A DNA stretch of 64,000 bases from Sulfuricella denitrificans skB26 (lineage in GTDB: Bacteria > Pseudomonadota > Gammaproteobacteria > Burkholderiales > Sulfuricellaceae): assembly GCF_000297055.2 (NCBI RefSeq), contig NC_022357.1:2758501-2822500 (forward strand), in the 5' to 3' direction. The notes under the pieces are model-generated. The model saw nothing but the letters and a program-made list of their open reading frames with translations. It had not been told where the DNA came from and did not search any database. The position numbers and the translations under genes are program-made. Within the stretch, counting starts at the first letter, position 1. Each line of letters begins with the position of its first letter. Shown piece after piece: positions 1-64,000 of this stretch.

Positions 1-410
1 GAAATGTAGCGCACGCGGTCAACCAGGAAGCGGCGTGCCCACAGTCCGCCAAGGCCTGCTACCATAGCGAAACCGGCATACTTTCCGAACGGTTGAGCCC
101 ATACCACCCAGAACCAGACCGGATCTGTGAAATAGCGCAAATGGCGCAAGGTAACAAGCAACAGAGAAACATGAAAGAGCCAGCCGAATAGCCAGATCCA
201 TTTGTTTGACTTGAAGAGGCTCTCGAAAAGCGCTACTTCTCGTGCCATCCGAAACACTACACCGCCCGTAGTAGTCGGTGCAGGCGTGGTTGGTATTTTG
301 AGGGGTGCAGGCGTACGAGCGTAGCGGTTAATTTTAACCGCCAGCCCGCCGACCAGCATGGCAGTAGCCGCGTAGAAAATGCACGCATACAGCACGGTCA
401 GAAACGACAT
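1..410 (-). CDS. dsrM: DsrM, membrane cytochrome b subunit of DsrMKJOP (N-terminal part only)
   Basis: Reading the minus strand from the ATG at 410 gives 136 residues before the window ends. They begin MSFLTVLYACIFYAATAMLV, a first membrane segment, and a second segment follows around residues 72-85 (WIWLFGWLFHVSLLLV, then RHLRYF). Histidines placed like this match the NarI-like cytochrome b family to which DsrM belongs. DsrM is the haem b subunit of the membrane complex that exchanges electrons between the quinone pool and DsrC. It lies 144 bases downstream of dsrC on the same strand, the usual dsr order. The C-terminal part and dsrK, L, J, O and P would lie beyond base 1. Confidence 0.8.
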   Translation of the reverse strand, partial: MSFLTVLYACIFYAATAMLVGGLAVKINRYARTPAPLKIPTTPAPTTTGGVVFRMAREVALFESLFKSNKWIWLFGWLFHVSLLLVTLRHLRYFTDPVWFWVVWAQPFGKYAGFAMVAGLGGLWARRFLVDRVRYI

Positions 411-486
411 TAACTTCCCCCGGTCTCGCTTTAGGCCTCCGCCACGGTTAAACACATGGCGTCGACACATTTAATCTGGCTGGCGC

Positions 487-532
487 CAGTCGGGGAAACC
501 CGCCCGTTGGGGCGACTCACAGATCCCGACTG
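487..532 (-). other. Possible intercistronic hairpin between dsrC and dsrM
   Basis: The 144 bases between the dsrC stop and the dsrM start contain complementary 8-base arms at 487-494 and 525-532, with GC-rich sequence between them. There is no following T run, so it does not look like a full terminator. Such structures can stabilise or partly end a transcript so that dsrC mRNA outnumbers dsrM mRNA, but this is inference from position. Confidence 0.3.
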
Positions 533-554
533 CGTCCAGTTTTCTTGGTGTAGC

Positions 555-887
555 TTAGATACAGCCAGTCGGCTTTGGCAAGCCGGCAATCTTACATGCC
601 TGCTTGGCTGGTCCGTAGGGGAACAATTCGTACAGGTACTTGCTGTTACCTTTCTCAGGTCCCAATTTCTTGCCAATGGCCTTGGTCAGAACACGAACGG
701 CGGGAGCAATCTGATAGTCGTTGTAATATTCGCGCAGAAAGTTGATCACTTCCCAGTGCGAATCGGTCAGGTCGACTTTCTCTTCCACCGCCAAGTACTT
801 GGCAGCTTCCTCATCCCACTCGCTCAGATTAACCAGGTAACCTTCTTCGTCGGTTTCGTATGTCTTGCCGTTGATTTCAAAGCCCAT
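555..887 (-). CDS. dsrC: DsrC, sulfur-carrier protein with both redox cysteines
   Basis: This 110-residue protein has the DsrC/TusE fold and full family length. It ends CKIAGLPKPTGCI, so the two C-terminal cysteines are ten residues apart, as in functional DsrC (CysB-X10-CysA). DsrC carries sulfur as a persulfide or trisulfide between DsrEFH, DsrAB and the DsrMKJOP complex in the cytoplasm. An SD-like GAGGAG precedes the ATG. It follows dsrH by 43 AT-rich bases and precedes dsrM. A second DsrC-like gene at 5965-6294 lacks both cysteines, so this copy is the catalytic carrier. Confidence 0.96.
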   Translation of the reverse strand: MGFEINGKTYETDEEGYLVNLSEWDEEAAKYLAVEEKVDLTDSHWEVINFLREYYNDYQIAPAVRVLTKAIGKKLGPEKGNSKYLYELFPYGPAKQACKIAGLPKPTGCI

Positions 888-930
888 GTTTCATCTCCTC
901 AAAAAAATCTTAAATAAAAAAATTATTAAA

Positions 931-1233
931 TCAAAGCCAGGACTGGACGTTTTTGTTATCTGCTACCAAATCCACGAAACCCGGGTAGTCGACCTGCTTG
1001 ATGCCATCGATCACGGTGTCCTGCATGCCGCGCGCCTCCAGATCGGGCCACAAAGCATAAACATGGATGTCTTTAGCCATTGCCGCCTTCATCTTGCTCT
1101 CAACTGTGCTGCCCTTGGTCACGGCATACACTGCATCTTCAATCAATAGAATGGTGGAACCCTTCTTGGCCATACGCAGACAAGAATCCAGCGCATTTCT
1201 CTCAGAAGGTGATTTATTTACGATATGCAACAT
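931..1233 (-). CDS. dsrH: DsrH, subunit of the DsrEFH sulfurtransferase
   Basis: A 100-residue protein of the DsrH/TusB family starting MLHIVNKSPSERNALDSCLR. The cysteine near residue 18 corresponds to the conserved DsrH cysteine. With DsrE and DsrF it forms the cytoplasmic hexamer that passes sulfane sulfur to DsrC. DsrEFH together mark dsr systems running in the oxidative direction. A purine-rich SD (AGGGGGCG) precedes the start. It sits 13 bases after dsrF in the conserved E-F-H-C order. Confidence 0.95.
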   Translation of the reverse strand: MLHIVNKSPSERNALDSCLRMAKKGSTILLIEDAVYAVTKGSTVESKMKAAMAKDIHVYALWPDLEARGMQDTVIDGIKQVDYPGFVDLVADNKNVQSWL

Positions 1234-1246
1234 TTTCGCCCCCTAA

Positions 1247-1627
1247 TCAGAAACTCATGACGACGTCTTGCTCGTCCATGAGTGTCGCCATTTCTTCGGC
1301 AGTCAGCACTTCCACGTCGACGATCAGATCTTCCTCGGTCAGACCGCGGGATTCCAGCGACTCTTTCTCGACGTAGAGCTTTTCGATATCGTAGCCTTCC
1401 AGCGCACGGTAGGTAGGCGAGAAATTCTTCATACCGACTGCTTTGGTGCCCTGGCCCTTTTTAAGCTGGTACACGCCATCGTCCATGAACACCAAGCTGA
1501 CGTCCTGATCGAAAGCGGCGCTGATCAGCACAACTTCAAGAGATTCCAACGCATAGATAGTGCCATATGGCGCTTTACGATTAATGAATGCGAATTTTTT
1601 TACGGTACCCGAGGATTCTTCGTCCAT
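1247..1627 (-). CDS. dsrF: DsrF, subunit of the DsrEFH sulfurtransferase
   Basis: DsrF/TusC family member with the typical stretch KKFAFINRKAPYGTIYALES near the N-terminus. I place the start at the ATG at 1627 (MDEESSGTVKK, 126 residues) because a perfect AGGAGG lies seven bases upstream and the length fits the family. A longer start at 1654 (MSESTGG) also has an SD-like GGGAG and cannot be excluded. DsrF is a structural partner of DsrE and DsrH in the hexamer that donates sulfur to DsrC. Confidence 0.93.
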   Translation of the reverse strand: MDEESSGTVKKFAFINRKAPYGTIYALESLEVVLISAAFDQDVSLVFMDDGVYQLKKGQGTKAVGMKNFSPTYRALEGYDIEKLYVEKESLESRGLTEEDLIVDVEVLTAEEMATLMDEQDVVMSF

Positions 1628-1666
1628 ATCGATACCTCCTGTGCTTTCACTCATGACTTCTCCCAA

Positions 1667-2026
1667 TCAATCGCCGAAGGTAACCAGACGATCCGCCTGG
1701 ATGCCGGATTCAACCAGCTGACCCAGACCGGAAATCCGAAATCCCGACGCCAAATTTTCATTCACGATACCGCGACGCAAAGCAGCAGCCACACATACTA
1801 CCAAGTCAACACCATGCTCTTCCGCCATCTTACTCCAGCGGTTGACGATATTGCGGTCATCCGCAGGCGGCTCGGTCAGCTTGCTCGCATTGTTCACACC
1901 GTCATGATAGAAAAACACACGATGGATTTCGTGGCCCTTGTCAATCGCCGCCTTGGCAAACTGATACGCAGTATCTGCCGCCTGGTGGTTGTACGGGCCT
2001 TCATTCACCAATATTCCGAATTTCAT
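1667..2026 (-). CDS. dsrE: DsrE, sulfur-binding subunit of DsrEFH
   Basis: A 119-residue DsrE/TusD-family protein. The segment VVCVAAALRRGIV contains the cysteine equivalent to Cys78 of Allochromatium DsrE, which accepts the persulfide. The N-terminus (MKFGILVNEGPYNHQAADTA) is typical of the family. It follows dsrB by about 83 bases and precedes dsrF. Its presence with dsrF and dsrH indicates that DsrAB runs as a sulfite-forming (oxidising) enzyme, not as sulfate-reducer DsrAB; the direction is inferred from family knowledge. Confidence 0.95.
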   Translation of the reverse strand: MKFGILVNEGPYNHQAADTAYQFAKAAIDKGHEIHRVFFYHDGVNNASKLTEPPADDRNIVNRWSKMAEEHGVDLVVCVAAALRRGIVNENLASGFRISGLGQLVESGIQADRLVTFGD

Positions 2027-2109
2027 CCCTGAATATCCTGTTAATAGAAAGTTAGACGATTACCAACTTCCAGCCGGAAACTCTGGCAGGAAGTTGGCAC
2101 GCAGGGGTA

Positions 2110-3180
2110 TTAGAACCGAATGTGCGTGGAAGCGTTCAGCGTCGCACGAGCACCGCGCCAGTCATCAATATGGTACTTGGTGAAAGGCAGGCCAGTTTTC
2201 TCGAAGAATTGCGGCCAGCCGATGCGATCCACCCAGTCAGACATACGCTCCCAAGGTTTGGCATCCGTCTTGTACACACGCAGAATGTTCTTCACCACCG
2301 CACCCACTTCTGGCCAGCGAGGCGCATTGTTGGGCAGGCCGGAGGCAACCAGCTTGTGGAAGGTTGGGCGGAGACGGGCGTTGGAGTTCTTGCCGCCAAC
2401 CCAGATAGCGATCTTGGAAAACTCGGGATCGTTGATCTGCATCGGTGGGCAGGGAGGGAAGCAAGCACCGCAGCACATGCACTTGGATTCATCGATTTCC
2501 AAGGAGGGCTTGCCATTCACCAGTGCAGGACGGATTGCAGCCACGGGGCAGCGCGCAACCACTGTCGGACGTTCGCAAGCATTGGCCACCAGATCATGAT
2601 TAATCTTTGGAGGTTTGGTGTGCTGCATAATGATCGCGATGTCCGCTTGACCGCCGCAGTTAATCTCGCAACAGGAGGTGGACAGCTTTACGCGGTTAGG
2701 CATTTCTTCGTGGATGAACTCATCATACAACTCATCCATCAACGCCTTAACCACACCAGAAGCATCGGTACCAGGAATATCGCAGTGCAGAAACCCCTGG
2801 GTATGCGAAATCATGGAGACCGAGTTACCGGTACCGCCAATCGGGAAGCCATGCTTGCCCAGTTCGGCAATCAGAGGGGCCACTTTCGACTCGTCCGTGA
2901 CCATGTATTCGATATTGCTACGCGTAGTGAAACGGACATAACCATCTGCAAAATTGTCAGCGATGTCGCACAGGGTACGAATGGTGTAAACGTCCATTTG
3001 ACGCTGGGTACCAGCACGTACCGTCCAGATTTCGTCGCCGTTGTGGGCGACATGGTGCAACACACCTGGACGTGGACGATCATGATACTTCCAGCTGCCA
3101 TAGTTTTTCTTCATCATCGGGTGCAAGTACTGCACATGATCTGGTACGCCGCTCTCAATCGGTTCACGCATTTCAGTCAT
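2110..3180 (-). CDS. dsrB: DsrB, reverse dissimilatory sulfite reductase beta subunit
   Basis: About 356 residues. I use the ATG at 3180 (MTEMREPIESG), which has GGAGAG upstream, rather than the in-frame start four codons earlier. The siroheme/4Fe-4S region is visible as STSCCEINCGG near residues 167-177. A ferredoxin-type cluster motif CMCCGACFPPCPP lies near 234-246. DsrB pairs with DsrA in the cytoplasmic enzyme that releases sulfite from sulfur delivered on DsrC. It is 51 bases downstream of dsrA and shares its transcript. Confidence 0.97.
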   Translation of the reverse strand: MTEMREPIESGVPDHVQYLHPMMKKNYGSWKYHDRPRPGVLHHVAHNGDEIWTVRAGTQRQMDVYTIRTLCDIADNFADGYVRFTTRSNIEYMVTDESKVAPLIAELGKHGFPIGGTGNSVSMISHTQGFLHCDIPGTDASGVVKALMDELYDEFIHEEMPNRVKLSTSCCEINCGGQADIAIIMQHTKPPKINHDLVANACERPTVVARCPVAAIRPALVNGKPSLEIDESKCMCCGACFPPCPPMQINDPEFSKIAIWVGGKNSNARLRPTFHKLVASGLPNNAPRWPEVGAVVKNILRVYKTDAKPWERMSDWVDRIGWPQFFEKTGLPFTKYHIDDWRGARATLNASTHIRF

Positions 3181-3231
3181 TATTCTCTCCAAACACTTTT
3201 ATCTAAAGTTTCTGAGGCTAAATGCCAAGCA

Positions 3232-4530
3232 TCAAGCCGCGTTCGCTTTGCGCTGATTGGCCTTCTCGACTTCCTCATCCCAGCCGTCAGTACGGACATA
3301 AGGATTGGCGCGCGGCTGCAGCACCATAGTCGCATCAATATCGCGACCGATGCCTTCCAGGAAGTTGACCAGGCCGATACGGTCGATCATTTCGCCGGTG
3401 CGCTCGTGCTCCAGGGCGTTTTCGGCGAAGAAGTCGATGGTGTCCTGAGCGAGCTGATTCAAAGCATCGAAGTCCTCATCGGATTCCAGCTTCATGAACG
3501 GCACGATTACGGTCCCCAGGGAAGTACCGATCTTCAGCACACTTTTGCCACCCATCAGGACGGTCACGCCCTTGTCCTTGCCCGGAGCCAGGGCGCCGGT
3601 CATGACGTTGATGCAGTGCATGCAGCGGACGCAGCTGTGGTTTTCGATCTGCATCGACTGGGTGTCGTTGATCGCGACGCTGGAGATGCCTTCGACGGTG
3701 GAAACATCCTTGGTGTTCTTCAGGGACAGGGCCTTGGTCGGGCAGCGGCTGATCACGTCGTTGACCAGCTCGTCCATGCCGTGCTTGGCGAACCATTTCT
3801 TGCCCAGCACGTCGTCGGTCTGGATGCTGTCGCGCCAGGTGCCGATGGTGGCCATGTCGGAACGCTGAATCGAGTTGACGCAGTCGTTCGGGCAGCCGGA
3901 GAACTTGAACTTGAACTTGTATGGCAGGGCCGGGCGGTGCATGTCGTCGAGGAAGTTGTTGACCACGGTGCGCAGCGCCTTGGCTTCGTCGAAGCAGGAC
4001 TGTTCGCAGCGGGCTGCACCGACACAGGACATCGAGGTGCGCACGGCAGGACCGGCGCCACCCATATCGAAGCCCATTTCGTTCAGTTCGTCGAAAGCCG
4101 GCTGCACGTTTGCAGTGGTCGCGCCCTGGAACATGATGTCGCCAGACTGGCCATGGAAGGCGATCAGACCTGAACCATGCCGCTCCCATACATCGGCCAT
4201 CTTGCGCAGCAGGTCGGTGGTGTAGTGCATGCCCGCAGCTGGCTGGATGCGCAGGGTGTGGAACTCGGCTGCATCAGGATAGACATGTTTCTCGTTCTCG
4301 TCCTTGAGCTCGGAAAAACGCGGGATTACACCGCCGCCATAGCCGAACACACCAACGGTACCGCCCTTCCAATAACCTTTTTTGGTCGCGTAGGATGTTT
4401 CCAGCTGACCCATCAGGTCAACCATCATATCGTTGTCATTAGCCAGACGCTTGAGGCCGGTCACAAAGCTGGGCCATGGGCCGCTTTCCAGCTCGTCAAG
4501 CATAGGCGTGTCGTGTTGTTTCTTAGCCAT
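3232..4530 (-). CDS. dsrA: DsrA, reverse dissimilatory sulfite reductase alpha subunit
   Basis: A 432-residue protein of full DsrA length. The siroheme-coupled 4Fe-4S ligands appear as C169-X5-C175 and C213-X3-C217 (SGCPNDC). An inserted ferredoxin domain has cysteines at about 300, 303 and 306 (HSCVRCMHC). It is first in the operon, so its roughly 500-base upstream region should hold the dsr promoter. DsrAB oxidises sulfur held by DsrC to sulfite. The following dsrEFHC genes support the oxidative type. Confidence 0.97.
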   Translation of the reverse strand: MAKKQHDTPMLDELESGPWPSFVTGLKRLANDNDMMVDLMGQLETSYATKKGYWKGGTVGVFGYGGGVIPRFSELKDENEKHVYPDAAEFHTLRIQPAAGMHYTTDLLRKMADVWERHGSGLIAFHGQSGDIMFQGATTANVQPAFDELNEMGFDMGGAGPAVRTSMSCVGAARCEQSCFDEAKALRTVVNNFLDDMHRPALPYKFKFKFSGCPNDCVNSIQRSDMATIGTWRDSIQTDDVLGKKWFAKHGMDELVNDVISRCPTKALSLKNTKDVSTVEGISSVAINDTQSMQIENHSCVRCMHCINVMTGALAPGKDKGVTVLMGGKSVLKIGTSLGTVIVPFMKLESDEDFDALNQLAQDTIDFFAENALEHERTGEMIDRIGLVNFLEGIGRDIDATMVLQPRANPYVRTDGWDEEVEKANQRKANAA

Positions 4531-4755
4531 AGTTTTTTAATCTCCAAAAAAATTGAAACGGACGCAAGTTCCAGTCCTGCACGGCAAAGTTGCCAGCATC
4601 CTGAATTAATAAATTCTCGAAAAGCCGGCGGCCAATACCCCGCCCGCTCCGCATGCCCCTTTATGATTTGTCTCAATTCCACAAAAAACTAAAGGAACCG
4701 CGTCACCAACCTAAATACTACCGCCAATAAAGAATGGCTTTCCATCGTCCTTCAT

Positions 4756-4793
4756 GGGTGGCGCATACTACCCATCTGGGTTATGCGCCACCC
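4756..4793 (-). other. Nested hairpin in the presumed dsrA leader
   Basis: Arms of 12 bases at 4756-4767 and 4782-4793 are perfectly complementary (GGGTGGCGCATA and its complement). The 14-base loop itself contains a smaller inverted repeat, ACCCA-TC-TGGGT. It lies 226-263 bases before the dsrA start. No gene on either strand ends nearby, so it is not an obvious terminator. It may be a leader RNA structure or a protein-binding cruciform. Confidence 0.45.
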
Positions 4794-4921
4794 CCTGCTT
4801 GGGATATAACCTGGCCGCCTCTTGATTCCTGACCGCCCTATCCCCATATAATACGACAACGATATGTATACGGTCCAATTTCATACGCAGGATCTTGAAG
4901 CCGCTGTTTCCACACCGAGAC

Positions 4922-5021
4922 TTAGCAGTTTGCTAAATATTTGCGGCTAGGTCAAGTGGCGGATTGCTTAGTAACTTTGTGTCTATAATTTGTACAGTGT
5001 CTATATTACTTAGTGTCTAAA
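4922..5021. promoter_or_regulatory. Palindrome and three iterated GTGTCTA boxes upstream of the 5043 gene
   Basis: TTAGCA-GTT-TGCTAA forms a 6-base inverted repeat at 4922-4936. It is followed by the direct repeat GTGTCTA(T/A)A at 4979, 4997 and 5013, spaced 18 and 16 bases, in AT-rich sequence ending about 20 bases before the ATG at 5043. The near-helical spacing suggests binding of an oligomeric regulator on one DNA face; no regulator is identified. Confidence 0.4.
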
Positions 5022-5042
5022 ATTTAAGGGTAGGCTCACACA

Positions 5043-5273
5043 ATGGCAATGGAAGAAGCTACAAAAATCGACAAATTTACTGCCACGCCCTTTCGGCAGG
5101 ATATTGAGTTACACCACGTTGACCACGAAGCGGGATTCTCTACGCTGCGCATAAGGATCCGCGAACAAAAGCGTTTCACTATCTTTGATATCGACGAGCA
5201 TACTGCCGAACATTGGGGGCGCGCCATGCTGGAATGGGCGGAAACCCGCAAGAATGAAGGAGCACTAAAATAG
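5043..5273 (+). CDS. Small protein of unknown function in a sulfur-metabolism operon
   Basis: A 76-residue, charged, soluble protein (MAMEEATKIDKFTATPFRQD...). It contains RIRIREQKRFTIFDID and an EHWGRAMLEWAE helix near the C-terminus. It has no cysteines, signal peptide or membrane segment. I do not recognise the family with confidence. It is first in the plus-strand operon and 20 bases before the Cas6-like gene, so it is a likely partner of that protein or of the DsrC-like protein. The AT-rich upstream region with iterated boxes supports it as the first gene of the operon. Confidence 0.75.
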   Translation: MAMEEATKIDKFTATPFRQDIELHHVDHEAGFSTLRIRIREQKRFTIFDIDEHTAEHWGRAMLEWAETRKNEGALK

Positions 5274-5293
5274 GCTGGCCAATCGAAAGCGGC

Positions 5294-5914
5294 ATGGTCA
5301 ACCCAGATTTTGACAATGCCGCGGTAACCGAAGTTCACTTTGAACTGCAAGGTACTTTGCTGCCCCGGGATCACGGCTATCCGTTATTCCTCGAACTATC
5401 TCGCCTGCTGCCCTGGCTACCTGACGAGGCACTGGCCGCGGTTCATCACATCCATGCCGCGGAAACCGGTAAGGATGACCTGCTTATATTGAACCGACGG
5501 GCCAAGCTTGTGATACGTGTCCCCATACATCGGGAGGCCGACCTGGCGACTCTATCCGGCCAGACTGTCACGATTGGCGGCTTCAAACTGACTATTGGCA
5601 AGGGCAAAACCAAGCCACTGACACGCCACTCTCCACTGTATGCTCACTGCGTCACCACCGGCAGCATGGATGAGGAAGCTTTTGCCAGCGACATCAATCG
5701 CATTTTGGATGAACTAAAGATCACCTGCCGCTTCATCTGCGGCCGGCGCCAAACCATCACAACCGCTGACGGCGTGGCCTATGGTTATAGCTTGCTGCTG
5801 CACGAGTTACCGATTGATCAATCCATCCTGGTACAACAGCGAGGTATGGGCGGCAATCGAAAAATCGGCTGCGGCATCTTCATCCCGCACAAATCCACCA
5901 ACGCTCTGGTGTAG
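5294..5914 (+). CDS. Stand-alone Cas6/Cmx6-like protein
   Basis: A 206-residue protein. It begins its fold with VHFELQGTLLPRDHGYPLFLELSRLLPWL and ends with a glycine-rich loop, QQRGMGGNRKIGCGIFIP. The DHGY motif, the middle LYAHCVTTG, and this C-terminal GxGGxRKxGCGxFxP pattern are what I remember of the type I-MYXAN Cas6/Cmx6 family (about 200 residues). Cas6 proteins bind and cut CRISPR RNA through two RAMP/ferredoxin-like folds, and the glycine-rich loop contacts RNA. No CRISPR repeats or other cas genes are in this window. Co-location with sulfur genes suggests a non-CRISPR, RNA-related or purely structural role. The family call is from recalled motifs and the function is unknown. Confidence 0.7.
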   Translation: MVNPDFDNAAVTEVHFELQGTLLPRDHGYPLFLELSRLLPWLPDEALAAVHHIHAAETGKDDLLILNRRAKLVIRVPIHREADLATLSGQTVTIGGFKLTIGKGKTKPLTRHSPLYAHCVTTGSMDEEAFASDINRILDELKITCRFICGRRQTITTADGVAYGYSLLLHELPIDQSILVQQRGMGGNRKIGCGIFIPHKSTNALV

Positions 5915-5964
5915 AATACCATTACATTTTTTATCACCCGCAAACTTTCAAAGGAGGAATCACT

Positions 5965-6294
5965 ATGGCATACGAAGTAAACGGCGTTGAGCTTGAAACC
6001 GACGAGGAAGGCTACCTACTTGAGCCGAACTACAGTGACGAGATTGTCCCCATTATCGCCGAAACAGAAGGCCTCGCAATGAACGACGAGCGCTGGGCGG
6101 TCGTCAACTACATGCGCGAGCAATACAAAGAACATGGCCACACGCCAACATTCCGTAACATGCTGAAAGACTGGGAAAAGATACGCCCCGGCACCGACAG
6201 CAAATACCTGTACACACAGTTTCCAGAAATGCCGGCCAAACAGGCTGCCAAGGTAGCTGGTCTGCCCAAGCCTTATGGCAAAGGCGGATACTAA
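5965..6294 (+). CDS. DsrC-like protein lacking both redox cysteines
   Basis: A 109-residue protein clearly homologous to DsrC/TusE: it shares the EEGYL, YMREQY and SKYLYxxFPxxPAKQA segments with the dsrC product at 555-887. Its C-terminus is PAKQAAKVAGLPKPYGKGGY, so CysB is replaced by Ala and CysA by Gly/Lys, and no cysteine is left anywhere. It cannot carry persulfide in the DsrC way. Cysteine-less DsrC relatives have been proposed to have regulatory roles (RspA-type proteins). A perfect AAGGAGG lies eight bases before the ATG, suggesting strong translation. It lies between the Cas6-like and rhodanese genes. Confidence 0.9.
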   Translation: MAYEVNGVELETDEEGYLLEPNYSDEIVPIIAETEGLAMNDERWAVVNYMREQYKEHGHTPTFRNMLKDWEKIRPGTDSKYLYTQFPEMPAKQAAKVAGLPKPYGKGGY

Positions 6295-6377
6295 CGTCTG
6301 GTAATGGACGATGGGGGATAACCCCATCGTCCTGCCCCACTCCTTCCGCATCACCCATACCGATCACCCAACACCCC

Positions 6378-7235
6378 ATGAAGGCCACCACTCTGGTTTC
6401 CATCGAAGAGCTGGCTCAGCATCTTGACGACCCTAGCTGGATCGTCTTTGATTGCCGCTTCACGCTCACAGACCCGGAAGCGGGTCGGCGTGCCTACGTG
6501 CACGGCCATATACCGGGCGCACGCTACGTCCATCTGGATGATGACCTCTCATCCCCGATTACTCCCACCAGCGGGCGCCACCCGCTACCCAGTCCGCAAC
6601 TTCTGAGCGAAAAGCTGGGGCTATGGGGCGTGGACAGCACCAAACAAGTCGTCGTCTACGATGACAGTTTCGGCTCTATGGCAGTGAGAATGTGGTGGCT
6701 GTTGCGCTGGCTAGGCCATGACGCCGTAGCCCTGCTCAACGGCGGTCTACCCATGTGGATGCGCCAGAAATTGCCTGTCACCTCTGATCCGTCCAAAATC
6801 CTTCCGTCCCAATTCATTCCCCATCTGCAAAGCTCGATGCAGGCAGACGCTACCGAAGTGGATCAGGCTCGGCAAGATTACAACAGAGTGATTATTGATG
6901 CCCGGCCTGAAGATCGCTTCAACGGAGAACGCGAACCGCTGGACAAGGTGGCAGGACATATCCCCGGCTCCATCAACTGGAACTTCGAAGAAAATATCGA
7001 CTTCGACAGCACCTATCTGCCCGCTGAAGAATTACGCGAAGCTTACCTCAACCTGCTGCACGGCATTCCCCCGCAACAGGTCATCCATGTTTGCGGTTCC
7101 GGCGTAACCGCCTGCCACAATATTTTGGCCATGGAAATTGCCGGATTGCCCAGTGGCAAGCTTTACCCCGGCTCATGGAGCGAGTGGATCACCGACTCAT
7201 CCCGTCCGATCGAAGTCGGCCCTGCAGGAGAATAA
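6378..7235 (+). CDS. Two-domain rhodanese-family sulfurtransferase
   Basis: A 285-residue protein with two rhodanese domains, the usual length for thiosulfate/3-mercaptopyruvate sulfurtransferases (SseA type). The N-terminal domain has WIVFDCRFTLTDPEAGRRAY. The C-terminal domain has IIDARPEDRFNGE and the active-site loop CGSGVTACHN near residues 239-248, where the first cysteine would take the persulfide. The CGSGVTAC loop is that of the mercaptopyruvate/thiosulfate class; substrate cannot be fixed from sequence. It has no signal peptide, so it is cytoplasmic. One base separates it from the next gene, so the two are co-transcribed. Confidence 0.9.
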   Translation: MKATTLVSIEELAQHLDDPSWIVFDCRFTLTDPEAGRRAYVHGHIPGARYVHLDDDLSSPITPTSGRHPLPSPQLLSEKLGLWGVDSTKQVVVYDDSFGSMAVRMWWLLRWLGHDAVALLNGGLPMWMRQKLPVTSDPSKILPSQFIPHLQSSMQADATEVDQARQDYNRVIIDARPEDRFNGEREPLDKVAGHIPGSINWNFEENIDFDSTYLPAEELREAYLNLLHGIPPQQVIHVCGSGVTACHNILAMEIAGLPSGKLYPGSWSEWITDSSRPIEVGPAGE

Positions 7236-7236
7236 C

Positions 7237-7818
7237 ATGAGCAAAATACGGATAAAAACCAACTGGTTCAAGAAAGATGGGCTACCGAAGGATCCTGCGG
7301 AAACTGCTTCTGTTCTGGCCATGATACTGTGGCGTCTGGCAGACAAGTTCACCATAAATCTGTCAAAAGCAGATTACGACATCATCACGCCTGAACGCGG
7401 GTTTGTCCTGATGGCCGAGTTCCTCGCTTTCGAAGTGCAGTACGCCGATCGCCTTGCTTACAATCGCATCGATGACGCAACGCGCACTGGCTTCATCCAG
7501 GCGCTGGCCAAGCGATTATCCGAAATGATGGAAGAAAACATTCTCGCAATCGCGCCGAATAACGACGAAGGTTACAATTACAAAGCTGGCTTCATCGACC
7601 TGCTCAACCGTCGTCTGGTGGATTACGCCACCTTCGACCTGATTGACGAAAAACCCGGATTCGCCACGTTGCGCTACCTTGGCAACTGCATCCGCGAAGT
7701 CATGGACAAGCGTGACCAGCCGTGGATCATCGACCAGATCATGGACATCGAATCGCCGGAAGCGGTCGAGACCATCAAAAAAACGATGCAGGGCCTGCTG
7801 GAAACCGAGGAAGAGTAA
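7237..7818 (+). CDS. Conserved-looking protein of unknown function downstream of the rhodanese
   Basis: The start is the ATG at 7237 (MSKIRIKTNWFKKDG), with AGGAG six bases upstream, inside the end of the rhodanese gene. It is a 193-residue, mostly helical, acidic soluble protein, without cysteine motifs except one internal GNCIREV. It has no signal peptide or membrane segment. I do not recognise the family. Tight spacing after the sulfurtransferase ties it to the plus-strand sulfur operon, of which it is the last gene; ppdK lies convergent 69 bases later. Confidence 0.85.
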   Translation: MSKIRIKTNWFKKDGLPKDPAETASVLAMILWRLADKFTINLSKADYDIITPERGFVLMAEFLAFEVQYADRLAYNRIDDATRTGFIQALAKRLSEMMEENILAIAPNNDEGYNYKAGFIDLLNRRLVDYATFDLIDEKPGFATLRYLGNCIREVMDKRDQPWIIDQIMDIESPEAVETIKKTMQGLLETEEE

Positions 7819-7887
7819 TCCCCCTCCACCCCAAGTAAAAACATCTCCCATCCTATCTGGGATGAGGCGTCATTTATTATGACTGAC

Positions 7888-10680
7888 TCAGCTCGGATCC
7901 TGATACTCCCCCTCCAGCAGCTTGGCTTGTGCTGCAGCCAGACGCGCGATCGGCACGCGCGGGCCTGAACAGGACACGTAGCTGAGGCCGATGTGGTGAC
8001 AGAAGTGGATTGATCCAGGATGTCCGCCATGCTCGCCGCAGATTCCCACCTTGAGATCAGGGTTGGTCTGACGCCCCCTCTCAACCCCCATCTTCATCAG
8101 CTGTCCCACTCCTTTAATGTCCAGCACTTCGAACGGGTTGTCCTGAAGAATACCCGTCTCGTTATAGGCTGGCAGGAACTTGTTTTCGGCATCCTCGCGA
8201 CTGAAGGAAAAAACGGCCTGGGTCAAGTCGTTGGTGCCGAACGAAAAAAATTCCGCTGTCTCCGCCATGCGCCCTGCGCGCACACAGGCTCGCACCACTT
8301 CGAGCATGCTGCCGAACTTGAATTTCACGTTGATGCCATGGGTCAGTTCAACCACCTTGTGGATCCGCTGAACGTAACTGTGGATGCGCTTCAGTTCTTC
8401 CACCGTGGCCACCTGCGGCACCATAATTTCAGGATATATCTCGACCCCTTCCTTGGCGCATAGGGCGGCGGCTTCGAGGATCGCCTGGATCTGCATCGTA
8501 TAGATTTCCGGGTAGGTGATCCCCAGTCTCACGCCACGGTGCCCCAGCATTGGATTGACTTCCGCCAGGGCGCGCACTTTCTTCAGGATCGTTTCCTTTT
8601 TGCTGATCACATCCTCTTCCAGGTGCGATTCCTTGAAGGTATGCAATCCGCCCATCAGCTTCAGAAGCCCGTCGGAGTATTGCTGATAGAGTTTCGGATT
8701 AAGCAGCTTGAGGGTGTCCGGCAGCTCCTCCAAGCCCTTGATAGTGTCGCGCAGCTGGTGCAGGTGAGCGATTTCCAGCTCAAGCTGCGCTGCGGTGGGA
8801 AGGAATTCATGCATCGGCGGGTCGAGCAGTCGCACCGTCACCGGCAACCCCTTCATCGCCTTGAAGATGCCCTTGAAGTCAGAACGCTGAATCGGCAGCA
8901 GACGATCGAGCGCAGCCTGCCGCTGCTCCGGAGTTTCCGCCAGGATCATTTCCTGCACGATAGGCAGGCGGTCGGTGCCGTTGAACATCCGCTCGGTTCG
9001 GCACAAACCAATGCCCATGGCACCAAAACCGCGCGCCTTGGCGGCAGCCTCCGGCGTGTCGGCATTCGCCAGCACCTTGAGACGCGCCACTTCATCTGCC
9101 CAGGCGAGCAGGGTGGACATTTCCCCGGAGAACTCGGCCTCTACGGTCGGCACTTCGCCGGCGTAGACATGGCCGGTGCCGCCGTCGATGGTGATAATGT
9201 CACCCTCATGCAGCGTGGTTTCACCGATCTGGGCACTGCGCAATTTGTCGTTGATCACGATCTGCTCGCAGCCGGAAACACAGGGCTTGCCCATACCGCG
9301 CGCCACCACTGCCGCGTGCGAGGTCTTGCCGCCGCGGCTGGTGAGGATGCCCTGTGCCTGGAAGAAGCCGTGGATGTCTTCCGGCTTGGTTTCCTCGCGC
9401 ACCAGAATGATTTTTTCGCCCGCACGACCGCGAATTTCAGCACTATCTGCATCGAATACAATCTTGCCCGAAGCCGCGCCAGGCGAAGCCGGCAGGCCTT
9501 GTGCCAACGATTTCCCATGGAAATCGGGAGAAAGCTGCGGCACCAGCAACTGCTCCAGCATCGCCGGCTCAGTGCGCAGCAGAGCGCGCTCCTTGCTGAT
9601 CAGACCTTCATGAAACATTTCCACCGAGGTACGCACCATGGCTCTGGCGTTCATCTTGCCGTTGCGAGTTTGCAGGCAATAGAGCGTTCCTTTCTCGATG
9701 GTAAACTCGAAATCCTGCACTTCGTGGTAATGCGACTCCAGGCGGTTATGCAATTCCATCAACTGATTGTAGATATCCGGCATTTCGTCGGCCATCTCGG
9801 CGATCGGCTTGGGTGTGCGTATACCCGCCACCACATCCTCACCTTGCGCGTTGGTAAGGTATTCACCGTAGATAAGATTTTCGCCGGTACCGGGGTTACG
9901 GGTAAAGCCCACACCTGTTCCTGAATCGTTGCCCATGTTGCCGAACACCATGGTACAGACGTTGACTGCAGTGCCATCAGCCTGGTCTTTAGTAATCCTG
10001 AACTGCTTGCGATAGTCCACCGCGCGCTTGCCCGACCAGGAGCGAAAAACTGCCCCCACCGATATTTCCAATTGCTCGTACGGATCTTGGGGGAAAGGCT
10101 TGCCGCTATGGCGCTCGACGATGGCAAGAAACTCTTCGGCCAGCGCCTTGAGGTGCGCGGCAGTCAGGTCCACATCCAGCGGTGCACCGTATTTTCTCTT
10201 GATCGCTGCCATCCGTTCATCGAAATGTTCGTCGCTGATGCCCAGCGCAATCTTGCCAAACAGTTGAATGAAGCGACGGTAGGCATCGTAAGCAAAACGC
10301 TCGTTGCCGGTCTGCCGGATCAGACCCGGCAACGATAACTCATTGAGACCGAGGTTGAGGATGGTGTCCATCATCCCCGGCATCGACATCGCCGAACCGG
10401 AACGCACGGACACCAGCAGGGGATTTTCGCCGCTACCGAAGCCCTTGCCGGTCTTCTTTTCCAGCGCCTGCATGCTGTTCCTGATCTCATCCATCAGCCC
10501 TTCCGGCAGCTGATTCTTCTCCAGATAAGCCAGACAGGCCTCGGTGGTGATGGTAAAACCCGGCGGCACATTCAGCCCGATTTGCGTCATCTCACACAGA
10601 TTGGCGCCCTTGCCGCCCAGCAGCATCTTGTTTTTTCCGTCGCCTTCTTCAAATGCGTAGATATATTTTTTTCCGCTCAT
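7888..10680 (-). CDS. ppdK: Pyruvate, phosphate dikinase
   Basis: A 930-residue protein of full PPDK length. It interconverts pyruvate + ATP + Pi with PEP + AMP + PPi. The N-terminal ATP-grasp region begins KYIYAFEEGDGKNKMLLGGKG. The swivelling phosphohistidine domain has LTSRGGKTSHAAVVARGMGKPCVSG, where the His of TSHAA is phosphorylated. The C-terminal PEP/pyruvate TIM barrel has GICGEHGGHPGSIHFCHHIG. AAGGGG precedes the ATG. It is monocistronic between convergent and divergent neighbours. In an autotroph it probably serves PEP supply for gluconeogenesis or pyrophosphate-linked glycolysis; that role is inference. Confidence 0.96.
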   Translation of the reverse strand: MSGKKYIYAFEEGDGKNKMLLGGKGANLCEMTQIGLNVPPGFTITTEACLAYLEKNQLPEGLMDEIRNSMQALEKKTGKGFGSGENPLLVSVRSGSAMSMPGMMDTILNLGLNELSLPGLIRQTGNERFAYDAYRRFIQLFGKIALGISDEHFDERMAAIKRKYGAPLDVDLTAAHLKALAEEFLAIVERHSGKPFPQDPYEQLEISVGAVFRSWSGKRAVDYRKQFRITKDQADGTAVNVCTMVFGNMGNDSGTGVGFTRNPGTGENLIYGEYLTNAQGEDVVAGIRTPKPIAEMADEMPDIYNQLMELHNRLESHYHEVQDFEFTIEKGTLYCLQTRNGKMNARAMVRTSVEMFHEGLISKERALLRTEPAMLEQLLVPQLSPDFHGKSLAQGLPASPGAASGKIVFDADSAEIRGRAGEKIILVREETKPEDIHGFFQAQGILTSRGGKTSHAAVVARGMGKPCVSGCEQIVINDKLRSAQIGETTLHEGDIITIDGGTGHVYAGEVPTVEAEFSGEMSTLLAWADEVARLKVLANADTPEAAAKARGFGAMGIGLCRTERMFNGTDRLPIVQEMILAETPEQRQAALDRLLPIQRSDFKGIFKAMKGLPVTVRLLDPPMHEFLPTAAQLELEIAHLHQLRDTIKGLEELPDTLKLLNPKLYQQYSDGLLKLMGGLHTFKESHLEEDVISKKETILKKVRALAEVNPMLGHRGVRLGITYPEIYTMQIQAILEAAALCAKEGVEIYPEIMVPQVATVEELKRIHSYVQRIHKVVELTHGINVKFKFGSMLEVVRACVRAGRMAETAEFFSFGTNDLTQAVFSFSREDAENKFLPAYNETGILQDNPFEVLDIKGVGQLMKMGVERGRQTNPDLKVGICGEHGGHPGSIHFCHHIGLSYVSCSGPRVPIARLAAAQAKLLEGEYQDPS

Positions 10681-11210
10681 GGCCGACGCCCCTTAAATTT
10701 TTATGGGAATATTGACGAAATAAATGATATCACGGGCACAATAAAAAATGCGTCCCGCAAAAGAACCTTAACAAATTCGTATCAAGAACATGATCGAAAC
10801 ACAACAAGATCCCGTGATCATGAATAACACTTTTATTATATTATTCAATAAATAATAAGCATACAGGGAAGCACACTCACATCAATATTTATCTAACTCA
10901 TTTATATAACATATCTTTCTGTTAACCGACGTGTCGGAGGCTTACTCCAAAGCGATTCCCTTCCGGAACGTACCGCGCCCCATGAATGAAATAGACCTCG
11001 TGCCAATTGCCGCACGCACAGAAACGGGAACGCCTCTGTATTTATAGCGCAGCCTGGATAAACATTTGTTGTTAAGGAGTTTCAGGTTGATTGTTGCAGC
11101 GCAAGTATCATAAGCTCGGCCGTATCCTATAATCAGGCATGAGAAATTCGCCTTCGCGAGCCCGTACCGCACCGTCAAGAGAAACCAAAAATCGCCGCCA
11201 GGAGGCAGTC
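10681..11210. other. Intergenic region between ppdK and the pentapeptide-repeat gene
   Basis: About 530 bases between divergent genes. The part at 10720-10930 is markedly AT-rich, with runs such as TTTATTATATTATTCAATAAATAATAAG. No reading frame here has convincing codon structure or a recognisable product. It presumably holds the ppdK promoter and that of the downstream gene; I see no clear repeat or RNA structure. Confidence 0.5.
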
Positions 11211-11966
11211 ATGACTTTCAAACCTTTACAGATGGCTCTATTTACCCTGGGGCTTGGCTCTATCTCAGTAGCGGCGGGGCCAATCTCCGATCGCTGCGCC
11301 AATCTTGTTCCCGCCGCCGACCTCTCAGCTTGCAACCTCTCCGGCCGTGCCCTTACCGGAATCGATCTTTCAGGTGCAAAACTTGAAAATGCCAATCTTC
11401 GCGGAACTCGACTTGACGGTGCCGATCTGCGCGGCGCCAATCTGAAATGGGCAAACCTCAGTCGTGCCAGACTGCGCAATGCGGATCTCAGGGAAGCGGA
11501 TCTATTCCATGCCACTTTTGATGAGGCGGATATGAGTGGTGCACGCGTCAACAAAGCCTACCTTTTCGGTGCCAACCTGATTAACACCCGTGCAGCCGGC
11601 GCAGACTTCTCCGGCGCCTATCTCAAAGACGTACTCATGGAAGGAATTGACCTGTCGGGTGGTTCACTGGCGGATACCTACATGCTTCGTGGCGTAATGA
11701 CCGGGGGACGATTCGTGAACACCAACTTCTCCCGCGCTGAAATGACCGGGGCAGGAGCAGAAGATTGTGACTTTACCAATGCCGACTTCTCAGGAACCCG
11801 CCTCCTGGGCGCATCGTTACGCGGCAGCCTGTTCAAGAACTCCAAGCTGAAGGACGCCGACTTCTCCAACGCAGATCTGTTCAATACCGTCTTCGATGGC
11901 GTCGACGACCTGCCTCCGTCTTTAATGGAGGCAGTTGCCAGCCGACTCGGCTTCAAGCCGGAATGA
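11211..11966 (+). CDS. Exported pentapeptide-repeat protein
   Basis: The start is the ATG at 11211, with AGGAGG at 11200-11205. This gives 251 residues beginning with a signal peptide (MTFKPLQMALFTLGLGSISVAAG). The mature part is almost entirely A(D/N)LxX-type pentapeptide repeats, for example GANLKWANLSRARLRNADLR and GADLRGAN, which fold into a right-handed quadrilateral beta helix. Repeats are less regular after residue 150. Cytoplasmic members such as Qnr mimic DNA and protect gyrase, but the signal peptide points to a periplasmic role here, so I do not propose topoisomerase protection despite the adjacent parC/parE. The function is unknown. Confidence 0.88.
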   Translation: MTFKPLQMALFTLGLGSISVAAGPISDRCANLVPAADLSACNLSGRALTGIDLSGAKLENANLRGTRLDGADLRGANLKWANLSRARLRNADLREADLFHATFDEADMSGARVNKAYLFGANLINTRAAGADFSGAYLKDVLMEGIDLSGGSLADTYMLRGVMTGGRFVNTNFSRAEMTGAGAEDCDFTNADFSGTRLLGASLRGSLFKNSKLKDADFSNADLFNTVFDGVDDLPPSLMEAVASRLGFKPE

Positions 11967-11973
11967 CGGGAAA

Positions 11974-14367
11974 TTAGCTCGAAACCTTGGACGTATGCAG
12001 CGCCTCGATCTTCAGGTTGACCGGCTTGCCTTTGCGCGCACGCTTAGCCACCTCGAACTGTGGCACCTCATCGATCGTGCGGCCCCTCCTGACGCCCTTC
12101 AGCATTAGCGTATCCTCAAAAACGCCAACGAGCTTCAGGCTATCGCCCTTCTCCAGACCCATCAGAATCACTCCGCGGCCCTTCGGCATTTGCTTGACCT
12201 CGCCCAGAGGAAACACCAGCAGCTTATCGCTGCTCGACACGCAAGCTACGTAACGTGGGACACCTTTTTGCATCTTGACCGGAGGCAATACCTGCTCTCC
12301 TTCCTCCAGCGTCATCAACAGCTTGCCGCCCTTCTGGCGCGAAGCCATGTCGGCGATTGTGGCGACAAAACCGTATCCGCCGGAATTCGACAGCAGCACC
12401 TGGTCTTCCTGTTGCCCGGTCATCATGCTGACGATCTTCGTACCGGGCTGCAGGCCCACCACAGAACCCGCGGGCACGCCGTCGCCTTTGCCTCCGGGAA
12501 TCTGCGAAGCCGTGATGGTATAGGCGCGTCCGTCCGAGCCGAGCAGGAGCACCGCATCGGGAGAGCGGCACTCGATCGCGACAAACAGCTTGTCTCCCTC
12601 CTTGAAGGAAAGCGTGGCCAGGTCGATGCCGTGCCCCTGGCGCTGGCGCAGCCAGCCCTTCTCGGACAGGATGACGGTCACCGGTTCATCCAGTACGGCG
12701 GCTTCGGACAGCGAAGCGCGCCTTTCCGGCTGGATCAGGGTGCGCCGGTCGTCGCCAAATTTCTTGGTATCCTCACGAATCTCCCTGGCAACCAGGGATT
12801 TCATCCGGGCAGGGCTGGCCAGCAAGGATTCCAGCTTGCTACGTTCCTTCATCAGCTCGGCAATTTCCTGCTCGATCTTGATACCTTCCAGGCGCGACAA
12901 CTGGCGCAGGCGGATTTCCAGAATGTCGTCGGCCTGCCGCTCTGACAATGAATAGCGGGCGATCAAGGCGGGCTTCGGCTCGTCGGACTCACGAATCAGC
13001 CGGATCACCTCGTCGATGTTCAGGAAAACGATGTGCCGCCCTTCCAGGATATGGACGCGGTCATTGACCTTGCCGAGGCGGTGGCCGAGACGCTTTTCCA
13101 CCGTCGCAATTCTGAACTGGCACCATTCCGAGAAAATCGTAAACAGCGATTTCTGCATCGGGTTGCCATCCAGCCCAACCTGGACAAGGTTAAACGAGAC
13201 CGTGGTTTCCAGGCTGGTGTAGGCGAGCAGGGTACGGGCGAATTCGTCGCGGTCGATGCGCGAGCTCTTCGGCCCGAACACGATGCGCACCGACTGCTCC
13301 TTGTCCGATTCGTCACGTGCCGTATCGAGCAGCGAGAGCAGTAAAGTCTTGGTCTGCATCTGCCCTTGATCGACGGCCTTCTTGCCGAGCTTGGGCTGCG
13401 GGTTGGTCAGCGTTTCGATTTCCGACAGCACTTTAGCCGCCGAAGCACCTGGCGGCAACTCCGTGATCACCAGCTGCCATTGCCCGCGTGCCATCTCCTC
13501 GAAGACATAGCGCGCGCGCACCGCGATCGAGCCGCGGCCGCTGGTGTAGGCATTGCGGATTTCCTGCGGGCTGGAAAGGATCTGACCGCCGCCGGGGAAA
13601 TCCGGGCCAGGGATCATGTCCAGCATCTGCGCTTCGGTAAATGAAGGCGACTCGATCATCGTCGCCGCCACCTCGCACACCTCGCGCAGGTTATGCGGTG
13701 GCACCTCGGTGGCGATTCCGACACCGATGCCGGATGCGCCGTTGAGCAGCAGGAAAGGCAGGCGCGCCGGCAACACCACAGGTTCCTCGAAAGAGCCATC
13801 GTAGTTCTGGCGGAAGGCGACCGTACCGTGATCCAGTTCGCCCAGCAAAAGCTGCGCGATCGGTGTCAGCCGCACCTCGGTATATCGCATCGCTGCGGCC
13901 GAATCGCCGTCCAGGCTGCCGAAGTTGCCCTGACCGTCGATCAGCGGATAGCGTAGCGAGAAATCCTGCGCCATCCGCACTGCCGCCTCATACACCGCAC
14001 TGTCGCCGTGCGGGTGGTACTTACCGATCACGTCGCCGACGATGCGCGCCGATTTCTTGTGCGGCTTGTCCCACTCGTTGCCCATCTCGCGCATGGCATA
14101 GAGAATGCGTCGCTGCACCGGCTTCTGGCCGTCGCGCACATCGGGAATGGCACGCGACTTGGACACCGCCATCGCATAGGCGAGATAGGCAGCCTTGGCA
14201 TAGTCCGCCAGATCGTCCTGTGGTGGTTCGGCAGCAGGGGGTTCAGGTGGCGACTCAGGCGGCTCTGGGGGGTGTCCGGCTAGCGCCATATCTTCATCCG
14301 GCAACACTTCCAGTTGTTCGAAAAGATCGGGGGTATTGATATCGATTACGTCTTTCATCTTACTCAT
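11974..14367 (-). CDS. parC: DNA topoisomerase IV subunit A
   Basis: A 797-residue type IIA topoisomerase A subunit. It cuts and rejoins DNA to unlink daughter chromosomes. The segment [26 protein letters not shown] is the conserved N-terminal motif (quinolone-resistance region), and the catalytic tyrosine is in [12 protein letters not shown]. The beta-pinwheel C-terminal domain is shorter than in GyrA and lacks the GyrA box, supporting ParC. The acidic, proline-rich N-terminal extension (about 45 residues with repeated PEPP) is unusual. The start overlaps the parE end by eight bases, so the two are one operon. Confidence 0.93.
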
Positions 14368-16330
14368 CCGCCTCCACCAGATGTCCCGCTTCTTCCATCC
14401 ATGCTCGCCTTGAAGCGGCCTCGGATTTGGCCATCAGCTTGTTGAAAACTTCCCGGACGTAGCCGGTGAAATCGTCCGTGCGCAAAGTCAGCAGGCGACG
14501 CGCATCGGGGTTGAGGGTGGTCTCCCACAACTGCACCGGGTTCATTTCCCCCAGACCCTTGAAGCGCGAGACTTGCCACGCGCCCTCACGCACCTTGTCG
14601 GCGCGCAGGCGGTCGAGCGTGCCTTCCAGTTCGCCATCGTCGAGGCAGTAAAACTTGCGCGCCGGCTTGTTCTTGCCCTGCGCCGGCACGTCCACCCGGT
14701 ACAGTGGCGGCTGCGCGACGCACACCCGTCCGGCGCGGATCAGGGCGGGGAAGTGGCGGTAGAACAGGGTCAGCAGCAGAACCTGGATATGGCTCCCGTC
14801 CACGTCCGCGTCGGCCAGGATGATGACACGGGCGTAGCGCAGGTTGGACATGTCCGGGGTGTCATCCGGCGCGTGCGGGTCAACGCCGAGCGCCACGGCG
14901 ATGTTGTGGATTTCGTTGTTGGCGTAGATACGATCAGCTTCGTGCTCCCAGGTATTGAGCACCTTACCCCGCAGGGGCAGGATGGCCTGGGTGTCCTTGT
15001 TGCGGCCCTGCTTGGCGGAGCCGCCGGCGGAGTCGCCTTCGACCAGGAACAGTTCGCGCTCTTCCAGGTTGTCGGACTGGCAGTCGGCCAGCTTGCCCGG
15101 CAGTACGGCAACGCCGGAGGACTTGCGCTTTTCGATCTTCTGCCCGGCACGCTGGCGCGTCTGCGCCGCCCTGATCGAGAATTCGGCGATCTTTTTTGCC
15201 TGTTCCTGGTGTTCGTTGAGCCACAGTTCGAGCGGGTCACGCACCATGGCGTTCACCAGACGCAGTGCATCCCTCGATGATAGCCGTTCCTTGGTTTGCC
15301 CCTGGAATTGCGGGTCCAGCATCTTGGTCGAAAGCACGAACGAAATGCGGCTGAACACATCGTCGGCGGTAAGCTTGACGCCCTTTGGCAGCAGGCTGTG
15401 ATGGTCGATGTAGCTCTTCACTGCGTTGAAGATGCCGTCGCGCAGACCCGCTTCATGGGTGCCACCGGATGGCGTATGAATCAGGTTGACGTAAGACTCG
15501 CGCACAATCGGCCCATCCTCGGTCCAAGCCACCACCCACTCCGCCCCCTCGCCTTCGGCGAAGGTATCGTGCGAAGCCGGCGCGTACTTGGAGAATTTCC
15601 AGAACAACCCGTCAATCAGGTATTCAGCCAGTTGCGACCTGAGGTAATCGGAAAGTCCGTCCTGGTAAACCCACTCCTTTTCGTCCTTGATCAGTCCGTT
15701 CTTGTCCTCGATCTCCAGCCTGACTCGCACGCCGGGCAGCAGCACCGCCTTGGCCTTCAGCACCCGCTCCAGTTGCTGCGGCGGAATCTCGGCGCTGTCG
15801 AAATACTGCGCATCCGGCCACACCCGGACCGAGGTGCCGGAGGCGCGCTTGGGCGCACTACAGACCAGCGCCAGCGGTTCGACCACGTCGCCGCCGGTAA
15901 ACGCCATTCGATGGACTCCGCCCTCTCGGGTGACCGTTACTTCCAGCCGTAGCGACAATGCATTGGTGACAGAAACTCCGACACCGTGCAGCCCGCCGGA
16001 AAATTGATAGGCCCCGCCGGCCTTCTTGTCGAACTTGCCGCCCGCGTGCAGCCGGGTAAAGACCACCTCGACCGTAGGCACCCCCTCTTCGGGGTGAATG
16101 CCGACCGGGATGCCGCGGCCATCGTCCGTGACCGAAACCGACCCATCACCATGCAGCCGCACCGTAACAACCTTGGCGAAACCGGCCAGCGCCTCGTCGG
16201 CCGAGTTGTCGACCACCTCGGTAATGATATGCAGCGGATTGTCAGTGCGCGTATACATCCCCGGCCGCTGCTTCACCGGCTCCAACCCGCGCAGGACGCG
16301 GATGGAAGAATCTGAATAGGTCTTGCTCAT
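14360..16330 (-). CDS. parE: DNA topoisomerase IV subunit B
   Basis: A 656-residue GHKL ATPase subunit. ATP-binding motifs seen are [29 protein letters not shown] and [15 protein letters not shown]. The TOPRIM domain starts at [21 protein letters not shown] and has the acidic triad DADVDGSHI. The length fits ParE rather than the longer GyrB. ATP binding closes the N-gate and drives strand passage with ParC. The gene is followed by parC with an eight-base overlap; its promoter should lie in the 139 bases after 16330. Confidence 0.95.
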
Positions 16331-16469
16331 AATTCCTGTGTATCCCTAAACCGGCAGAGCCGGAACCCAATAAAGTGATGCGCGATGCGACATGGAATGA
16401 GTAACAGCGTGGCGCACCAGGTTTTTCCCATCATCCATTACTCTTTACCCATCCCGATGCCTTGATGGT

Positions 16470-18101
16470 TCAAAGCCTGAAGCGGGCAACCTCATCCTGC
16501 AGGGCATGGGTCATGGCCTGGATGCCTCGGCATGCCTCGGCGGTTTGCCCTATCGTCGCGCTGCTTTCGGAAGCCATCTGGGCGATATGCTCGATCCGGA
16601 TAGCGACCGTGCCGGTTATTTCGCTTTCTTCGCGGGTAGCGTGAGCAATCTGCTGGATCATTTCCACCACGCATTTTACGCTGGCAGTGATCTGGTTGAT
16701 TGCCTCGTCGGCCTGATGCGCCATCGCAACGCCTTCCTCGGCCTGCTCCCCGCCTTTCCCCATGGTGGTGACCGCACTCGAGATTTCCGACTGAATGGCG
16801 CCGATCATATTCGATATCTCGGACGTGGCGTTGGTGGTTCGTTCGGCCAGCTTGCGCACTTCATCCGCCACGACCGCAAATCCGCGCCCCTGCTCACCCG
16901 CCCGCGCCGCTTCGATGGCGGCGTTCAGCGCGAGCAGGTTGGTCTGGTCGGCAATATCCTTGATCACCCCGACGATCTTCCCTATCTGGTCGGAGCGGTG
17001 GCCGAGGGATTCGATCATTGCCTCCGATTCGTTCACCGTCCGGGATATCGCCTGGATGCCATTCACGGCGGCATTCACGACATCGTGTCCCTTGTCTGCC
17101 ATGGCGCTGGCCTCATGCGCCGCTTCTGAAATCGATTTCGCCTTCTCCGCGACTTCCTTGACCATCGTATTCAGGCCCTCGATAGCAGTGGCCGCGTTTG
17201 CCGCCTGCTCGGTTTGACTATTGGCGAGGGCAGCGATTTGCTCCGCGGCGTTAGACTGCGTTTCGGCGGCGCAGGTGACCTGGTTGGCAGAATTGCGGAT
17301 CGTGCCAATGATGGAAGAAAAATCCGCGGCCATCTGGTTGAATGCCTGGGCCACCTCGCCCAACTCGTCCTGACCCACCAGGTTGGCGCGCGCGGTCAGG
17401 TCACCGGCAGACAGTCTTTTCGCCGAATCCGCCAGGGTGGAAACCCCACGATTCACCGAGCGAGTGATTACCAGGCCAATCAAAATTGTCAGCGCGAGCC
17501 CCACGACGATGCTTGCAATAGACGCTATCCGAATGGTTTTTCCGACGGCCAGGGCGCGCTCGTATTCGTTTTTGGCGGCGTCCACCTGATGCTGGATCAG
17601 CGCATCGATGCCCTCCGACGCCTTCGCATAGGCCGGGTCCATGACCTCCTTGCGCAGCTTGTCGGCTTCGGTAAATTTCTCCGCTTGCAGCAGGTCAATG
17701 GTGGGCATGACGCCATTCATCCCGAAATTCAGACGTTCCTTGATGAAAGCGGCCAGCAGCTTTTTCTCTTCTTCGGACATCTGGCGCGCATTGTAAGGTT
17801 TCAGAATATTTTCTATCAAGAAAATATTCCTGCTCACCTTGTCGGCATGCGCCATAACTTCGAATCCATCCGTCTCCTGCCGGGCGGAAAGCAGCTCGAT
17901 GCGGATCTGCATCTGATTACTGCGGATCTCGTTGAGCTGGTTGATCGCCACCAGGCGATCGTTATAAACGCTCAGCAGGGCGTTGTTGGAATTGTTGATT
18001 CCCAGCAATCCCGTCAGCCCGATTCCACCGAGCAGAGCCGAGACAAAAATGATTAGAACGGTCAGTTTGGTTCGGATTTTCATGTCGTTCAAAAAACTCA
18101 T
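16470..18101 (-). CDS. Methyl-accepting chemotaxis protein
   Basis: A 543-residue transmembrane chemoreceptor. It has a first membrane segment at about 14-32, a periplasmic four-helix-bundle-type sensor of about 150 residues, and a second segment at about 190-212 ([20 protein letters not shown]). A HAMP domain follows, then a long signalling coiled coil. The CheA/CheW-binding tip reads [24 protein letters not shown]. No C-terminal CheR-docking pentapeptide is seen. The ligand cannot be inferred. It stands alone, with no che genes beside it. Confidence 0.93.
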
Positions 18102-18284
18102 GCAGCCCCTCCTCAGGGTGTTTCACTAACCTTGGCGGAAAATATTCTGGATATTGTATAAATTAACGTTGCGGCATCCTGCCTTGAACCGGATGGTAAC
18201 CTCTGTCGGCCCAGCTTGCCAGTCCGGCAGCAGGATTACCCCATTTCCTTTGCGCCAGGGCTACAATGAGTCTTTTTGTATTGA

Positions 18285-19283
18285 ATGATCACAGTGGACA
18301 CGCCCAGCCCGCCCTATCAGGATCTCACCCCGGACCGCATCCTGAATGCGGTAGAAAGCCTGGGCCTGCGCTGCGATGGCCGCCTGCTCGCGCTCAATAG
18401 CTACGAAAACCGGGTCTACCAGGTCGGCATCGAGGAAAGCGCGCCGGTCATCGCCAAATTTTACCGCCCACTGCGCTGGACGGATGAAGCCATTCTCGAA
18501 GAACACCGCTTTACGCTGGAACTCGCCGAACGTGAAATCCCCGTCGTGGCGCCCCTGGTCGACGCAACCGGACGCAGCCTGCATGAATTCGAGGGGTTCC
18601 GTTTCACAATTTCCCCGCGCCAGCCAGGGCGGGCACCGGAACTGGACGACCCCGACACTCTGGAATGGATGGGGCGCTTCATTGGCCGCATTCACGCGGT
18701 CGGCGCCATCGAACCCTTTGCCCACCGGCCCACGATCAGCATCGAGACCTTCGGCGAGGAGCCCTACCGTTACATCATCACCAACGGCTTCATCCCGCCC
18801 GATCTTGAAGCCGCCTACATCTCCACCGTTGAAGATGCCCTGCAACGAGTGCGGGCAGCCTTTGCACGCGCCGAACCCGTTGCGCTGATCCGGCTTCACG
18901 GCGACTGCCACCCCGGCAACGTGTTGTGGTCCGACACCGGCCCGCACTTCGTCGATTTCGACGACTGTCGCATGGGCCCGGCCATGCAGGACATCTGGAT
19001 GCTACTGTCCGGCGACCGCGCCGAGATGACCCGTCAGCTGTCCGACTTCATGGAAGGCTATAAGGAATTCCACGATTTCAACCAGCGTGAACTGCTGCTG
19101 ATGGAAGCGTTGCGCACCCTGCGCCTGATCCACTATTCCGGCTGGCTGGCCCAGCGCTGGAGCGACCCGGCCTTTCCCGCCAGCTTTCCCTGGTTCAACA
19201 CCCAGCGCTACTGGCAAGACCAGATCCTCGCCCTCCGCGAACAGGCCGCGCTGATGGACGAACCGCCGCTGTTTCTGGGCTAG
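18285..19283 (+). CDS. srkA: Stress response kinase A (YihE-like Ser/Thr kinase)
   Basis: A 332-residue protein of the choline-kinase/APH-like fold, the same length as E. coli YihE/SrkA. Motifs include NSYENRVYQVG near the nucleotide-binding strand, the catalytic HGDCHPGNVLW and the metal-binding FVDFDDCRMGP. SrkA counteracts stress-induced death and affects toxin-antitoxin-linked killing in E. coli; the role here is by homology only. It reads away from the chemoreceptor, is followed 36 bases later by yceH, and may share transcription with it. Confidence 0.88.
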   Translation: MITVDTPSPPYQDLTPDRILNAVESLGLRCDGRLLALNSYENRVYQVGIEESAPVIAKFYRPLRWTDEAILEEHRFTLELAEREIPVVAPLVDATGRSLHEFEGFRFTISPRQPGRAPELDDPDTLEWMGRFIGRIHAVGAIEPFAHRPTISIETFGEEPYRYIITNGFIPPDLEAAYISTVEDALQRVRAAFARAEPVALIRLHGDCHPGNVLWSDTGPHFVDFDDCRMGPAMQDIWMLLSGDRAEMTRQLSDFMEGYKEFHDFNQRELLLMEALRTLRLIHYSGWLAQRWSDPAFPASFPWFNTQRYWQDQILALREQAALMDEPPLFLG

Positions 19284-19319
19284 TATCAAGAACAGTCCCG
19301 ACCGACAAGGAAACTACCG

Positions 19320-20009
19320 ATGGATATCGAACTTACCCTTTATGAATCGCGCGTGATCGGTGCCCTGATCGAAAAGGAAATCACCACACCCGATCAATAC
19401 CCACTCTCGCTCAACGCGCTGACCAATGCGTGCAACCAGAAAAGCAATCGGGAACCGGTTCTGGAACTTGATGAGGCAACAGTTCAGGAAACGCTGGATG
19501 CGCTGGTCAAAAGATCGATGGTCAGCGACCAATCCGGCTTCGGCAGCCGCACCACTAAATACAAGCATCGCTTCTGCAATACCGAATTCGGCATCCTGAA
19601 GTTTTCGGAGCAGGAGCTCGGCATCATTTGCGCGCTGTTGCTGCGCGGCCCGCAAACTCCGGGAGAACTGCGTACCCACACCAACCGCCTGTGCAAATTC
19701 GGCGACATGCAGGAAGTCGAATCCGCGCTGGATCGTCTGATGGAACGGAGCGACGGACCTTTTGTCGCCAAGCTGCCGCGCGAGCCGGGGAAAAGAGAGT
19801 CCCGCTACATGCATCTATTCAGCGGCGACGCACCAGCAGTGGAGTTCTCTGGGAGCACTCACATCGCCCCTGAACTGACTGGCTCTGAGCGGGAAAGACT
19901 GGATATGCTGGAGCTGCGCGTCGGCGAGCTGGAACAGGAAATTGTGCTGCTCAAACACGCACTCGAACAGCTAGGGCCGAAACCAACCACCGGCTACATG
20001 GAAGCTTGA
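19320..20009 (+). CDS. YceH family (DUF480) protein
   Basis: A 229-residue protein beginning [40 protein letters not shown], the hallmark of the YceH/DUF480 family of paired winged-helix domains. The C-terminus is a short coiled coil ([23 protein letters not shown]). The molecular role of the family is not established. It lies between srkA and msrB on the same strand, with close spacing to each (36 and 28 bases). Confidence 0.9.
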
Positions 20010-20037
20010 TGGTGGAATTATTCAAGGAGGGCTGACA

Positions 20038-20499
20038 ATGGCATGGGATGACAGCGGATACCGCAAGCCGGGTACGGACGAACTGAAAAAACGTCTGGAC
20101 CCAGAGCAATATCAAGTCACACAGGAAAACGGTACGGAATGGGCATTCCGAAACGCCTATTGGGACAATAAAAAGGAAGGCATTTACGTCGATGTCGTGT
20201 CGGGTGAACCGCTGTTCAGTTCCCTCGACAAATTCGACTCAGGCACAGGCTGGCCCAGCTTCACCCAACCGCTGGAACCGGCCCATGTGGCCCTGCATGA
20301 AGACCGCTCGCACCTCATGGCGCGCACCGAGGTTCGCAGCAAGCTCGGCGACTCGCACCTGGGTCACCTCTTCGATGATGGCCCGGCTCCCACCGGCCAA
20401 CGCTACTGCATGAACTCGGCATCGCTGAGGTTCATCCCGATGGAAGACCTGGAAAAAGAAGGTTACGGCGAGTACCGCAAGCTATTCGACAAGAAATAA
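20038..20499 (+). CDS. msrB: Peptide-methionine (R)-S-oxide reductase
   Basis: A 153-residue MsrB. It reduces methionine-R-sulfoxide in proteins. Conserved pieces are [10 protein letters not shown], the [28 protein letters not shown] region, and the nucleophilic cysteine in RYCMNSASL. The two CxxC zinc motifs of many MsrB proteins are absent, as is a clear resolving cysteine, which places it in the zinc-less group. AAGGAGGG lies about nine bases before the ATG. It lacks a signal peptide and is convergent with ccmI, 12 bases away. Confidence 0.94.
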
Positions 20500-20511
20500 A
20501 CCTTTAAACGA

Positions 20512-21795
20512 CTAGGGTACGACGGTATCGATGACGATCGCCACGCCTTGCTGCCCAAGCTTGATCGGGCCGACTTTCCCCTGCAAGTCACCGCTTTGCG
20601 CCATGGGCTGACCCGATTTCGACACGCGCGCACTGATCATCACTTCAGCGTGATTCGACAGCTTGTCACTCGGCGACATGGACACGGAATCATCCAGCGT
20701 AAAACGGTAAGGGAGCTGCTTGGAGTCTAGCTTCAAGCTGGCTATAGGCATTTTCGGGCCTTGCGGCGACTGAGCAAAAATGAACACCTTGTCAGAGGGA
20801 CTCACCTTGGCGATGAGCTCTTTGCTCACCGTCACCATGCCGGAAATAGCCGCCGCGCCCTGCTGCGGCTGTTCAGCTTTTTCCCCTGCGCCGCCTTTCT
20901 CACTCATCTGGCTCAAGTTATCCAGACCACCGATGCTGCCCGCAAGCTTGTCAGCCTCTTCAATTGCAGAAGTAATATCCTTGACGATATCCGCCTCCGG
21001 CGGGATAAGCTTGAGCAACCGACGCCAATACGCGGCAGCCTGAGCAAAATCTTTGTTCTGATAGGCTGCGGATGCAGCAAGATTCAACGTCTTCTCTTCA
21101 TTCGGATTTAGCTTGAGCGCCTTATTGATCAGCTCCAGCGGTTTCCCCTGCAAACTCCGCCCCTGTGCCATGGCGAGCGCATCGGCGTAGTCCGCCAGCA
21201 GGCGTGCATCATCAGGGAACAGCGCAACGGCTTTCTCGAATGCCTGTGCTGACTCGTCGAACTTCCCTATCGAGGCATAACTGCGTGCCAGCATGTACCA
21301 GCCAGCTGCGTCATCCGGCTTTTCCTTCAACTTGGCTTCCAGGGCTGCGATCATGGGGGCCGCATCGTGCTGACCTTGTTCTGCCACTGCCGCGGGAGCC
21401 TCTGCACGCGACATAAGCAGTGCTTCGGGGTTGCCCAGGACCACATACAACGCGATCGCCAGTACCGGAATCGCTACTGCCAGTACCACACCAGGCCAGC
21501 GACCTGCCTGAGCAGCCACGACCGGTCCGGATTCCATCGGTACATCCTCGCTCAAGCGTTTTTCGATTTCTCGCCTGGCATCCTCGTATTGTGCCGCATC
21601 CAGCTCACCGCTATCGAGATCCTCCTTCAGCTCGGCCAGTTGATCGTAGTAGATGGCGACATTAGCCTCTTTCCTGCCAACCTGCCCTAGTCTGACATCG
21701 CGCCGCAGCAATGGCGGCAAAACGAATCCCAAGGCCACTGCGATAAAGAGGAGGAAAAATGCCCAGAACAGCGAAATCGTCCAAAAATTGCTCAT
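20512..21795 (-). CDS. ccmI: CcmI, apocytochrome c chaperone subunit
   Basis: A 427-residue protein. It has two membrane segments (about 6-26 and 103-122) flanking a cytoplasmic coiled coil (QLAELKEDLDSGELDAAQYEDARREI), then a periplasmic TPR domain (about 160-300) and a beta-rich C-terminal tail. The tail is the cytochrome-binding part of fused CcmI proteins. It brings apocytochromes to CcmF/CcmH for haem ligation. It is the last gene of the ccm operon, overlapping ccmH by four bases. Confidence 0.92.
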   Translation of the reverse strand: MSNFWTISLFWAFFLLFIAVALGFVLPPLLRRDVRLGQVGRKEANVAIYYDQLAELKEDLDSGELDAAQYEDARREIEKRLSEDVPMESGPVVAAQAGRWPGVVLAVAIPVLAIALYVVLGNPEALLMSRAEAPAAVAEQGQHDAAPMIAALEAKLKEKPDDAAGWYMLARSYASIGKFDESAQAFEKAVALFPDDARLLADYADALAMAQGRSLQGKPLELINKALKLNPNEEKTLNLAASAAYQNKDFAQAAAYWRRLLKLIPPEADIVKDITSAIEEADKLAGSIGGLDNLSQMSEKGGAGEKAEQPQQGAAAISGMVTVSKELIAKVSPSDKVFIFAQSPQGPKMPIASLKLDSKQLPYRFTLDDSVSMSPSDKLSNHAEVMISARVSKSGQPMAQSGDLQGKVGPIKLGQQGVAIVIDTVVP

Positions 21796-22256
21796 GATTT
21801 ATTTCCGTTGTTACCCAAAAGATCCGCCACGCGTTTCTTCTCTTCTTCGGATAAAGGTTCGTCGACAGGGCGGTTGCCACGTCGCTTGATATAGGCATAG
21901 AGGCCGCCCACCGAGCCGATCAGCAGCGCGAACGGGCCGAACCACAACAGCCAGGTCAGCGGCTTGACCGGTGGATTGTAAAGCACGAAATCGCCATAGC
22001 GCTGGGTGAGGTAGTCGATAACCTGCTCGTCGCTCTTGCCGGCGCGGATCTGTTCGCGGATCTCCTGACGTAAATCCTGCGCCAGGTCGGCGCGCGAACC
22101 TGCCAGCGATTCATTCTGGCACACCAGGCAGCGCAAATTCTCGGAAAGAGCGATCATGCGCTGCTCCGTCACAGGATCTTCGGCTAACGGTTTGGCCTCA
22201 TTAGCCATTGCGGCAAAGGGAAGCCACAGGGCAAGCACGATCATCCACGGTCTCAT
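21792..22256 (-). CDS. ccmH: CcmH, thiol-reductant of cytochrome c maturation
   Basis: A 154-residue protein with an N-terminal signal (MRPWMIVLALWLPFAAMA), the redox motif LRCLVCQNES near residue 42, and one C-terminal membrane segment (about 102-125). It reduces the CxxCH cysteines of apocytochromes, or keeps them mixed-disulfide-bound, for CcmF. YLTQRYGDFVLYNPPVK is the typical conserved stretch. It overlaps ccmG and ccmI by four bases each, so it is translationally coupled. Confidence 0.95.
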   Translation of the reverse strand: MRPWMIVLALWLPFAAMANEAKPLAEDPVTEQRMIALSENLRCLVCQNESLAGSRADLAQDLRQEIREQIRAGKSDEQVIDYLTQRYGDFVLYNPPVKPLTWLLWFGPFALLIGSVGGLYAYIKRRGNRPVDEPLSEEEKKRVADLLGNNGNKS

Positions 22257-22777
22257 TGCTGCAACTCCTTCACCAGGGGAAGAATTTTCTTGCTCAGGAC
22301 TTCGACAGTAACCGGTCCGGTGTGCTTGTAGCGGATGATGCCGTTCTTGTCGATGAGATAGGTCTCGGGAACGCCGTACACCCCATAATTGATGCCTGCC
22401 CGACCATCGAGATCGACCACGGTCTCGACATAGGGATTCCCGTAGCGATTCAGCACGGCCTGCGCATCGCCTGGCTGATCTTTATAGTCCATGCCATAGA
22501 TCGGCACGCCGCCCTGCTTCGACAAATCAAGCAAGACCTCATGCTCCTGCCGGCAGGAAGCGCACCAGGAGGCCCACACATTGAACAGCCAGACCTTGCC
22601 GCGCAGGTCCGCCGGACTCAGCTGTTTGGCCGAGTCGGACAGCAGGGCAAGCTTGAAGTCGGGTGCCGGCTTGCCGATCAGCGGCGAAGGCACTTCGCGC
22701 GGATCGAGCTTGAGGCCAACGGCGAGGAAACCCACCAGCACGATAAAAATTCCAAGGGGGATCAGGAAACGCTTCAT
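22253..22777 (-). CDS. ccmG: CcmG/DsbE thioredoxin-like protein
   Basis: A 174-residue membrane-anchored thioredoxin-fold protein. The anchor is at about 5-22 and the active site is in VWASWCASCRQEHEVL, a CxxC (CASC) rather than the more common CPTC. The GVYGVPETYLIDKNG loop holds the conserved cis-proline. It reduces CcmH or apocytochrome cysteines in the periplasm. Four-base overlaps with ccmF and ccmH show coupling. Confidence 0.94.
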   Translation of the reverse strand: MKRFLIPLGIFIVLVGFLAVGLKLDPREVPSPLIGKPAPDFKLALLSDSAKQLSPADLRGKVWLFNVWASWCASCRQEHEVLLDLSKQGGVPIYGMDYKDQPGDAQAVLNRYGNPYVETVVDLDGRAGINYGVYGVPETYLIDKNGIIRYKHTGPVTVEVLSKKILPLVKELQQ

Positions 22778-24699
22778 GCTTTAGCACTCCCTTTCTTGCG
22801 CGAAGTGCGATAGCGCCGGTCGGTGATCGCCAGCAAACCGCCCAGGGCCATCAGCACGGCGCCGATCCAGATCCATACCACGAACGGCTTGTGAAACAGC
22901 CGCACGCTCCAGGCGCCGCCATCCAGCGATTCACCCAGTGCGGTATACAGGTCTCGCGTGAGCCCATAGTCGATCGCCGATTCGGTGAAAGGCATGCCGG
23001 ATGCAGTGTAAATACGTTTTTCGGGATGCAAGGTGGAAACCGGCTTGCCGTTCCGGCTCACCTCCAGGGTGCCACGCGAGCCCTTGTAATTGGGACCCAC
23101 CATATCTTTCACCCCATCGAAGCGGAAAGTATAGTCCTGCACGGTTATGGTATCGCCCACTTCCATGCGCACATTGCGCTCGCTCTGGTAGTTCGACACC
23201 ATGGTGACGCCGATCACGGTAACCGCCACGCCGAGGTGGGCAAGATTCATGCCGTAGAAGTTCGCCGACCAGCCCGCACTCGTCCGCATGCGGCCACGCA
23301 CGCCAATGGCAACGGTAACGACGATCCACAGGGACAGCAAATAGCCCAGGGAAACCATCGGCTTCCACTCCCCCAGCGTAAACGGCAGCAGCACGGCCAC
23401 CAGGACACTGGCGCCGAATCCCCATTTCAGCCGTGCGGCCAATTCAGGCACATTCACCTGTTTCCACCGCGCCAGCGGGCCGATGCCGCTGAGGAATATC
23501 AAAGGTGTCACGAGAGGGACGAAAACGGAATTGAAATAAGGGGGGCCGACCGAGATCTTGCCCAGCCCAAGCGCATCGAGAAACAGCGGGTATAGCGTAC
23601 CCAGCAGCACCGCCCCGGTCGCCGTCAGGAGCAGGATGTTATTGACCATCAGGAAGGATTCGCGCGACACCAGCGCGAAGCGTCCGCCCAAGCCGACCTG
23701 CGAGGCACGCAGGGCAAACAGCAGCAGCGAGCCGCCGATCACCACCAGGAGGAACATTAGAATGAACAGGCCGCGCGTCGGATCGGTGGCGAAGGAGTGC
23801 ACCGAAGAGAGCACGCCAGAGCGCACCAGGAACGTGCCGAGCAGACTCAGGGAGAATGCGCCGATGGCAAGAAACACCGTCCACGCCTTGAAGCTGCCGC
23901 GCTTCTCGGTCACCGCCAAAGAATGGATCAGCGCCGTACCCACCAGCCAGGGCATCAGCGATGCGTTCTCGACCGGATCCCAGAACCACCACCCGCCCCA
24001 GCCCAGCTCATAATAGGCCCACCAGCTACCCATCATGATGCCCACCGTCAGGAACGACCATGCCGCCGTGGTCCAGGGCCGTGACCAGCGCGCCCAGCTC
24101 GCATCCAGCTTGCCGGAAAGCAGCGCCGCTATTGCGAAAGCGAAAGCCACGGAAAATCCGACATAGCCCATGTACAGAATCGGCGGATGCACAACCATGC
24201 CCGGATCCTGCAGCAGCGGGTTAAGATCGGAGCCGTCCATGGCCATCTCCATGCGCAGGAAAGGATTGGAGGTGGCCAGCATGAACAGCAGGAAACCGAA
24301 GCTGACCAAACCCATCACGCCGATCACCCGCGCCATCATGTCCTCGGGCAGATGCCGGCTGAACAAAGTCACTGCCATCGTCCACAAGCCGAGAATAAAA
24401 GTCCACAGCAGCATCGAGCCTTCATGCGATCCCCAGGTAGCCGTGAAACGGTAAATTTCGGGGAGGCGGGAATGGGAATTTCGGGTCACGTTCACGACCG
24501 AAAAATCGAGAGTCAGAAACGAATAGGCCAAAGCGCCAAAGGCAATGGCGACAAAAAGAAACTGGGCGCGAGCGGCCGGCTTGGCGACCGACATCCATAC
24601 CGGGTTGTTGCGAGCGGCGCCCACCAGCGGCAGGATGCTTTGGACAAGCGCCAGCAACAGCGCCAGAATTAACGCGAAATGACCGAGTTCTGGAATCAT
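22774..24699 (-). CDS. ccmF: CcmF, cytochrome c haem lyase subunit
   Basis: A 641-residue polytopic membrane protein of the haem-handling family. The periplasmic WWD motif is clear (GWGGWWFWDPVENASLMPWL), and TATWGSHEGSMLLW precedes it. CcmF takes haem from holo-CcmE and, with CcmH and CcmI, joins it to CxxCH motifs. A large periplasmic loop lies before the last membrane segment. It starts 27 bases after ccmE ends. Confidence 0.96.
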   Translation of the reverse strand: MIPELGHFALILALLLALVQSILPLVGAARNNPVWMSVAKPAARAQFLFVAIAFGALAYSFLTLDFSVVNVTRNSHSRLPEIYRFTATWGSHEGSMLLWTFILGLWTMAVTLFSRHLPEDMMARVIGVMGLVSFGFLLFMLATSNPFLRMEMAMDGSDLNPLLQDPGMVVHPPILYMGYVGFSVAFAFAIAALLSGKLDASWARWSRPWTTAAWSFLTVGIMMGSWWAYYELGWGGWWFWDPVENASLMPWLVGTALIHSLAVTEKRGSFKAWTVFLAIGAFSLSLLGTFLVRSGVLSSVHSFATDPTRGLFILMFLLVVIGGSLLLFALRASQVGLGGRFALVSRESFLMVNNILLLTATGAVLLGTLYPLFLDALGLGKISVGPPYFNSVFVPLVTPLIFLSGIGPLARWKQVNVPELAARLKWGFGASVLVAVLLPFTLGEWKPMVSLGYLLSLWIVVTVAIGVRGRMRTSAGWSANFYGMNLAHLGVAVTVIGVTMVSNYQSERNVRMEVGDTITVQDYTFRFDGVKDMVGPNYKGSRGTLEVSRNGKPVSTLHPEKRIYTASGMPFTESAIDYGLTRDLYTALGESLDGGAWSVRLFHKPFVVWIWIGAVLMALGGLLAITDRRYRTSRKKGSAKA

Positions 24700-24726
24700 T
24701 ATTTACCTTCTTGCCGTGAAACTGGA

Positions 24727-25179
24727 TTATTGAGGAGCGATTAAGGTTTTCTGGGCTTTTTGCGCCTGTTCCAGCGCGCTGGCCGCTTCAGGAGGCATAT
24801 AGTTTTCGTCGTGCTTGGCCAGCACCTGCGTTGCGACAAACACGCCGGTGTCGCTCAGGCGGCCTTCCGCCACTACGCCTTTGCCTTCCTTGAACAAGTC
24901 CGGCAGCAAGCCTGTGTAATCAACCGAAATGGTTTGCATCGTATCGGTAACGCGAAAATGCGCCGTCACGCCATCCTTCTCGCGGCGCAAGCTACCTGCC
25001 TCGACCAGCCCGCCGATGCGGAAAGAGCGATCACTCGGCGCCTCGCCCTTGACCACCTGGGTCGGACTGAAGAAAAACACCAGATTGCTGCGGAAAGCGT
25101 TAAGTACCAGTGCTGCCACCACGCCCAGGGCAATCACCGCAATGGCGACCAACATCAGTTTCTTATGCCGCGATTTCAT
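24727..25179 (-). CDS. ccmE: CcmE, periplasmic haem chaperone
   Basis: I choose the ATG at 25179 ([19 protein letters not shown]), preceded by GGAAGAG. An in-frame start 30 bases upstream adds a charged extension and lies inside ccmD. The product is about 150 residues: an anchor at 8-28 and a beta-barrel domain. The C-terminal [14 protein letters not shown] carries the histidine that binds haem covalently, and the tyrosine four residues later. It carries haem from CcmABCD to CcmF. Confidence 0.95.
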
Positions 25180-25369
25180 CGTTGCTCTCTTCCTTTTCAA
25201 CCTTGCCATATTTCACAGTACGTTTTGCCAGCGTCAGCGCTTTTTGCCTGTGCGCCCTCAACAGCAGGATCTCGCCGACAATCAGAACCGCGGTCACCGC
25301 ATAGGATCCCCAGACGTAAAGGGCATAGCCTCCCATGTGAAAAAATTCCGACCAGCTATTCCAGTTCAC
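25163..25369 (-). CDS. ccmD: CcmD, small membrane subunit
   Basis: A 68-residue protein starting at a GTG at 25369 that overlaps the ccmC stop as GTGA. It reads [20 protein letters not shown], then one membrane helix, then a charged cytoplasmic tail ([19 protein letters not shown]). This is the usual CcmD plan. Alternative starts further upstream would run into ccmC. It helps release holo-CcmE from the CcmABC complex. Its 3' end overlaps ccmE by 17 bases. Confidence 0.9.
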
Positions 25370-26112
25370 GCTTCGGCCTCCAACATTTGCGCCACCCACT
25401 GGCTATTTTTTTCACGTTCCAGGATGATGCTGCGCGCCCGGGACAACGCCGCTGCGATGGCATACATCCACGCGGCCAGCGCCATCACCAGCATGCCCAC
25501 GAGCATGATGGCAGCCATGCTCGGCGCTTTCGTCATGCTGACCGAGGCCCCCTGATGCAGGGTGTTCCACCACCTGACGGAAAAATAAATGATCGGGATG
25601 TTAACCACGCCCACCAGCGCGATCAGCGCGCCGGCACGGTCGGCACGACGGGGGTCGTCGATCGCCGCCTGCAGCGCCATGAAGCCGAGGTACAGGAAAA
25701 ACAGAATCAGCTCGGAAGTCAGGCGCGCATCCCACACCCACCAGGCGCCCCAGGTCGGCTTGCCCCACAGCGCCCCCGTCCACAACGCGACGAAAGTCAG
25801 CATCGCCCCGGTAGGCGCCAGGGCGCTCGCCATCATGAACGACAGCCGCGTATTGAAGGCCAGGCCGAGCGCGGCCCAGAAGGCCATCACCACGTAGATG
25901 AACATAGACATCCAGGAAGCCGGCACGTGGATGAAGATGATGCGATAGGCATCGCTCTGCTGAAAGTCGGTGGGCGCGAGAAAAAGCCCGATATACAGGC
26001 CAGCCACGCAAAGCAAAGCGGCCACACCGTAAAACCAGGGGATCATTTTCCCGGCAAGACCGTAGAATGTCGCCGGGGAGGAATATTTATACCAGTTTAT
26101 GCTGCTCATCAT
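25366..26112 (-). CDS. ccmC: CcmC, haem exporter/handler
   Basis: A 248-residue protein with six membrane segments. The WWD domain (WGKPTWGAWWVWDARLTSELILFF) lies in a periplasmic loop and is flanked by conserved histidines (e.g. IIFIHVPASWMSMF). CcmC loads haem onto CcmE. It overlaps ccmB by four bases and ccmD by four bases. Confidence 0.96.
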   Translation of the reverse strand: MMSSINWYKYSSPATFYGLAGKMIPWFYGVAALLCVAGLYIGLFLAPTDFQQSDAYRIIFIHVPASWMSMFIYVVMAFWAALGLAFNTRLSFMMASALAPTGAMLTFVALWTGALWGKPTWGAWWVWDARLTSELILFFLYLGFMALQAAIDDPRRADRAGALIALVGVVNIPIIYFSVRWWNTLHQGASVSMTKAPSMAAIMLVGMLVMALAAWMYAIAAALSRARSIILEREKNSQWVAQMLEAEA

Positions 26113-26783
26113 TCAATCGAGATCCGTAACGCCGCCGACACCGCCCACGGCGTCAGCATGAAAGCCAAAATCAAAATACTGCCCAGCAACGACAAGTGAG
26201 CTTCAGAGCCCAGGCCCGACATCGCACCATCCACCGCGCCGGCACCGAAAATCAGCACCGGAATATAGAGTGGCAACACCAGCAGCGACACAAGAACACC
26301 GCCGCCGCGCAACCCCAGAGTCAGGGCGGCGCCGATCGCGCCGATCAGCGACAACACTGGTGTCCCGAGCAGCAGCGACAACACCAGCACGCCCAGCGCC
26401 TCGTTCGACAAGCCGAACTGAACACCCAGCACCGGCGCCACGAGAATTAACGGCACCCCACTCACCAGCCAGTGCGCCAGTATTTTACCGGTAATCCAGA
26501 CCACCGGGGGCGTCGGCGTCAAAACAAGCTGTTCCAGCGTGCCATCGGCGTAATCACTCGCGAACATCCGACCGAGAGACAACATCGCCGCGAGCAGAGC
26601 GGACACCCACACCACGCCGCCCCCCATCAGACGCAACAGCTTGGGATCGGGACCTACGCCAAGCGGAAACAGGCTGGCGACGATAACGAAAAAAAACAGC
26701 ACGGTCAGCACATCCCCGCGCCGCCTCATGGCCAGCATCAGCTCGCGCCGCAGCAGTACGAAAACAATCTGCAGCGTACTCAT
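26109..26783 (-). CDS. ccmB: CcmB, ABC-transporter membrane subunit
   Basis: A 224-residue polytopic membrane protein matching CcmB in length. It has the typical N-terminal VLLRRELMLAMRRRGDVLTVLFFFVIV and the internal GTLEQLVLTPTP segment. It is the permease paired with CcmA; the complex uses ATP to release holo-CcmE from CcmC. It overlaps ccmA and ccmC by four bases each. Confidence 0.95.
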   Translation of the reverse strand: MSTLQIVFVLLRRELMLAMRRRGDVLTVLFFFVIVASLFPLGVGPDPKLLRLMGGGVVWVSALLAAMLSLGRMFASDYADGTLEQLVLTPTPPVVWITGKILAHWLVSGVPLILVAPVLGVQFGLSNEALGVLVLSLLLGTPVLSLIGAIGAALTLGLRGGGVLVSLLVLPLYIPVLIFGAGAVDGAMSGLGSEAHLSLLGSILILAFMLTPWAVSAALRISIE

Positions 26784-27397
26784 GGCGTCAATGGCAAGGT
26801 TTTGGGCACAATGCCCGTAATCATGACCGGCTGATGCGTGGTCATCAAAGCCATGCCTCCCTGGCGCAAATGCTCGCCAATCAAATTCTGCACCAGTTGC
26901 AAGGCGGCCTGATCAAGGGCCGTCAACGGCTCATCGAGTATCCACAATTTAGCCTTGACCAGCATCAGACGGGCAAGCGCAACGCGCCGACGCTGCCCTT
27001 GAGACAGCGATTTCGTCGGCAGGTTCAAACAATGACCCAAACCAAGGTGCCCCAGCGCACCTTTCACCTCATCACCATCCACCGGAATTCCCGCCAGACG
27101 GCAGGAAAAGTCGAGATTCTCGGAGGCGCTCAGATCCTCCTTGACCGCAGGGGCATGCCCGAAATAGGCCATTTCGGCATGGTAGGTCTCGCGCGCCGCG
27201 CCAATCTCTTCACCGCGCCATAAAATTTCACCGAATTCGGGCGTCAACAGGCCGCACAACATGCGCAGCAGGCTGGTTTTGCCGCTGCCATTGGCGCCTT
27301 GCACCAACAGCAATTCGCCTTCGTTGAGTGTGAAGTTGAGGTGACTGAACAGCGTACGCTCGCCTCGAACACAGGCAAGGTCTTTCCCTTCCAGCAT
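26780..27397 (-). CDS. ccmA: CcmA, ABC-transporter ATPase
   Basis: A 205-residue ABC ATPase. Walker A is GANGSGKTSLLRML, the signature is SLSQGQRRRVALARLML and Walker B is LWILDEPLTALD. It is the first gene of the ccmABCDEFGHI operon on the minus strand. The nine genes are tightly packed and supply holo-cytochromes for the c-type cytochromes downstream in this window. Confidence 0.96.
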   Translation of the reverse strand: MLEGKDLACVRGERTLFSHLNFTLNEGELLLVQGANGSGKTSLLRMLCGLLTPEFGEILWRGEEIGAARETYHAEMAYFGHAPAVKEDLSASENLDFSCRLAGIPVDGDEVKGALGHLGLGHCLNLPTKSLSQGQRRRVALARLMLVKAKLWILDEPLTALDQAALQLVQNLIGEHLRQGGMALMTTHQPVMITGIVPKTLPLTP

Positions 27398-27679
27398 TAA
27401 TAATTACCCAAATAATTTGTAACGGCGGTTTTTCTGCAACCGATCCGGGAAGGTCGAATTGTACTGGAAAAATGCAATACCTTGACATCGTCTGAAGCAT
27501 GCCCCGGTATTAAATTTATGCAATCAAGGCGATAAAAAAGTGCCCCCCAAAATCCGAACAGACCGATAAACGGAGGATCTCCTACCTTTGATGGCCCTGT
27601 TGGGCAAGGACTTAGGCCGCCAATTGCGGGGGTTTGCTCTTCTTTCACTGCTTAGAGCAAACCCCGCACTGCGGCACCA
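27398..27679. other. Intergenic region upstream of ccmA with an imperfect hairpin
   Basis: No gene is supported here, although a minus-strand frame (27397-27648) is open. It holds an imperfect hairpin at 27627-27668: GCGGGGGTTTGCTCT and its near-complement around a 13-base loop, with one bulged G. The hairpin lies just downstream of the cytochrome b remnant. It could be an old terminator or a repeat end. The ccm promoter is expected between it and 27397. Confidence 0.4.
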
Positions 27680-27873
27680 TTAACCGCCAGTGGAGAACCC
27701 GATGGCGACCAGAACCAGCAAGGTCAGGCTGATGGCGATCAGGGTCAGACCCAGGATCTTGGATCCCAGCGATTGGGTGCCGGTGAACATCACAATGTCC
27801 GGAGGCGGCAGCTTATCCGACCGGAAGTGGTGGTTGAAGAAGTGCACCGTGAAGAGGAACACCGCCGCCAGGA
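27680..27873 (-). pseudogene. Remnant of the C-terminal end of a second multihaem-cytochrome b gene
   Basis: The open stretch (MFLFTVHFFNHHFRSDKLPP...) is nearly identical to the C-terminus of the intact protein at 30090-32093 (VFLFTVHFFNNHFRPDKLPP...). In the remnant, MFTGTQSL is followed directly by GSKILGL. The intact protein has 34 more residues at that point. The deletion is therefore 102 bases, in frame, and both ends carry CCAGCG, suggesting recombination at microhomology. DNA similarity stops abruptly at 27873-27874, next to the end of the TauE-like remnant. Too short to work as a cytochrome. Confidence 0.88.
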
Positions 27874-27877
27874 ATAC

Positions 27878-28391
27878 TCAGAGCAAGCCACTCGTCAGCC
27901 CGGTACCGATGACCACATCATCGTGGCCACGGCCAATTCGACAAAACGCAGGGGACCTTCTTCAATAACCGTTTGCCGATCCAGGCGCCGGCAAAGGCGA
28001 AGAACGTGGCGGCCAGCACGAGGCTGGCGAAGCGCGGCGACAGTTCGAGCAGAGCGAAGGCGGCTATTGGCGCGCTGATAGCCGCCTTGACCGGCGTGAT
28101 CTCGTGCACGCGACCGCCCAGCGTGTAGCTGGCGAGCGCCGGCAGTTGGGCGAAAACGGCCGGCAGACCGAAGCGCGCCACCGTGCGCCAGTCAGTCTTC
28201 TTAGCCATCAGCCCAAACTTGAAGATGTTGTTGGCGAAATACACGACTGCCGTAGCTGCAATAGCCAGCGGCACCGGGAGGAACAACACGAACACCGGCA
28301 TCAGAACCGTCCCAAGACCAAAACCAAAACCAGAGAAGAGTGTCAGACCGGAGGTCAGTAGCGCAACAACGCTAATCAAGACAAGTTCCAT
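27878..28391 (-). pseudogene. Decayed TauE/SafE-family sulfite/anion exporter gene
   Basis: The main frame starts MELVLISVVALLTSGLTLFSGFGFGLGTVLMPVF, a typical TauE/SafE N-terminus, and ends ...GAWIGKRLLKKV before running into an early stop at 27918. The expected family tail appears in two other frames: RFVELAVATMM, then VVIGTGLTSGLL with a stop at 27878-27880. Two frameshifts are therefore present. In addition, ALLELSPRF is followed at once by ASLVLAATFFAFAG, so the central membrane region of about 75 residues of a normal 250-residue TauE is missing. TauE proteins export sulfite or sulfonate-related anions, which would suit a sulfur oxidiser. This copy is probably inactive. Confidence 0.8.
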
Positions 28392-28406
28392 ATGTGAGCC
28401 ATTGCC

Positions 28407-28442
28407 AAATAATCGAAGTTCGATAACGAACTTCGATTATTT
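28407..28442. other. Perfect 16-base-pair palindromic hairpin
   Basis: Arms 28407-28422 and 28427-28442 are exact complements (AAATAATCGAAGTTCG) around a 4-base ATAA loop. On the plus strand it ends in a run of five Ts. It lies 16 bases upstream of the TauE-like start and downstream of the barrel-protein gene on the minus strand. It could be a bidirectional terminator or an operator; the core AAGTTCG also occurs upstream of the barrel gene. Confidence 0.55.
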
Positions 28443-28474
28443 TTGAGTCAATCTTGATGCGATTAGCGTGTTAA

Positions 28475-28531
28475 TTAAAGCGAGAGTATCCAGTTGGCCA
28501 GATTTTTCTGCTCTTTAATATCCTTGGTAAA
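28475..28531 (-). pseudogene. Remnant of the 3' end of a second small cytochrome c gene
   Basis: The minus strand reads TKDIKEQKNLANWILSL followed by a TAA stop. This matches the C-terminus TKDINEQKNLADWILSL of the intact cytochrome at 29636-29989, with few DNA differences over about 52 bases. Similarity ends sharply upstream at about 28531. With the cytochrome b remnant nearby, this indicates a second, largely deleted copy of the electron-transfer cluster. Confidence 0.85.
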
Positions 28532-28590
28532 GTCGACGGACAGGCTTTCAAAAAGCAACCATTTCGGAACAATATCTGGTCGTAATCAAA

Positions 28591-29394
28591 TCACCATGTC
28601 CATTGGTAGCCAACATAAGAAGAAAACTTGTTCGTGTTATCGACATTTGTCAGCCCTTTGCCGGCGCTGAAGAGTAAGTGGTTATGCTCGTCGAAGTTGT
28701 AAGACCCGCCGAGGTTGAAGCCCGTACTAGAGCCTTGGCCCGCAACCTGTTCTGTGTTGTGAAATATCTCGCCACCCAGAGTTAGATGCTCGGAAAGCTC
28801 CTTCTGCACCTGCCAACCAAAGAACCAGTAATTTTTAGCATCCGGGGCGTGGTTGATCCAATAGCCTCCACCGCCGTAACTTTGCCATTCGCCCCATTTC
28901 TTTTGCAGCCAGATGGGCAGAAACATCTGTGCATCGCCGTTGCCCAGTCCCTTGTCCGCGTTCCCGGTGTGTGTCACAAGGATAGGGAAAGTACCAACCA
29001 TCGGACGGCTGTCGGTCTCTTGCATGAAACGATATTTGACGCCGAACTCAACATCGCCAAGCCCTCGTTGGCGCGGCCCTTCCGCCGGGCTGCTAAATAC
29101 GACTGGAGCGATGATGTGAAGCATGACATCGGGTGCCGATCCGTAGTTGAATTCGAAATGAGGCAGGGTTCCTGTCCGACCATCGACTGTCTTGATCTGC
29201 TGTGTTGCAATATAGAACTCATGATGTTGGTATTCCACGGGCTCCGGATCGTCGGTCCGATAAGGTGGGCCCGCCAACGCCGGAATCGATAGGCATGCCA
29301 TGCAATACACGAGCGTGTTGACGGCCAGACTGGTCTTACGATCCATGACAAGACGAATTGCCTTACCCGATGCTATTTCCATTTTCTGCGTCAT
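28591..29394 (-). CDS. Outer-membrane beta-barrel protein (transporter-like)
   Basis: A 267-residue exported protein. AAGGAAC lies about seven bases before the ATG at 29394. A signal sequence with a long n-region ends near LSIPALAGPPYRTDDPEPVEYQHHEFY. The mature part has alternating aromatic/polar beta strands and ends SSYVGYQWTW, with the terminal aromatic residue expected for BAM-inserted barrels. It resembles the broad 'transporter/MetA-pathway' barrel group (from memory of the PPYRTDDPEPVEYxHxEFY motif). It is last in the sigma-54-linked cytochrome cluster, so it could be the outer-membrane part of that system. The substrate is unknown. Confidence 0.75.
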   Translation of the reverse strand: MTQKMEIASGKAIRLVMDRKTSLAVNTLVYCMACLSIPALAGPPYRTDDPEPVEYQHHEFYIATQQIKTVDGRTGTLPHFEFNYGSAPDVMLHIIAPVVFSSPAEGPRQRGLGDVEFGVKYRFMQETDSRPMVGTFPILVTHTGNADKGLGNGDAQMFLPIWLQKKWGEWQSYGGGGYWINHAPDAKNYWFFGWQVQKELSEHLTLGGEIFHNTEQVAGQGSSTGFNLGGSYNFDEHNHLLFSAGKGLTNVDNTNKFSSYVGYQWTW

Positions 29395-29635
29395 GACTAT
29401 GTTCCTTTAAAAATATTTTCTCTGGTTCTACACTGATGGACTCAAGTTCGATTGCGCTAACAGATCTTTGGCAAGACACGGCCATGCGGAAAGTCAAAGT
29501 TCGCACAACTTCCCGCGAACTTAATGCAGGCTCAAGGTTAACTGTTACATCTCTGGACCCCGTCGAGCCAGACTTGCCCTTAATTTGACCAATATCAGCC
29601 GTTTTTCACCTATGCATTGCACGGCAACGAGACAC
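29395..29635. promoter_or_regulatory. Spacer with repeated AAGTTCG words upstream of the barrel gene
   Basis: A 241-base gap between the small cytochrome c and the barrel gene. AAGTTCG occurs at 29444-29450, and an inverted pair AAGTTCGC/GCGAACTT lies at 29497-29504 and 29515-29522. The same word forms the palindrome at 28407-28442. These may be operator sites for a separate promoter of the barrel gene, but no regulator or -35/-10 was identified. Confidence 0.35.
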
Positions 29636-29989
29636 CTAGAGCGAGAGTATCCAGTCGGCCAGATTTTTCTGCTCGTTAATGTCCTTGGTATCGATGAGCT
29701 TGTGCTTCTCTTCCTTGCCGTCTGATAACTTGACCATCGGCTCCGTGGTGAAGTTGGTAATCAGCTTGCTCTGGCCATCGGCCTTGCCCTTGTATTTAGC
29801 CGCAACTTTCTTGTAGGAAGGGCCCTTTTTGGTCTTGTCGATTGCATGGCACTTCATACAGTCGTTCCTCTTTGCCAGTGCTTTTGCCGCGTCCGCATCG
29901 AAGGCGGATGCCTGAGACGGCATGAGCATGGCCACAGAAAAAGTAAACAACGTGGCGGTGATAATTCGAAAGTTGATTTTGCGTTTCAT
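29636..29989 (-). CDS. Small periplasmic class I cytochrome c
   Basis: A 117-residue protein with signal peptide MKRKINFRIITATLFTFSVAMLMPSQASA. It carries one haem-binding motif CMKCH (residues 44-48), GPSYKKVAAKY, and a likely axial methionine at about 85 (TTEPMVKL). The mature part is about 88 residues and resembles cytochrome c551/c552. It follows the multihaem-cytochrome b gene and probably shuttles electrons for it. Haem attachment needs the Ccm system encoded at 20.5-27.4 kb. Confidence 0.92.
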   Translation of the reverse strand: MKRKINFRIITATLFTFSVAMLMPSQASAFDADAAKALAKRNDCMKCHAIDKTKKGPSYKKVAAKYKGKADGQSKLITNFTTEPMVKLSDGKEEKHKLIDTKDINEQKNLADWILSL

Positions 29990-30089
29990 TTTTAATCTCC
30001 TTATGAACTTTGTTTAGAACCTAATTTGAAAAAATCCCTGTTTCCTGTAGCCAGCACTTTCATGAGTTCAGCCGCATGACTGATTTTAT

Positions 30090-32093
30090 TTAACCGGCTC
30101 CTCCCAGGAATCCCACAATCACCAGAACAAGCAAGGTCAGTCCAATGGCGATCAGGATCAGACCCAGGAGTTTGGATCCCAGCGTCATCGGCCGTGACGG
30201 TGCATCCACCAGATACTTGTCCAGTTCGCCCGCATCCACCAGCCGCTGATACTGGGCCGGATGCTCGCGGCGGAACTCTTCCAGCGACTGGGTGCCGGTA
30301 AACATCACGATGTCCGGAGGCGGCAGCTTGTCCGGCCGGAAGTGATTATTGAAGAAGTGCACCGTGAAGAGGAACACCGCCGCCAGGAAGGCTTCCTCGC
30401 CGTGCACGATAGTGGCGACGTTGAAGATCCAGCCCGGCAGGTAGGCCGCAGTCACGGTCGGGAAGGCCAACAACAGGCCGCTACCACCGATAATGGAGAC
30501 GCCCCAGAACACCGCCCAGTAGTCGAACTTCTCGAAGTAGGTCCAGCGGTCGAAGCGCGGTTTCTCGCCCTTGCCGACAAACCACTTGAACATGCCCACC
30601 ATGTCACTGAGATCCTTCCAGTTAGGCACTAGCGATTCGGGGCCGAACCAGCGGAACCTCCTGTCGCGCAACAGACGCTGCATCACATAGATGAAATGAA
30701 TGAAGAAGATGCCGACAAACAATGCAGCCGCTACCCGATGGATCAGGGCGAGGCCACGGGCGCCGCCCAATGCCTGGGCAACGACCGGCGCCCAGGCGCT
30801 ATGGGAGAACAGCGCCGCGGTACCAGTCAGCACCAGCGTCATGGTGATCAGGGCGAAAGCCAGGTGAGCGATGCGCCAGCCGACCGGGAAGCGCTGGAAG
30901 AATTTCTTCTCGTTCAACAGCATCCCTTCGGTGCGCACGTGCGGAACGTTCTTGTGTTCCTTGCGCTCCTGCCATTCACGGTAATACCACAAGCCGGAAT
31001 GCAGCCAGAAGAAGGCGAATACGCCGATCAGCAAGGCAATCATAAATTTGGTGGAGATCCACACCTGCGGATACTTTGCGAAATCGTGGCTGTTGGCATG
31101 CGGGGCAAAGGTGGCGAAGCCTGCGGTGGCCAGCTGCTTTTTCTTGCCGTCATGACACTCCTGGCAGGTCTTCAGGCGATTGTTGGGGTGCACCTTGGAC
31201 TTGGGGTCCTTTGCCGACAGAATGCCATGGCTGCCGTGGCAGTTGTAGCACTTTGCCGTGTCGACATAGCCCAGCTTCGTAACTTGGCCATGATAGGTAT
31301 CACGGTAGGACTTGAGGTTTTCCTTGTGGCAACTGCCGCAAGCCTCGTTGTTCAGGAGCTTGAACGAATCCAGTGAAGTATTGGTAATTTCGTGGTTGGT
31401 GTGGCAACTGGTGCAGACGGGCGCCTTGGCATTGTTCTTGTCGAGAACTTCCTTTCCATGCACGGACTCTGAGTAGGTTTCGAGCTGCTCGTCGTGGCAT
31501 TTCTCACCACACAGGGCGGGAACCTCCTTGCGCCACGCGGCATATTGCGGGCTCTTCTTGTCAGCCGGCACGTTGAAACCGTGCGTGTCGTGGCATTGGG
31601 TGCAAGTTGCGTTAACCTGGGACGGATCATCCTGATTCGGACGGGCATGGAAGGATTTTTTGTAGGCCGCGATGTTCTTGGCCACGATTTCCAGCCGAGG
31701 CTGGGAGCCGGTCGTGCCGGCCTGCTTGGCCTTGTCCCACAGGACTTGATGGCACTGCGCACAGTCGGGTGCCTTGGCACTGCTCTTCTGGTGCGGGCTG
31801 ATGTTATCGGTGATGTCGGTGTGGCAGGCGACGCATTCCATCTTGGCGTGGACGCTCTTGCCGTATTTGTCCGGGTCGATGTCATGCAGCGGACGAGCTT
31901 CCCCGTCAGCTCCCGGTACTTCGAGTTTGCCCTTGATGCCGTCGTGGCAGGTCTGGCAGGTCGCGTTGTCTAGTTTTTGCGATGCATGCGCAGCTTTTTG
32001 GATATCGGCGGCCGTGACTGGAAAGGTCGTCAGGACTCCCGCCAAGCAGACAGCGGCTGCCAAAAACCACTTCGAAAATTGACTGGTACGCAT
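30090..32093 (-). CDS. Nine-haem cytochrome c fused to a membrane cytochrome b
   Basis: A 667-residue protein with signal peptide (cleaved near TFPVTAAD). The periplasmic part carries eight CxxCH motifs, at about 46, 87, 111, 164, 227, 252, 282 and 310. A ninth motif has an extra residue, CGEKCH at 195-200. From about 345 on there are five or so membrane segments with spaced histidines (FFWLHSGLWYY, GWRIAHLAF, ALIHRVAAALF, ATIVHGEEAF), typical of cytochrome b561/formate-dehydrogenase-gamma-like domains. This fusion could pass electrons between the quinone pool and periplasmic partners. No catalytic subunit is adjacent. A decayed second copy of its end lies at 27680-27873. Confidence 0.88.
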   Translation of the reverse strand: MRTSQFSKWFLAAAVCLAGVLTTFPVTAADIQKAAHASQKLDNATCQTCHDGIKGKLEVPGADGEARPLHDIDPDKYGKSVHAKMECVACHTDITDNISPHQKSSAKAPDCAQCHQVLWDKAKQAGTTGSQPRLEIVAKNIAAYKKSFHARPNQDDPSQVNATCTQCHDTHGFNVPADKKSPQYAAWRKEVPALCGEKCHDEQLETYSESVHGKEVLDKNNAKAPVCTSCHTNHEITNTSLDSFKLLNNEACGSCHKENLKSYRDTYHGQVTKLGYVDTAKCYNCHGSHGILSAKDPKSKVHPNNRLKTCQECHDGKKKQLATAGFATFAPHANSHDFAKYPQVWISTKFMIALLIGVFAFFWLHSGLWYYREWQERKEHKNVPHVRTEGMLLNEKKFFQRFPVGWRIAHLAFALITMTLVLTGTAALFSHSAWAPVVAQALGGARGLALIHRVAAALFVGIFFIHFIYVMQRLLRDRRFRWFGPESLVPNWKDLSDMVGMFKWFVGKGEKPRFDRWTYFEKFDYWAVFWGVSIIGGSGLLLAFPTVTAAYLPGWIFNVATIVHGEEAFLAAVFLFTVHFFNNHFRPDKLPPPDIVMFTGTQSLEEFRREHPAQYQRLVDAGELDKYLVDAPSRPMTLGSKLLGLILIAIGLTLLVLVIVGFLGGAG

Positions 32094-32147
32094 GTTTTTT
32101 CCCGATGCTGAGATGCGGCTGGTCGATTGACCGGTGCCATCAAAGAA

Positions 32148-32187
32148 CAGCCTGCCCGTGCCTGATCGCCAGACACCGGGCAGGCTG
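32148..32187 (-). other. Intercistronic hairpin between the dihaem and multihaem cytochrome genes
   Basis: Perfect 11-base arms CAGCCTGCCCG/CGGGCAGGCTG at 32148-32158 and 32177-32187 with an 18-base loop. It lies 12 bases after the end of the upstream gene, and TTCTTTG follows on the minus strand. The weak T run suggests a partial terminator or an RNA-stabilising stem, giving more of the first transcript than of the second. Confidence 0.45.
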
Positions 32188-32198
32188 CTGGTGCCGGA

Positions 32199-33515
32199 TT
32201 ACGGCAGCTTGACGGCGTTGATGTCCACCTTGGTGCCCTTCTTGACACCGAGCCCCAAGGTTTTCTCGAAGGAAATCTGGTGACCGCGTGTAGTGATGTT
32301 GTCATCATGCACGGCGAAGCCGATATTGTAGACACCGCCGGCCTTCAACGTTTTGTCGTCATCGTTGGTCAGCCCCAACGGACGGATCATCACTACTGTC
32401 CACATGCCATCCTTCCAGTTGGCAATGGCGTTGTTGTCGGCAGCCGAGCCCTTGGCATCCTCGCGACTGACGATGTAATCGGGAATCATGTCGCCTTCCT
32501 TCCAACCCGCGTTCGGATCAAACGGCACCGCGTTCTGCTCGCGAATCAGGAAGTGGTCGCCTCCCTTGTGCAGATCCAGCGCCTGGACCGATTTGTAGCC
32601 GACCTTTTTTGCGTCCCACATGAACTTGGGCTGGTGGGTTTCCTTGTTTGAATTGCCGCTGAACATGTCCTTGCCGGCATCGCCGTAGCGATACTCGAGC
32701 ACATAGCCGTCGTCGGCCATGCCGACCGCATGGCTACGGTGTGCGCGCCACTGGACCAGGTCGAGGAAGTAGCCTGCCGCCTTGAGCTTGGCGATTTCTT
32801 CCTGCGTCTTGCCGGTTTTCCAGTCGGACGGATCGGTACGGGTATCGGGCAGGTACTTGCGCACGTCGCCCTTCTTGATTGCAGTCAGCAACGGGTTGGC
32901 AGCGACGTCTTCCTTGGTGGCTACCTTGGGATTGTCGCGCTCTCCGTCATGGCAGGTCAGCCAGCAACCCTGCTTGGCAAAGCCGGCCACCTTGCCATCA
33001 TCGATCATGATCGACATGCGGTCTTCGTAGATACCAGGCTGCTTGCCTTCGTGAACGGGTTGGTCCAGTTTGGGGTAGCCCCAGACTTTCCATTCCTTAC
33101 CATCGAAGCGCAGGTATTGGTGCTCGCTGCCGGGATAGGGGTTGTCGGTTTTCCACTGGAAGCGCAGGTAGGCATTCTTGTTGTCGTACGCGGCCTGTAC
33201 CTTGAGTTCCTTATAGCCCGACTTGCCTGGAACCGGCGTGGGTTCCAGTCGGCCACCTTTCACGATCTTGTTGCCCATGTCCTTTTCGGCATCTTCTTCA
33301 TCATGACAGGACATGCAGGCATCGCCGCGCTTGACCTCTGCCGCAGCATTCTTGTGTTCGTCGCTACGCAACCATTCATAGGTTGATTGCCCTGGATAAA
33401 ACAGCGGGACTTTGACTATGGGAATCTTGGTCCAGTTGATCTTGGCTGGGTCGGCGGCCAGGGCAGAACCTGTGGTCAGGACGGCAAAGGCCAGGATAAA
33501 TGCACTTTTATTCAT
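32199..33515 (-). CDS. Periplasmic EB_dh-type (ethylbenzene dehydrogenase gamma-like) cytochrome
   Basis: The start is the ATG at 33515, after AAGGGGAT; it gives 438 residues with signal peptide MNKSAFILAFAVLTTGSALA. The fold region (YLRFQWKTDNPYPG, RMSIMIDDG, YVLEYRYGD, NIGFAVHDDN) matches proteins annotated as ethylbenzene-dehydrogenase-related, haem-binding gamma-type subunits. It also has a CMSCH haem c motif at 67-71 and a CX3CH motif (CWLTCH) at 184-189. In known systems such domains accept electrons from molybdoenzymes, but none is here. It is the first gene after a sigma-54 promoter, so the whole cytochrome operon is probably induced together. Confidence 0.85.
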   Translation of the reverse strand: MNKSAFILAFAVLTTGSALAADPAKINWTKIPIVKVPLFYPGQSTYEWLRSDEHKNAAAEVKRGDACMSCHDEEDAEKDMGNKIVKGGRLEPTPVPGKSGYKELKVQAAYDNKNAYLRFQWKTDNPYPGSEHQYLRFDGKEWKVWGYPKLDQPVHEGKQPGIYEDRMSIMIDDGKVAGFAKQGCWLTCHDGERDNPKVATKEDVAANPLLTAIKKGDVRKYLPDTRTDPSDWKTGKTQEEIAKLKAAGYFLDLVQWRAHRSHAVGMADDGYVLEYRYGDAGKDMFSGNSNKETHQPKFMWDAKKVGYKSVQALDLHKGGDHFLIREQNAVPFDPNAGWKEGDMIPDYIVSREDAKGSAADNNAIANWKDGMWTVVMIRPLGLTNDDDKTLKAGGVYNIGFAVHDDNITTRGHQISFEKTLGLGVKKGTKVDINAVKLP

Positions 33516-33554
33516 GACAATCCCCTTTAGTAAATATGGTGTAACTAAAAGGTT

Positions 33555-33570
33555 AGCAAGGGCTGTGCCA
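33555..33570 (-). promoter_or_regulatory. Sigma-54 (RpoN) promoter
   Basis: The minus strand reads TGGCACA-GCCC-TTGCT, which matches the RpoN consensus TGGCAC-N5-TTGC exactly, with GG at 33569-33568 and GC at 33557-33556. The expected start of transcription is about 33544, leaving a short leader with AAGGGGAT before the ATG at 33515. The adjacent NtrC-type activator with a GAFTGA loop fits such a promoter. Confidence 0.85.
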
Positions 33571-33633
33571 TCATCAATCCACAGCTTTAGTGCGGTTTTC
33601 TGAACTTCGTTGCAGGCAGACCTCATGACAGCG

Positions 33634-33673
33634 AATAACCGCTTATTAATAATAGTAAAAACAATTGGTTATT
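33634..33673. promoter_or_regulatory. Candidate activator-binding inverted repeat upstream of the sigma-54 promoter
   Basis: AATAACC at 33634-33640 and GGTTATT at 33667-33673 form a 7-base inverted repeat with 26 bases between. It lies 65-105 bases upstream of the -24 element, where enhancer sites for NtrC-type regulators usually are. Weak evidence on its own. Confidence 0.3.
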
Positions 33674-33793
33674 AGTGTTTACCGGATTTCAATTCTAAAA
33701 AGAGCGCTTAAGGGTACGTAAGACTGAAATGCCTCAATGGTCTCTGGGGTTTTACAGTGAGATGACTTTTTTCAGGATAAAAAGCCGAAGAAA

Positions 33794-33815
33794 ACTGTCA
33801 TTAAAAAATGACAGT
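33794..33815 (-). terminator. Likely rho-independent terminator of the regulator operon
   Basis: Perfect 9-base arms ACTGTCATT/AATGACAGT at 33794-33802 and 33807-33815 around four bases. On the minus strand the stem is followed by TTTTCTTC and a further T run. It lies six bases after the end of the response-regulator gene, insulating it from the sigma-54 promoter region. Confidence 0.6.
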
Positions 33816-33820
33816 CGTCA

Positions 33821-35197
33821 CTAATCTGTGACAAAACCCCAGCGTTTCATACGCACATAAAGATTCTGGCGTGGAATCCCGCTTAAACGGGCCGCTTCGG
33901 AGATATTTCCGCCGGCCCCGTCGAGCAGGCGACGCAAGTATTCGCGCTCGAACACGGCACGGGCATCCTGGTAAGCGAGCGCCTGCGCCGGGGCAGCGCT
34001 GTCCGGTTGACCTTCCTCTGACCGGTGGTCGGTAGTCGGATTGAGATGGATGGCATCGATGACCCCGCCGGGCTGAAGCGCGACGACGCGTTCGATACAA
34101 TGCTGAAGCTCTCGAACGTTGCCCTGCCAGCGGCAGGCTTCCAGGGCGCGCACCGCCGCCGGTGTGAAGGGGCCACATTCCTTGCCGAACTTGGTGTTGT
34201 AATGATCGAGAAAGTGGGCGGCCAGGCGGATGATGTCGCCTTCCCGCTCGCGCAGGGGCGGCAGGCGTACCGCCACCACGTTGATGCGATAGTACAGGTC
34301 CTCACGGAAGCCTCCGGCCTTAACTTCGCCGGCGAGGGAACGATTGGTGGCACAGATCAGGCGAAAATCGGTGGTGCGCGTCTGAGTGCTGCCGATCCGG
34401 GCAAAGCTGTGATCCTGCAGCACGCGCAACAGACTGCTCTGCAGCTTGGGGCTCATGTCGGCGATCTCGTCGAGGAACAGGTTGCCGCCATGAGCCTTCT
34501 CGAAATAGCCTGGATTCGCCTGGCCGGCGCCGGTAAAAGCGCCTTTCTCATAGCCGAAGAGCAGACTTTCCAGCAACGACTCCGGCAAACCTCCGCAGTT
34601 GACTTCGAGGTAGGGCTTGGAGGAACGCGTGCTCCAGGTGTGGATAAGTTTGGCGATGAGATCCTTGCCGGTGCCGCTTTCACCTTCCAGCAGCACTGTG
34701 GTATCCAGGCCGGCAACTTGGCGGATCTGGTCCAGCAGCCGTTCCATGGCCGGCGACTGACCAACTACATCAGGCGCACCCTCGGCCGCAAGGCGGGAGC
34801 GCAAACTGTCGATTTCGCGGTAGGCACGGTCAAGCTCGAGCGCCTTGCCGATCACCGCCTCCAGCGCCTCCAAATCTTCGAACGGCTTGGTCAGGTAGTC
34901 AAACAAGCCTTCGCGCACCGCCGCCACTGCATCGCGCACGTCAGCGAACCCAGTGATCAGTATCGCTACCAGCTTCGGCCGTCGCGCACGGAACTCGCGC
35001 AGCAGTTCGAGCCCGTTATCCCTGGGCAGGCGCTGATCCATCAGCACGAGGTTGAAATCCACTGCGGCAAACAGTTTCCGCGCTGCCGCTCCGTCCTCGG
35101 CCAGATGCACTTCGGCGGTCTTACGCATCATTTGCTCGATGAGCGTTCGAGTATAACGGTCGTCGTCGACGACCAGGATTTTAGGCAGCATGTTCAA
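33821..35197 (-). CDS. Sigma-54-dependent NtrC-family response regulator
   Basis: A 458-residue protein with three domains. The receiver (1-120) has DDD at 11-13, phosphoacceptor D54 in VLMDQRLP, and K103 in LTKPFED. The AAA+ domain (about 143-375) has Walker A GESGTGKD, the sigma-54-contacting GAFTGA loop (219-224), Walker B LFLDEIADMSP and an R-finger region. The Fis-type helix-turn-helix at the C-terminus is NISEAARLSGIPRQNLYVRMKRWG. It overlaps the histidine kinase gene by four bases. The most likely target is the sigma-54 promoter 250 bases downstream. Confidence 0.95.
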   Translation of the reverse strand: MNMLPKILVVDDDRYTRTLIEQMMRKTAEVHLAEDGAAARKLFAAVDFNLVLMDQRLPRDNGLELLREFRARRPKLVAILITGFADVRDAVAAVREGLFDYLTKPFEDLEALEAVIGKALELDRAYREIDSLRSRLAAEGAPDVVGQSPAMERLLDQIRQVAGLDTTVLLEGESGTGKDLIAKLIHTWSTRSSKPYLEVNCGGLPESLLESLLFGYEKGAFTGAGQANPGYFEKAHGGNLFLDEIADMSPKLQSSLLRVLQDHSFARIGSTQTRTTDFRLICATNRSLAGEVKAGGFREDLYYRINVVAVRLPPLREREGDIIRLAAHFLDHYNTKFGKECGPFTPAAVRALEACRWQGNVRELQHCIERVVALQPGGVIDAIHLNPTTDHRSEEGQPDSAAPAQALAYQDARAVFEREYLRRLLDGAGGNISEAARLSGIPRQNLYVRMKRWGFVTD

Positions 35198-36963
35198 TTT
35201 GATCCGATTTGTTCTCTATCTGGCAACCAGATTGCAAATTTCGTGCCACCATCGGGCTGGTTGCTGGCGGTCACAGTCCCGCCGTGCAACAGCGCCACGT
35301 GCTGCACCACTGGCAGCCCAAGGCCGGTGCCATCGCTGCGGGTGGTGAAAAAAGGTAAAAAGATCTTGTCCATGACGTCCGGGTCTATACCCTTGCCATG
35401 GTCGGTAACCGAGATCTCCCAGCCTGGTGCGCCGCTGTCCGGGCTCGCTGCGCGGTCGAGAGCGATGACGATTACACCCTCATCAACGCTTGCCTGGGCT
35501 GCGTTGAGCAGCAGGTTGAAGAGGGCGTGCCGGATCAGGATCGGATCGACGGTGAGTACGGCCGGTTGCTCAGGTAGTCGAATTTCTACCGGGCAGTGAC
35601 GGCTCTCGGTCTGGCGAAACAGCAGAACGGTCTCTTCGATCACCTGTGTCATGGGGGTGGGCATGCTTTCGAAGCCGGAAACCTTGGAAAACCGGAGCAT
35701 GGATTGAATAAAGGCGTGGCAGTCTTCGCCAGCACGGTGTATCTCCGTCAGCAGTTCGCGGGTTCGAGCCGGGTCATCGGCTTCACGGGCGGCTAGTTGA
35801 GCTAGGTTCACCACTCCGACCAGGGGATTATTAAGTTGATGGGCGATCTCGCCGACCATCGTGCCCAGGGCGGAGAGTTTTTCAATTTGCAGGATACGTT
35901 GATGTTCGGTACCGAGGCGCAGAAGCTGGTGCTCGAGATCGTGCTGGCGCTGGTAATCCCGCTCGACCCGGTCAAGGGCGAAATAGAAAAGGCCCAGCAC
36001 ACCGGCGCCGGAGAGCAGGCTCAGCAAACTCACCGCAGTAACCGACTTCTGAAAGGTCTTTTGCAGCGCCGTAATGTCGCGCATCACCACCAGGTCACCG
36101 ATGCGGCGCCCTCCGGCATCGTCTAGCGGCAGCATGGCCAGATGCAACACGCGGTTGCCATCCTTGAATACCTCGGTACCCCCTGCGCGCAGGCTGGCGA
36201 GGATGCTGTCGTTGAGGGCAGAGGGAACTTGTCTGGTGGTCTGCGCCACCGTCACATGGGAACCAAAACGATCCCAATTTCCTTGCCGGTTGAGTAGCGC
36301 CAATCCTTGATGCCACTGCTGCGGCAACAGGAAATGCTTGTCTACCAGCACAAACAAGTCCACCGACAGACTGTCGCGGATTTCCTCCACGAGATACTCG
36401 ATCTCTTCGCCAATCTCGAGATAGCCGAGAATGCCATTTCTACCCCGCCATGGCGTCACCAGTCTCAACGTGAGCGTCCCCAGCGGTCCTAGCTCGAGCC
36501 CGTGCATCGATTTTCCCTGATCCCGTGCTTTGGTCATCGTCGACCGGTTGATCAAATCGCCAAACTCGCCAGGACTATGCAAGCGCAACAGGTTTACCAA
36601 GTCGGGGCCATTGAAGTAGAGATGCGTGATGCGATGGTCGGCGCGCAAGGTCTCAAATAGTGGACCGGCTTCGCGTATCAGCGCCTCGCGGTCTAAACTG
36701 GCGAATGCAACCTCGATGGCGCGATTGTCCATCATGGTACGCAACACGGCCTGCATCAGATTCGTATCCTTGCCGAGCTTCTGGTCGACCAGCTTTTCCA
36801 CGGCAGTCATGCGTTCAGCGAGATCGCGGTCGCGAACCTGGACCTCTACGAAGTACGCCGTCGCCGCAAAAGCTCCCAGGATGAAGGTGAGCACGATAGC
36901 GAACGGCCCGATAAAGGCAGCCTTCACGCGTCGAGGTTTTTTACCAAGAGATGCTGATTTCAC
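35194..36963 (-). CDS. Membrane sensor histidine kinase
   Basis: A 589-residue protein from a GTG start at 36963. Membrane segments lie at about 16-38 and 305-328, with a periplasmic region of about 265 residues between, of the size of a double Cache sensor. The kinase core has the H-box VGEIAHQLNNPLVGVV, the N-box LFNLLLNAAQAS, and ATP-lid motifs VTDHGKGIDPDVMDKIFLPFFTTR and GTGLGLPVV. It lacks a receiver. It would phosphorylate the coupled NtrC-type regulator. The signal is unknown; an electron donor or acceptor used by the cytochrome cluster is plausible. Confidence 0.93.
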   Translation of the reverse strand: MKSASLGKKPRRVKAAFIGPFAIVLTFILGAFAATAYFVEVQVRDRDLAERMTAVEKLVDQKLGKDTNLMQAVLRTMMDNRAIEVAFASLDREALIREAGPLFETLRADHRITHLYFNGPDLVNLLRLHSPGEFGDLINRSTMTKARDQGKSMHGLELGPLGTLTLRLVTPWRGRNGILGYLEIGEEIEYLVEEIRDSLSVDLFVLVDKHFLLPQQWHQGLALLNRQGNWDRFGSHVTVAQTTRQVPSALNDSILASLRAGGTEVFKDGNRVLHLAMLPLDDAGGRRIGDLVVMRDITALQKTFQKSVTAVSLLSLLSGAGVLGLFYFALDRVERDYQRQHDLEHQLLRLGTEHQRILQIEKLSALGTMVGEIAHQLNNPLVGVVNLAQLAAREADDPARTRELLTEIHRAGEDCHAFIQSMLRFSKVSGFESMPTPMTQVIEETVLLFRQTESRHCPVEIRLPEQPAVLTVDPILIRHALFNLLLNAAQASVDEGVIVIALDRAASPDSGAPGWEISVTDHGKGIDPDVMDKIFLPFFTTRSDGTGLGLPVVQHVALLHGGTVTASNQPDGGTKFAIWLPDREQIGSN

Positions 36964-37196
36964 GCTCGAAAGTGTGCGCTAGTCTTCGGCGGGTTGCAAT
37001 TCCTGTGAATGCTAGCCGTTCAATATGGCGCTTACCCTAATAATCAATATTAAGTTTTGTTAATTCAGGGGCATAATAAATCAATTAGAATTGAAAACCT
37101 GCTAAAAACCAAACTGGGCTTGAAGTCTGCCTTCCCGAAATACCGGGTGCGTAGTTGGGCACTGTTCATGCAACCTTGCCGATTGACGAACTGAAT

Positions 37197-40100
37197 ATGG
37201 ACTTGACCGCGGTATACAGCAAAACAGCCAAGGGTGTGCAGGCCATCACCCAGAAAGGCAAGCGCTTGCCCGCCAAGCTCGCGCGAGCACTCAGCCTGGT
37301 GAACGGCAGGGCAACGGTCGAAGAAATTCTGGAAAAAGCCGGTGAGCCGCCCACCTCCACGCTTCCTCAGATCCTGGCCGATCTGGCTAAAGACGGCTAC
37401 CTCAAGGCGGTTGCAAGAGAACCCTTTACCCAGTTTTCAAGCATTCCCGATAACTCAGCCTCCATGGTCGTTTCAGAAACCATCGACGAAACCTTTTTCA
37501 AGGTGCTGGCCGAAACCGAAGCTCGCAAAAAACTCATGAAAGAAGCTGCGGAAAACCCGCAGGAAACTCGGCAAAAGGCCCATGAAAAATCAGCGGCCAT
37601 GGAGGAAGAGGAGGCAATGCGCCGAAAAAATGAGGCGCGGGAAGTTGCCGAAGCAGAAGAGCGTTCACGGCGGGAAGGAGTGCAACGAAAAATAGCCGAA
37701 GCCATGGCGCTGGAAGAAGCTTCGCTTAAGGCTCGCAAGAAAGCCGAGCTCCAGGCACTCCGGGAAAAAGCGGAAAAAGACACGGCCGAAGCCGAGGAAC
37801 GAGCCCGCCGGGAAGCTCAGGAGCAGGCGGCCAAAGAAGCGGAAATCAGAGCGGCTGCGGCGCGCAAGACGCGGGAAGAAGCCGAAGATCGCGCGCAACA
37901 TGAAGCGGAGAAAAAAAGAATTGCCGAGGCCAAAGCTCGCGGAGAAGCCGAGCGCAAGGCACGCGAGGAAGAAGAGGCCAGGATACTCCAGAGGAAAATC
38001 GAGAAGGATAGGGCCGAAGCCGAAGAACAGGCCCGCAGGGAAAAAGTAGAAAAAGAAAAAGCTGAGGCCGAAGAACGATTACGCCAGGAGGCCCAGGAGA
38101 AGTCCGCCAAAGAAGCCCGCATCAGAGAGGCGGCAGAACGCAAGGCACAGGAAGAAGCTGCAGAAATTGCGCTGGCAAAAGAAGAAGCAGAGCGCAAAGA
38201 AACGCGTGAACGGGAAGAAGCCGAGGCCAGAGCCAAGGCGGAGGCTGAGGAAGAAGCAAGGGCCGAAGCCCGGAGACAACTCAGGCTGGAAGCCCGCGCC
38301 CGGGAAGAAGCCGAGGCCAAAGCGAAAGCAGAAGCCGAAGCTCGGGCCATCATGGAAGCAGAAGAAAAAGCTCGGGCCGAAGAGGAAGCCCGGATAAAAG
38401 CCGAAGCCGAGGCCAGGGCGCAGGAGGAGGCCGAGCACAAGGCTCGCGAGGAAGCTGAAGCCTGGGAAAAGCAAGAAGCCGAAGCGCGGGCCATCGTGGA
38501 AGCAGAAGAAAGAGCTCGGGCCGAAGAGGAGTCACGGATAAAAGCCGAGGCTGAGGCCAGTGAGCGGGAAGAAGCCGAACGCAAAGCTCGCGAGGATGAA
38601 GAAGACAGGAAAAAGCGAGAAGCCGAAGTACGAGCCATCGTGGAAGCAGAAGAAAGAGCTCGGGCCGAAGAGGAGTCACGGATAAAAGCCGAGGCTGAGG
38701 CCAGTGAGCGGGAAGAAGCCGAGCGCAAGGCTCGCGAGGATGAAGAAGCCAGGGCAATAGCCGAAGTCGAAGAACGGACACGCTGGGAAGCCGAGGAAAA
38801 AATTCGCGCACAGGAAGAGGCGCTGGCAAAAGCCCGTGCAGAGGCGGACCGGAAAGCGCGGGAAGAGGCCGAGCAGGAAAAGAGAGAACGGGCAGATATA
38901 GAAGCCAGGGCCAGAGCGCTGGCTGATGCACGCGCCGAGGAAGCTGAAAAAGCCCGGCAAAAGGCGCTGGCAAAGCCCAGGAAATTCAAACACCCCATCA
39001 AATGGGGCAAGGCCGCCGCAATTTCGCTGGCAGCGCTGATTTTATTGCCGATCGTGCTGCTGCAAGTCATGAGCCTGAATATCTTCATCCCCCCCATTGA
39101 AAAACTGGCCTCGAACAGGATGGGCGAGCCCGTCTCCATCAGCTCCATGCGCGCCTCCCTATGGCCAGCGCCCCATCTGCAGCTTGAAGGCATCACCATC
39201 GGAAAATTGCGCGACATCAAAATCCCCACGGTCCGGGTCATCCCCGAACTAGCCGCTTTTTTCGGCGAAACTAAAATGATCAAAGCCATCCAGGTAGAGT
39301 CAGTCACGATCGATCAGGATGCCTTGACTCGGGCGATCGCCTGGGTTGGGCCAAGCGACAGCGCCGAAAAAATCCAGGCCCGCCGAATCGTCATCAAAAC
39401 GGCAACCATTGATGTGAAAGGCATACCGCTACCCCCATTTGAGGTGGAGGTCGCGCTGGCGGAGACGGGCAAATTCGAGCAGGCAAACATCAGAAGTACG
39501 GACAAGAAAATCGAAGTGGCTATCACCCCGAAAAGCGAGGGGTTCGAAGTCAATATTGCCGCCAACGACTGGCAGCCCCCGCTCTGGCCGAATCTGACCT
39601 TCACCGAACTGCACGCCAAAGCCATGGCAACCTCGGGGAGCATGCGGATCAGCGAGATCGAGGGCCGACTCTACGGCGGCAAAGCCAAAGGCAACGCAAC
39701 CATCAAATGGGGTGACTTGTGGAGCGCGGAAGGGGATCTCTACATTGAAAACATTTTGCTGGCTGGAGTGATGCCAGCACTGACGAACGACATGGCGCTG
39801 AGTGGCAAGCTCGATGCAAAAACCGTTTATTCGATGCAGTCCAGAGACCTGGGCACCCTCTTCGACAACCCCAGAATCAAGACCAGCTTTAACGTCCGCG
39901 ATGGCGCCATCGACAACATCGACCTGGCACGCGCGATCCAGCCAAGAGCCACAGAAACCACCGGCGGCAAAACCCTGTTTGCGACTCTCTCGGGAAGCAT
40001 GACGCTGGATAGGCAGCGCTATCAATACCGGCAAATGAAGCTCGCGGCAGGCCTGCTCACGGCCAGTGGCGAAGCCGACATCATGCCGGACAAGAAACTG

Positions 40101-40205
40101 ACAGGAAAAACCAGCATAGAAATGAAATTGCCATCATCCACAATTCGCGCACGCCTGACCCTGTCTGGGGACTTGAAACAACCGGTATTACGTCAGTCAA
40201 GATAA
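37197..40205 (+). CDS. AsmA-like membrane protein with a very long charged coiled coil
   Basis: I choose the ATG at 37197 (MDLTAVYSKTAKGVQAITQK); an upstream TTG at 37155 has no better support. The product is 1002 residues. Residues 1-75 look like a small winged-helix-type domain. About 120-595 is an extreme Ala/Glu/Arg/Lys-rich coiled coil with a 48-residue repeat. A membrane segment lies at about 603-625 (AAISLAALILLPIVLLQVM). The C-terminal 375 residues (NIFIPPIEKLASNRMGEPVSI... to KTSIEMKLPSSTIRARLTLSGDL) resemble AsmA-family proteins involved in envelope lipid transport. Hence a cytoplasmic rod tethered to a periplasmic AsmA domain. I know no characterised protein with this plan. Confidence 0.8.
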   Translation: MDLTAVYSKTAKGVQAITQKGKRLPAKLARALSLVNGRATVEEILEKAGEPPTSTLPQILADLAKDGYLKAVAREPFTQFSSIPDNSASMVVSETIDETFFKVLAETEARKKLMKEAAENPQETRQKAHEKSAAMEEEEAMRRKNEAREVAEAEERSRREGVQRKIAEAMALEEASLKARKKAELQALREKAEKDTAEAEERARREAQEQAAKEAEIRAAAARKTREEAEDRAQHEAEKKRIAEAKARGEAERKAREEEEARILQRKIEKDRAEAEEQARREKVEKEKAEAEERLRQEAQEKSAKEARIREAAERKAQEEAAEIALAKEEAERKETREREEAEARAKAEAEEEARAEARRQLRLEARAREEAEAKAKAEAEARAIMEAEEKARAEEEARIKAEAEARAQEEAEHKAREEAEAWEKQEAEARAIVEAEERARAEEESRIKAEAEASEREEAERKAREDEEDRKKREAEVRAIVEAEERARAEEESRIKAEAEASEREEAERKAREDEEARAIAEVEERTRWEAEEKIRAQEEALAKARAEADRKAREEAEQEKRERADIEARARALADARAEEAEKARQKALAKPRKFKHPIKWGKAAAISLAALILLPIVLLQVMSLNIFIPPIEKLASNRMGEPVSISSMRASLWPAPHLQLEGITIGKLRDIKIPTVRVIPELAAFFGETKMIKAIQVESVTIDQDALTRAIAWVGPSDSAEKIQARRIVIKTATIDVKGIPLPPFEVEVALAETGKFEQANIRSTDKKIEVAITPKSEGFEVNIAANDWQPPLWPNLTFTELHAKAMATSGSMRISEIEGRLYGGKAKGNATIKWGDLWSAEGDLYIENILLAGVMPALTNDMALSGKLDAKTVYSMQSRDLGTLFDNPRIKTSFNVRDGAIDNIDLARAIQPRATETTGGKTLFATLSGSMTLDRQRYQYRQMKLAAGLLTASGEADIMPDKKLTGKTSIEMKLPSSTIRARLTLSGDLKQPVLRQSR
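38347..38754 (+). repeat. Three tandem 144-base repeats inside the coiled-coil gene
   Basis: The word CCATC(A/G)TGGAAGCAGAAGAA begins at 38347, 38491 and 38635, exactly 144 bases apart. Copies two and three differ at only about three positions over 120 bases; the first copy is more diverged. The period equals 48 residues, so length changes keep the reading frame and the heptad register nearly intact. Confidence 0.9.
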
Positions 40206-40303
40206 GCCCTTCGAACCTCATGGAGTTCCACACAATATTGAAATGCTGGGCTTGAGCCTTTATTTCCAAGATTGAACAGCCAGCCTGCGAGAGAGGAAGA
40301 TCG

Positions 40304-40564
40304 ATGCCCCATCTAACGCCGGAATCCCTTCTAGCCCTGCTAGCCGAAGTCGAGACGGAAGACCCTATCGAGTTTGCCGACCTTCCCTACGATGAAGCGG
40401 ATCTGAGAAACCTGGCCTGCCTGCATGTGGCTGAATTTCTGCAATCCGGGGAATACGCTGACATTAGCGTCGAAGATCGGGAGAAAGTGATGGCGGCCAC
40501 GATGGCAAAATTGATCCTGGAAAATCTGGTGCTGAATGCCCGATTGCTGATATCCAAGAAGTAG
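40304..40564 (+). CDS. Small acidic protein of unknown function
   Basis: An 86-residue soluble, helical protein (MPHLTPESLLALLAEVETEDPIEFADL...LLISKK) with AGAGGAAG before the ATG. A central LACLHVAEF holds its one cysteine. There is no membrane segment or signal peptide. I do not recognise the family. It sits 98 bases after the AsmA-like gene and 107 before the pigment cluster, and may belong to neither. Confidence 0.65.
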   Translation: MPHLTPESLLALLAEVETEDPIEFADLPYDEADLRNLACLHVAEFLQSGEYADISVEDREKVMAATMAKLILENLVLNARLLISKK

Positions 40565-40671
40565 AAGCAATCCGGCTACACAACGGTTCCAATACAGCCT
40601 ATGAAAAACCACATAATTACCAGTGCGATGCGATACAATTCGGGGCGATTAATAACCCGCCTGATTAAACC

Positions 40672-42015
40672 ATGATCACCCCTCCCGCAGCCTCCAACAC
40701 CCGTGCTTCGTGCTGCGACGTACTGGTAATCGGTGGCGGACCCGCAGGCTCGACAGCTGCCGCGTTGCTGGCCGAGCGTGGCTACCGCGTGACTCTGCTG
40801 GAAAAAGCGCACCATCCGCGCTTTCACATCGGCGAATCGCTACTCCCCGCCAATCTGCCACTGCTCGAAAAGCTGGGCGTCGCTGAAGCCGTCAAGGCCA
40901 TCGGCATGGAAAAGTGGGGCGCAGAATTCGTCTCGCCCTGGCATGATCACATACAGTCGTTCGAATTTGCCGATGCCATGGACAAATCCATGCCCATGGC
41001 CTACCAGGTGCGCCGCTCCGAGTTTGACGAAATCCTGATCCGCAACGCCAGCCGTAAAAATGCCCGTGTCGTGGAAGGCTGCCAGGTACAGGACGTTGAT
41101 TTTTTACCTGACAATGCCGGCGCACTGGTTCAGGCCCGCCACGAGGACGGCAGCATCGAAACGGTACAGACACGTTTTGTACTGGATGCTTCAGGCCGCG
41201 ACACCTTCCTCGGCAATCGCTTCAAAGCCAAGCAGCGCAACAAAAAACACAACAGCACAGCTGTCTACGCCCACTTTTCGGGGGTTGAACGCAACTCGGG
41301 CAAGGCCGCAGGCAATATCACCATATTCTGGTTCGAGCATGGCTGGTTCTGGTTGATTCCGCTGGCCGACGGCACGACCAGCGTCGGTGCCGTGACCTGG
41401 CCGTATTACCTGAAAACACGTAACAAAAAATCGCTAGCACAATTTTTTCAGGAAACCATCGCGATGTGCGCGCCATTGAGCGCGCGGTTGCAACACGCAC
41501 AACTGACCTCGCCGGTTGAGGCCACCGGCAATTTTTCCTACATGTGCGACCATAGCCACGGCAACAATTATCTGCTGCTGGGCGATGCCTACGGTTTCAT
41601 TGACCCGGTATTTTCTTCCGGCGTGATGCTGGCTATGAACAGCGCATTTGTCGGAGCCGATACCGTGGATATCTGCCTGAGCCATCCGCAACGGGCAGCT
41701 GCGGCACTAAAAAAATTCGACGCCGCGATGCGGATTGGTCCGAAGGAATTTTCCTGGTTTATCTACCGGGTGACCAACCCCACCATGCGCAATATGTTCA
41801 TGGAGCCGCGCAACATTTTTCGCGTTAAAGAAGCCCTATTATCGGTGCTGGCTGGCGATGTGTTCGGGAAAACTCCGATTCATGGCCCTTTGAGGATTTT
41901 CAAAGGGCTGTATTACATGGCATCATTACTCAATTTCAAGCGCACATTGAAAGCATGGCAGATGCGTAAACACAACATCCGGATTGTGGATGAAACCGGC
42001 TCAGCGATGAACTGA
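40672..42015 (+). CDS. FAD-dependent halogenase-like oxidoreductase of the pigment cluster
   Basis: A 447-residue flavoprotein. The FAD-binding GxGxxG motif is VIGGGPAGSTAA (residues 19-30), followed by FHIGESLLPANLPLL, typical of the tryptophan-halogenase-like family. WFWLIP near 223 fits the WxWxIP motif, and FIDPVFSSG near 308 fits the FxPxSxG motif linked with flavin-dependent halogenases. Xanthomonadins are brominated aryl polyenes, so halogenation of the aryl head is plausible. Close relatives in polyene clusters may instead be plain monooxygenases. Its stop overlaps the next start as TGATG. Confidence 0.8.
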   Translation: MITPPAASNTRASCCDVLVIGGGPAGSTAAALLAERGYRVTLLEKAHHPRFHIGESLLPANLPLLEKLGVAEAVKAIGMEKWGAEFVSPWHDHIQSFEFADAMDKSMPMAYQVRRSEFDEILIRNASRKNARVVEGCQVQDVDFLPDNAGALVQARHEDGSIETVQTRFVLDASGRDTFLGNRFKAKQRNKKHNSTAVYAHFSGVERNSGKAAGNITIFWFEHGWFWLIPLADGTTSVGAVTWPYYLKTRNKKSLAQFFQETIAMCAPLSARLQHAQLTSPVEATGNFSYMCDHSHGNNYLLLGDAYGFIDPVFSSGVMLAMNSAFVGADTVDICLSHPQRAAAALKKFDAAMRIGPKEFSWFIYRVTNPTMRNMFMEPRNIFRVKEALLSVLAGDVFGKTPIHGPLRIFKGLYYMASLLNFKRTLKAWQMRKHNIRIVDETGSAMN

Positions 42016-43067
42016 TGCACGACTCGGTATCTCCTTCGTATTGCGCAAACATGTCCATTGCGGCATTCCTGGAACAACCGGCAGAACAGAAAAACAGCAT
42101 GCTGGGCGCCCTGTGTTTTTCTGCCGATGCTGTCGAGAGCCAGTGGCAAGCCGGCATGGAAGTTCCCTGCATGCGCGTTCCCATGCAGAGACTGGATGGC
42201 GGCGATTCCCTCTGCGAGATATGGCATGGCAGCGGACATCTGACGCAGGGTCAGAGTGGCGCCATTCGTTATCGCCATGACGATGATGTGTTGTTTGGCG
42301 TGGTCGCACTATCTGAAACAATGTTTGAGGCGGGCGCTGACAAAACACCACTGCAGCAGGCCACCGAGTCGGCTTATCGCCAGATTTTTGCGCTGCTCGA
42401 TGAACTGCACTACCCGTACCTGTTCCGCTTCTGGAATTACATCGCCGACATTAACACCCACACTTTTGGGCTGGAGCGCTACCTCCAGTTCAACCTCGGA
42501 CGTCAGGACGCTTTCCTTGCTCATAGCCGTGATGTGGTGGGGAATGTCCCCGCCGCATGCGCCCTGGGTTCAGCTCACGGGCCACTGACCATTGCCTTTT
42601 TAGCCGGCCGCGTGGCGCCGCTGAACATTGAAAATCCGCGTCAGATCAGTGCCTACCAATATCCACAACAATATGGCCCGCGTAGCCCGACGTTTTCGCG
42701 CGCCAGCCTGGTACGTCTGGGGCACGATGAAGTGTTGTTTATATCCGGCACCGCCAGCATTGTCGGCCACGCAACCCTGCACCCCGCCGATGTCGTGGCA
42801 CAAACCCGGGAAACCATGAACAACATCAAGGCGGTGCTGGCCGAGGCAAATCGTCTGGCGAGCCAACCCGGGTTCGACCTGGCCAGCCTGTATTACAAGG
42901 TATACGTCCGCCACCCGGCTGATCTGGCGCAGATACGCGCTGAGCTGGCACACTGCGTGGGCGACGCGCCCAAAGCGGTCTATCTGCAGGCCGATGTATG
43001 TCGCCAGGATCTGCTGCTGGAAATCGAGGCCACTGCTGTGCATTCGTTAGCCGGTCAGCGAGTCTGA
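42015..43067 (+). CDS. XanB2-like chorismatase (hydroxybenzoate synthase)
   Basis: A 350-residue protein of the FkbO/Hyg5/XanB2 chorismatase family. Conserved blocks are YLFRFWNYIADINTHTFGLERYLQF, GSAHGPLTIAFLAG, ENPRQISAYQYPQQYGPRSPTF and LFISGTASIVGHATLHP. Such enzymes convert chorismate to 3- and/or 4-hydroxybenzoate. In Xanthomonas this primes xanthomonadin synthesis. No ammonia lyase, the other usual aryl-starter source, is in the window, so this is probably the starter enzyme. Start and stop are coupled to both neighbours. Confidence 0.88.
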   Translation: MHDSVSPSYCANMSIAAFLEQPAEQKNSMLGALCFSADAVESQWQAGMEVPCMRVPMQRLDGGDSLCEIWHGSGHLTQGQSGAIRYRHDDDVLFGVVALSETMFEAGADKTPLQQATESAYRQIFALLDELHYPYLFRFWNYIADINTHTFGLERYLQFNLGRQDAFLAHSRDVVGNVPAACALGSAHGPLTIAFLAGRVAPLNIENPRQISAYQYPQQYGPRSPTFSRASLVRLGHDEVLFISGTASIVGHATLHPADVVAQTRETMNNIKAVLAEANRLASQPGFDLASLYYKVYVRHPADLAQIRAELAHCVGDAPKAVYLQADVCRQDLLLEIEATAVHSLAGQRV

Positions 43068-43069
43068 TC

Positions 43070-43870
43070 ATGCGTGCCGCATTGCGTGTGTTGCTGAATG
43101 GCTACGATTACCTGGTGCTGTATCTGGGCCTGGCTTGGTTGGGAATCCTGTGCATAACATGGACGCCGATTGCGCTGATTCTTTATCCGCTGCTGTCCGA
43201 GCACCGGGGACGAGCATTGGGACGTTACGTCACCATGATGGCGTTTCGACTTTACCTGGCCAGTCTTAGCCTGTCGCGCCGATGCAGCTTTGACATCACG
43301 GCACTGGACGCTCTGCGCGATGAACCGGCGCTGATTATTGCACCCAACCATCCGTGCCTGCTGGATGCGGTGATGGTGATCTCACGCTTGCCGAATGTCG
43401 CCTGCGTGCTTAAAGACGATCTGATGAATAATATTTTTCTCGGTGCCGGCGCACGACTGGCACGCTATATTCGCAATATCCCGGTGCGGCGCATGGTACA
43501 GCAGGCAACCCAGGATTTTGACTGCGGCAGCCATCTGCTGCTGTTCCCGGAGGGTACCCGCACCATCACGTCCCCGGTCAATCCATTCAAGGGCAGTATC
43601 GGTCTGATCGCGCTGCATGCACAGGTGCCGGTGCAGACTATCCTGATAGAAACCGATTCGAAATATCTGAGCAAGGGCTGGCCGCTGTTCCGCAAGCCGC
43701 CGATGCCGATCCATTACCGGCTGCGCCTGGGAAAGCGCTTTGATCCGCCGCAGCATACCCAGCGCTTCATGGCCGAACTGCAAGATTACTTTGCGCATGA
43801 GCTGGTGCAAGGTTCGGCGTTTTACCCGACCCACTCCCTGCCTACGCAGCCTGACCGTACCCTGCCATGA
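43070..43870 (+). CDS. Lysophospholipid/1-acylglycerol-phosphate-type acyltransferase of the pigment cluster
   Basis: The start is the ATG at 43070 (MRAALRVLLNGYDYL), two bases after the chorismatase stop, giving 266 residues. The PlsC-family motifs are clear: NHPCLLD (HX4D, here HPCLLD) and LLFPEGTRT. An N-terminal membrane segment lies at about 14-36. In aryl-polyene and xanthomonadin clusters such enzymes attach polyene chains to a glycerolipid-like carrier. It overlaps the glycosyltransferase gene by four bases. Confidence 0.88.
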   Translation: MRAALRVLLNGYDYLVLYLGLAWLGILCITWTPIALILYPLLSEHRGRALGRYVTMMAFRLYLASLSLSRRCSFDITALDALRDEPALIIAPNHPCLLDAVMVISRLPNVACVLKDDLMNNIFLGAGARLARYIRNIPVRRMVQQATQDFDCGSHLLLFPEGTRTITSPVNPFKGSIGLIALHAQVPVQTILIETDSKYLSKGWPLFRKPPMPIHYRLRLGKRFDPPQHTQRFMAELQDYFAHELVQGSAFYPTHSLPTQPDRTLP

Positions 43871-44631
43871 CCGCTGCCTCGACGACGCATCTCGTTCTTA
43901 TCCCCAGTTACAACCCCGGCGCCAAGGTCTATGAAACCGTGCGCTCGGCTCGCCAATACTGGACTCCGGTGTGGGTGGTGGTGGATGGCAGCAACGATGG
44001 CAGCGGCGATGGTTTGCTGGCGATGGCGGCGCAGGATACCGGCCTGCGCGTGATGATCTTGCCGCACAACCAGGGCAAGGGTGCGGCGGTGCTGCACGGC
44101 CTGGATCAGGCGGCAGCGGCAGGTTTCAGTCACGTTCTGACCATGGATTCGGACGGCCAGCATCCCCCCGAACTAATCCCCGCCTTCATGGCGGAATCCG
44201 CGCGCCAACCGGCGGCAATGATACTGGGCAAGCCGGTATTCGATGCCAGTGCGCCGGGCTTGCGCGTCAAGGGGCGACAAGTATCCAACTGGTGGGCCAA
44301 CCTGGAAACCTTATGGGCAGGCATCGGCGACTCGCTGTTCGGATTTCGCGTCTATCCGGTTGAAGCGTTACGGCAGGTAATGCACCGTCAGCCGTGGATG
44401 CGTCACTTCGACTTCGATCCCGAGGCCGTAGTGCGCTTGTGCTGGTGTGGGGTCAGGCCGGTCAATCTGCCCGCCCCGGTGCGCTACTACCGTGCCGACG
44501 AGGGCGGCGTGTCGCATTTCCGCTACCTGCGAGACAACGTGTTGTTGACCTGGATGCACACGCGTTTGTTTTTCGGCTTTGTGTTGCGCTTACCCGTTTT
44601 GCTGGTAAGGCGTGCGCGGGAATGGTTTTGA
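43867..44631 (+). CDS. Family 2 glycosyltransferase of the pigment cluster
   Basis: A 254-residue GT-A protein. It has HLVLIPSYNPG, VWVVVDGSNDGSGD and the metal/sugar-binding LTMDSDGQHPPELI, all typical of GT2 enzymes of the dolichyl-phosphate-mannose-synthase type. A hydrophobic stretch near the C-terminus (TRLFFGFVLRLPVLLV) may touch the membrane. It likely adds a sugar to the polyene lipid. Its last 42 bases overlap the end of the convergent antiporter gene. Confidence 0.85.
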   Translation: MTAASTTHLVLIPSYNPGAKVYETVRSARQYWTPVWVVVDGSNDGSGDGLLAMAAQDTGLRVMILPHNQGKGAAVLHGLDQAAAAGFSHVLTMDSDGQHPPELIPAFMAESARQPAAMILGKPVFDASAPGLRVKGRQVSNWWANLETLWAGIGDSLFGFRVYPVEALRQVMHRQPWMRHFDFDPEAVVRLCWCGVRPVNLPAPVRYYRADEGGVSHFRYLRDNVLLTWMHTRLFFGFVLRLPVLLVRRAREWF

Positions 44632-45912
44632 GCCTGGTGGAACAGGAATGCCGATACGCGGCAGCCAGCGCCGCAGCAGCGGGCTGGTGATGACGGTGCT
44701 GAAAATCGCCATGATGACCAGAATGGTAAACATCTGCTGTGAGATCACCCCAAGGTCGTAGCCGACATTAATCACGATCAGTTCCATCAGCGCTCGCGTG
44801 TTCATCATGATGCCGAGTATCTTGCTTTCAATGCGACTCATGCCCGTTGCCCGCGCAGCAAGATAGGCCCCGCCAAACTTGCCTAACGTAGCGAGAAACA
44901 CGATCAGCACACACCAGCCCCAGGCTGCGGAACTGTCCAGGCTGCCGATATTGGTACGCAACCCGGTATAAGTAAAAAAGATCGGCAAGAAAAACACCAT
45001 CACGAACGGGCTGATGCGTGCGCGCCAAGTAGCCACGAAAGCATGTTCGTCATGCAACAGCACACCCATCATGAATCCGCCGAAAATGGCAAAAATTCCA
45101 AGCTGGTAAGTGATCATGGCAGACATGAAAATCGCCGCCAGCACGATCCCCAGCAGGTTATTGGTCAGCGCGCCGCTTCTGGCATCAAAGCGATGCAGGA
45201 TGCGTTTCATCAACGGGCGTACAGCGAACCAGCTCACCACAAAGAACACCAGCACCAAAGCCACTTTCAGGGCAAAGCTGGCCGCATCAAAATTGGACAG
45301 CGTGAGGGTGGTGATCAAAGCCAGCAACAGCCAGCCGATAACATCATTGATCGCCGCCGCGCTGATGGCGATCACACCGATCGAAGTGCGTGTCATGTCG
45401 AATTCCATCATGATGCGGCCCAATATTGGCAGCGCCGTAATCGAAAACGCAGTGGCGATAAACAGCGCCGATGCTCCCGGATGTGCGCCGGGCGAGAGTA
45501 TTGGCGCGCTGACCTGACCGATGCCGTAACCCAGCGCAAAGGGCGCAATCAGGCTGGCCGCCGCAACCCATAACATGGTCTTGCGGTGGCGGTTTTCGCT
45601 GAGGTGGGAAAAATCAAATTCCAGGCCGATCTGGAACATCAGCAGCACCAGGCCAATCTGCGACAGCATCTGCATCGGCTCGGGTGCACCGGAGTGGAAC
45701 ACGTACTGAAACAGATCGGGAAATAGCAGCCCGAATAGCGATGGTCCCAGCAATATCCCCATCACGATTTCACCGACCACCGCGGATTGGCGGATGCGCA
45801 ACGCAATCGTGCCACCGATACGAGCCGCCAGTACAATCACGGCGAGTTGCAGCAAGGTGAAAAACAGCAGCGCTTCGGTTTTATGCGCGGCGACGTGAAC
45901 GGCTGCGGTCAT
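44590..45912 (-). CDS. CPA2-family cation:proton antiporter
   Basis: A 440-residue protein with about 12 membrane segments, like KefB/NhaS-type antiporters. The first helices read VVGEIVMGILLGPSLFGLLFP, and QIGLVLLMFQIGLEFD is characteristic. The segment SAAAINDVIGWLLL contains the ND/DD-type ion-binding pair. There is no C-terminal RCK/TrkA-N domain, so no nucleotide control. It is the last gene of the minus arm of the pigment cluster, four bases after the ketoreductase, which is unusual company. Confidence 0.85.
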   Translation of the reverse strand: MTAAVHVAAHKTEALLFFTLLQLAVIVLAARIGGTIALRIRQSAVVGEIVMGILLGPSLFGLLFPDLFQYVFHSGAPEPMQMLSQIGLVLLMFQIGLEFDFSHLSENRHRKTMLWVAAASLIAPFALGYGIGQVSAPILSPGAHPGASALFIATAFSITALPILGRIMMEFDMTRTSIGVIAISAAAINDVIGWLLLALITTLTLSNFDAASFALKVALVLVFFVVSWFAVRPLMKRILHRFDARSGALTNNLLGIVLAAIFMSAMITYQLGIFAIFGGFMMGVLLHDEHAFVATWRARISPFVMVFFLPIFFTYTGLRTNIGSLDSSAAWGWCVLIVFLATLGKFGGAYLAARATGMSRIESKILGIMMNTRALMELIVINVGYDLGVISQQMFTILVIMAIFSTVITSPLLRRWLPRIGIPVPPGSKPFPRTPYQQNG

Positions 45913-45916
45913 GGAT

Positions 45917-46636
45917 TTAAATCATGCCGCCGTTGATGGAGATAATTTGTCCGGTTATATAGGCCGCCTGGGCTGAGGCGAGAAAGCCGATTAGGTCAGC
46001 GACCTCGGTCGGGCTGCCCGCGCGTTTCATCGGCACCATGCGCGCGATATCCTCGGCGCTGAACGCAGACTCACTCATCGAAGTATCGATAATACCGGGC
46101 GCTACCGCGTTGACAGTGATGCCGCGGCTGGCGACTTCCCGTGCCAGTGATTTGGTTGCCGAATTCAGTGCGCCTTTGGCGGCGGAATAGTTCACCTGAC
46201 CCGCATTGCCGGTCAGCGCGGCAATCGAAGATACATTGATAATGCGCCCCCAGCGGCTGCGTATCATCGGCATCATCAGCGGCTGGGTGACGTTGAAAAA
46301 GCCGTTAACGGAGACGTCCATGACCCGATGCCACTGCTCGGCGCGCATGCCTGGGAACACCGCATCGTCATGGATGCCAGCATTGTTGACCAAAATCTGG
46401 ATCGGCTGGTGTTCGACGAGTGGTGTCAGCACATCGGCTACCACTGCGCTGTCAGTCACATCAAATGCCAGCACCTGCGCACTGCCGCCACCGGCACAAA
46501 TCTCATCGGCCAGTGCTTGTGCGGCCTGATGTCCGCGATGCGCATGAATGTAGACATGGCAGCCATCAGCAGCCAGACGTCGGCAGATGGCCGCGCCGAT
46601 CCCGCCGCTACCACCGGTAACCAGCGCGTTTTTCAT
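45917..46636 (-). CDS. 3-ketoacyl-ACP reductase (FabG-like) of the pigment cluster
   Basis: The start is the ATG at 46636 (MKNALVTGGSGGIGAAICRRL), overlapping the upstream dehydratase stop by four bases; 239 residues. It is an SDR with NAD(P)-binding TGGSGGIG, NNAG (LVNNAGIHDD), catalytic Ser (NVSSIAAL) and YxxxK (YSAAKGAL). It reduces beta-keto intermediates during polyene chain extension. The operon position next to dehydratase and ketosynthase fits a type II PKS/FAS-like line. Confidence 0.92.
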   Translation of the reverse strand: MKNALVTGGSGGIGAAICRRLAADGCHVYIHAHRGHQAAQALADEICAGGGSAQVLAFDVTDSAVVADVLTPLVEHQPIQILVNNAGIHDDAVFPGMRAEQWHRVMDVSVNGFFNVTQPLMMPMIRSRWGRIINVSSIAALTGNAGQVNYSAAKGALNSATKSLAREVASRGITVNAVAPGIIDTSMSESAFSAEDIARMVPMKRAGSPTEVADLIGFLASAQAAYITGQIISINGGMI

Positions 46637-47109
46637 GGTGTGTTTCCTGAAGTGGGTGAGAGAGCCTCGGCATCGACCACGATTGCGGCGCGGCCTTCGA
46701 GCAGCAAGCGACCCGCTGCACTGACGCTGAACTGGTAAAGAATATTGTTTTCGCTGCGCGTAATGCAACTGGCTTCGACCAGCAGATCGGCGGCGATGTC
46801 GTCCAACCGGGGCACGTGTAGCTTGGTGCCGCGCACGCTAACCAGATAGCCGACCCGTGCGCTGGCACTGTCCGGTGGCGCCAGCAAGGCGCCATGTACG
46901 GCCATGGCCTGTGCTGCGTATTCGATACCGCAGGCGGAGCCAAGTCGGCCATTAGCGCGCAACGGGTTGTCGGCGGCGCGGTGGCTGATCGCGCGACACT
47001 GAATATGCTGCGGGTCCCAGTCCTCCACCCTGTCCAGCAAACACATACTGCCCTGATGCGGGATATGACGGGCAATCCAGGCGTGGTCAAATCCGGTTTG
47101 ATTCAGCAC
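46633..47109 (-). CDS. Hot-dog 3-hydroxyacyl-ACP dehydratase (ApeP-like)
   Basis: A 158-residue protein with the catalytic-loop-like IPHQGSMCLLDRV near residue 16, and GSACGIEYAAQAMAVHGALLA further on. This pattern is typical of FabZ/FabA-related dehydratases in aryl-polyene clusters. It removes water from 3-hydroxyacyl-ACP to leave conjugated double bonds. It overlaps the chain-length-factor-like gene by seven bases and fabG by four. Confidence 0.85.
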   Translation of the reverse strand: MLNQTGFDHAWIARHIPHQGSMCLLDRVEDWDPQHIQCRAISHRAADNPLRANGRLGSACGIEYAAQAMAVHGALLAPPDSASARVGYLVSVRGTKLHVPRLDDIAADLLVEASCITRSENNILYQFSVSAAGRLLLEGRAAIVVDAEALSPTSGNTP

Positions 47110-47909
47110 GGCATGATTGCCACGGCGAGATGCGTGCTGTCGAGGTAATCCAGTACCACGTGTTGCTCTTGCCGCAGTGCAATAGCGCGCAACAACGGCA
47201 ATCCGCGCGCAGCGGGGATGGCGATGCGCAAGGACTCAAGCGCGGCATCGTCGAGCCGGTCTGCACTGGCGTCAGTCAGGCTGACGGTAATTTTCGCCAG
47301 CGACTGTGCGCTGCGTTGCGGCGCCAGTACCAGTGCAATGCCGAACGCATCGGGAATAGGGCGGGCGCTGTAGAGCGGCTCCGGGTAAGCGGTGTCGCAG
47401 GCCAGCAAAACGCTGCAGGTGTTATCCACCACCACCTGGGTGAGCGCTTCCAGCAGACCCGCGCCGAAGCTCGCGTCGAAGGCGCTCAACACCGACGAGG
47501 TGGTCATCGCGCCGGTGGCGATACTCCAGTAGCCAGCGGCCGTGTTATGCACGGAATTATGAAAGCGGGTCGGGGAGATTTGCCGGTCATCCGAGGCAAG
47601 CATTTCACAGATGGCATGGCAATTTTCCCCGTCGCCGCCCGACGAAGAAAACACGCTGGGCAAGCTGGCCGCATCGAGGCCAGCGGCGGCGATGGCTTCC
47701 AGTCCCGTCGCCAGGGTGAGTTTGACGATCACGCCGCTGCGCCGGCGTTCTGCCGCGGGCAGCAACGCGGGGGGCGGCAGGATGGTCTTGTGCGGTTGAT
47801 AGGGCTGCTGTCCGCCGAGAACCGCCTGACCGCTAGTCCAGTCGGTCAAACCGGGTCCGAGCAGGCCGATGCCTTCGACGTATGCAGTGAGAGTCGCGGT
47901 GAGTGTCAT
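47103..47909 (-). CDS. Ketosynthase-like chain-length factor of the pigment cluster
   Basis: A 268-residue thiolase-fold protein shorter than a full ketosynthase. It has VFSSSGGDGENCHAICEML, and FHNSVHNTAAGYWSIATG. Where a ketosynthase has its cysteine it reads LSAFDASFGAGLLEA, without the nucleophile. This matches the 'beta-ketoacyl synthase chain length factor' type (ApeC-like), which pairs with a true ketosynthase. The partner is the next gene upstream, overlapping by four bases. Confidence 0.85.
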   Translation of the reverse strand: MTLTATLTAYVEGIGLLGPGLTDWTSGQAVLGGQQPYQPHKTILPPPALLPAAERRRSGVIVKLTLATGLEAIAAAGLDAASLPSVFSSSGGDGENCHAICEMLASDDRQISPTRFHNSVHNTAAGYWSIATGAMTTSSVLSAFDASFGAGLLEALTQVVVDNTCSVLLACDTAYPEPLYSARPIPDAFGIALVLAPQRSAQSLAKITVSLTDASADRLDDAALESLRIAIPAARGLPLLRAIALRQEQHVVLDYLDSTHLAVAIMPC

Positions 47910-49102
47910 GGGTTAGCCCGGCCAAAAATCAGGCTGCAATTGGTGCCGCCGAATCCAAACGAGTTGCTGAGCACGCGCGCCACCGGCTGCTCTCGATTAT
48001 CCAGTACATAATCGAGATCCAGCGCGGGGTCGAGTTGCCGGGTATTCAGCCCGGCGGGCAGCAAGCCGTGTTGCAGCGCCAACGCACAAATTACCGCCTC
48101 TACGCCACCGGCAGCACCCAGAGTATGTCCGGTCGCCCCTTTGGTGGAACTGCATGGCGTGGTCGAGCCGAACACGGCGGCCACGGCTTTCCCCTCCGCC
48201 GCATCATTGCTTGGGGTCGCGGTGCCGTGCAGGTTGATGTAGTCGATTTCAGCCGGCGCCAAACCCGCCATTTTGAGCGCATCCTGCATCGCCATGCGCG
48301 CACCCAGTCCCTCCGGGTGCGGCGATGACATATGATAGGCATCGCTGGATTCGCCAACCCCGAGCAGCAGCACCGCATCCGCGTTCAGGTGTTCCGGGGT
48401 GCGTTCCAGCAGCGCGAAAGCCGCCGCCTCGCCTATCGAGATGCCGTTGCGCTGCGCGTCGAAGGGGCGGCACGCCTGTTCGGAAATCAGGCCGAGCGAA
48501 TTGAAGCCATACAGCGTCGTCAGGCACAGCGAATCGACGCCCCCCACCACCGCCGCATCGATCAGTCCTGCCGCCATCATCCGTCGTGCCGAGCTGAACA
48601 CCTTGGCGCTGGAGGAACATGCCGATGACACCACCACCGCCGGGCCGGTCAGGCCAAAATAATGGCGCGTAAAATCCGCGACGGAAAAAGTGTTGTGCGT
48701 AGTGCGGTAAATAAAATCGGCGGGGAGTGCGCCAGTCACCGGATCGCGCCGCCGGTAGGCCAGCTCGGTTTGCAGTATGCCCGCAGTACTGGTGCCGATG
48801 AACACGCCGATGCGCTGCGCGCCATATTTTGCGATGGCCGCACGCACCGCCTCGGCAAAGCCGTCCTGCATCAATCCCAGCAACGCGAGCCGGTTGTTGC
48901 GGCAATCAAAGTCAGCCAGGTGCGCGGGAAGCTGCACCGCATCCACCCCCTCCACCTCGCCGATGAACGTCGCCAGATCCACCGTATCGAATGCGCACGG
49001 TGCCAGCCCGGCGCGACGCTGGCGCAGCGCGGCCAAGGTCTGGGCTAGGCCGCGACCGATGCTGCTGGTGGCGGTGAAATGGGAGAGATGGAGCGGGTTC
49101 AA
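47906..49102 (-). CDS. Beta-ketoacyl-ACP synthase of the pigment cluster
   Basis: A 398-residue ketosynthase. The active-site cysteine is C162 in VVVSSACSSSAKVFSSA. The two histidines are in NLHGTATPSNDAAEG and GATGHTLGAAGGVEA, and the C-terminal SNSFGFGGTN is present. It condenses malonyl-ACP with the growing aryl-polyene chain, probably with the adjacent chain-length factor. The 61 bases upstream separate it from the PAP2 gene on the same strand. Confidence 0.92.
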   Translation of the reverse strand: MNPLHLSHFTATSSIGRGLAQTLAALRQRRAGLAPCAFDTVDLATFIGEVEGVDAVQLPAHLADFDCRNNRLALLGLMQDGFAEAVRAAIAKYGAQRIGVFIGTSTAGILQTELAYRRRDPVTGALPADFIYRTTHNTFSVADFTRHYFGLTGPAVVVSSACSSSAKVFSSARRMMAAGLIDAAVVGGVDSLCLTTLYGFNSLGLISEQACRPFDAQRNGISIGEAAAFALLERTPEHLNADAVLLLGVGESSDAYHMSSPHPEGLGARMAMQDALKMAGLAPAEIDYINLHGTATPSNDAAEGKAVAAVFGSTTPCSSTKGATGHTLGAAGGVEAVICALALQHGLLPAGLNTRQLDPALDLDYVLDNREQPVARVLSNSFGFGGTNCSLIFGRANP

Positions 49103-49163
49103 AGGAAAATCAGCCTATCGTAAGTAAATGCGGATTTTAGCAAATTTCAGTATTTGGTCTGCA

Positions 49164-49850
49164 TTAAATCGATGCATGGCGGACGTCTCCTATTGCACTC
49201 GCATCCAACCGATTTCTCCATGACAGATAAGCCCCCACCCCTCCCAGCACGAGACCGGCCATCACATCTATCGCCACATGCTGACGTGTGGCGATGGTGG
49301 AATAGACAATGCCGATACACCATGTTGAATTAACAATGAGTATCCACAGCGGCGCATAAAAACGGCGCAGCAAGTGATGTAGCCAGAACCCTGAAAAAAC
49401 GGCTGTGGCGACGTGCAACGAAGGGCAGGCATTGCCCGAGGCATCCATGTTTTTAAGAAAATTCACGTCAGGATACTGAGCCCAGTCGATGTGGGCTGCG
49501 GGCACTGCCGTGGGCCAGAAGTAGAAGACGATCAGCCCGACAAGGCACGTCCCTGCCATGGCTAACCCGTAGCCATACAACTCGCGCCGCGTGGCCAGTA
49601 ATGCCGGGGGCAGGGAAACATAGACCCACAGTGACAAATACATGGGCAAAGCCAGGGGCTGAAAGCCGATCACACGATCCAGCAAGGTAAAGGGCATCAC
49701 TGTGGTCGGGTAGGCCGGGGTTTTCAGCAAGTAAAAGTAGGCACCGAAAAACAGGCTGATGAAAAGCGTCGTTCCGATGCTTTTCAGAGTTATCTGCTTT
49801 GGTATTACCGCTGCAATCTGGCGATACCAGGGTGTCTTCAGGCTCGTCAT
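49164..49850 (-). CDS. PAP2-superfamily membrane phosphatase-like protein
   Basis: A 228-residue protein with about six membrane segments. The second and third phosphatase motifs are visible (ACPSLHVATAVFSGFW and STIATRQHVAIDVMAG). The first KX6RP motif is not clear, as in some lipid phosphotransferases. Such enzymes dephosphorylate lipid phosphates or transfer head groups. It overlaps the deacetylase gene by four bases. A role in lipid carrier processing for the pigment is inference. Confidence 0.82.
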   Translation of the reverse strand: MTSLKTPWYRQIAAVIPKQITLKSIGTTLFISLFFGAYFYLLKTPAYPTTVMPFTLLDRVIGFQPLALPMYLSLWVYVSLPPALLATRRELYGYGLAMAGTCLVGLIVFYFWPTAVPAAHIDWAQYPDVNFLKNMDASGNACPSLHVATAVFSGFWLHHLLRRFYAPLWILIVNSTWCIGIVYSTIATRQHVAIDVMAGLVLGGVGAYLSWRNRLDASAIGDVRHASI

Positions 49851-50662
49851 GTAAGGGCTAGCCGCAAGGTAACAAAACGCAGGTTGGCTGCTGTAGCGGC
49901 AGCCAGAACCGCGGGTAGGACTTCGAGAATTACCGGAGTGCCTTGGGGAGTTCGTGCCGCGTTACCGTCGTGCAACAGCAAAATTGCACCCGCCCGCAGA
50001 TTGTGTAACAGCTTGTTTTTTACACGTTCGGCATCGCCAACCCGAGTGTCAAAACCGCGCGCCGACCAGCTGGCAAGCTGGAGTCCCAGCCGTGCAAGCA
50101 CCGGGTCTAAAAAAGGATTGCGCAAGCCGGCTGGCGCACGAAAAAAACCAGGCCGCTGGCCGGTAATCGTGGTGAGCGTGTCTTGGGCGGCCTGCAATTC
50201 ACGCGTGATGCCGGCACGGCCCTGTAGTGAAAAATGATGGCGGTGATGCTGGCTGTGGTTTTCCACGGCGTGGCCGCGACGCACGATTTCACGGCACAAG
50301 TCCGGGTAGCACGCGGCTTTTTCACCGATGCAGAAAAAGGTCGCCTGAACCGCGTAACGATCCAGCATGTCCAGCACCTGCGGGGTGACGACGGGATCGG
50401 GGCCATCGTCGATGGTCAGGGCGATTTCATTTCTGGCCGTGGCAGCGGCAGGCAGCCGTGTCCAGTTTGGCCCCAGCCAGTGGCTGCGCGGCCACAACCC
50501 GAGCAGCGTGAGCAGCGCGTGATTGGCCAGCACGGCGCCCAGCGCCCAGCGCCATTGCCCGGGTTCGGCGATGACGAGAACCAGGGCCAGCACATGCAGC
50601 GCGAGGGTTGCACGGATAAACAGCGTGGGTTGCCAGCGGGCGCTACGCATGGACTTTGCCAT
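49847..50662 (-). CDS. Polysaccharide deacetylase (NodB-like)
   Basis: A 271-residue protein. The NodB domain has the catalytic-base motif LTIDDGPDPVVTPQVLDML, metal-binding HAVENHSQHHRHH (HxxxH), the RAPAGLRNPFL region and LLHDGNAART. Two hydrophobic segments precede the domain at about 15-60. It removes acetyl groups from N-acetylated sugars. In a pigment operon with a glycosyltransferase it may modify the sugar of the glycolipid. It overlaps the exporter gene by 20 bases. Confidence 0.87.
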   Translation of the reverse strand: MAKSMRSARWQPTLFIRATLALHVLALVLVIAEPGQWRWALGAVLANHALLTLLGLWPRSHWLGPNWTRLPAAATARNEIALTIDDGPDPVVTPQVLDMLDRYAVQATFFCIGEKAACYPDLCREIVRRGHAVENHSQHHRHHFSLQGRAGITRELQAAQDTLTTITGQRPGFFRAPAGLRNPFLDPVLARLGLQLASWSARGFDTRVGDAERVKNKLLHNLRAGAILLLHDGNAARTPQGTPVILEVLPAVLAAATAANLRFVTLRLALT

Positions 50663-53024
50663 GAGGTTGTTTGGCGAAAATCGCGGAATAAATCAACGCC
50701 AGGATCACGCCGGGCGCCACGGTGACCCCCATGGCCTGCAATATTGATACGTTGGAAAATGCCAGCAGGCCGAAGCCTGCGACGGTGGTGAGGTTGGCAA
50801 ACAGCATCGAGGCCAGGGTGCGCGGCGAGACCAGGCAATCCGCGCGATCAAAAAACAGGGCGTAATTGGATCCCACCGCGACCACCAGCAGCAAACCGAC
50901 CAGATGCAGAATGATCAATTGCTGGCCGAACACGGCCAATCCCGCCGTGACGGTGACAACCGCGGCCGCCAGCGGCGCGATGAGGCGCACCACGTGCAGG
51001 GGCGAACGAAAAATCCAGAGCAGTAATCCGATAATGGCAAACAGCCCGCCTAGCGACAACAGGATGGCTTCATGCAAGTAGCCGGAATACAGACGGTCGG
51101 CCTCGGCTTTCATATCCACGAACAGCACATTGGGTAACCCCGTGGCGCTCAACACAGCGCGAATTCGGCTGGCGTTGATGTCAGCCCCATCCGGGGCGGT
51201 CAGCGGCAAGATGGCGCTCCAGTGAGTTTTTTGCTGGATGAGCAGCGCATCCACCGCCATCGCCATTGAGGTCTGTTCAAGATCGGTCGCTTGTAGCAAG
51301 GGCTGGTTGCGCGCGGCGGCGACGTCGGCAAGGAAGGGGGCAAACAGCGGCGCGCGCACCGGCAGCCCCTGAACTGCTTGTGCGAGGCGCGTTTCCAGCT
51401 CGGCTGGGGTGGGCAAACTGGCCTGGCGGGCGCGCTGCGTCGCCGTGCTGGGGAGATAACGGCTCGGGCTTTCAAATCCGCCGAGTTCGCCCTGATCAAC
51501 CTGGGTTTGCAGTAGCGCGGAAACCTGTTCGGCAGACTGCAATACGGCTTCCCGGCTCGCGCCGGAGGCCATCACCAGATAACGCACGTCGGACGCGCCC
51601 ATATCGGCGCGCAGGCTGGCATCCAGCGCCACATCGGCTTGCGATACCGGACTCAGCGAGGATATCTTGTCGTCCCACAAACCGGCGCGGTGCTGGACGA
51701 GAATGGCGCAGGCCACCAGCAGCAGGAACGCGGCCAGCCAGCGCAGTGCGGCGGCGCGCAGCACCAGACGGGACAGGGCCAGACCGATAGCCGAGACATC
51801 ATGAACGTAAAACTTCGTCGGCAGCAGATGGGGCAAAACGAAGCGGGTCACCGTTGCGGCAGCGATCAGACCGGCAATCGAATACAGGCCGAGTTGCGCC
51901 AGGCCGGGGAAACCGGACAACAACAGCGAGGCAAAGCCGAATATCGAGGTCAGCACGCCGAGACGGATGGTGGGCCAGAAGCGCTTGATCCAGTTTTGCT
52001 GGTCTGAACCGCGCTCGCCTGATCCACCCTGGTCCGATTGCACAAACAAATAGATTGAATAATCCACCGCCTCGCCGATCAGTGCGGTACCGAATCCCAG
52101 CGTGATGCCATGCACCGTCCCGAAACCCAGGCTGACTGCCGCGACGCCGGCCAGCGCTCCGCTGATAACCGGCAGAAACCCCAATGCCAGTGCGGTAAAG
52201 GAACGATAAACCAGCAATAACAGTGTCGCGATCAGCGCCACGCTGATAAGGGACAGGCGGCTGACCTGGCTTTTGATCGCATCGCGCGATGTGACCGAAA
52301 ATACGCCTGGGCCGGTCATCACCAGTTTAGCGGCTGGGGTTGCGCCGGCCGCCGTGTCGAATGCCAGCTGGATGGCGGCCATGGCGCGTTGCTGGGCATC
52401 GATATCCGAGCCGGATGCGCGTGTTTGCATCAGCATCAGGGCACGCGCGCCATCGCGCGATGCCCATGCGCCATCATCCATGCGCGGCCGATTACCGCTG
52501 TTGAGCTGGCCGAGCAACTGCACCATTTCACCGCTCGGATCGCGTGGCAGCAGCGACTTGACCAACAGCCCGGCAGGCGAGGCGAGCAGGTCGATGCTGT
52601 CGCTCAGGGCGGCGTGCAACCCGTCCACGCTGAAGCGTGCGGGCGTCACCGCGGGGCTGAGCAAATAGCGATTGTTGAACAAAAAAGCTCGGTCGCGCTC
52701 GGCGCTGACAGGCTCGCCGTTATTGACGCTGACAAAATCAGGATCGGCACGCAGCCGCTGGGCGATTTGTTTGGAAAGCCTGGCGCGGGTGGGCGCATCG
52801 GCGCCTGCTATGCCGACCAGAATCAGGCGCGAAGCCAGGCCGTCACGGATCTGCTCGAGCAGCAACTGTTGCTCGGGGGTGGGGCTGCGCGGAAAGAATG
52901 CCGACAAATCCGTCGTGAACTGGCTGCGGCTGATGACGATGCCGCAGGCGAGGATAAACGCCAGCCACAAGGCGATCGCAGTTCGTCCACGCCGCGCTGG
53001 GGTGGGAACTGGGGCTGGACTCAC
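50643..53024 (-). CDS. MMPL/RND-type exporter of the pigment cluster
   Basis: A 793-residue protein with about 12 membrane segments in two repeats, each preceded by a large periplasmic domain. The segment GFGTALIGEAVDYSIYLFVQSDQ is typical of lipid exporters in aryl-polyene/xanthomonadin clusters, as is the second-half LLLVVAVGSNYALFFDRADCL. It probably moves the polyene lipid out of the inner membrane, driven by proton flow. It overlaps the LolA-like gene by four bases, and the periplasmic carrier then takes over. Confidence 0.9.
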   Translation of the reverse strand: MSPAPVPTPARRGRTAIALWLAFILACGIVISRSQFTTDLSAFFPRSPTPEQQLLLEQIRDGLASRLILVGIAGADAPTRARLSKQIAQRLRADPDFVSVNNGEPVSAERDRAFLFNNRYLLSPAVTPARFSVDGLHAALSDSIDLLASPAGLLVKSLLPRDPSGEMVQLLGQLNSGNRPRMDDGAWASRDGARALMLMQTRASGSDIDAQQRAMAAIQLAFDTAAGATPAAKLVMTGPGVFSVTSRDAIKSQVSRLSLISVALIATLLLLVYRSFTALALGFLPVISGALAGVAAVSLGFGTVHGITLGFGTALIGEAVDYSIYLFVQSDQGGSGERGSDQQNWIKRFWPTIRLGVLTSIFGFASLLLSGFPGLAQLGLYSIAGLIAAATVTRFVLPHLLPTKFYVHDVSAIGLALSRLVLRAAALRWLAAFLLLVACAILVQHRAGLWDDKISSLSPVSQADVALDASLRADMGASDVRYLVMASGASREAVLQSAEQVSALLQTQVDQGELGGFESPSRYLPSTATQRARQASLPTPAELETRLAQAVQGLPVRAPLFAPFLADVAAARNQPLLQATDLEQTSMAMAVDALLIQQKTHWSAILPLTAPDGADINASRIRAVLSATGLPNVLFVDMKAEADRLYSGYLHEAILLSLGGLFAIIGLLLWIFRSPLHVVRLIAPLAAAVVTVTAGLAVFGQQLIILHLVGLLLVVAVGSNYALFFDRADCLVSPRTLASMLFANLTTVAGFGLLAFSNVSILQAMGVTVAPGVILALIYSAIFAKQPHGKVHA

Positions 53025-53614
53025 TGTGCGGCCAACTTTTCGATCAGCATCAGCGAGCTGTCGCCATCGGCCTGGGTGATTTCGATGCTGCGCACTGCGT
53101 CGCGTACCCCGGCGATACGGATGCGCTTGACCACTGCCTGCATTTTTTCATCCACCGGCAGGAGTTGCAGAGTCCAGCGCTCGACAGTGCCCTCCAGGCT
53201 CAACCGGTAATTGCGTTCCAGCGCCTTGCGATCCCCGGCAAGGGTACCGCGGATACTGTCGATGAAAGCGGCAAGTTCCGGGTAATCCTGCAATTGCAGA
53301 TGGTGTTTCTGGCGTCCGCGTTCGATGATCAGGGTGCCGGCATCCACCGTCATGGATTCAGGCTTGGGTTTGAGCGTACGTTTTTCCAGATGGTCGGGGG
53401 CCACGTAAAACAGTTCCCCGGAGGATTCCACCGGCTTGTCGAGCATGGCGATGGATTTTTTCTCGACAAAGCTGGCATGGCCGGAACGGTTTTGCGCCAG
53501 ACCCCGCATGAGCTGGTCGATATCCCAGTCGGCGGCGTGACTGATGGCAGGCAACAGCGCCAGTGCAACGAGCAGGCGCGGCAATAAAACAAGTAGGCGG
53601 AAAGATAGCATCAT
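53021..53614 (-). CDS. LolA-like outer-membrane lipid carrier of the pigment cluster
   Basis: A 197-residue periplasmic protein with signal peptide (MMLSFRLLVLLPRLLVALALLPAISHA). The mature part starts DWDIDQLMRGLAQNRSGHASFVEKKS, matching the LolA-like proteins of aryl-polyene clusters. Predicted beta-rich half-barrel. It could ferry the polyene lipid from the MMPL exporter to the outer membrane. Four-base overlaps with both neighbours. Confidence 0.88.
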   Translation of the reverse strand: MMLSFRLLVLLPRLLVALALLPAISHAADWDIDQLMRGLAQNRSGHASFVEKKSIAMLDKPVESSGELFYVAPDHLEKRTLKPKPESMTVDAGTLIIERGRQKHHLQLQDYPELAAFIDSIRGTLAGDRKALERNYRLSLEGTVERWTLQLLPVDEKMQAVVKRIRIAGVRDAVRSIEITQADGDSSLMLIEKLAAQ

Positions 53615-54549
53615 GATGAGGGAGGCGTTGCAGCAGGTGCGGACTGCCAGAAATCGAAAAAGTTAAACCAATTATAAGGCGCCTTGCGGCAGTAATGGTC
53701 CAGCAGTGCAGCATAACGGGCAATGGCCGCTTCTACGGCGGCACCGCGCTGCCCGCGAGCAACGTCGGAAAAATCCGCCAGGGGTTCGAAATGGATGGCG
53801 TAACGGTTGCCGCCCAGATACAACCCGGTCATGAATACCACCGGACGCCGCAGCAATGCGGCCATGCGAAACGGGCCGACGGGCAGACGGGCCTCTACGC
53901 CAAGAAATTGCACCGGGTTCAGCGTGTCGTCGCCGGGGGTGCGATCCGCCAGCATGCCGACCACACAACCATCATCCAGGCGCTCGCGTACCTTGAGCAT
54001 GGAATCGATGTGCCCCAGGCCGATGATATCCTTCACCGCCTCCGGATTGATCGCTGCCAGCATGGCATTAATTTTTTGGGCGTTATCTTCGTGCATCAGC
54101 ATGGCGACGCGCAAATCCGAGTGTTTCCAGCCTATCGCGCGGATTACTTCAAAGCTGCCCAGGTGCGCCCCTATCAGGAACAGGCCTTTGCCGTCGGCAA
54201 GCAGGCGCCGTAACGTGTCTTCGCCGTGTACTTCAAATTCGAACAGGTCGAAGCGGCGATTGACCAGATAGACGCGGTCATGGATGGTGGCGGCAAAGGT
54301 AAAAAAATGCTGGTACAGATCGCGCCAGCGGGCAGGCCGGCCTAACGCACGTCCGAGATAATGGCTGGAAGCGCGCCGACTGGCCGGGGCAAACAGCAAA
54401 AAATAAGCGGCGATCAGGTGCACTACGCTGCGCGCCACGCGCCGCCCCAGGCGCAGTGAAATCCAGGTCATAACGCGCAACATCAGCATGTTGCTGCGCT
54501 CCGGGGTTTGCGCCCATGAGGCGTGGCTGGCTGTCGGATCAGGTGTCAT
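53611..54549 (-). CDS. LpxL/HtrB-type acyltransferase of the pigment cluster
   Basis: A 312-residue lysophospholipid/lipid A-type acyltransferase. The HX4E motif is HLGSFE in FLIGAHLGSFEVIRAIG, and a membrane segment lies near 38-56. The conserved MLADRTPGDDT and AALLRRPVVFMTG are present. In aryl-polyene clusters this family may esterify the polyene to its lipid anchor. It overlaps the dehydratase and LolA-like genes by four bases each. Confidence 0.88.
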   Translation of the reverse strand: MTPDPTASHASWAQTPERSNMLMLRVMTWISLRLGRRVARSVVHLIAAYFLLFAPASRRASSHYLGRALGRPARWRDLYQHFFTFAATIHDRVYLVNRRFDLFEFEVHGEDTLRRLLADGKGLFLIGAHLGSFEVIRAIGWKHSDLRVAMLMHEDNAQKINAMLAAINPEAVKDIIGLGHIDSMLKVRERLDDGCVVGMLADRTPGDDTLNPVQFLGVEARLPVGPFRMAALLRRPVVFMTGLYLGGNRYAIHFEPLADFSDVARGQRGAAVEAAIARYAALLDHYCRKAPYNWFNFFDFWQSAPAATPPSS

Positions 54550-54851
54550 ACCGACGCTCCCGGCACGATACTGCCACTGGCGATTTTGCGCGCACCCGCC
54601 AGGATGTCGAACCGTATCGTTCCGCTGGCCGAGACGGCATGCTGGATCAGTAGTTCATCGCCGGGACTCGCGGGGCTGAGAAACTTGACTGAGCTGATCT
54701 CGCACAGATCCAAAGCAATCCCGCTGGTATCGGCGATTATTTGAAGCGCCACGTCCAGCAGCACGACACCGGGGAGGATGGGGGTGCCGGGAAAATGCCC
54801 GGCAAAGGCAGGATGATCCAGCGGAACCGTCCAGTGCGCGGCGTTATTCAT
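54546..54851 (-). CDS. ApeI-like 3-hydroxyacyl-ACP dehydratase (hot-dog)
   Basis: A 101-residue single hot-dog domain. The helix-leading motif HPAFAGHFPGTPILPGVVLLDVALQ is that of FabZ/ApeI dehydratases, with the catalytic His in GHFPG. With the other dehydratase at 46633 it would introduce trans double bonds along the polyene. It overlaps both neighbours by four bases. Confidence 0.88.
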   Translation of the reverse strand: MNNAAHWTVPLDHPAFAGHFPGTPILPGVVLLDVALQIIADTSGIALDLCEISSVKFLSPASPGDELLIQHAVSASGTIRFDILAGARKIASGSIVPGASV

Positions 54852-56191
54852 GCGGATTTCCGTGCGCTGTAAGCCTGCAGCAAGGCCTGCAATGCGGCTC
54901 GCGGCAGTTTTCCGGTGCTGTTGCGAGGCAAGGCATCCACAAACACCAAGGGACGCGGCAGAAAAACCGGGTCAACACGCTCGCGCAGCGCCTCCAGCAG
55001 GGTCGAGGCCGCCATTCCTGGTGCCACCACGCAGGCAGCCAGCCGGGTGACATGGTCGGGGCTGGTTTCATCAGGCATGTAAAAAGCACCATCCACCACG
55101 CCTGGCAGGCTATTGAGCTGGTGATCGAGGCTCGCCAGGGAATGTCGTTTCCCCGCGATATTAACCAGATCGGCCATGCGTCCGTGGAGTAAAAAACGCT
55201 CTTCGCCAATCGGTTCGATGATGTCGCTCATGGCAATCGGGGTCTCGACGTGGCCGCCGCAAGCGCGCACGCAGTCAGCCTCCACGGCCAATTTTATCCC
55301 GGGAAGCAATTGCCATTCTGCGCTTTGCGTGGGGCTGCGGGTCGCGATCAGGCCGGTTTCTGTGCTGCCGTAGATTTCCATCAGCGGTGCATTGCAACGT
55401 GACTCTATCTCCTGCGCAAGTTGGGCCGACAGCGGCGCAGTGGCGGATACTACCCGTGAGATCTCCGGTAGCTCCAGTCCCGCATCCAGCAAGGCGCGCA
55501 GATGCACGGGCGAGGACACCAACACTCGCGGTGTCGGCACTGCCGCCAGTGCCTGGCAAATATCGGCCGGGTAAAACGGCTGCGCATGGCTGAGTGCGTT
55601 GCCGCTGAGCCATGCCATCAGTACCGTGGATTCAAACCCGTACATGTGTTGCGGCGGCACCGTGCCTATCAGTGTGCAGGGTGTGTTGTGCAGCAACCCC
55701 AGGCGCAATGCCTCAGCCTGCACACTGCCGACCAGCGCGCCCCAAGTCTTGGGATGCGGTTGCGGCATGCCGGTCGAACCTGAAGTAAATACCACCGCGA
55801 TGCGCTGCCTGACATCGATTTGTGGAATTTCGAATTGATCCAGTTGACCACCATCCATGACCGGGTATTTCAGTTGGGGCAGATCCACCGCACAGTGATC
55901 ACTATCCGTCAGACAAAACACATCCGGTGCAAAAATCTTGATCTGGCGGACAACTTCAGGGGTATGGGTAGACGGCAGCAGGCTGACTTTGCCGGTCACA
56001 ATGGCAGCGGCCAGACCCACGCTGAAGCGGTAGCGGTCGCTGCACATATTGAGCAGATGGCTTCCCGCGGGAAACCGGGCAGCAAGCTGACGGGCCTCGG
56101 CCAGGAACTGGCGCAACGTGACTGCGCCATCGGCACGCCAGGCGATGATGCTGTCCGGGGAGACGTGTGATACCAGCGGCAATGAAGACAT
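54848..56191 (-). CDS. AMP-dependent aryl/acyl ligase of the pigment cluster
   Basis: The start is the ATG at 56191 (MSSLPLVSHVSPDSIIAWRAD), 17 bases after the membrane-protein gene, giving 447 residues. It is a short ANL-family adenylating enzyme: the P-loop is VVFTSGSTGMPQPHPKTWG, then MEIYGSTETGLIATR, LHGRMADLVNIAGKR and the C-terminal PRNSTGKLPRAAL lysine. It should activate the hydroxybenzoate starter and load it on the ACP. The lysine-bearing tail suggests it is active. Confidence 0.9.
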   Translation of the reverse strand: MSSLPLVSHVSPDSIIAWRADGAVTLRQFLAEARQLAARFPAGSHLLNMCSDRYRFSVGLAAAIVTGKVSLLPSTHTPEVVRQIKIFAPDVFCLTDSDHCAVDLPQLKYPVMDGGQLDQFEIPQIDVRQRIAVVFTSGSTGMPQPHPKTWGALVGSVQAEALRLGLLHNTPCTLIGTVPPQHMYGFESTVLMAWLSGNALSHAQPFYPADICQALAAVPTPRVLVSSPVHLRALLDAGLELPEISRVVSATAPLSAQLAQEIESRCNAPLMEIYGSTETGLIATRSPTQSAEWQLLPGIKLAVEADCVRACGGHVETPIAMSDIIEPIGEERFLLHGRMADLVNIAGKRHSLASLDHQLNSLPGVVDGAFYMPDETSPDHVTRLAACVVAPGMAASTLLEALRERVDPVFLPRPLVFVDALPRNSTGKLPRAALQALLQAYSARKSA

Positions 56192-56208
56192 GATTAAAGC
56201 GGTAACGA

Positions 56209-56847
56209 CTAGCGTGGGCGCGCCGAAGTGTTCCTGTATGCCCGCACCGCATCGAGGATGCGCGTCTGCCGCATTTCGGGCAGCACCCACCGGCGTATCC
56301 AATATTCAGCAATGAACATCAATGCGACCAAAGGCAGCGTCAGAAAATTGGCAAAAAACGACCATATCACCAACGGCGCCAGAAAAAACAGCCCGGTAGA
56401 AACCAACGCCATCACGGCAAAAAACAGGGTCCAGGCGACCGTGACCTGACGTGCGTAAAGTTCATGCTGCGGCGTCAACGGCGCATGCACCGCCTCTGCG
56501 AAGCGTGTACAGAGCGGTTGCCGCCCGGCGATCAAGGTACGACCAAAAGTCATGAACAGGATGAGCTGCATACCCACATTTTGCAGCCAGTAAACCAGCC
56601 CGAAATGCTGCTCAAGCGCCGACCATCCGGCCCATAGTGCGACACACGACAGCATTAGCGCACCCAGCATGATGACGCGCCGAGGAGAATTCCAGGCCAG
56701 CACCAGAGCAATCAATACTACGGGCGCAATGGCCACCAACGCACCCAGATTACTGTTTTGCGCGGATTCGTTGGTGTAATGCGCCAGCAGCGGATAGCCG
56801 ATCACCAGCGTGGCGATACCCAGCCAGCGCAAGATACGGCGTGTCAT
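56209..56847 (-). CDS. Membrane protein of aryl-polyene clusters (COG4648-like)
   Basis: A 212-residue protein with about five membrane segments. It has VGMQLILFMTFGRTLIAGRQPLCTRFAE and WIRRWVLPEMRQ, which match the unnamed membrane proteins found next to the ACP and ligase in xanthomonadin/aryl-polyene clusters. Its molecular job is not known. It follows the ACP gene immediately and precedes the ligase. Confidence 0.83.
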   Translation of the reverse strand: MTRRILRWLGIATLVIGYPLLAHYTNESAQNSNLGALVAIAPVVLIALVLAWNSPRRVIMLGALMLSCVALWAGWSALEQHFGLVYWLQNVGMQLILFMTFGRTLIAGRQPLCTRFAEAVHAPLTPQHELYARQVTVAWTLFFAVMALVSTGLFFLAPLVIWSFFANFLTLPLVALMFIAEYWIRRWVLPEMRQTRILDAVRAYRNTSARPR

Positions 56848-57138
56848 TTAGAGGGTTCTCTGTGAGGCAATATAGTCGGAGAGGCTGCGCAACGAACTGA
56901 AAATATGCTGGTTGTCTGCGCTGTCGGTACGCAGTTGCAGACCATAACGCTTGGAAATTACCAGCGCGGCTTCCAATATATCAATCGAATCCAGGCCCAA
57001 ACCCTCGCCATATAATGGGGCATCAAGGTCGATTTGATCTGCTGTAACCTCAAGGTTCAGACCCTCGATCATCAACTCAGCAACTTCACGTTGCAAATCG
57101 GCTGTACTAGAGACAATAGGTTTTTGGGTTTCTTGCAT
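56848..57138 (-). CDS. Acyl carrier protein of the pigment cluster
   Basis: A 96-residue ACP. The phosphopantetheine attachment site is the serine in EGLGLDSIDILEAALVI (near residue 51). A 20-residue N-terminal extension precedes the four-helix fold. It carries the aryl starter and growing polyene. It is the first gene of the minus arm. I found only one ACP here, whereas many aryl-polyene clusters have two. No phosphopantetheinyl transferase is in the window. Confidence 0.92.
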   Translation of the reverse strand: MQETQKPIVSSTADLQREVAELMIEGLNLEVTADQIDLDAPLYGEGLGLDSIDILEAALVISKRYGLQLRTDSADNQHIFSSLRSLSDYIASQRTL

Positions 57139-57177
57139 GGTATTTGGTTACAACTTGCCGTTACGGTTTAAAAATGG

Positions 57178-57212
57178 AAGCTGGGCACCCCTTATTTTGG
57201 GGTGCCCAGCTT
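57178..57212. terminator. Strong hairpin between tRNA-Arg and the pigment operon
   Basis: Perfect 14-base arms AAGCTGGGCACCCC/GGGGTGCCCAGCTT at 57178-57191 and 57199-57212 with a 7-base loop. On the minus strand it is followed by CCATTTTTAAA. It lies ten bases after the tRNA 3' end, so it most likely ends the tRNA transcript and separates it from the ACP operon, which then needs its own promoter in 57139-57177. Confidence 0.8.
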
Positions 57213-57221
57213 GTATCAGAA

Positions 57222-57298
57222 TGGTGCGCCCGGCGCGATTCGAACGCGCGACCCTTGGCTTCGGAAACCAATACTCTATCCAGCTGAGCTACGGGCGC
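57222..57298 (-). tRNA. tRNA-Arg (anticodon CCG)
   Basis: The minus strand folds as a full tRNA: acceptor GCGCCCG/CGGGCGC, D-arm GCTCAGCTGGATAGAGT, anticodon stem TTGGT/GCCAA with loop TTCCGAA, and T-arm with GTTCGAATC. The anticodon is CCG, reading CGG. The encoded 3' end is ACCA, so CCA is genomic. The 77-base count includes it. Confidence 0.97.
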
Positions 57299-57423
57299 AT
57301 TGTGAAAATCAGGCGCAAATCATAGCGGTTTTTTACGGCAACGTCCATGCCGGACTTTTGCAGTTGACTGAATTACCGTTATAATTACGGGTTTTCGACA
57401 TTACACAAGACAAGGATTTCCCC

Positions 57424-57909
57424 ATGAGTGGCCACGAAATGAAAAAAACCACAGTTACGCAATTCCTGCTCGCCCTGGTAGGTGCGCTGATCCCGGTGCT
57501 GATCGTTGCGTTCCTGATTTTCAAATTGGTCATGGGCATCCAGACCACCCACGTTGACGCTGTAGATACCCAAGCGGCAACGGAAGAAATTACCAAACGT
57601 CTGAAACCAGTAGGCGAAGTTGCCATCGGCGAAGCCAAGCCTGATGCTGGCGGCGTGGTGGATGGCAAGAAAGTCTACGAAGGCCTGTGCCAGGCTTGCC
57701 ATGCTACCGGCGCTGCGGGCGCACCGAAGGCTGGCGACAAAGGCGCCTGGGGTCCGCGTATCAGCCAAGGCAAAGACACCCTGTTCAAACATGCCATCGG
57801 TGGCTTTACCGGAAAATCCGGCGCGATGCCGGCTAAAGGCGGCAACCCGGCTCTGTCTGACGATGAAGTAAAAGCTGCGGTGGAACACCTGATCGGACTG
57901 TCGAAGTAA
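57424..57909 (+). CDS. Membrane-anchored cytochrome c5-type protein
   Basis: A 161-residue protein. An uncleaved N-terminal membrane helix (about 13-37, TQFLLALVGALIPVLIVAFL) anchors a periplasmic haem domain. The haem motif is CQACH near residue 91, and GAMPAKGGNPALSDDEVKAAV supplies the methionine ligand and the typical c5 tail. It follows the tRNA on the opposite strand. It could donate to a terminal oxidase or to other periplasmic enzymes. A short charged linker (about 38-75) gives reach. Confidence 0.92.
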   Translation: MSGHEMKKTTVTQFLLALVGALIPVLIVAFLIFKLVMGIQTTHVDAVDTQAATEEITKRLKPVGEVAIGEAKPDAGGVVDGKKVYEGLCQACHATGAAGAPKAGDKGAWGPRISQGKDTLFKHAIGGFTGKSGAMPAKGGNPALSDDEVKAAVEHLIGLSK

Positions 57910-57920
57910 AAACTCCTCAC

Positions 57921-57956
57921 CCCCGATCCTCTCCCCCGTTGAGGAGAGGATCGGGG
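57921..57956. repeat. REP-like GC-rich palindrome after the cytochrome c5 gene
   Basis: Arms of 14 bases, CCCCGATCCTCTCC at 57921-57934 and its exact complement at 57943-57956, with an 8-base loop. There is no T run, so it is not the main terminator. Sequences of the type CCCTCTCC...GGAGAGG are widely scattered in betaproteobacterial intergenic regions, so it is probably a REP-like element. Confidence 0.6.
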
Positions 57957-57978
57957 TGGAAGCTTGAAATGGATTCGG

Positions 57979-58008
57979 AATAAGGGCGACTTTTTAGTTG
58001 CCCTTATT
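57979..58008. terminator. Rho-independent terminator shared by cytochrome c5 and rep
   Basis: Stem AATAAGGGCGAC/GTTGCCCTTATT (57979-57990 and 57997-58008, one G-T pair) with a short loop, then TTTTC on the plus strand. On the minus strand the rep stop codon (58004-58006) is inside the stem. It can end both converging transcripts. Confidence 0.8.
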
Positions 58009-59989
58009 TTTTCAGCATCGCCTTCATGGCCGCCATCGCTGCCGCGCCTTCCGCTTTCCGCACTTCCGGCGCGCTTTCCCGTCCGCTGATGCGCAAGTCG
58101 TCCTGCGCCAGTTCGGCGATGAAGCGGCTCGGCTCGCAGGCCTGCCATTCGCGGCCGCGCTTGCGCTTCGAGCAATAGCTCAGGGTCAGGCCGCGCTGGG
58201 CACGAGTAATGCCGACGTACATCAGGCGGCGCTCCTCCTCCACCAGACCGTTGTCGATACATTCACGGTGCGGCAGGATGCCGTCCTCCACGCCGACCAG
58301 GAACACATGGGGATACTCCAGCCCCTTCGCCGCATGCAGGGTGGACAGGCGCACCGCATCCAGATCCTGGCTGTCGCGGTTATCCAGGATGTTGATCAGG
58401 GCGATAGTCTGGGTCAGTTCGATGATGTTCTTGCCGTCCTCTTCGCCCTTCTTCGACAGCCAGGCAACGAAATCCCGCACGTTGTTCCATTTGCTTTCCG
58501 CCGCGCGCGGCTCTTCGCTGTCGAACAGGTGCGCCTCGTAGCCGATCGCCTTGAGCAGATCCTCGATGATGACCGCTGCGGATTCCCGTTCGGCTCGGAA
58601 TTGCAGATTGTTGATGAACTGGCAAAACTCCATCAGGGCATGGTATTGCCTGGTGCCGAGCTGGTTTTCCGCACCGGCTTCGAAGGCGGTGGCGAACAGG
58701 CTCTGGTGGCGTTGCGCGGAATAGTTTCCAAGCTTTTCCAGGGTTTGTGTGCCGATTCCTTTTTTCGGCGCAGTGACGGCGCGGATGAAAGCCGGATCGT
58801 CGTCGCTATTGGCCAGCAGACGCAAATAGGCGATCACATCCTTGATCTCGGGCTTGTCGAAAAACGAGCTGCCGCCGCTCAGCTGGTACGGGATGCGCTC
58901 GTTACGCAGCTGCTGCTCGAACACCCGCGCCTGATGGTTGCCGCGATACAGAATGGCGTAATCGGCGAAGCGGGTACGATGTTCGAACTTGTGCGCCAGC
59001 ATCCGCATCACCACGCTCTCCGCCTCGTGCTCCTCGTCCTTGGCGGCCATCACATTGATCGGGTCGCCGAGACCGAGGTCGCTCCATAATTTCTTCTCGA
59101 ACAGCTTGGTGTTGTTGGCGATCAAGCTATTCGCCACGCGCAGGATGCGAATGGTGGAACGGTAGTTCTGCTCCAACTTGACCACGTGCAGACGATCGTA
59201 GTCCTCGCGCAAGGTGTGCAGGTTCTTGATGTCCGCGCCGCGCCAGCCATAGATCGCCTGGTCATCGTCACCCACCGCGGTAAAAGCCCCGCCGCTGCCG
59301 GTCAGCTGCCGCAGCAGCTGGTACTGGCAGCCGTTGGTATCCTGGTATTCGTCGATCAGCAGGTAGCGCAGCTTGCTGCGCCATTTTTCGAGCACTTCGG
59401 GAACCGTGCTGAACAGTTCCACCGGCAGGCGGATGAGGTCGTCGAAGTCCACCGCCTGATAGGCGCGCAAGGTGTCCTGGTAGGCCAGGTAAGTTTTTGC
59501 GGCATGCTGCTCGAGGTCGTTCTCGGACTGATTCAATGCTAGGTCGGGCGAGATCAGCGAGTTTTTCCACAGCGAGATGCGCTGCTGCACGCCCCGGATT
59601 TCGCCCTTGTCGGTGGTCTTGATGATATCGCTGATGATCTGGGCCGCATCGGCGGCATCGAATATCGAGAACCGCGGCTTGTAGCCGAGGTGCGCGGCAT
59701 CCTTGCGCAGTATCTGCATCCCCAGCGAATGGAAGGTGGTAACGGTCAGCCCCCGGCTGGGCTTGCCCTGCAACAGCTTGGCCGCGCGCTCGGACATCTC
59801 GCGCGCTGCCTTGTTGGTGAAGGTGATGGCGGCGATGTGGGCAGGCGAAAAGCCGCATTCCTCGATCAGGTAGGCGATCTTGTGGGTGATCACGCGGGTC
59901 TTGCCACTGCCTGCGCCGGCCAGCACCAGCAGCGGACCGTCGAGATATTTCACCGCTTCGCGCTGCGGGGCATTGAGATGGGAAAGCAT
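58004..59989 (-). CDS. rep: ATP-dependent DNA helicase Rep
   Basis: A 661-residue superfamily 1A helicase, close to E. coli Rep (673). Motifs: LAGAGSGKTRVITHKIAYL (Walker A), TFTNKAAREMSER, YLLIDEYQDTNGCQYQLLR (Walker B), VGDDDQAIYGWRGADIKN, LEQNYRST, TLHAAKGLEYPHVFLVG and YVGITRAQRGLTLSYC. It helps replication forks move through protein blocks. There is no UvrD-type C-terminal extension, supporting Rep. The region before its start carries a heptad repeat array. Confidence 0.94.
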   Translation of the reverse strand: MLSHLNAPQREAVKYLDGPLLVLAGAGSGKTRVITHKIAYLIEECGFSPAHIAAITFTNKAAREMSERAAKLLQGKPSRGLTVTTFHSLGMQILRKDAAHLGYKPRFSIFDAADAAQIISDIIKTTDKGEIRGVQQRISLWKNSLISPDLALNQSENDLEQHAAKTYLAYQDTLRAYQAVDFDDLIRLPVELFSTVPEVLEKWRSKLRYLLIDEYQDTNGCQYQLLRQLTGSGGAFTAVGDDDQAIYGWRGADIKNLHTLREDYDRLHVVKLEQNYRSTIRILRVANSLIANNTKLFEKKLWSDLGLGDPINVMAAKDEEHEAESVVMRMLAHKFEHRTRFADYAILYRGNHQARVFEQQLRNERIPYQLSGGSSFFDKPEIKDVIAYLRLLANSDDDPAFIRAVTAPKKGIGTQTLEKLGNYSAQRHQSLFATAFEAGAENQLGTRQYHALMEFCQFINNLQFRAERESAAVIIEDLLKAIGYEAHLFDSEEPRAAESKWNNVRDFVAWLSKKGEEDGKNIIELTQTIALINILDNRDSQDLDAVRLSTLHAAKGLEYPHVFLVGVEDGILPHRECIDNGLVEEERRLMYVGITRAQRGLTLSYCSKRKRGREWQACEPSRFIAELAQDDLRISGRESAPEVRKAEGAAAMAAMKAMLKK

Positions 59990-59992
59990 TAA

Positions 59993-60116
59993 GTGCTGAG
60001 TCCTGAGTGCTGAGTGCTGAGTAGCACTGGCGCTAATTTTAACACATGAGCAATACGACCCCTGTAAAATACCCTCTACCCCCCCCGCTCAGGACTTGGC
60101 ACTCAGGACTCAGGAC
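59993..60116. repeat. Inverted pair of heptad arrays between rep and apaH
   Basis: Four tandem heptads GTGCTGA, GTCCTGA, GTGCTGA, GTGCTGA occupy 59993-60020. The complementary array TCAGGAC, TTGGCAC, TCAGGAC, TCAGGAC occupies 60089-60116. Each array reads TCAGG/CAC toward a gene start: one ends three bases before the rep ATG on the minus strand, the other one base before the apaH ATG. The AGGAC core may act as the ribosome site. Confidence 0.7.
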
Positions 60117-60117
60117 T

Positions 60118-60944
60118 ATGTCTACATACGCCATCGGCGACATTCAAGGCTGCTTTCAGGCGCTGCAGCTATTGCTGCAAAAAATCGACTTCGACCCCAC
60201 GCGCGACCGGCTGTGGCTGGTGGGCGACCTGGTCAACCGTGGACCGGATTCGCTGGCGGTGCTGCGCTGGGCAAAGTCGCTGGGCGACAAGGCGGGGTCG
60301 TGCTCGGCAACCACGACCTGCATCTGCTGGCAGTCGCCTACGGCTTCGTCAAACCGCATCGCAAGGATACGATCGAGCAAGTGCTGGCGGCGCCCGACCG
60401 TGCCGAACTGTGCGACTGGCTGCGCCACCAGCGCCTGTTTTATGCAGAGGGCGATTATGCGCTGGTGCATGCCGGTCTGCTGCCGCAATGGTCGGTGAAG
60501 AAAGCCGCCGCCCTAGCCCATGAAGTCGAGCAGGAACTGCGCAGCAAGCATTACCTCGATTTCTTCGAGCGCATGTACGGCAACGAACCCAGATCCTGGA
60601 GCAAGGACCTGCGTGGAATGGCACGGCTGCGCATGATCACCAACGCGATGACGCGGCTGCGCTTCTGCACCCCGGAAGGAGTAATGGAATTCGACCACAA
60701 AGGGCCGCCGGAGATATTCCCGGCGGGCCATCTACCCTGGTATGAAGCTCCTAACCGGAAAAGCGCTGACTCCACCCTGATTTTCGGCCACTGGTCGGCG
60801 TTGGGGCTACAGGTGCGCAGCAATCTGATGGCGCTGGATACCGGCTGTTTGTGGGGAGGAGACCTTACGGCAGTACGGCTGGAGGATCGACAGATTTATC
60901 AGATTTCCTGCAAGGCGCTGACAAGTTCAACGCATTGGCAATAG
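60118..60944 (+). pseudogene. apaH: Diadenosine tetraphosphatase ApaH, interrupted by a frameshift
   Basis: The gene starts [45 protein letters not shown], a standard ApaH metallophosphatase N-terminus. The frame is lost near the four Gs at 60294-60297. The rest continues in another frame: [31 protein letters not shown] and DTGCLWGG. Adding one G restores a 275-residue protein of normal length. ApaH cleaves Ap4A to two ADP. Everything but this one base is well conserved, so either a recent inactivating mutation, a phase-variable or slippery site, or a sequence error is possible. Confidence 0.85.
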
Positions 60945-61698
60945 CCTGCTCTGCCAACGCGGCGAGTTCGCGCCGGCTGCGCCCCTGAACCGGCAGCAGC
61001 TCAAGATAGGCAATCTCCGCTACCAGTTCCGGTTCATTCAATATTCTGAACAGGGAGTCGGCGAAGCTCATCTCGTCCACATAGGCCGGAGATAAATTTG
61101 CCGTACCGTCGCGGTGCAGGTAGCGGATCGCCACCGGCCAGAGCGGAGCTCCGCTGTTGATTGCCGATTGCAGCAGTGAAGCATGGAACGGCCGCAGCAA
61201 GGTGCCGTTGCTGGTAGTGCCTTCGGGAAACACCGCCACGCAATCCCCCTGCATGAGGGCATCGACCACTTCCCGACCGGCACGCGCCGTGTCATGGCGC
61301 CGCGTTCTTTCGATGAACAAGGTGCCGATCTTTACCGCCAGCCAGCCGATCACCGGCCAGGCGCGCACCTCTGCCTTGGAAACGAAACGCACCGGGCAGA
61401 CTGCATCCAGCAGGTAAATATCCAGCCATGAAATGTGGTTGGCGACGAACATCACGCCCGCCGCCGAAATGTCCGGCACCTTGCCCCTGACGCTGAGCCT
61501 GACATTGAGAATGGCAAGTACACGTACCGACCAGCGGCGGATCAGCTCTGTGCGCCGAGCCCTGCCTACCAGAGGAAGTAACAGCGCCGCCTTGACCACC
61601 CCCACCAGCAGATGAAGGACGAGCCGGACCAGCCGCCAGTTGCGGGTCAGTACGCCATTACTCCGATTAAGCGGCCGCTCCCAGGAAGTGTCGTGCAT
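60865..61698 (-). CDS. Lyso-ornithine-lipid/1-acyl-glycerol-phosphate acyltransferase (OlsA-like)
   Basis: A 277-residue PlsC-family protein. It has an N-terminal membrane segment (LVRLVLHLLVGVVKAALLLPLVG), HX4D in FVANHISWLDIYLL, KAEVRAWPVIGWLA and FPEGTTSNGTLLRPF. The upstream gene encodes an OlsB-type N-acyltransferase, and their 32-base overlap suggests the OlsB-OlsA pair that makes ornithine lipid. A general AGPAT role is the alternative. The 3' end overlaps the convergent apaH by 80 bases. Confidence 0.83.
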   Translation of the reverse strand: MHDTSWERPLNRSNGVLTRNWRLVRLVLHLLVGVVKAALLLPLVGRARRTELIRRWSVRVLAILNVRLSVRGKVPDISAAGVMFVANHISWLDIYLLDAVCPVRFVSKAEVRAWPVIGWLAVKIGTLFIERTRRHDTARAGREVVDALMQGDCVAVFPEGTTSNGTLLRPFHASLLQSAINSGAPLWPVAIRYLHRDGTANLSPAYVDEMSFADSLFRILNEPELVAEIAYLELLPVQGRSRRELAALAEQAIANALNLSAPCRKSDKSVDPPAVLP

Positions 61699-62434
61699 AT
61701 CGCCTGTTCACCTTGGACATGGGCAACAGCACCAGAAAGTCCGCAGTATTGAAATCGGGATCCCAAGCGGGATCGCCGCAAATGTAAGCGCCTGCTTGCA
61801 AGTACCCCTTGAGCAGCGGGGGCAGAGGAGCAGTCACGAAAGACTCGCGAGTGAGCTTGTCCAGGGGCAACGCGCAACGCGGAAAAACGCGCCACTCGAT
61901 GGGACTCATGTTATCGACTCTGAGGTTATTATAAAGGCTGGCGGCACCGTGTCCACCATCTGCCATGCTGACACTGGCACAACCCATCAGGTATTCATAG
62001 CCGTGGTTAAGCATGTACTTCGCCAACCCCGACCAAAGCAGGCTGATGGTTGCGCCATTGCGGTAATCGGGATGTACGCAGGAACGCCCCACCTCCACCA
62101 TGCTGGGGGAAAGATGCAGCAGGCGCGTAAGATCGAACTCGCTGGCCGAGTACAGCCCGCCAATTTTCTTTGCCCGATCCGGCGGGAGTATGCGATAGGT
62201 GCCGACCACTTCACCGGTATCGCCGTCGCGCACCAGGAGATGCTCGCAGAACGGATCATAAATATCCTGGTCCAGCCCGGCCTCACTCCCCGACAGGCGT
62301 GCGCCCATTTCGTCTGCAAACACCCGGTAACGCAGGCGTTGCGCCTGTTTCACCTCGTCAGCTGACTGTGCGTAAGAGACAAAAAGTTTCTTTGATACCG
62401 CGCTGTCCGGCGTTTTCGCCTGTTGTAATTGCAT
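61667..62434 (-). CDS. olsB: OlsB-like ornithine N-acyltransferase (GNAT/hemolysin family)
   Basis: A 255-residue acyltransferase of the OlsB/Acetyltransf_5 group. It has QAQRLRYRVFADEMGARL, a typical N-terminal motif, then DPFCEHLLVRDGDTGEVVGTYRILPP, VEVGRSCVHPDYRNGATISLLW and LPPLLKGYLQAGAYICGDPAWDPDFNTADFLVLLPM. It links a 3-hydroxyacyl group to ornithine to make lyso-ornithine lipid. It is followed by the OlsA-like gene. Ornithine lipids replace phospholipids when phosphate is short; control here is not visible. Confidence 0.85.
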   Translation of the reverse strand: MQLQQAKTPDSAVSKKLFVSYAQSADEVKQAQRLRYRVFADEMGARLSGSEAGLDQDIYDPFCEHLLVRDGDTGEVVGTYRILPPDRAKKIGGLYSASEFDLTRLLHLSPSMVEVGRSCVHPDYRNGATISLLWSGLAKYMLNHGYEYLMGCASVSMADGGHGAASLYNNLRVDNMSPIEWRVFPRCALPLDKLTRESFVTAPLPPLLKGYLQAGAYICGDPAWDPDFNTADFLVLLPMSKVNRRYARHFLGAAA

Positions 62435-62562
62435 TTTCTCCTCCTGTCCGTTGATGGATGGAGGAACAATAAGCGAAGCGTGTTACGGCAGAATGTCGGC
62501 AGAATGACATTTATATGACAGGCCTTGGTAGTTAATAGCCCGTCATGTTGAAGCGTGAAACT

Positions 62563-62588
62563 GTAGGCCGAGCTTCAGCCCGGCCTAC
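62563..62588. terminator. Hairpin downstream of the glycine-zipper lipoprotein gene
   Basis: Arms GTAGGCCG/CGGCCTAC at 62563-62570 and 62581-62588, with a 10-base loop. On the minus strand it begins 12 bases after the lipoprotein stop and is followed by AGTTTCACG. It could be a weak terminator; its sequence resembles widespread REP-like units (GTAGGCCGGGCT...). Confidence 0.5.
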
Positions 62589-62600
62589 CATACTGGAGCA

Positions 62601-63062
62601 TCAATGAGTGACGCGTGTAACACCACCGCCAGACAATATCCGTACCCGCTCACCGACCCTGAACTGTTCGTCGGCTTCCTGGGTGACGGCGATCATGTGG
62701 CCGTTATCCAGCTTGACGGTGATTTCCAGACCAGCCTTGCTCATCACACCCTCTTCGATCACGGAACCTGCCACGCCACCGGCCACGGCGCCGAGTATCG
62801 TGGCCACGGTACTGCCCTTGCCCCCGCCGACATTGCTGCCGGCGATGCCGCCAATCACCGCACCCGCACCGGTTCCGACCGGACTTTGGGTGCCCTCGAT
62901 CTTGACTTGACGCACGCTTTCCACCACGCCCATTTTAACTTCCTGCACCTGACGTGCCTGACCGCGGCTATAAGCACTGCCCGACATGCTCGATGCGCAG
63001 CCGCCGAGCACCGCAACCGATATCGCCGCAACCGCCATCAATTTCACCAGTCCGATATTCAT
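62601..63062 (-). CDS. Glycine-zipper outer-membrane lipoprotein (SlyB/PcP-like)
   Basis: A 153-residue lipoprotein. The signal ends at the lipobox VLGGC (Cys22). A glycine-zipper 2TM region spans about 60-105 (GAGAVIGGIAGSNVGGGKGSTVATILGAVAGGVAGS), then a small SH3-like C-terminal part with KLDNGHMIAVTQEAD. These proteins are linked with outer-membrane stability under envelope stress. It lies three bases after the kinase gene on the same strand. Confidence 0.9.
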   Translation of the reverse strand: MNIGLVKLMAVAAISVAVLGGCASSMSGSAYSRGQARQVQEVKMGVVESVRQVKIEGTQSPVGTGAGAVIGGIAGSNVGGGKGSTVATILGAVAGGVAGSVIEEGVMSKAGLEITVKLDNGHMIAVTQEADEQFRVGERVRILSGGGVTRVTH

Positions 63063-63065
63063 CGT

Positions 63066-64000
63066 TTAATCCTCAAGGTTGATTCCGAAGTGTTCCTTAA
63101 AACGCGAGTGCAGTTCTTCGCGTGCTAGCGTGTGATTCTGCCCGCCACGGCTGGCGATTTTGACCGCGCCCAGCAGCGAAGCCAGCCGCCCGGTCATCTG
63201 CCAGTCCATGCCGCGAGCAATCCCGTACAACAAGCCGGCCCGGTATGCATCGCCGCAACCGGTGGGATCAATTACCTCCTGTGCTTTAACGCAAGGGATT
63301 TCGTGACGTTGACCATCGGCATAAATCTCCGACCCCTGTCCACCCCTTGTGACAATCAGGGCCTTGACAAGTTTCGCTAGCTGCTCGATTTTCTGTCCGG
63401 TGCGCTCCTGCAACAGCTGTGCCTCGTAATCATTGAGAGCGACATAATCCGCCAGCTCGACGAAATTCAGCAATTCCTCGCCGCCGAACATCGGCAGGCC
63501 CTGGCCGGGATCGAACACGAAAGGAATCCCCGCTTCGTGGAATTCCCGGGCATGCTGCAGCATGCCTTCCCGGCCGTCCGGCGCGACGATGCCCAGGCCT
63601 ACATTCTTCGCATCGCCAATATGATTGTGATGGGAATAGTTCATGGCGCCGGGGTGAAAAGCGGTGATCTGGTTGTCTGCCAGATCGGTGGTGATGAAGG
63701 CCTGAGCCGTGAAGGTTTCGGGGACGCTGCGCACATGCTCCTGCGCCAGACCGAGCTTCTCAAGTCGCTTCGCATAGGACTGAAAATCGTCGCCCACGGT
63801 CGCCATGATCTGCGGCTCGCCGCCGATCATCTCCAGATTGTAGGCGATATTGCCGGCGCAACCGCCGTACTCTCGCCGCATGTCCGGCACCAGGAAGGCG
63901 ACGTTGAGAATGTGGATCTGATCTGGCAGGATATGGTTCTTGAAGTGGTCATGAAACACCATGATGGTGTCGTAGGCGAGAGAGCCGCAAATCAATGTGC
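63066..64000 (-). CDS. PfkB-family sugar/nucleoside kinase (N-terminus cut by window end)
   Basis: About 311 residues are visible and the true start lies beyond base 64000: the frame stays open upstream as TLICGSLAYDTIMVF. It is a ribokinase/PfkB-family enzyme. The C-terminal signature is DPTGCGDAYRAGLLYGIARG, with the catalytic Asp in GCGD, and the N-terminal REYGGCAGNIAYNLEMIGG binds substrate. Similar proteins in betaproteobacteria are annotated as adenosine kinase-like. The substrate is not fixed by sequence. Confidence 0.88.
   Translation of the reverse strand, partial: TLICGSLAYDTIMVFHDHFKNHILPDQIHILNVAFLVPDMRREYGGCAGNIAYNLEMIGGEPQIMATVGDDFQSYAKRLEKLGLAQEHVRSVPETFTAQAFITTDLADNQITAFHPGAMNYSHHNHIGDAKNVGLGIVAPDGREGMLQHAREFHEAGIPFVFDPGQGLPMFGGEELLNFVELADYVALNDYEAQLLQERTGQKIEQLAKLVKALIVTRGGQGSEIYADGQRHEIPCVKAQEVIDPTGCGDAYRAGLLYGIARGMDWQMTGRLASLLGAVKIASRGGQNHTLAREELHSRFKEHFGINLED

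Follow-up and report, generated by a model that had tools for sequence, protein, structure and literature searches.

A Cas6-family protein, without CRISPR, encoded next to sulfur-oxidation genes in many bacteria

The divergent dsr locus of Sulfuricella denitrificans

The window analyzed here is a 64-kb stretch of the Sulfuricella denitrificans skB26 genome that carries genes of the reverse-Dsr (rDsr) pathway, one of the main routes by which organisms oxidize sulfur. After dsrA the gene order is dsrB, E, F, and H, followed by the canonical dsrC. Five plus-strand open reading frames at 5043–7818 diverge from dsrA and are separated from one another by gaps of 20, 50, 83, and 1 nt. A first-pass annotation of the window had described this closely packed, divergent group of genes, and all of the reading frames and short gaps were confirmed. 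The features of the locus are as follows, in window coordinates.

555–887, minus strand: canonical dsrC, both C-terminal cysteines present (PF04358, 162.9 bits; tail KQACKIAGLPKPTGCI)
3232–4530, minus strand: dsrA, divergent from the operon (TIGR02064, 499.9 bits)
4768–4784, no strand assigned: operator-like dyad CTACCC-ATCT-GGGTTAT, within the promoter region shared by the divergent genes
5043–5273, plus strand: 76-aa DUF6967 protein, whose gene opens the operon (PF22295, E = 9.9e-30)
5294–5914, plus strand: Cas6-family (RAMP) protein, 206 aa, after a gap of 20 nt
5965–6294, plus strand: cysteine-less DsrC paralogue (RspA-type), 109 aa, after a gap of 50 nt (tail KQAAKVAGLPKPYGKGGY)
6378–7235, plus strand: rhodanese/3-mercaptopyruvate sulfurtransferase-like protein, 285 aa, after a gap of 83 nt (PF00581, E = 2.1e-30)
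7237–7818, plus strand: u193 family protein, all-helical, no named family, 193 aa, after a gap of 1 nt

Two of these products had been listed as unknowns. The 76-residue protein instead belongs to a Pfam family, DUF6967. The 193-residue protein stayed below cut-off with every Pfam and NCBIfam profile, but it is a member of a conserved helical family; its AlphaFold2 model (pLDDT 88.2) is all-helical, and a structure search with that model returned no PDB match at E ≤ 0.001. The rhodanese matches PF00581, and it scores 150 bits against the PRK11493 model, under the cut-off of 250.

A Cas6-family protein and its DsrC-like neighbor

Cas6/Cmx6-type motifs had been quoted for the 206-residue protein. 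These motifs are present, and the protein scores above cut-off with both PF09559 (211.7 bits, E = 1.2e-62; cut-off 26.7 bits) and the NCBIfam equivalog model TIGR02807 for cas6_cmx6 (152.1 bits; cut-off 98.85). Its sequence matches PDB 8fcj_B at E = 5.7e-16. A structural comparison with Cas6 families, proposed along with the first-pass annotation, returned a Cas6 fold: In a Foldseek search with the AlphaFold model (pLDDT 92.6), Cas6 chains rank top, the best being 8fcj_B, a CAST Cas6, at TM 0.85. The window at 5294–5914 therefore encodes a true member of the Cas6 (RAMP) family, and the motif match did not arise by chance.

In PMC3652601, Cas6 is defined by two tandem RRM/RAMP domains with a C-terminal glycine-rich loop, and the active-site histidine is placed at helix alpha1, with some Cas6 enzymes lacking it. 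Model and alignment give the window protein both tandem domains and the loop (about residues 183–198), and its other marks are H27, where helix 1 begins, together with R69, R75, and Q181. H27 directly precedes helix 28–38 in the model, a position that is putatively equivalent to the Cas6 active site, as assigned by the helix location given in that paper. The histidine was found in 50/50 sequences of the first alignments and in 56 of the 59 members of a wider dsr-class set, the window protein included; it is replaced by Asn in one member (L109) and by Tyr in two (L114 and L115). Cutting thus cannot be a universal function of the family, and the loss of invariance lowers the odds of cutting but not those of binding.

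Five residues (R69, R75, G186, G192, and G194) are invariant across the 59 dsr-class sequences, and Q181 is found in 58. In the alignment R75, Q181, and the loop glycines are common to dsr-class and CRISPR-linked Cas6 proteins. Other conserved positions are characteristic of the dsr class, namely R69, which occurs in 1/5 CRISPR-linked proteins, and E127 (58/59) and H51 (54/59), which occur in 0/5. An NGWxRP insert, present in most other-class members, is absent from the CRISPR-linked proteins, the window protein, and 17/17 other same-order members. As judged from sequence comparison, the gene is evidently under purifying selection, with dN/dS of 0.05–0.28 in five of six comparisons, in which dS was mostly high (the sixth was not computable).

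The gene that follows encodes a DsrC paralogue (PF04358, 105 bits; TIGR03342 above cut-off), and its lack of cysteines, already remarked on, is complete (0 in 109 residues). Venceslau et al. reportedly used the class name RspA in 2014 for DsrC-family proteins without cysteines. The window protein belongs to this class, as it has the DsrC profile and lacks the two C-terminal cysteines. The penultimate cysteine is absent in 52/52 loci and both C-terminal cysteines in 51/52, and 50/52 RspA tails have no cysteine within the last 30 residues; the remaining cysteine of locus L112 lies at the inner cysteine position. In contrast, the canonical DsrC proteins of the same clusters keep both cysteines (23/23); the module shares its locus and a paralogue family with the DsrC/DsrEFH sulfur relay of rDsr oxidizers but differs in the carrier residues. 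What sets the RspA proteins described here apart within their class is that they almost constantly accompany a Cas6-family gene that diverges from dsrAB, a link for which no report was found in the open-access literature searched. In the available part of PMC3368242, the DsrC paralogues reported for Allochromatium vinosum are not numbered beside the dsr cluster.

Distribution with dsrA and independence from Cas1 and the cognate Cas7

Profile matches for PF09559, dsrA, Cas1, and the DsrC family were surveyed in 369 genomes of the window's class. PF09559 was found in 118 genomes and dsrA in 119; both were present in 111, the Cas6-like gene only in 7, dsrA only in 8, and neither in 243. The link to sulfur metabolism suggested for the operon is therefore far stronger than could be known from one window, with dsrA in 111 of the 118 carriers. 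Same-order genomes from beyond the window's family, 39 in all, show the same pattern; a count by eye gave 7 with both genes and 32 with neither. The distribution of the Cas6-like gene follows dsrA and not DsrC/TusE in general: Among 187 DsrC-family genomes, 69 lack the Cas6-like gene, and by subtraction of lists 61 of these 69 also lack dsrA.

The co-occurrence is matched by linkage, as expected of an rDsr accessory module. The Cas6-like gene and dsrA share a contig in 84/118 carriers; in 82 of the 84 they are at most 5 kb apart, always divergent (82/82), and in the two exceptions, G325 and G109, they are 517 and 41 kb apart. The other 34 carriers do not have both genes on one contig; 7 of them lack dsrA, and in the remaining 27 the only dsrA match is on a different contig, with contig breaks possibly among these. 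In one genome with dsrA on another contig (G267), the Cas6-like and DsrC genes adjoin dsrE. Among mapped loci, dsrA is divergent in 37/40 other-class and 18/18 same-order cases, and RspA lies downstream in 35/40 and 17/18, respectively. Within an initial set of loci, two (L016 and L026) have their nearby DsrC gene on the opposite strand, and no DsrC gene was seen within 1.5 kb of the Cas6-like gene in two more (L022 and L031). The other partners vary by lineage: One group has a TauD-like gene (33/40 other-class loci), c5, and in some cases c13, and the other has DUF6967 (17/18 same-order loci) and the rhodanese (14/18); u193 is found in 18/18 same-order and 19/40 other-class loci. Because the neighbors differ in this way, the gene order does not prove a fixed complex.

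The earlier statement that the 64-kb window has no CRISPR array was borne out by a search for direct repeats of at least 20 nt within 200 nt. Four direct-repeat families were found: One is a 25-nt pair at 48.5 kb, and the other three fall in a single coding-looking repeat stretch at 38.2–38.97 kb. An Rfam search of the window gave a single tRNA at the gathering threshold and nothing else. Whole-genome search of the same strain found neither Cas1 nor a DevR-type Cas7, and its best Cas3-core match, at 39.3 of the required 102.45 bits, falls below cut-off; the cognate DevR-Cas7 was found in 0/143 genomes searched. Cas1 is present in 50/118 carriers and 85/251 noncarriers, which is no association by a Fisher p-value that ignores the relatedness of the genomes (p = 0.13). 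In this class, then, the neighborhood survey that had been suggested places the family near dsr and does not tie it to Cas1, so that neither of the two outcomes named in advance as refuting the idea, no Cas6 fold or a family bound to CRISPR and never near dsr, was obtained. A functional CRISPR Cas6 would cleave CRISPR repeat RNA and would have an array and cas genes alongside or elsewhere in its genome; in the window, where arrays were sought, the neighbors are dsr and module genes, with no cas3, cas8, cas7, or cas5 adjoining. By these searches, of the window for arrays and of the genome for Cas1, DevR-Cas7, and Cas3, the Cas6-like protein does not belong to a CRISPR system.

Relatives that are linked to CRISPR look different. 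Five of six plasmid matches lie in cas6-cas3-cas8-cas7-cas5 operons, and a scan of genome contigs with a cyanobacterial Cas6 gave only two loci, both with cas3-cmx8-cas7-cas5 behind cas6. The window protein resembles Cas6/Cmx6 of type I-B and I-MYXAN systems and of the type I-B CAST (PDB 8fcj) in profile, in the two-domain RAMP fold, and in the glycine-rich loop; the helix-1 histidine is shared with 5/5 plasmid Cas6 proteins, while 8fcj has Asn there. It differs in having no cas3, cas8, cas7, or cas5 alongside, in the dsr-class-specific residues, and in its ties to dsrA and RspA. It also lies on the other side of the tree, in which a well-supported branch separates dsr-class from CRISPR-linked proteins; some of its branches, including the window's, are long, and because it is unrooted it does not prove the direction implied by "domesticated." A search of 50,697 phage records gave 0 matches at E ≤ 1e-5, and 46 pattern-matching stretches in viral contigs included none encoding a relative.

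Possible functions and the shared promoter region

Three kinds of candidate RNA target were considered, and no conserved target was found among them. The 41 nt around the dyad (4755–4795) can fold as a 16-bp hairpin, with z of −7.1 on one strand and −6.1 on the other. When 38 sites are compared, most flanking pairs do not outperform permuted ones, pairs 1 and 11 of 12 being the exceptions (p of 0.028 and 0.006); as the flanks mostly lack covariation, the dyad has the look of an operator in DNA and was rejected as a target in RNA. A hairpin between dsrA and dsrB is significant in 20/36 other-class and 1/13 same-order loci, and it was set aside as a general target since it is not universal. Just 5/47 Cas6–RspA gaps fold better than z −2.

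It is quite possible, though held here as a tentative reading, that this CRISPR-independent Cas6/Cmx6 member is a dedicated accessory of rDsr that tunes dsr through RNA together with RspA. The protein keeps its two-RRM fold and its glycine-rich, RNA-gripping loop; it would bind a structured cellular RNA in vivo and probably work in contact with its neighbor RspA, a DsrC look-alike unable to carry sulfur. In this scheme RspA would signal how the DsrC/DsrAB machinery stands, and the two proteins together would adjust dsr expression post-transcriptionally. RNA cutting may occur where the putative active-site histidine is kept; because this residue did not stay invariant in the wider set, the mechanism envisaged has shifted from cutting toward binding, which leaves the likelihood of this reading unchanged since cutting was only optional in it. 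A bolder version is rather unlikely: a CRISPR-free, Cas6-type ribonucleoprotein, RNA-binding and in most members perhaps RNA-cutting, could have become central to an energy metabolism, acting with RspA as a switch through which the sulfur load of DsrC sets rDsr expression in proteobacterial sulfur oxidizers.

The absence of a conserved RNA target also fits a Cas6 fold reused as a protein–protein scaffold, which would no longer need RNA and would act with RspA as an assembly or activity factor that docks on DsrAB, on DsrEFH, or on the DsrC cycle. That the closest partner is a DsrC mimic without carrier cysteines agrees with this, as do the loss of the histidine in 3/59 members, the conservation in the dsr class of R69, E127, and H51, which are not part of the common Cas6 core, and the NGWxRP insert of most other-class members. 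However, R75 and three loop glycines, shared with CRISPR-linked Cas6 and invariant in 59/59, are not obviously needed by a scaffold, and we consider this reading somewhat doubtful. Least probable by a wide measure is an ordinary Cas6 that serves arrays elsewhere in the genome in trans. The equivalog match and the presence of Cas1 in 50 carriers, with an array search that covered the 64-kb window, would allow it, but it is strongly disfavored by the cas gene searches of the window's genome, the lack of Cas1 association across the class, and the cas operons and separate branch of the CRISPR-linked relatives.

DsrC/TusE relatives function in tRNA thiolation in other bacteria, and the module might act on tRNA or rRNA, with the Cas6-like protein presenting RNA to a sulfur-transfer or hydroxylation step. 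The rhodanese and TauD-like genes, along with PKHD-type dioxygenases also found nearby, would suit such a role, but neither of the first two is a constant partner, RspA has no penultimate cysteine in any of the 52 loci, and the distribution tracks dsrA rather than DsrC/TusE. We regard this reading as improbable; a thiolation role in particular is disfavored because the DsrC paralogue lacks that cysteine and the Cas6-like gene follows dsrA. The idea first raised for this locus, an RNA module or domesticated RAMP protein tied to sulfur metabolism, is thus supported in part, by the real Cas6 protein, the lack of CRISPR at the locus, and the dsr link; RNA binding or processing is a candidate function.

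We know of no account of the rDsr pathway in which the Cas6-like gene has a place, even though it occurs in 111/119 of the dsrA-bearing genomes sampled. In the open-access literature searched, a dsr-linked Cas6 gene was nowhere described, and the words CRISPR and Cas6 are absent from the main text of two papers on dsr evolution (PMC11406059 and PMC10504309). The NCBIfam model names the window's copy a CRISPR protein; a lone PF09559 match is no evidence for a CRISPR system. That many bacteria encode a Cas6-family protein next to their sulfur-oxidation genes, with no CRISPR there, hints at an RNA-binding component of this metabolism that has gone unnoticed. If RNA binding proves true, sulfur chemolithotrophy would be subject to a kind of RNA control not described before, and Cas6 would have a life outside CRISPR.

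The dyad itself resembles what we take to be a CsoR/CstR-type regulator site. Such a regulator was rejected for the window's genome, as a search there gave no PF02583 match. The 18-mer pattern of the dyad, at up to one mismatch, has its sole genome match at this site, with two matches for the reversed-pattern control. Allowing up to two mismatches, it lies between dsrA and the module in 38/57 loci, against a mean of 1.8 and a maximum of 5 in shuffles, and this conservation suggests that dsrA and the module are coregulated.

A Cas6 fold in a sulfur-oxidation gene module

The first-pass annotation described five open reading frames divergent from dsrA, the second encoding a protein with Cas6-type motifs. 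The window sequence bears out the positions, and profile searches bear out the family (PF09559, 211.7 bits; TIGR02807, 152.1 bits, cut-off 98.85). Profiles assign three of the remaining genes to DUF6967, the DsrC family, and the rhodaneses; the fourth encodes a protein of 193 residues without a named family (here u193).

3232-4530, minus strand: dsrA
5294-5914, plus strand: Cas6-like gene, 206 residues
5965-6294, plus strand: cysteine-less DsrC paralogue
7237-7818, plus strand: 193-residue protein

By sequence, the top-scoring PDB relative is 8fcj_B, a Cas6 chain from a type I-B CAST (E=5.7e-16; 4.6e-27 with a profile). An AlphaFold2 model, built from 50 aligned sequences (the window's plus 49 relatives), has a pLDDT of 92.6 and a pTM of 0.87; its top Foldseek ranks are 8fcj_B and 8fcu_B (TM 0.85-0.86, query length), followed by Pyrococcus and other Cas6 chains. 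Helix 28-38 of the model begins right after H27. Cas6 active-site histidines are described, in PMC3652601, as lying in alpha1 or a preceding helix and as absent from some Cas6 enzymes.

A first set of 56 sequences comprises 50 dsr-class proteins, 5 CRISPR-linked ones, and 1 encoded on a Gloeobacter plasmid; H27, R75, Q181, G186, G192, and G194 occur in every one. The wider, second set consists of 59 dsr-class members, all of which have R69, R75, G186, G192, and G194, while 58 have Q181 and 56 have H27. It is replaced in three same-order members (Asn in L109, Tyr in L114 and L115) that keep the glycine-rich loop, and 8fcj_B has Asn at this position. Because H27 varies and the three glycines do not, the presumed RNA-gripping loop is conserved more than the presumed catalytic histidine.

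In an unrooted tree of 64 sequences, with long branches flagged and a bootstrap not fully settled, the 8 CRISPR-linked Cas6 proteins group together (100/96), and a branch of 100/98 parts 55 dsr-class proteins from these and the Gloeobacter protein. The window protein, the tree's sole same-order member, adjoins the split; given the lack of a root, whether it is the first dsr-class branch depends on where the root falls. Selection on the gene is purifying, with dN/dS of 0.05-0.28 in five of six comparisons, most with high dS; in the sixth, dS was not computable.

The Cas6 fold is linked to dsrA and a cysteine-less DsrC rather than to CRISPR

This association of a conserved, selected fold is shown by a census of 369 genomes of the window's class (inferred to be GTDB Gammaproteobacteria). 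PF09559 is present in 118, DsrC-family proteins in 187 (185 over cut-off), Cas1 in 135 (134 over cut-off), and dsrA in 119 (112 over cut-off and 7 with fragments of 101-242 positions), a count that excludes weaker matches of a kind also given by E. coli. PF09559 and dsrA occur together in 111 genomes, PF09559 only in 7, dsrA only in 8, and neither in 243 (odds ratio ~480, Fisher p=7e-75, a statistic that ignores kinship of genomes). With over-cut-off dsrA only, these counts are 106, 12, 6, and 245. All 118 carriers have a DsrC-family gene, as do 69 genomes without PF09559. The Cas6-like gene and dsrA share a contig in 84 carriers, lying at most 5 kb apart (median 1.7 kb) in 82, all divergent, and 41 kb and 517 kb apart in G109 and G325. 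The other 34 carriers comprise 7 without dsrA and 27 with it on a different contig, possibly including contig breaks; in G267, dsrE adjoins the Cas6-like and DsrC genes and dsrA is on another contig.

Five of the eight dsrA-only genomes were inspected (G079, G211, and G238 were left out). In G070, G110, G123, and G207, the contig ends 0.15-1.9 kb upstream of dsrA; in G355 the whole dsrA contig is just 4.7 kb, so the Cas6-like gene was possibly lost in assembly. The G123 contig still has the neighbour genes TauD-like and c5 beside dsrA. In G127, the sole PF09559-only genome inspected of seven, the contig stops at the TauD-like gene, ahead of the expected dsrA start.

PF09559 is also found in 27 of 61 genomes around the window. 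Counted by eye, 20 of the 22 genomes in the window's family carry PF09559 and 20, if fragments are counted, carry dsrA, with dsrA only in G551 and G555 and PF09559 only in G552 and G559 (79 and 74% complete); the 39 genomes outside the family have both in 7 and neither in 32. A separate phylum draw of 200 genomes, some of the same order or class, has PF09559 nowhere except in the window's own genome.

The module's DsrC paralogue, for which we take RspA as the class name, has no Cys in its last 30 residues at 50 of 52 loci. The exceptions have a Cys at neither carrier site (L075) or at the inner-cysteine position (L112), and the penultimate Cys is found in 0 of 52. Other DsrC copies at these loci have both cysteines in 23 of 25 cases; the two exceptions belong to the module itself, at loci where gene picking missed Cas6. 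DsrC-type sulfur carriage needs the penultimate cysteine, and RspA should therefore not carry sulfur as DsrC does. The Allochromatium vinosum genome is described, in PMC3368242, as having four more genes of the DsrC/TusE type with no assigned role; by their locus numbers, none adjoins the dsr cluster.

Of 29 loci of ~3.6 kb examined in a first pass besides the window's, 27 hold a DsrC-family gene, which in L016 and L026 is on the opposite strand; none was found in the ~3.6-kb stretches of L022 and L031. A second mapping covered 58 loci: the window, 17 of the 26 other carriers from the 61-genome set, and 40 other-class census carriers, a non-random choice by long contigs and family spread. Here dsrA is divergent from the module in 18/18 same-order loci (window counted) and 37/40 other-class loci. 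The DsrC paralogue is directly downstream of the Cas6-like gene in 17/18 and 35/40; it was not seen there in L111 and in L056, L061, L063, L076, and L077, respectively. Anywhere in the stretch, same-order loci have DUF6967 (17/18), rhodanese (14/18), u193 (18/18), and TauD-like (6/18) genes, and other-class loci have TauD-like (33/40), c5 (36/40), c13 (18/40), c10 (21/40), PKHD-type (27/40), u193-related (19/40), and rhodanese (3/40) genes. These counts mark Cas6-RspA beside dsrA as a near-constant core and the remainder as variable.

No Cas6-like gene lies beside ten additional dsrA copies (L124-L133; one from the window's genome, the rest from nine other genomes), among which c13 matches at one (L125) and DsrC at two. 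Around the second dsrA of the window's genome (G000:C1:2112124-2113371, L124), no other module gene was detected in 17 kb. Downstream of the module, many other-class loci (L038-L075) have a wider sulfur gene neighbourhood: a DUF6866/Sfum_1244 protein in 19/40, a "globule sulfur oxidation" protein of Alvin_2107 type (NF049856) in 14/40, and also the u193 relative.

The absence of a CRISPR array from the 64-kb window, already remarked on in the first-pass annotation, holds in a repeat search; an Rfam scan of the window gave one tRNA and nothing else. Profile searches of the window's genome found no Cas1 and no over-cut-off Cas3 core (best 39.3 bits vs 102.45, with comparably weak matches in 14/14 controls), and DevR-Cas7 was found in 0 of 143 genomes, the window's included. 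Two genome_contigs relatives and five of six plasmid relatives are within cas operons, the exception being Gloeobacter. On Gloeobacter morelensis plasmid pGMOR1 (L032 5974-6765), the Cas6/Cmx6 gene is near PAPS reductase-family and cupin genes, and no cas operon is annotated in the surrounding 12.6 kb, perhaps a second CRISPR-free setting.

A shared dyad and possible roles

The divergent intergenic region has a common dyad, TATCCC-N4-GGGATA or CTACCC-N4-GGGTAG with at most two mismatches, in 38 of 57 loci (dinucleotide-shuffle control: mean 1.8, max 5). The window's copy, foldable as a strong hairpin, is its genome's only match to the 18-mer pattern at one mismatch or fewer.

4768-4784, divergent promoter region: dyad CTACCC-N4-GGGTTAT, related to TATCCC-N4-GGGATA of other loci

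The form CTACCC-N3..5-GGGT, one mismatch allowed, is found in 7/37 other-class loci and in 16/18 same-order loci, for which simple shuffles average 1.0 and reach at most 4. Since pairs flanking the dyad show little covariation, we read it as a putative operator shared by dsr and the module. A search of the window's genome for the CsoR family as its regulator gave no match. A 2018 paper (PMC5944118) cites A. vinosum DsrC as a protein that binds upstream DNA of the dsr cluster, which makes DsrC or RspA a candidate dyad-binding protein.

The Cas6-like protein may bind RNA via its retained glycine-rich loop, with cutting limited to members that keep H27; RspA would couple it to the state of DsrC, and together they would control dsr expression. 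We put this whole mechanism at slightly under an even chance. L109, L114, and L115 provide natural tests of cutting versus binding. That the protein is purely a scaffold for other proteins is unlikely, though a serious contender, and a service to RNA modification is rather improbable. Service to CRISPR in trans is very improbable: Cas1 is found in 50/118 PF09559 carriers vs 85/251 non-carriers (p=0.13). Something else takes the rest of the probability. The portions of open-access papers covered by our search, which excluded subscription papers and preprints, report no link between Cas6 and dsr.

Many dsrA-dsrB gaps of the mapped loci contain strong GC-rich hairpins of unrelated sequence (z<=-2 in 20/36 other-class and 1/13 same-order loci); the window's gap (3181-3231) folds no better than chance. 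GTGTCTA is found three times at window 4979-5019, just upstream of the DUF6967 gene, twice in L102, once in L103, and in none of the remaining 15 same-order loci examined. At window 38199-38974 there are tandem repeats, probably coding, in which charged residues and alanine are abundant.
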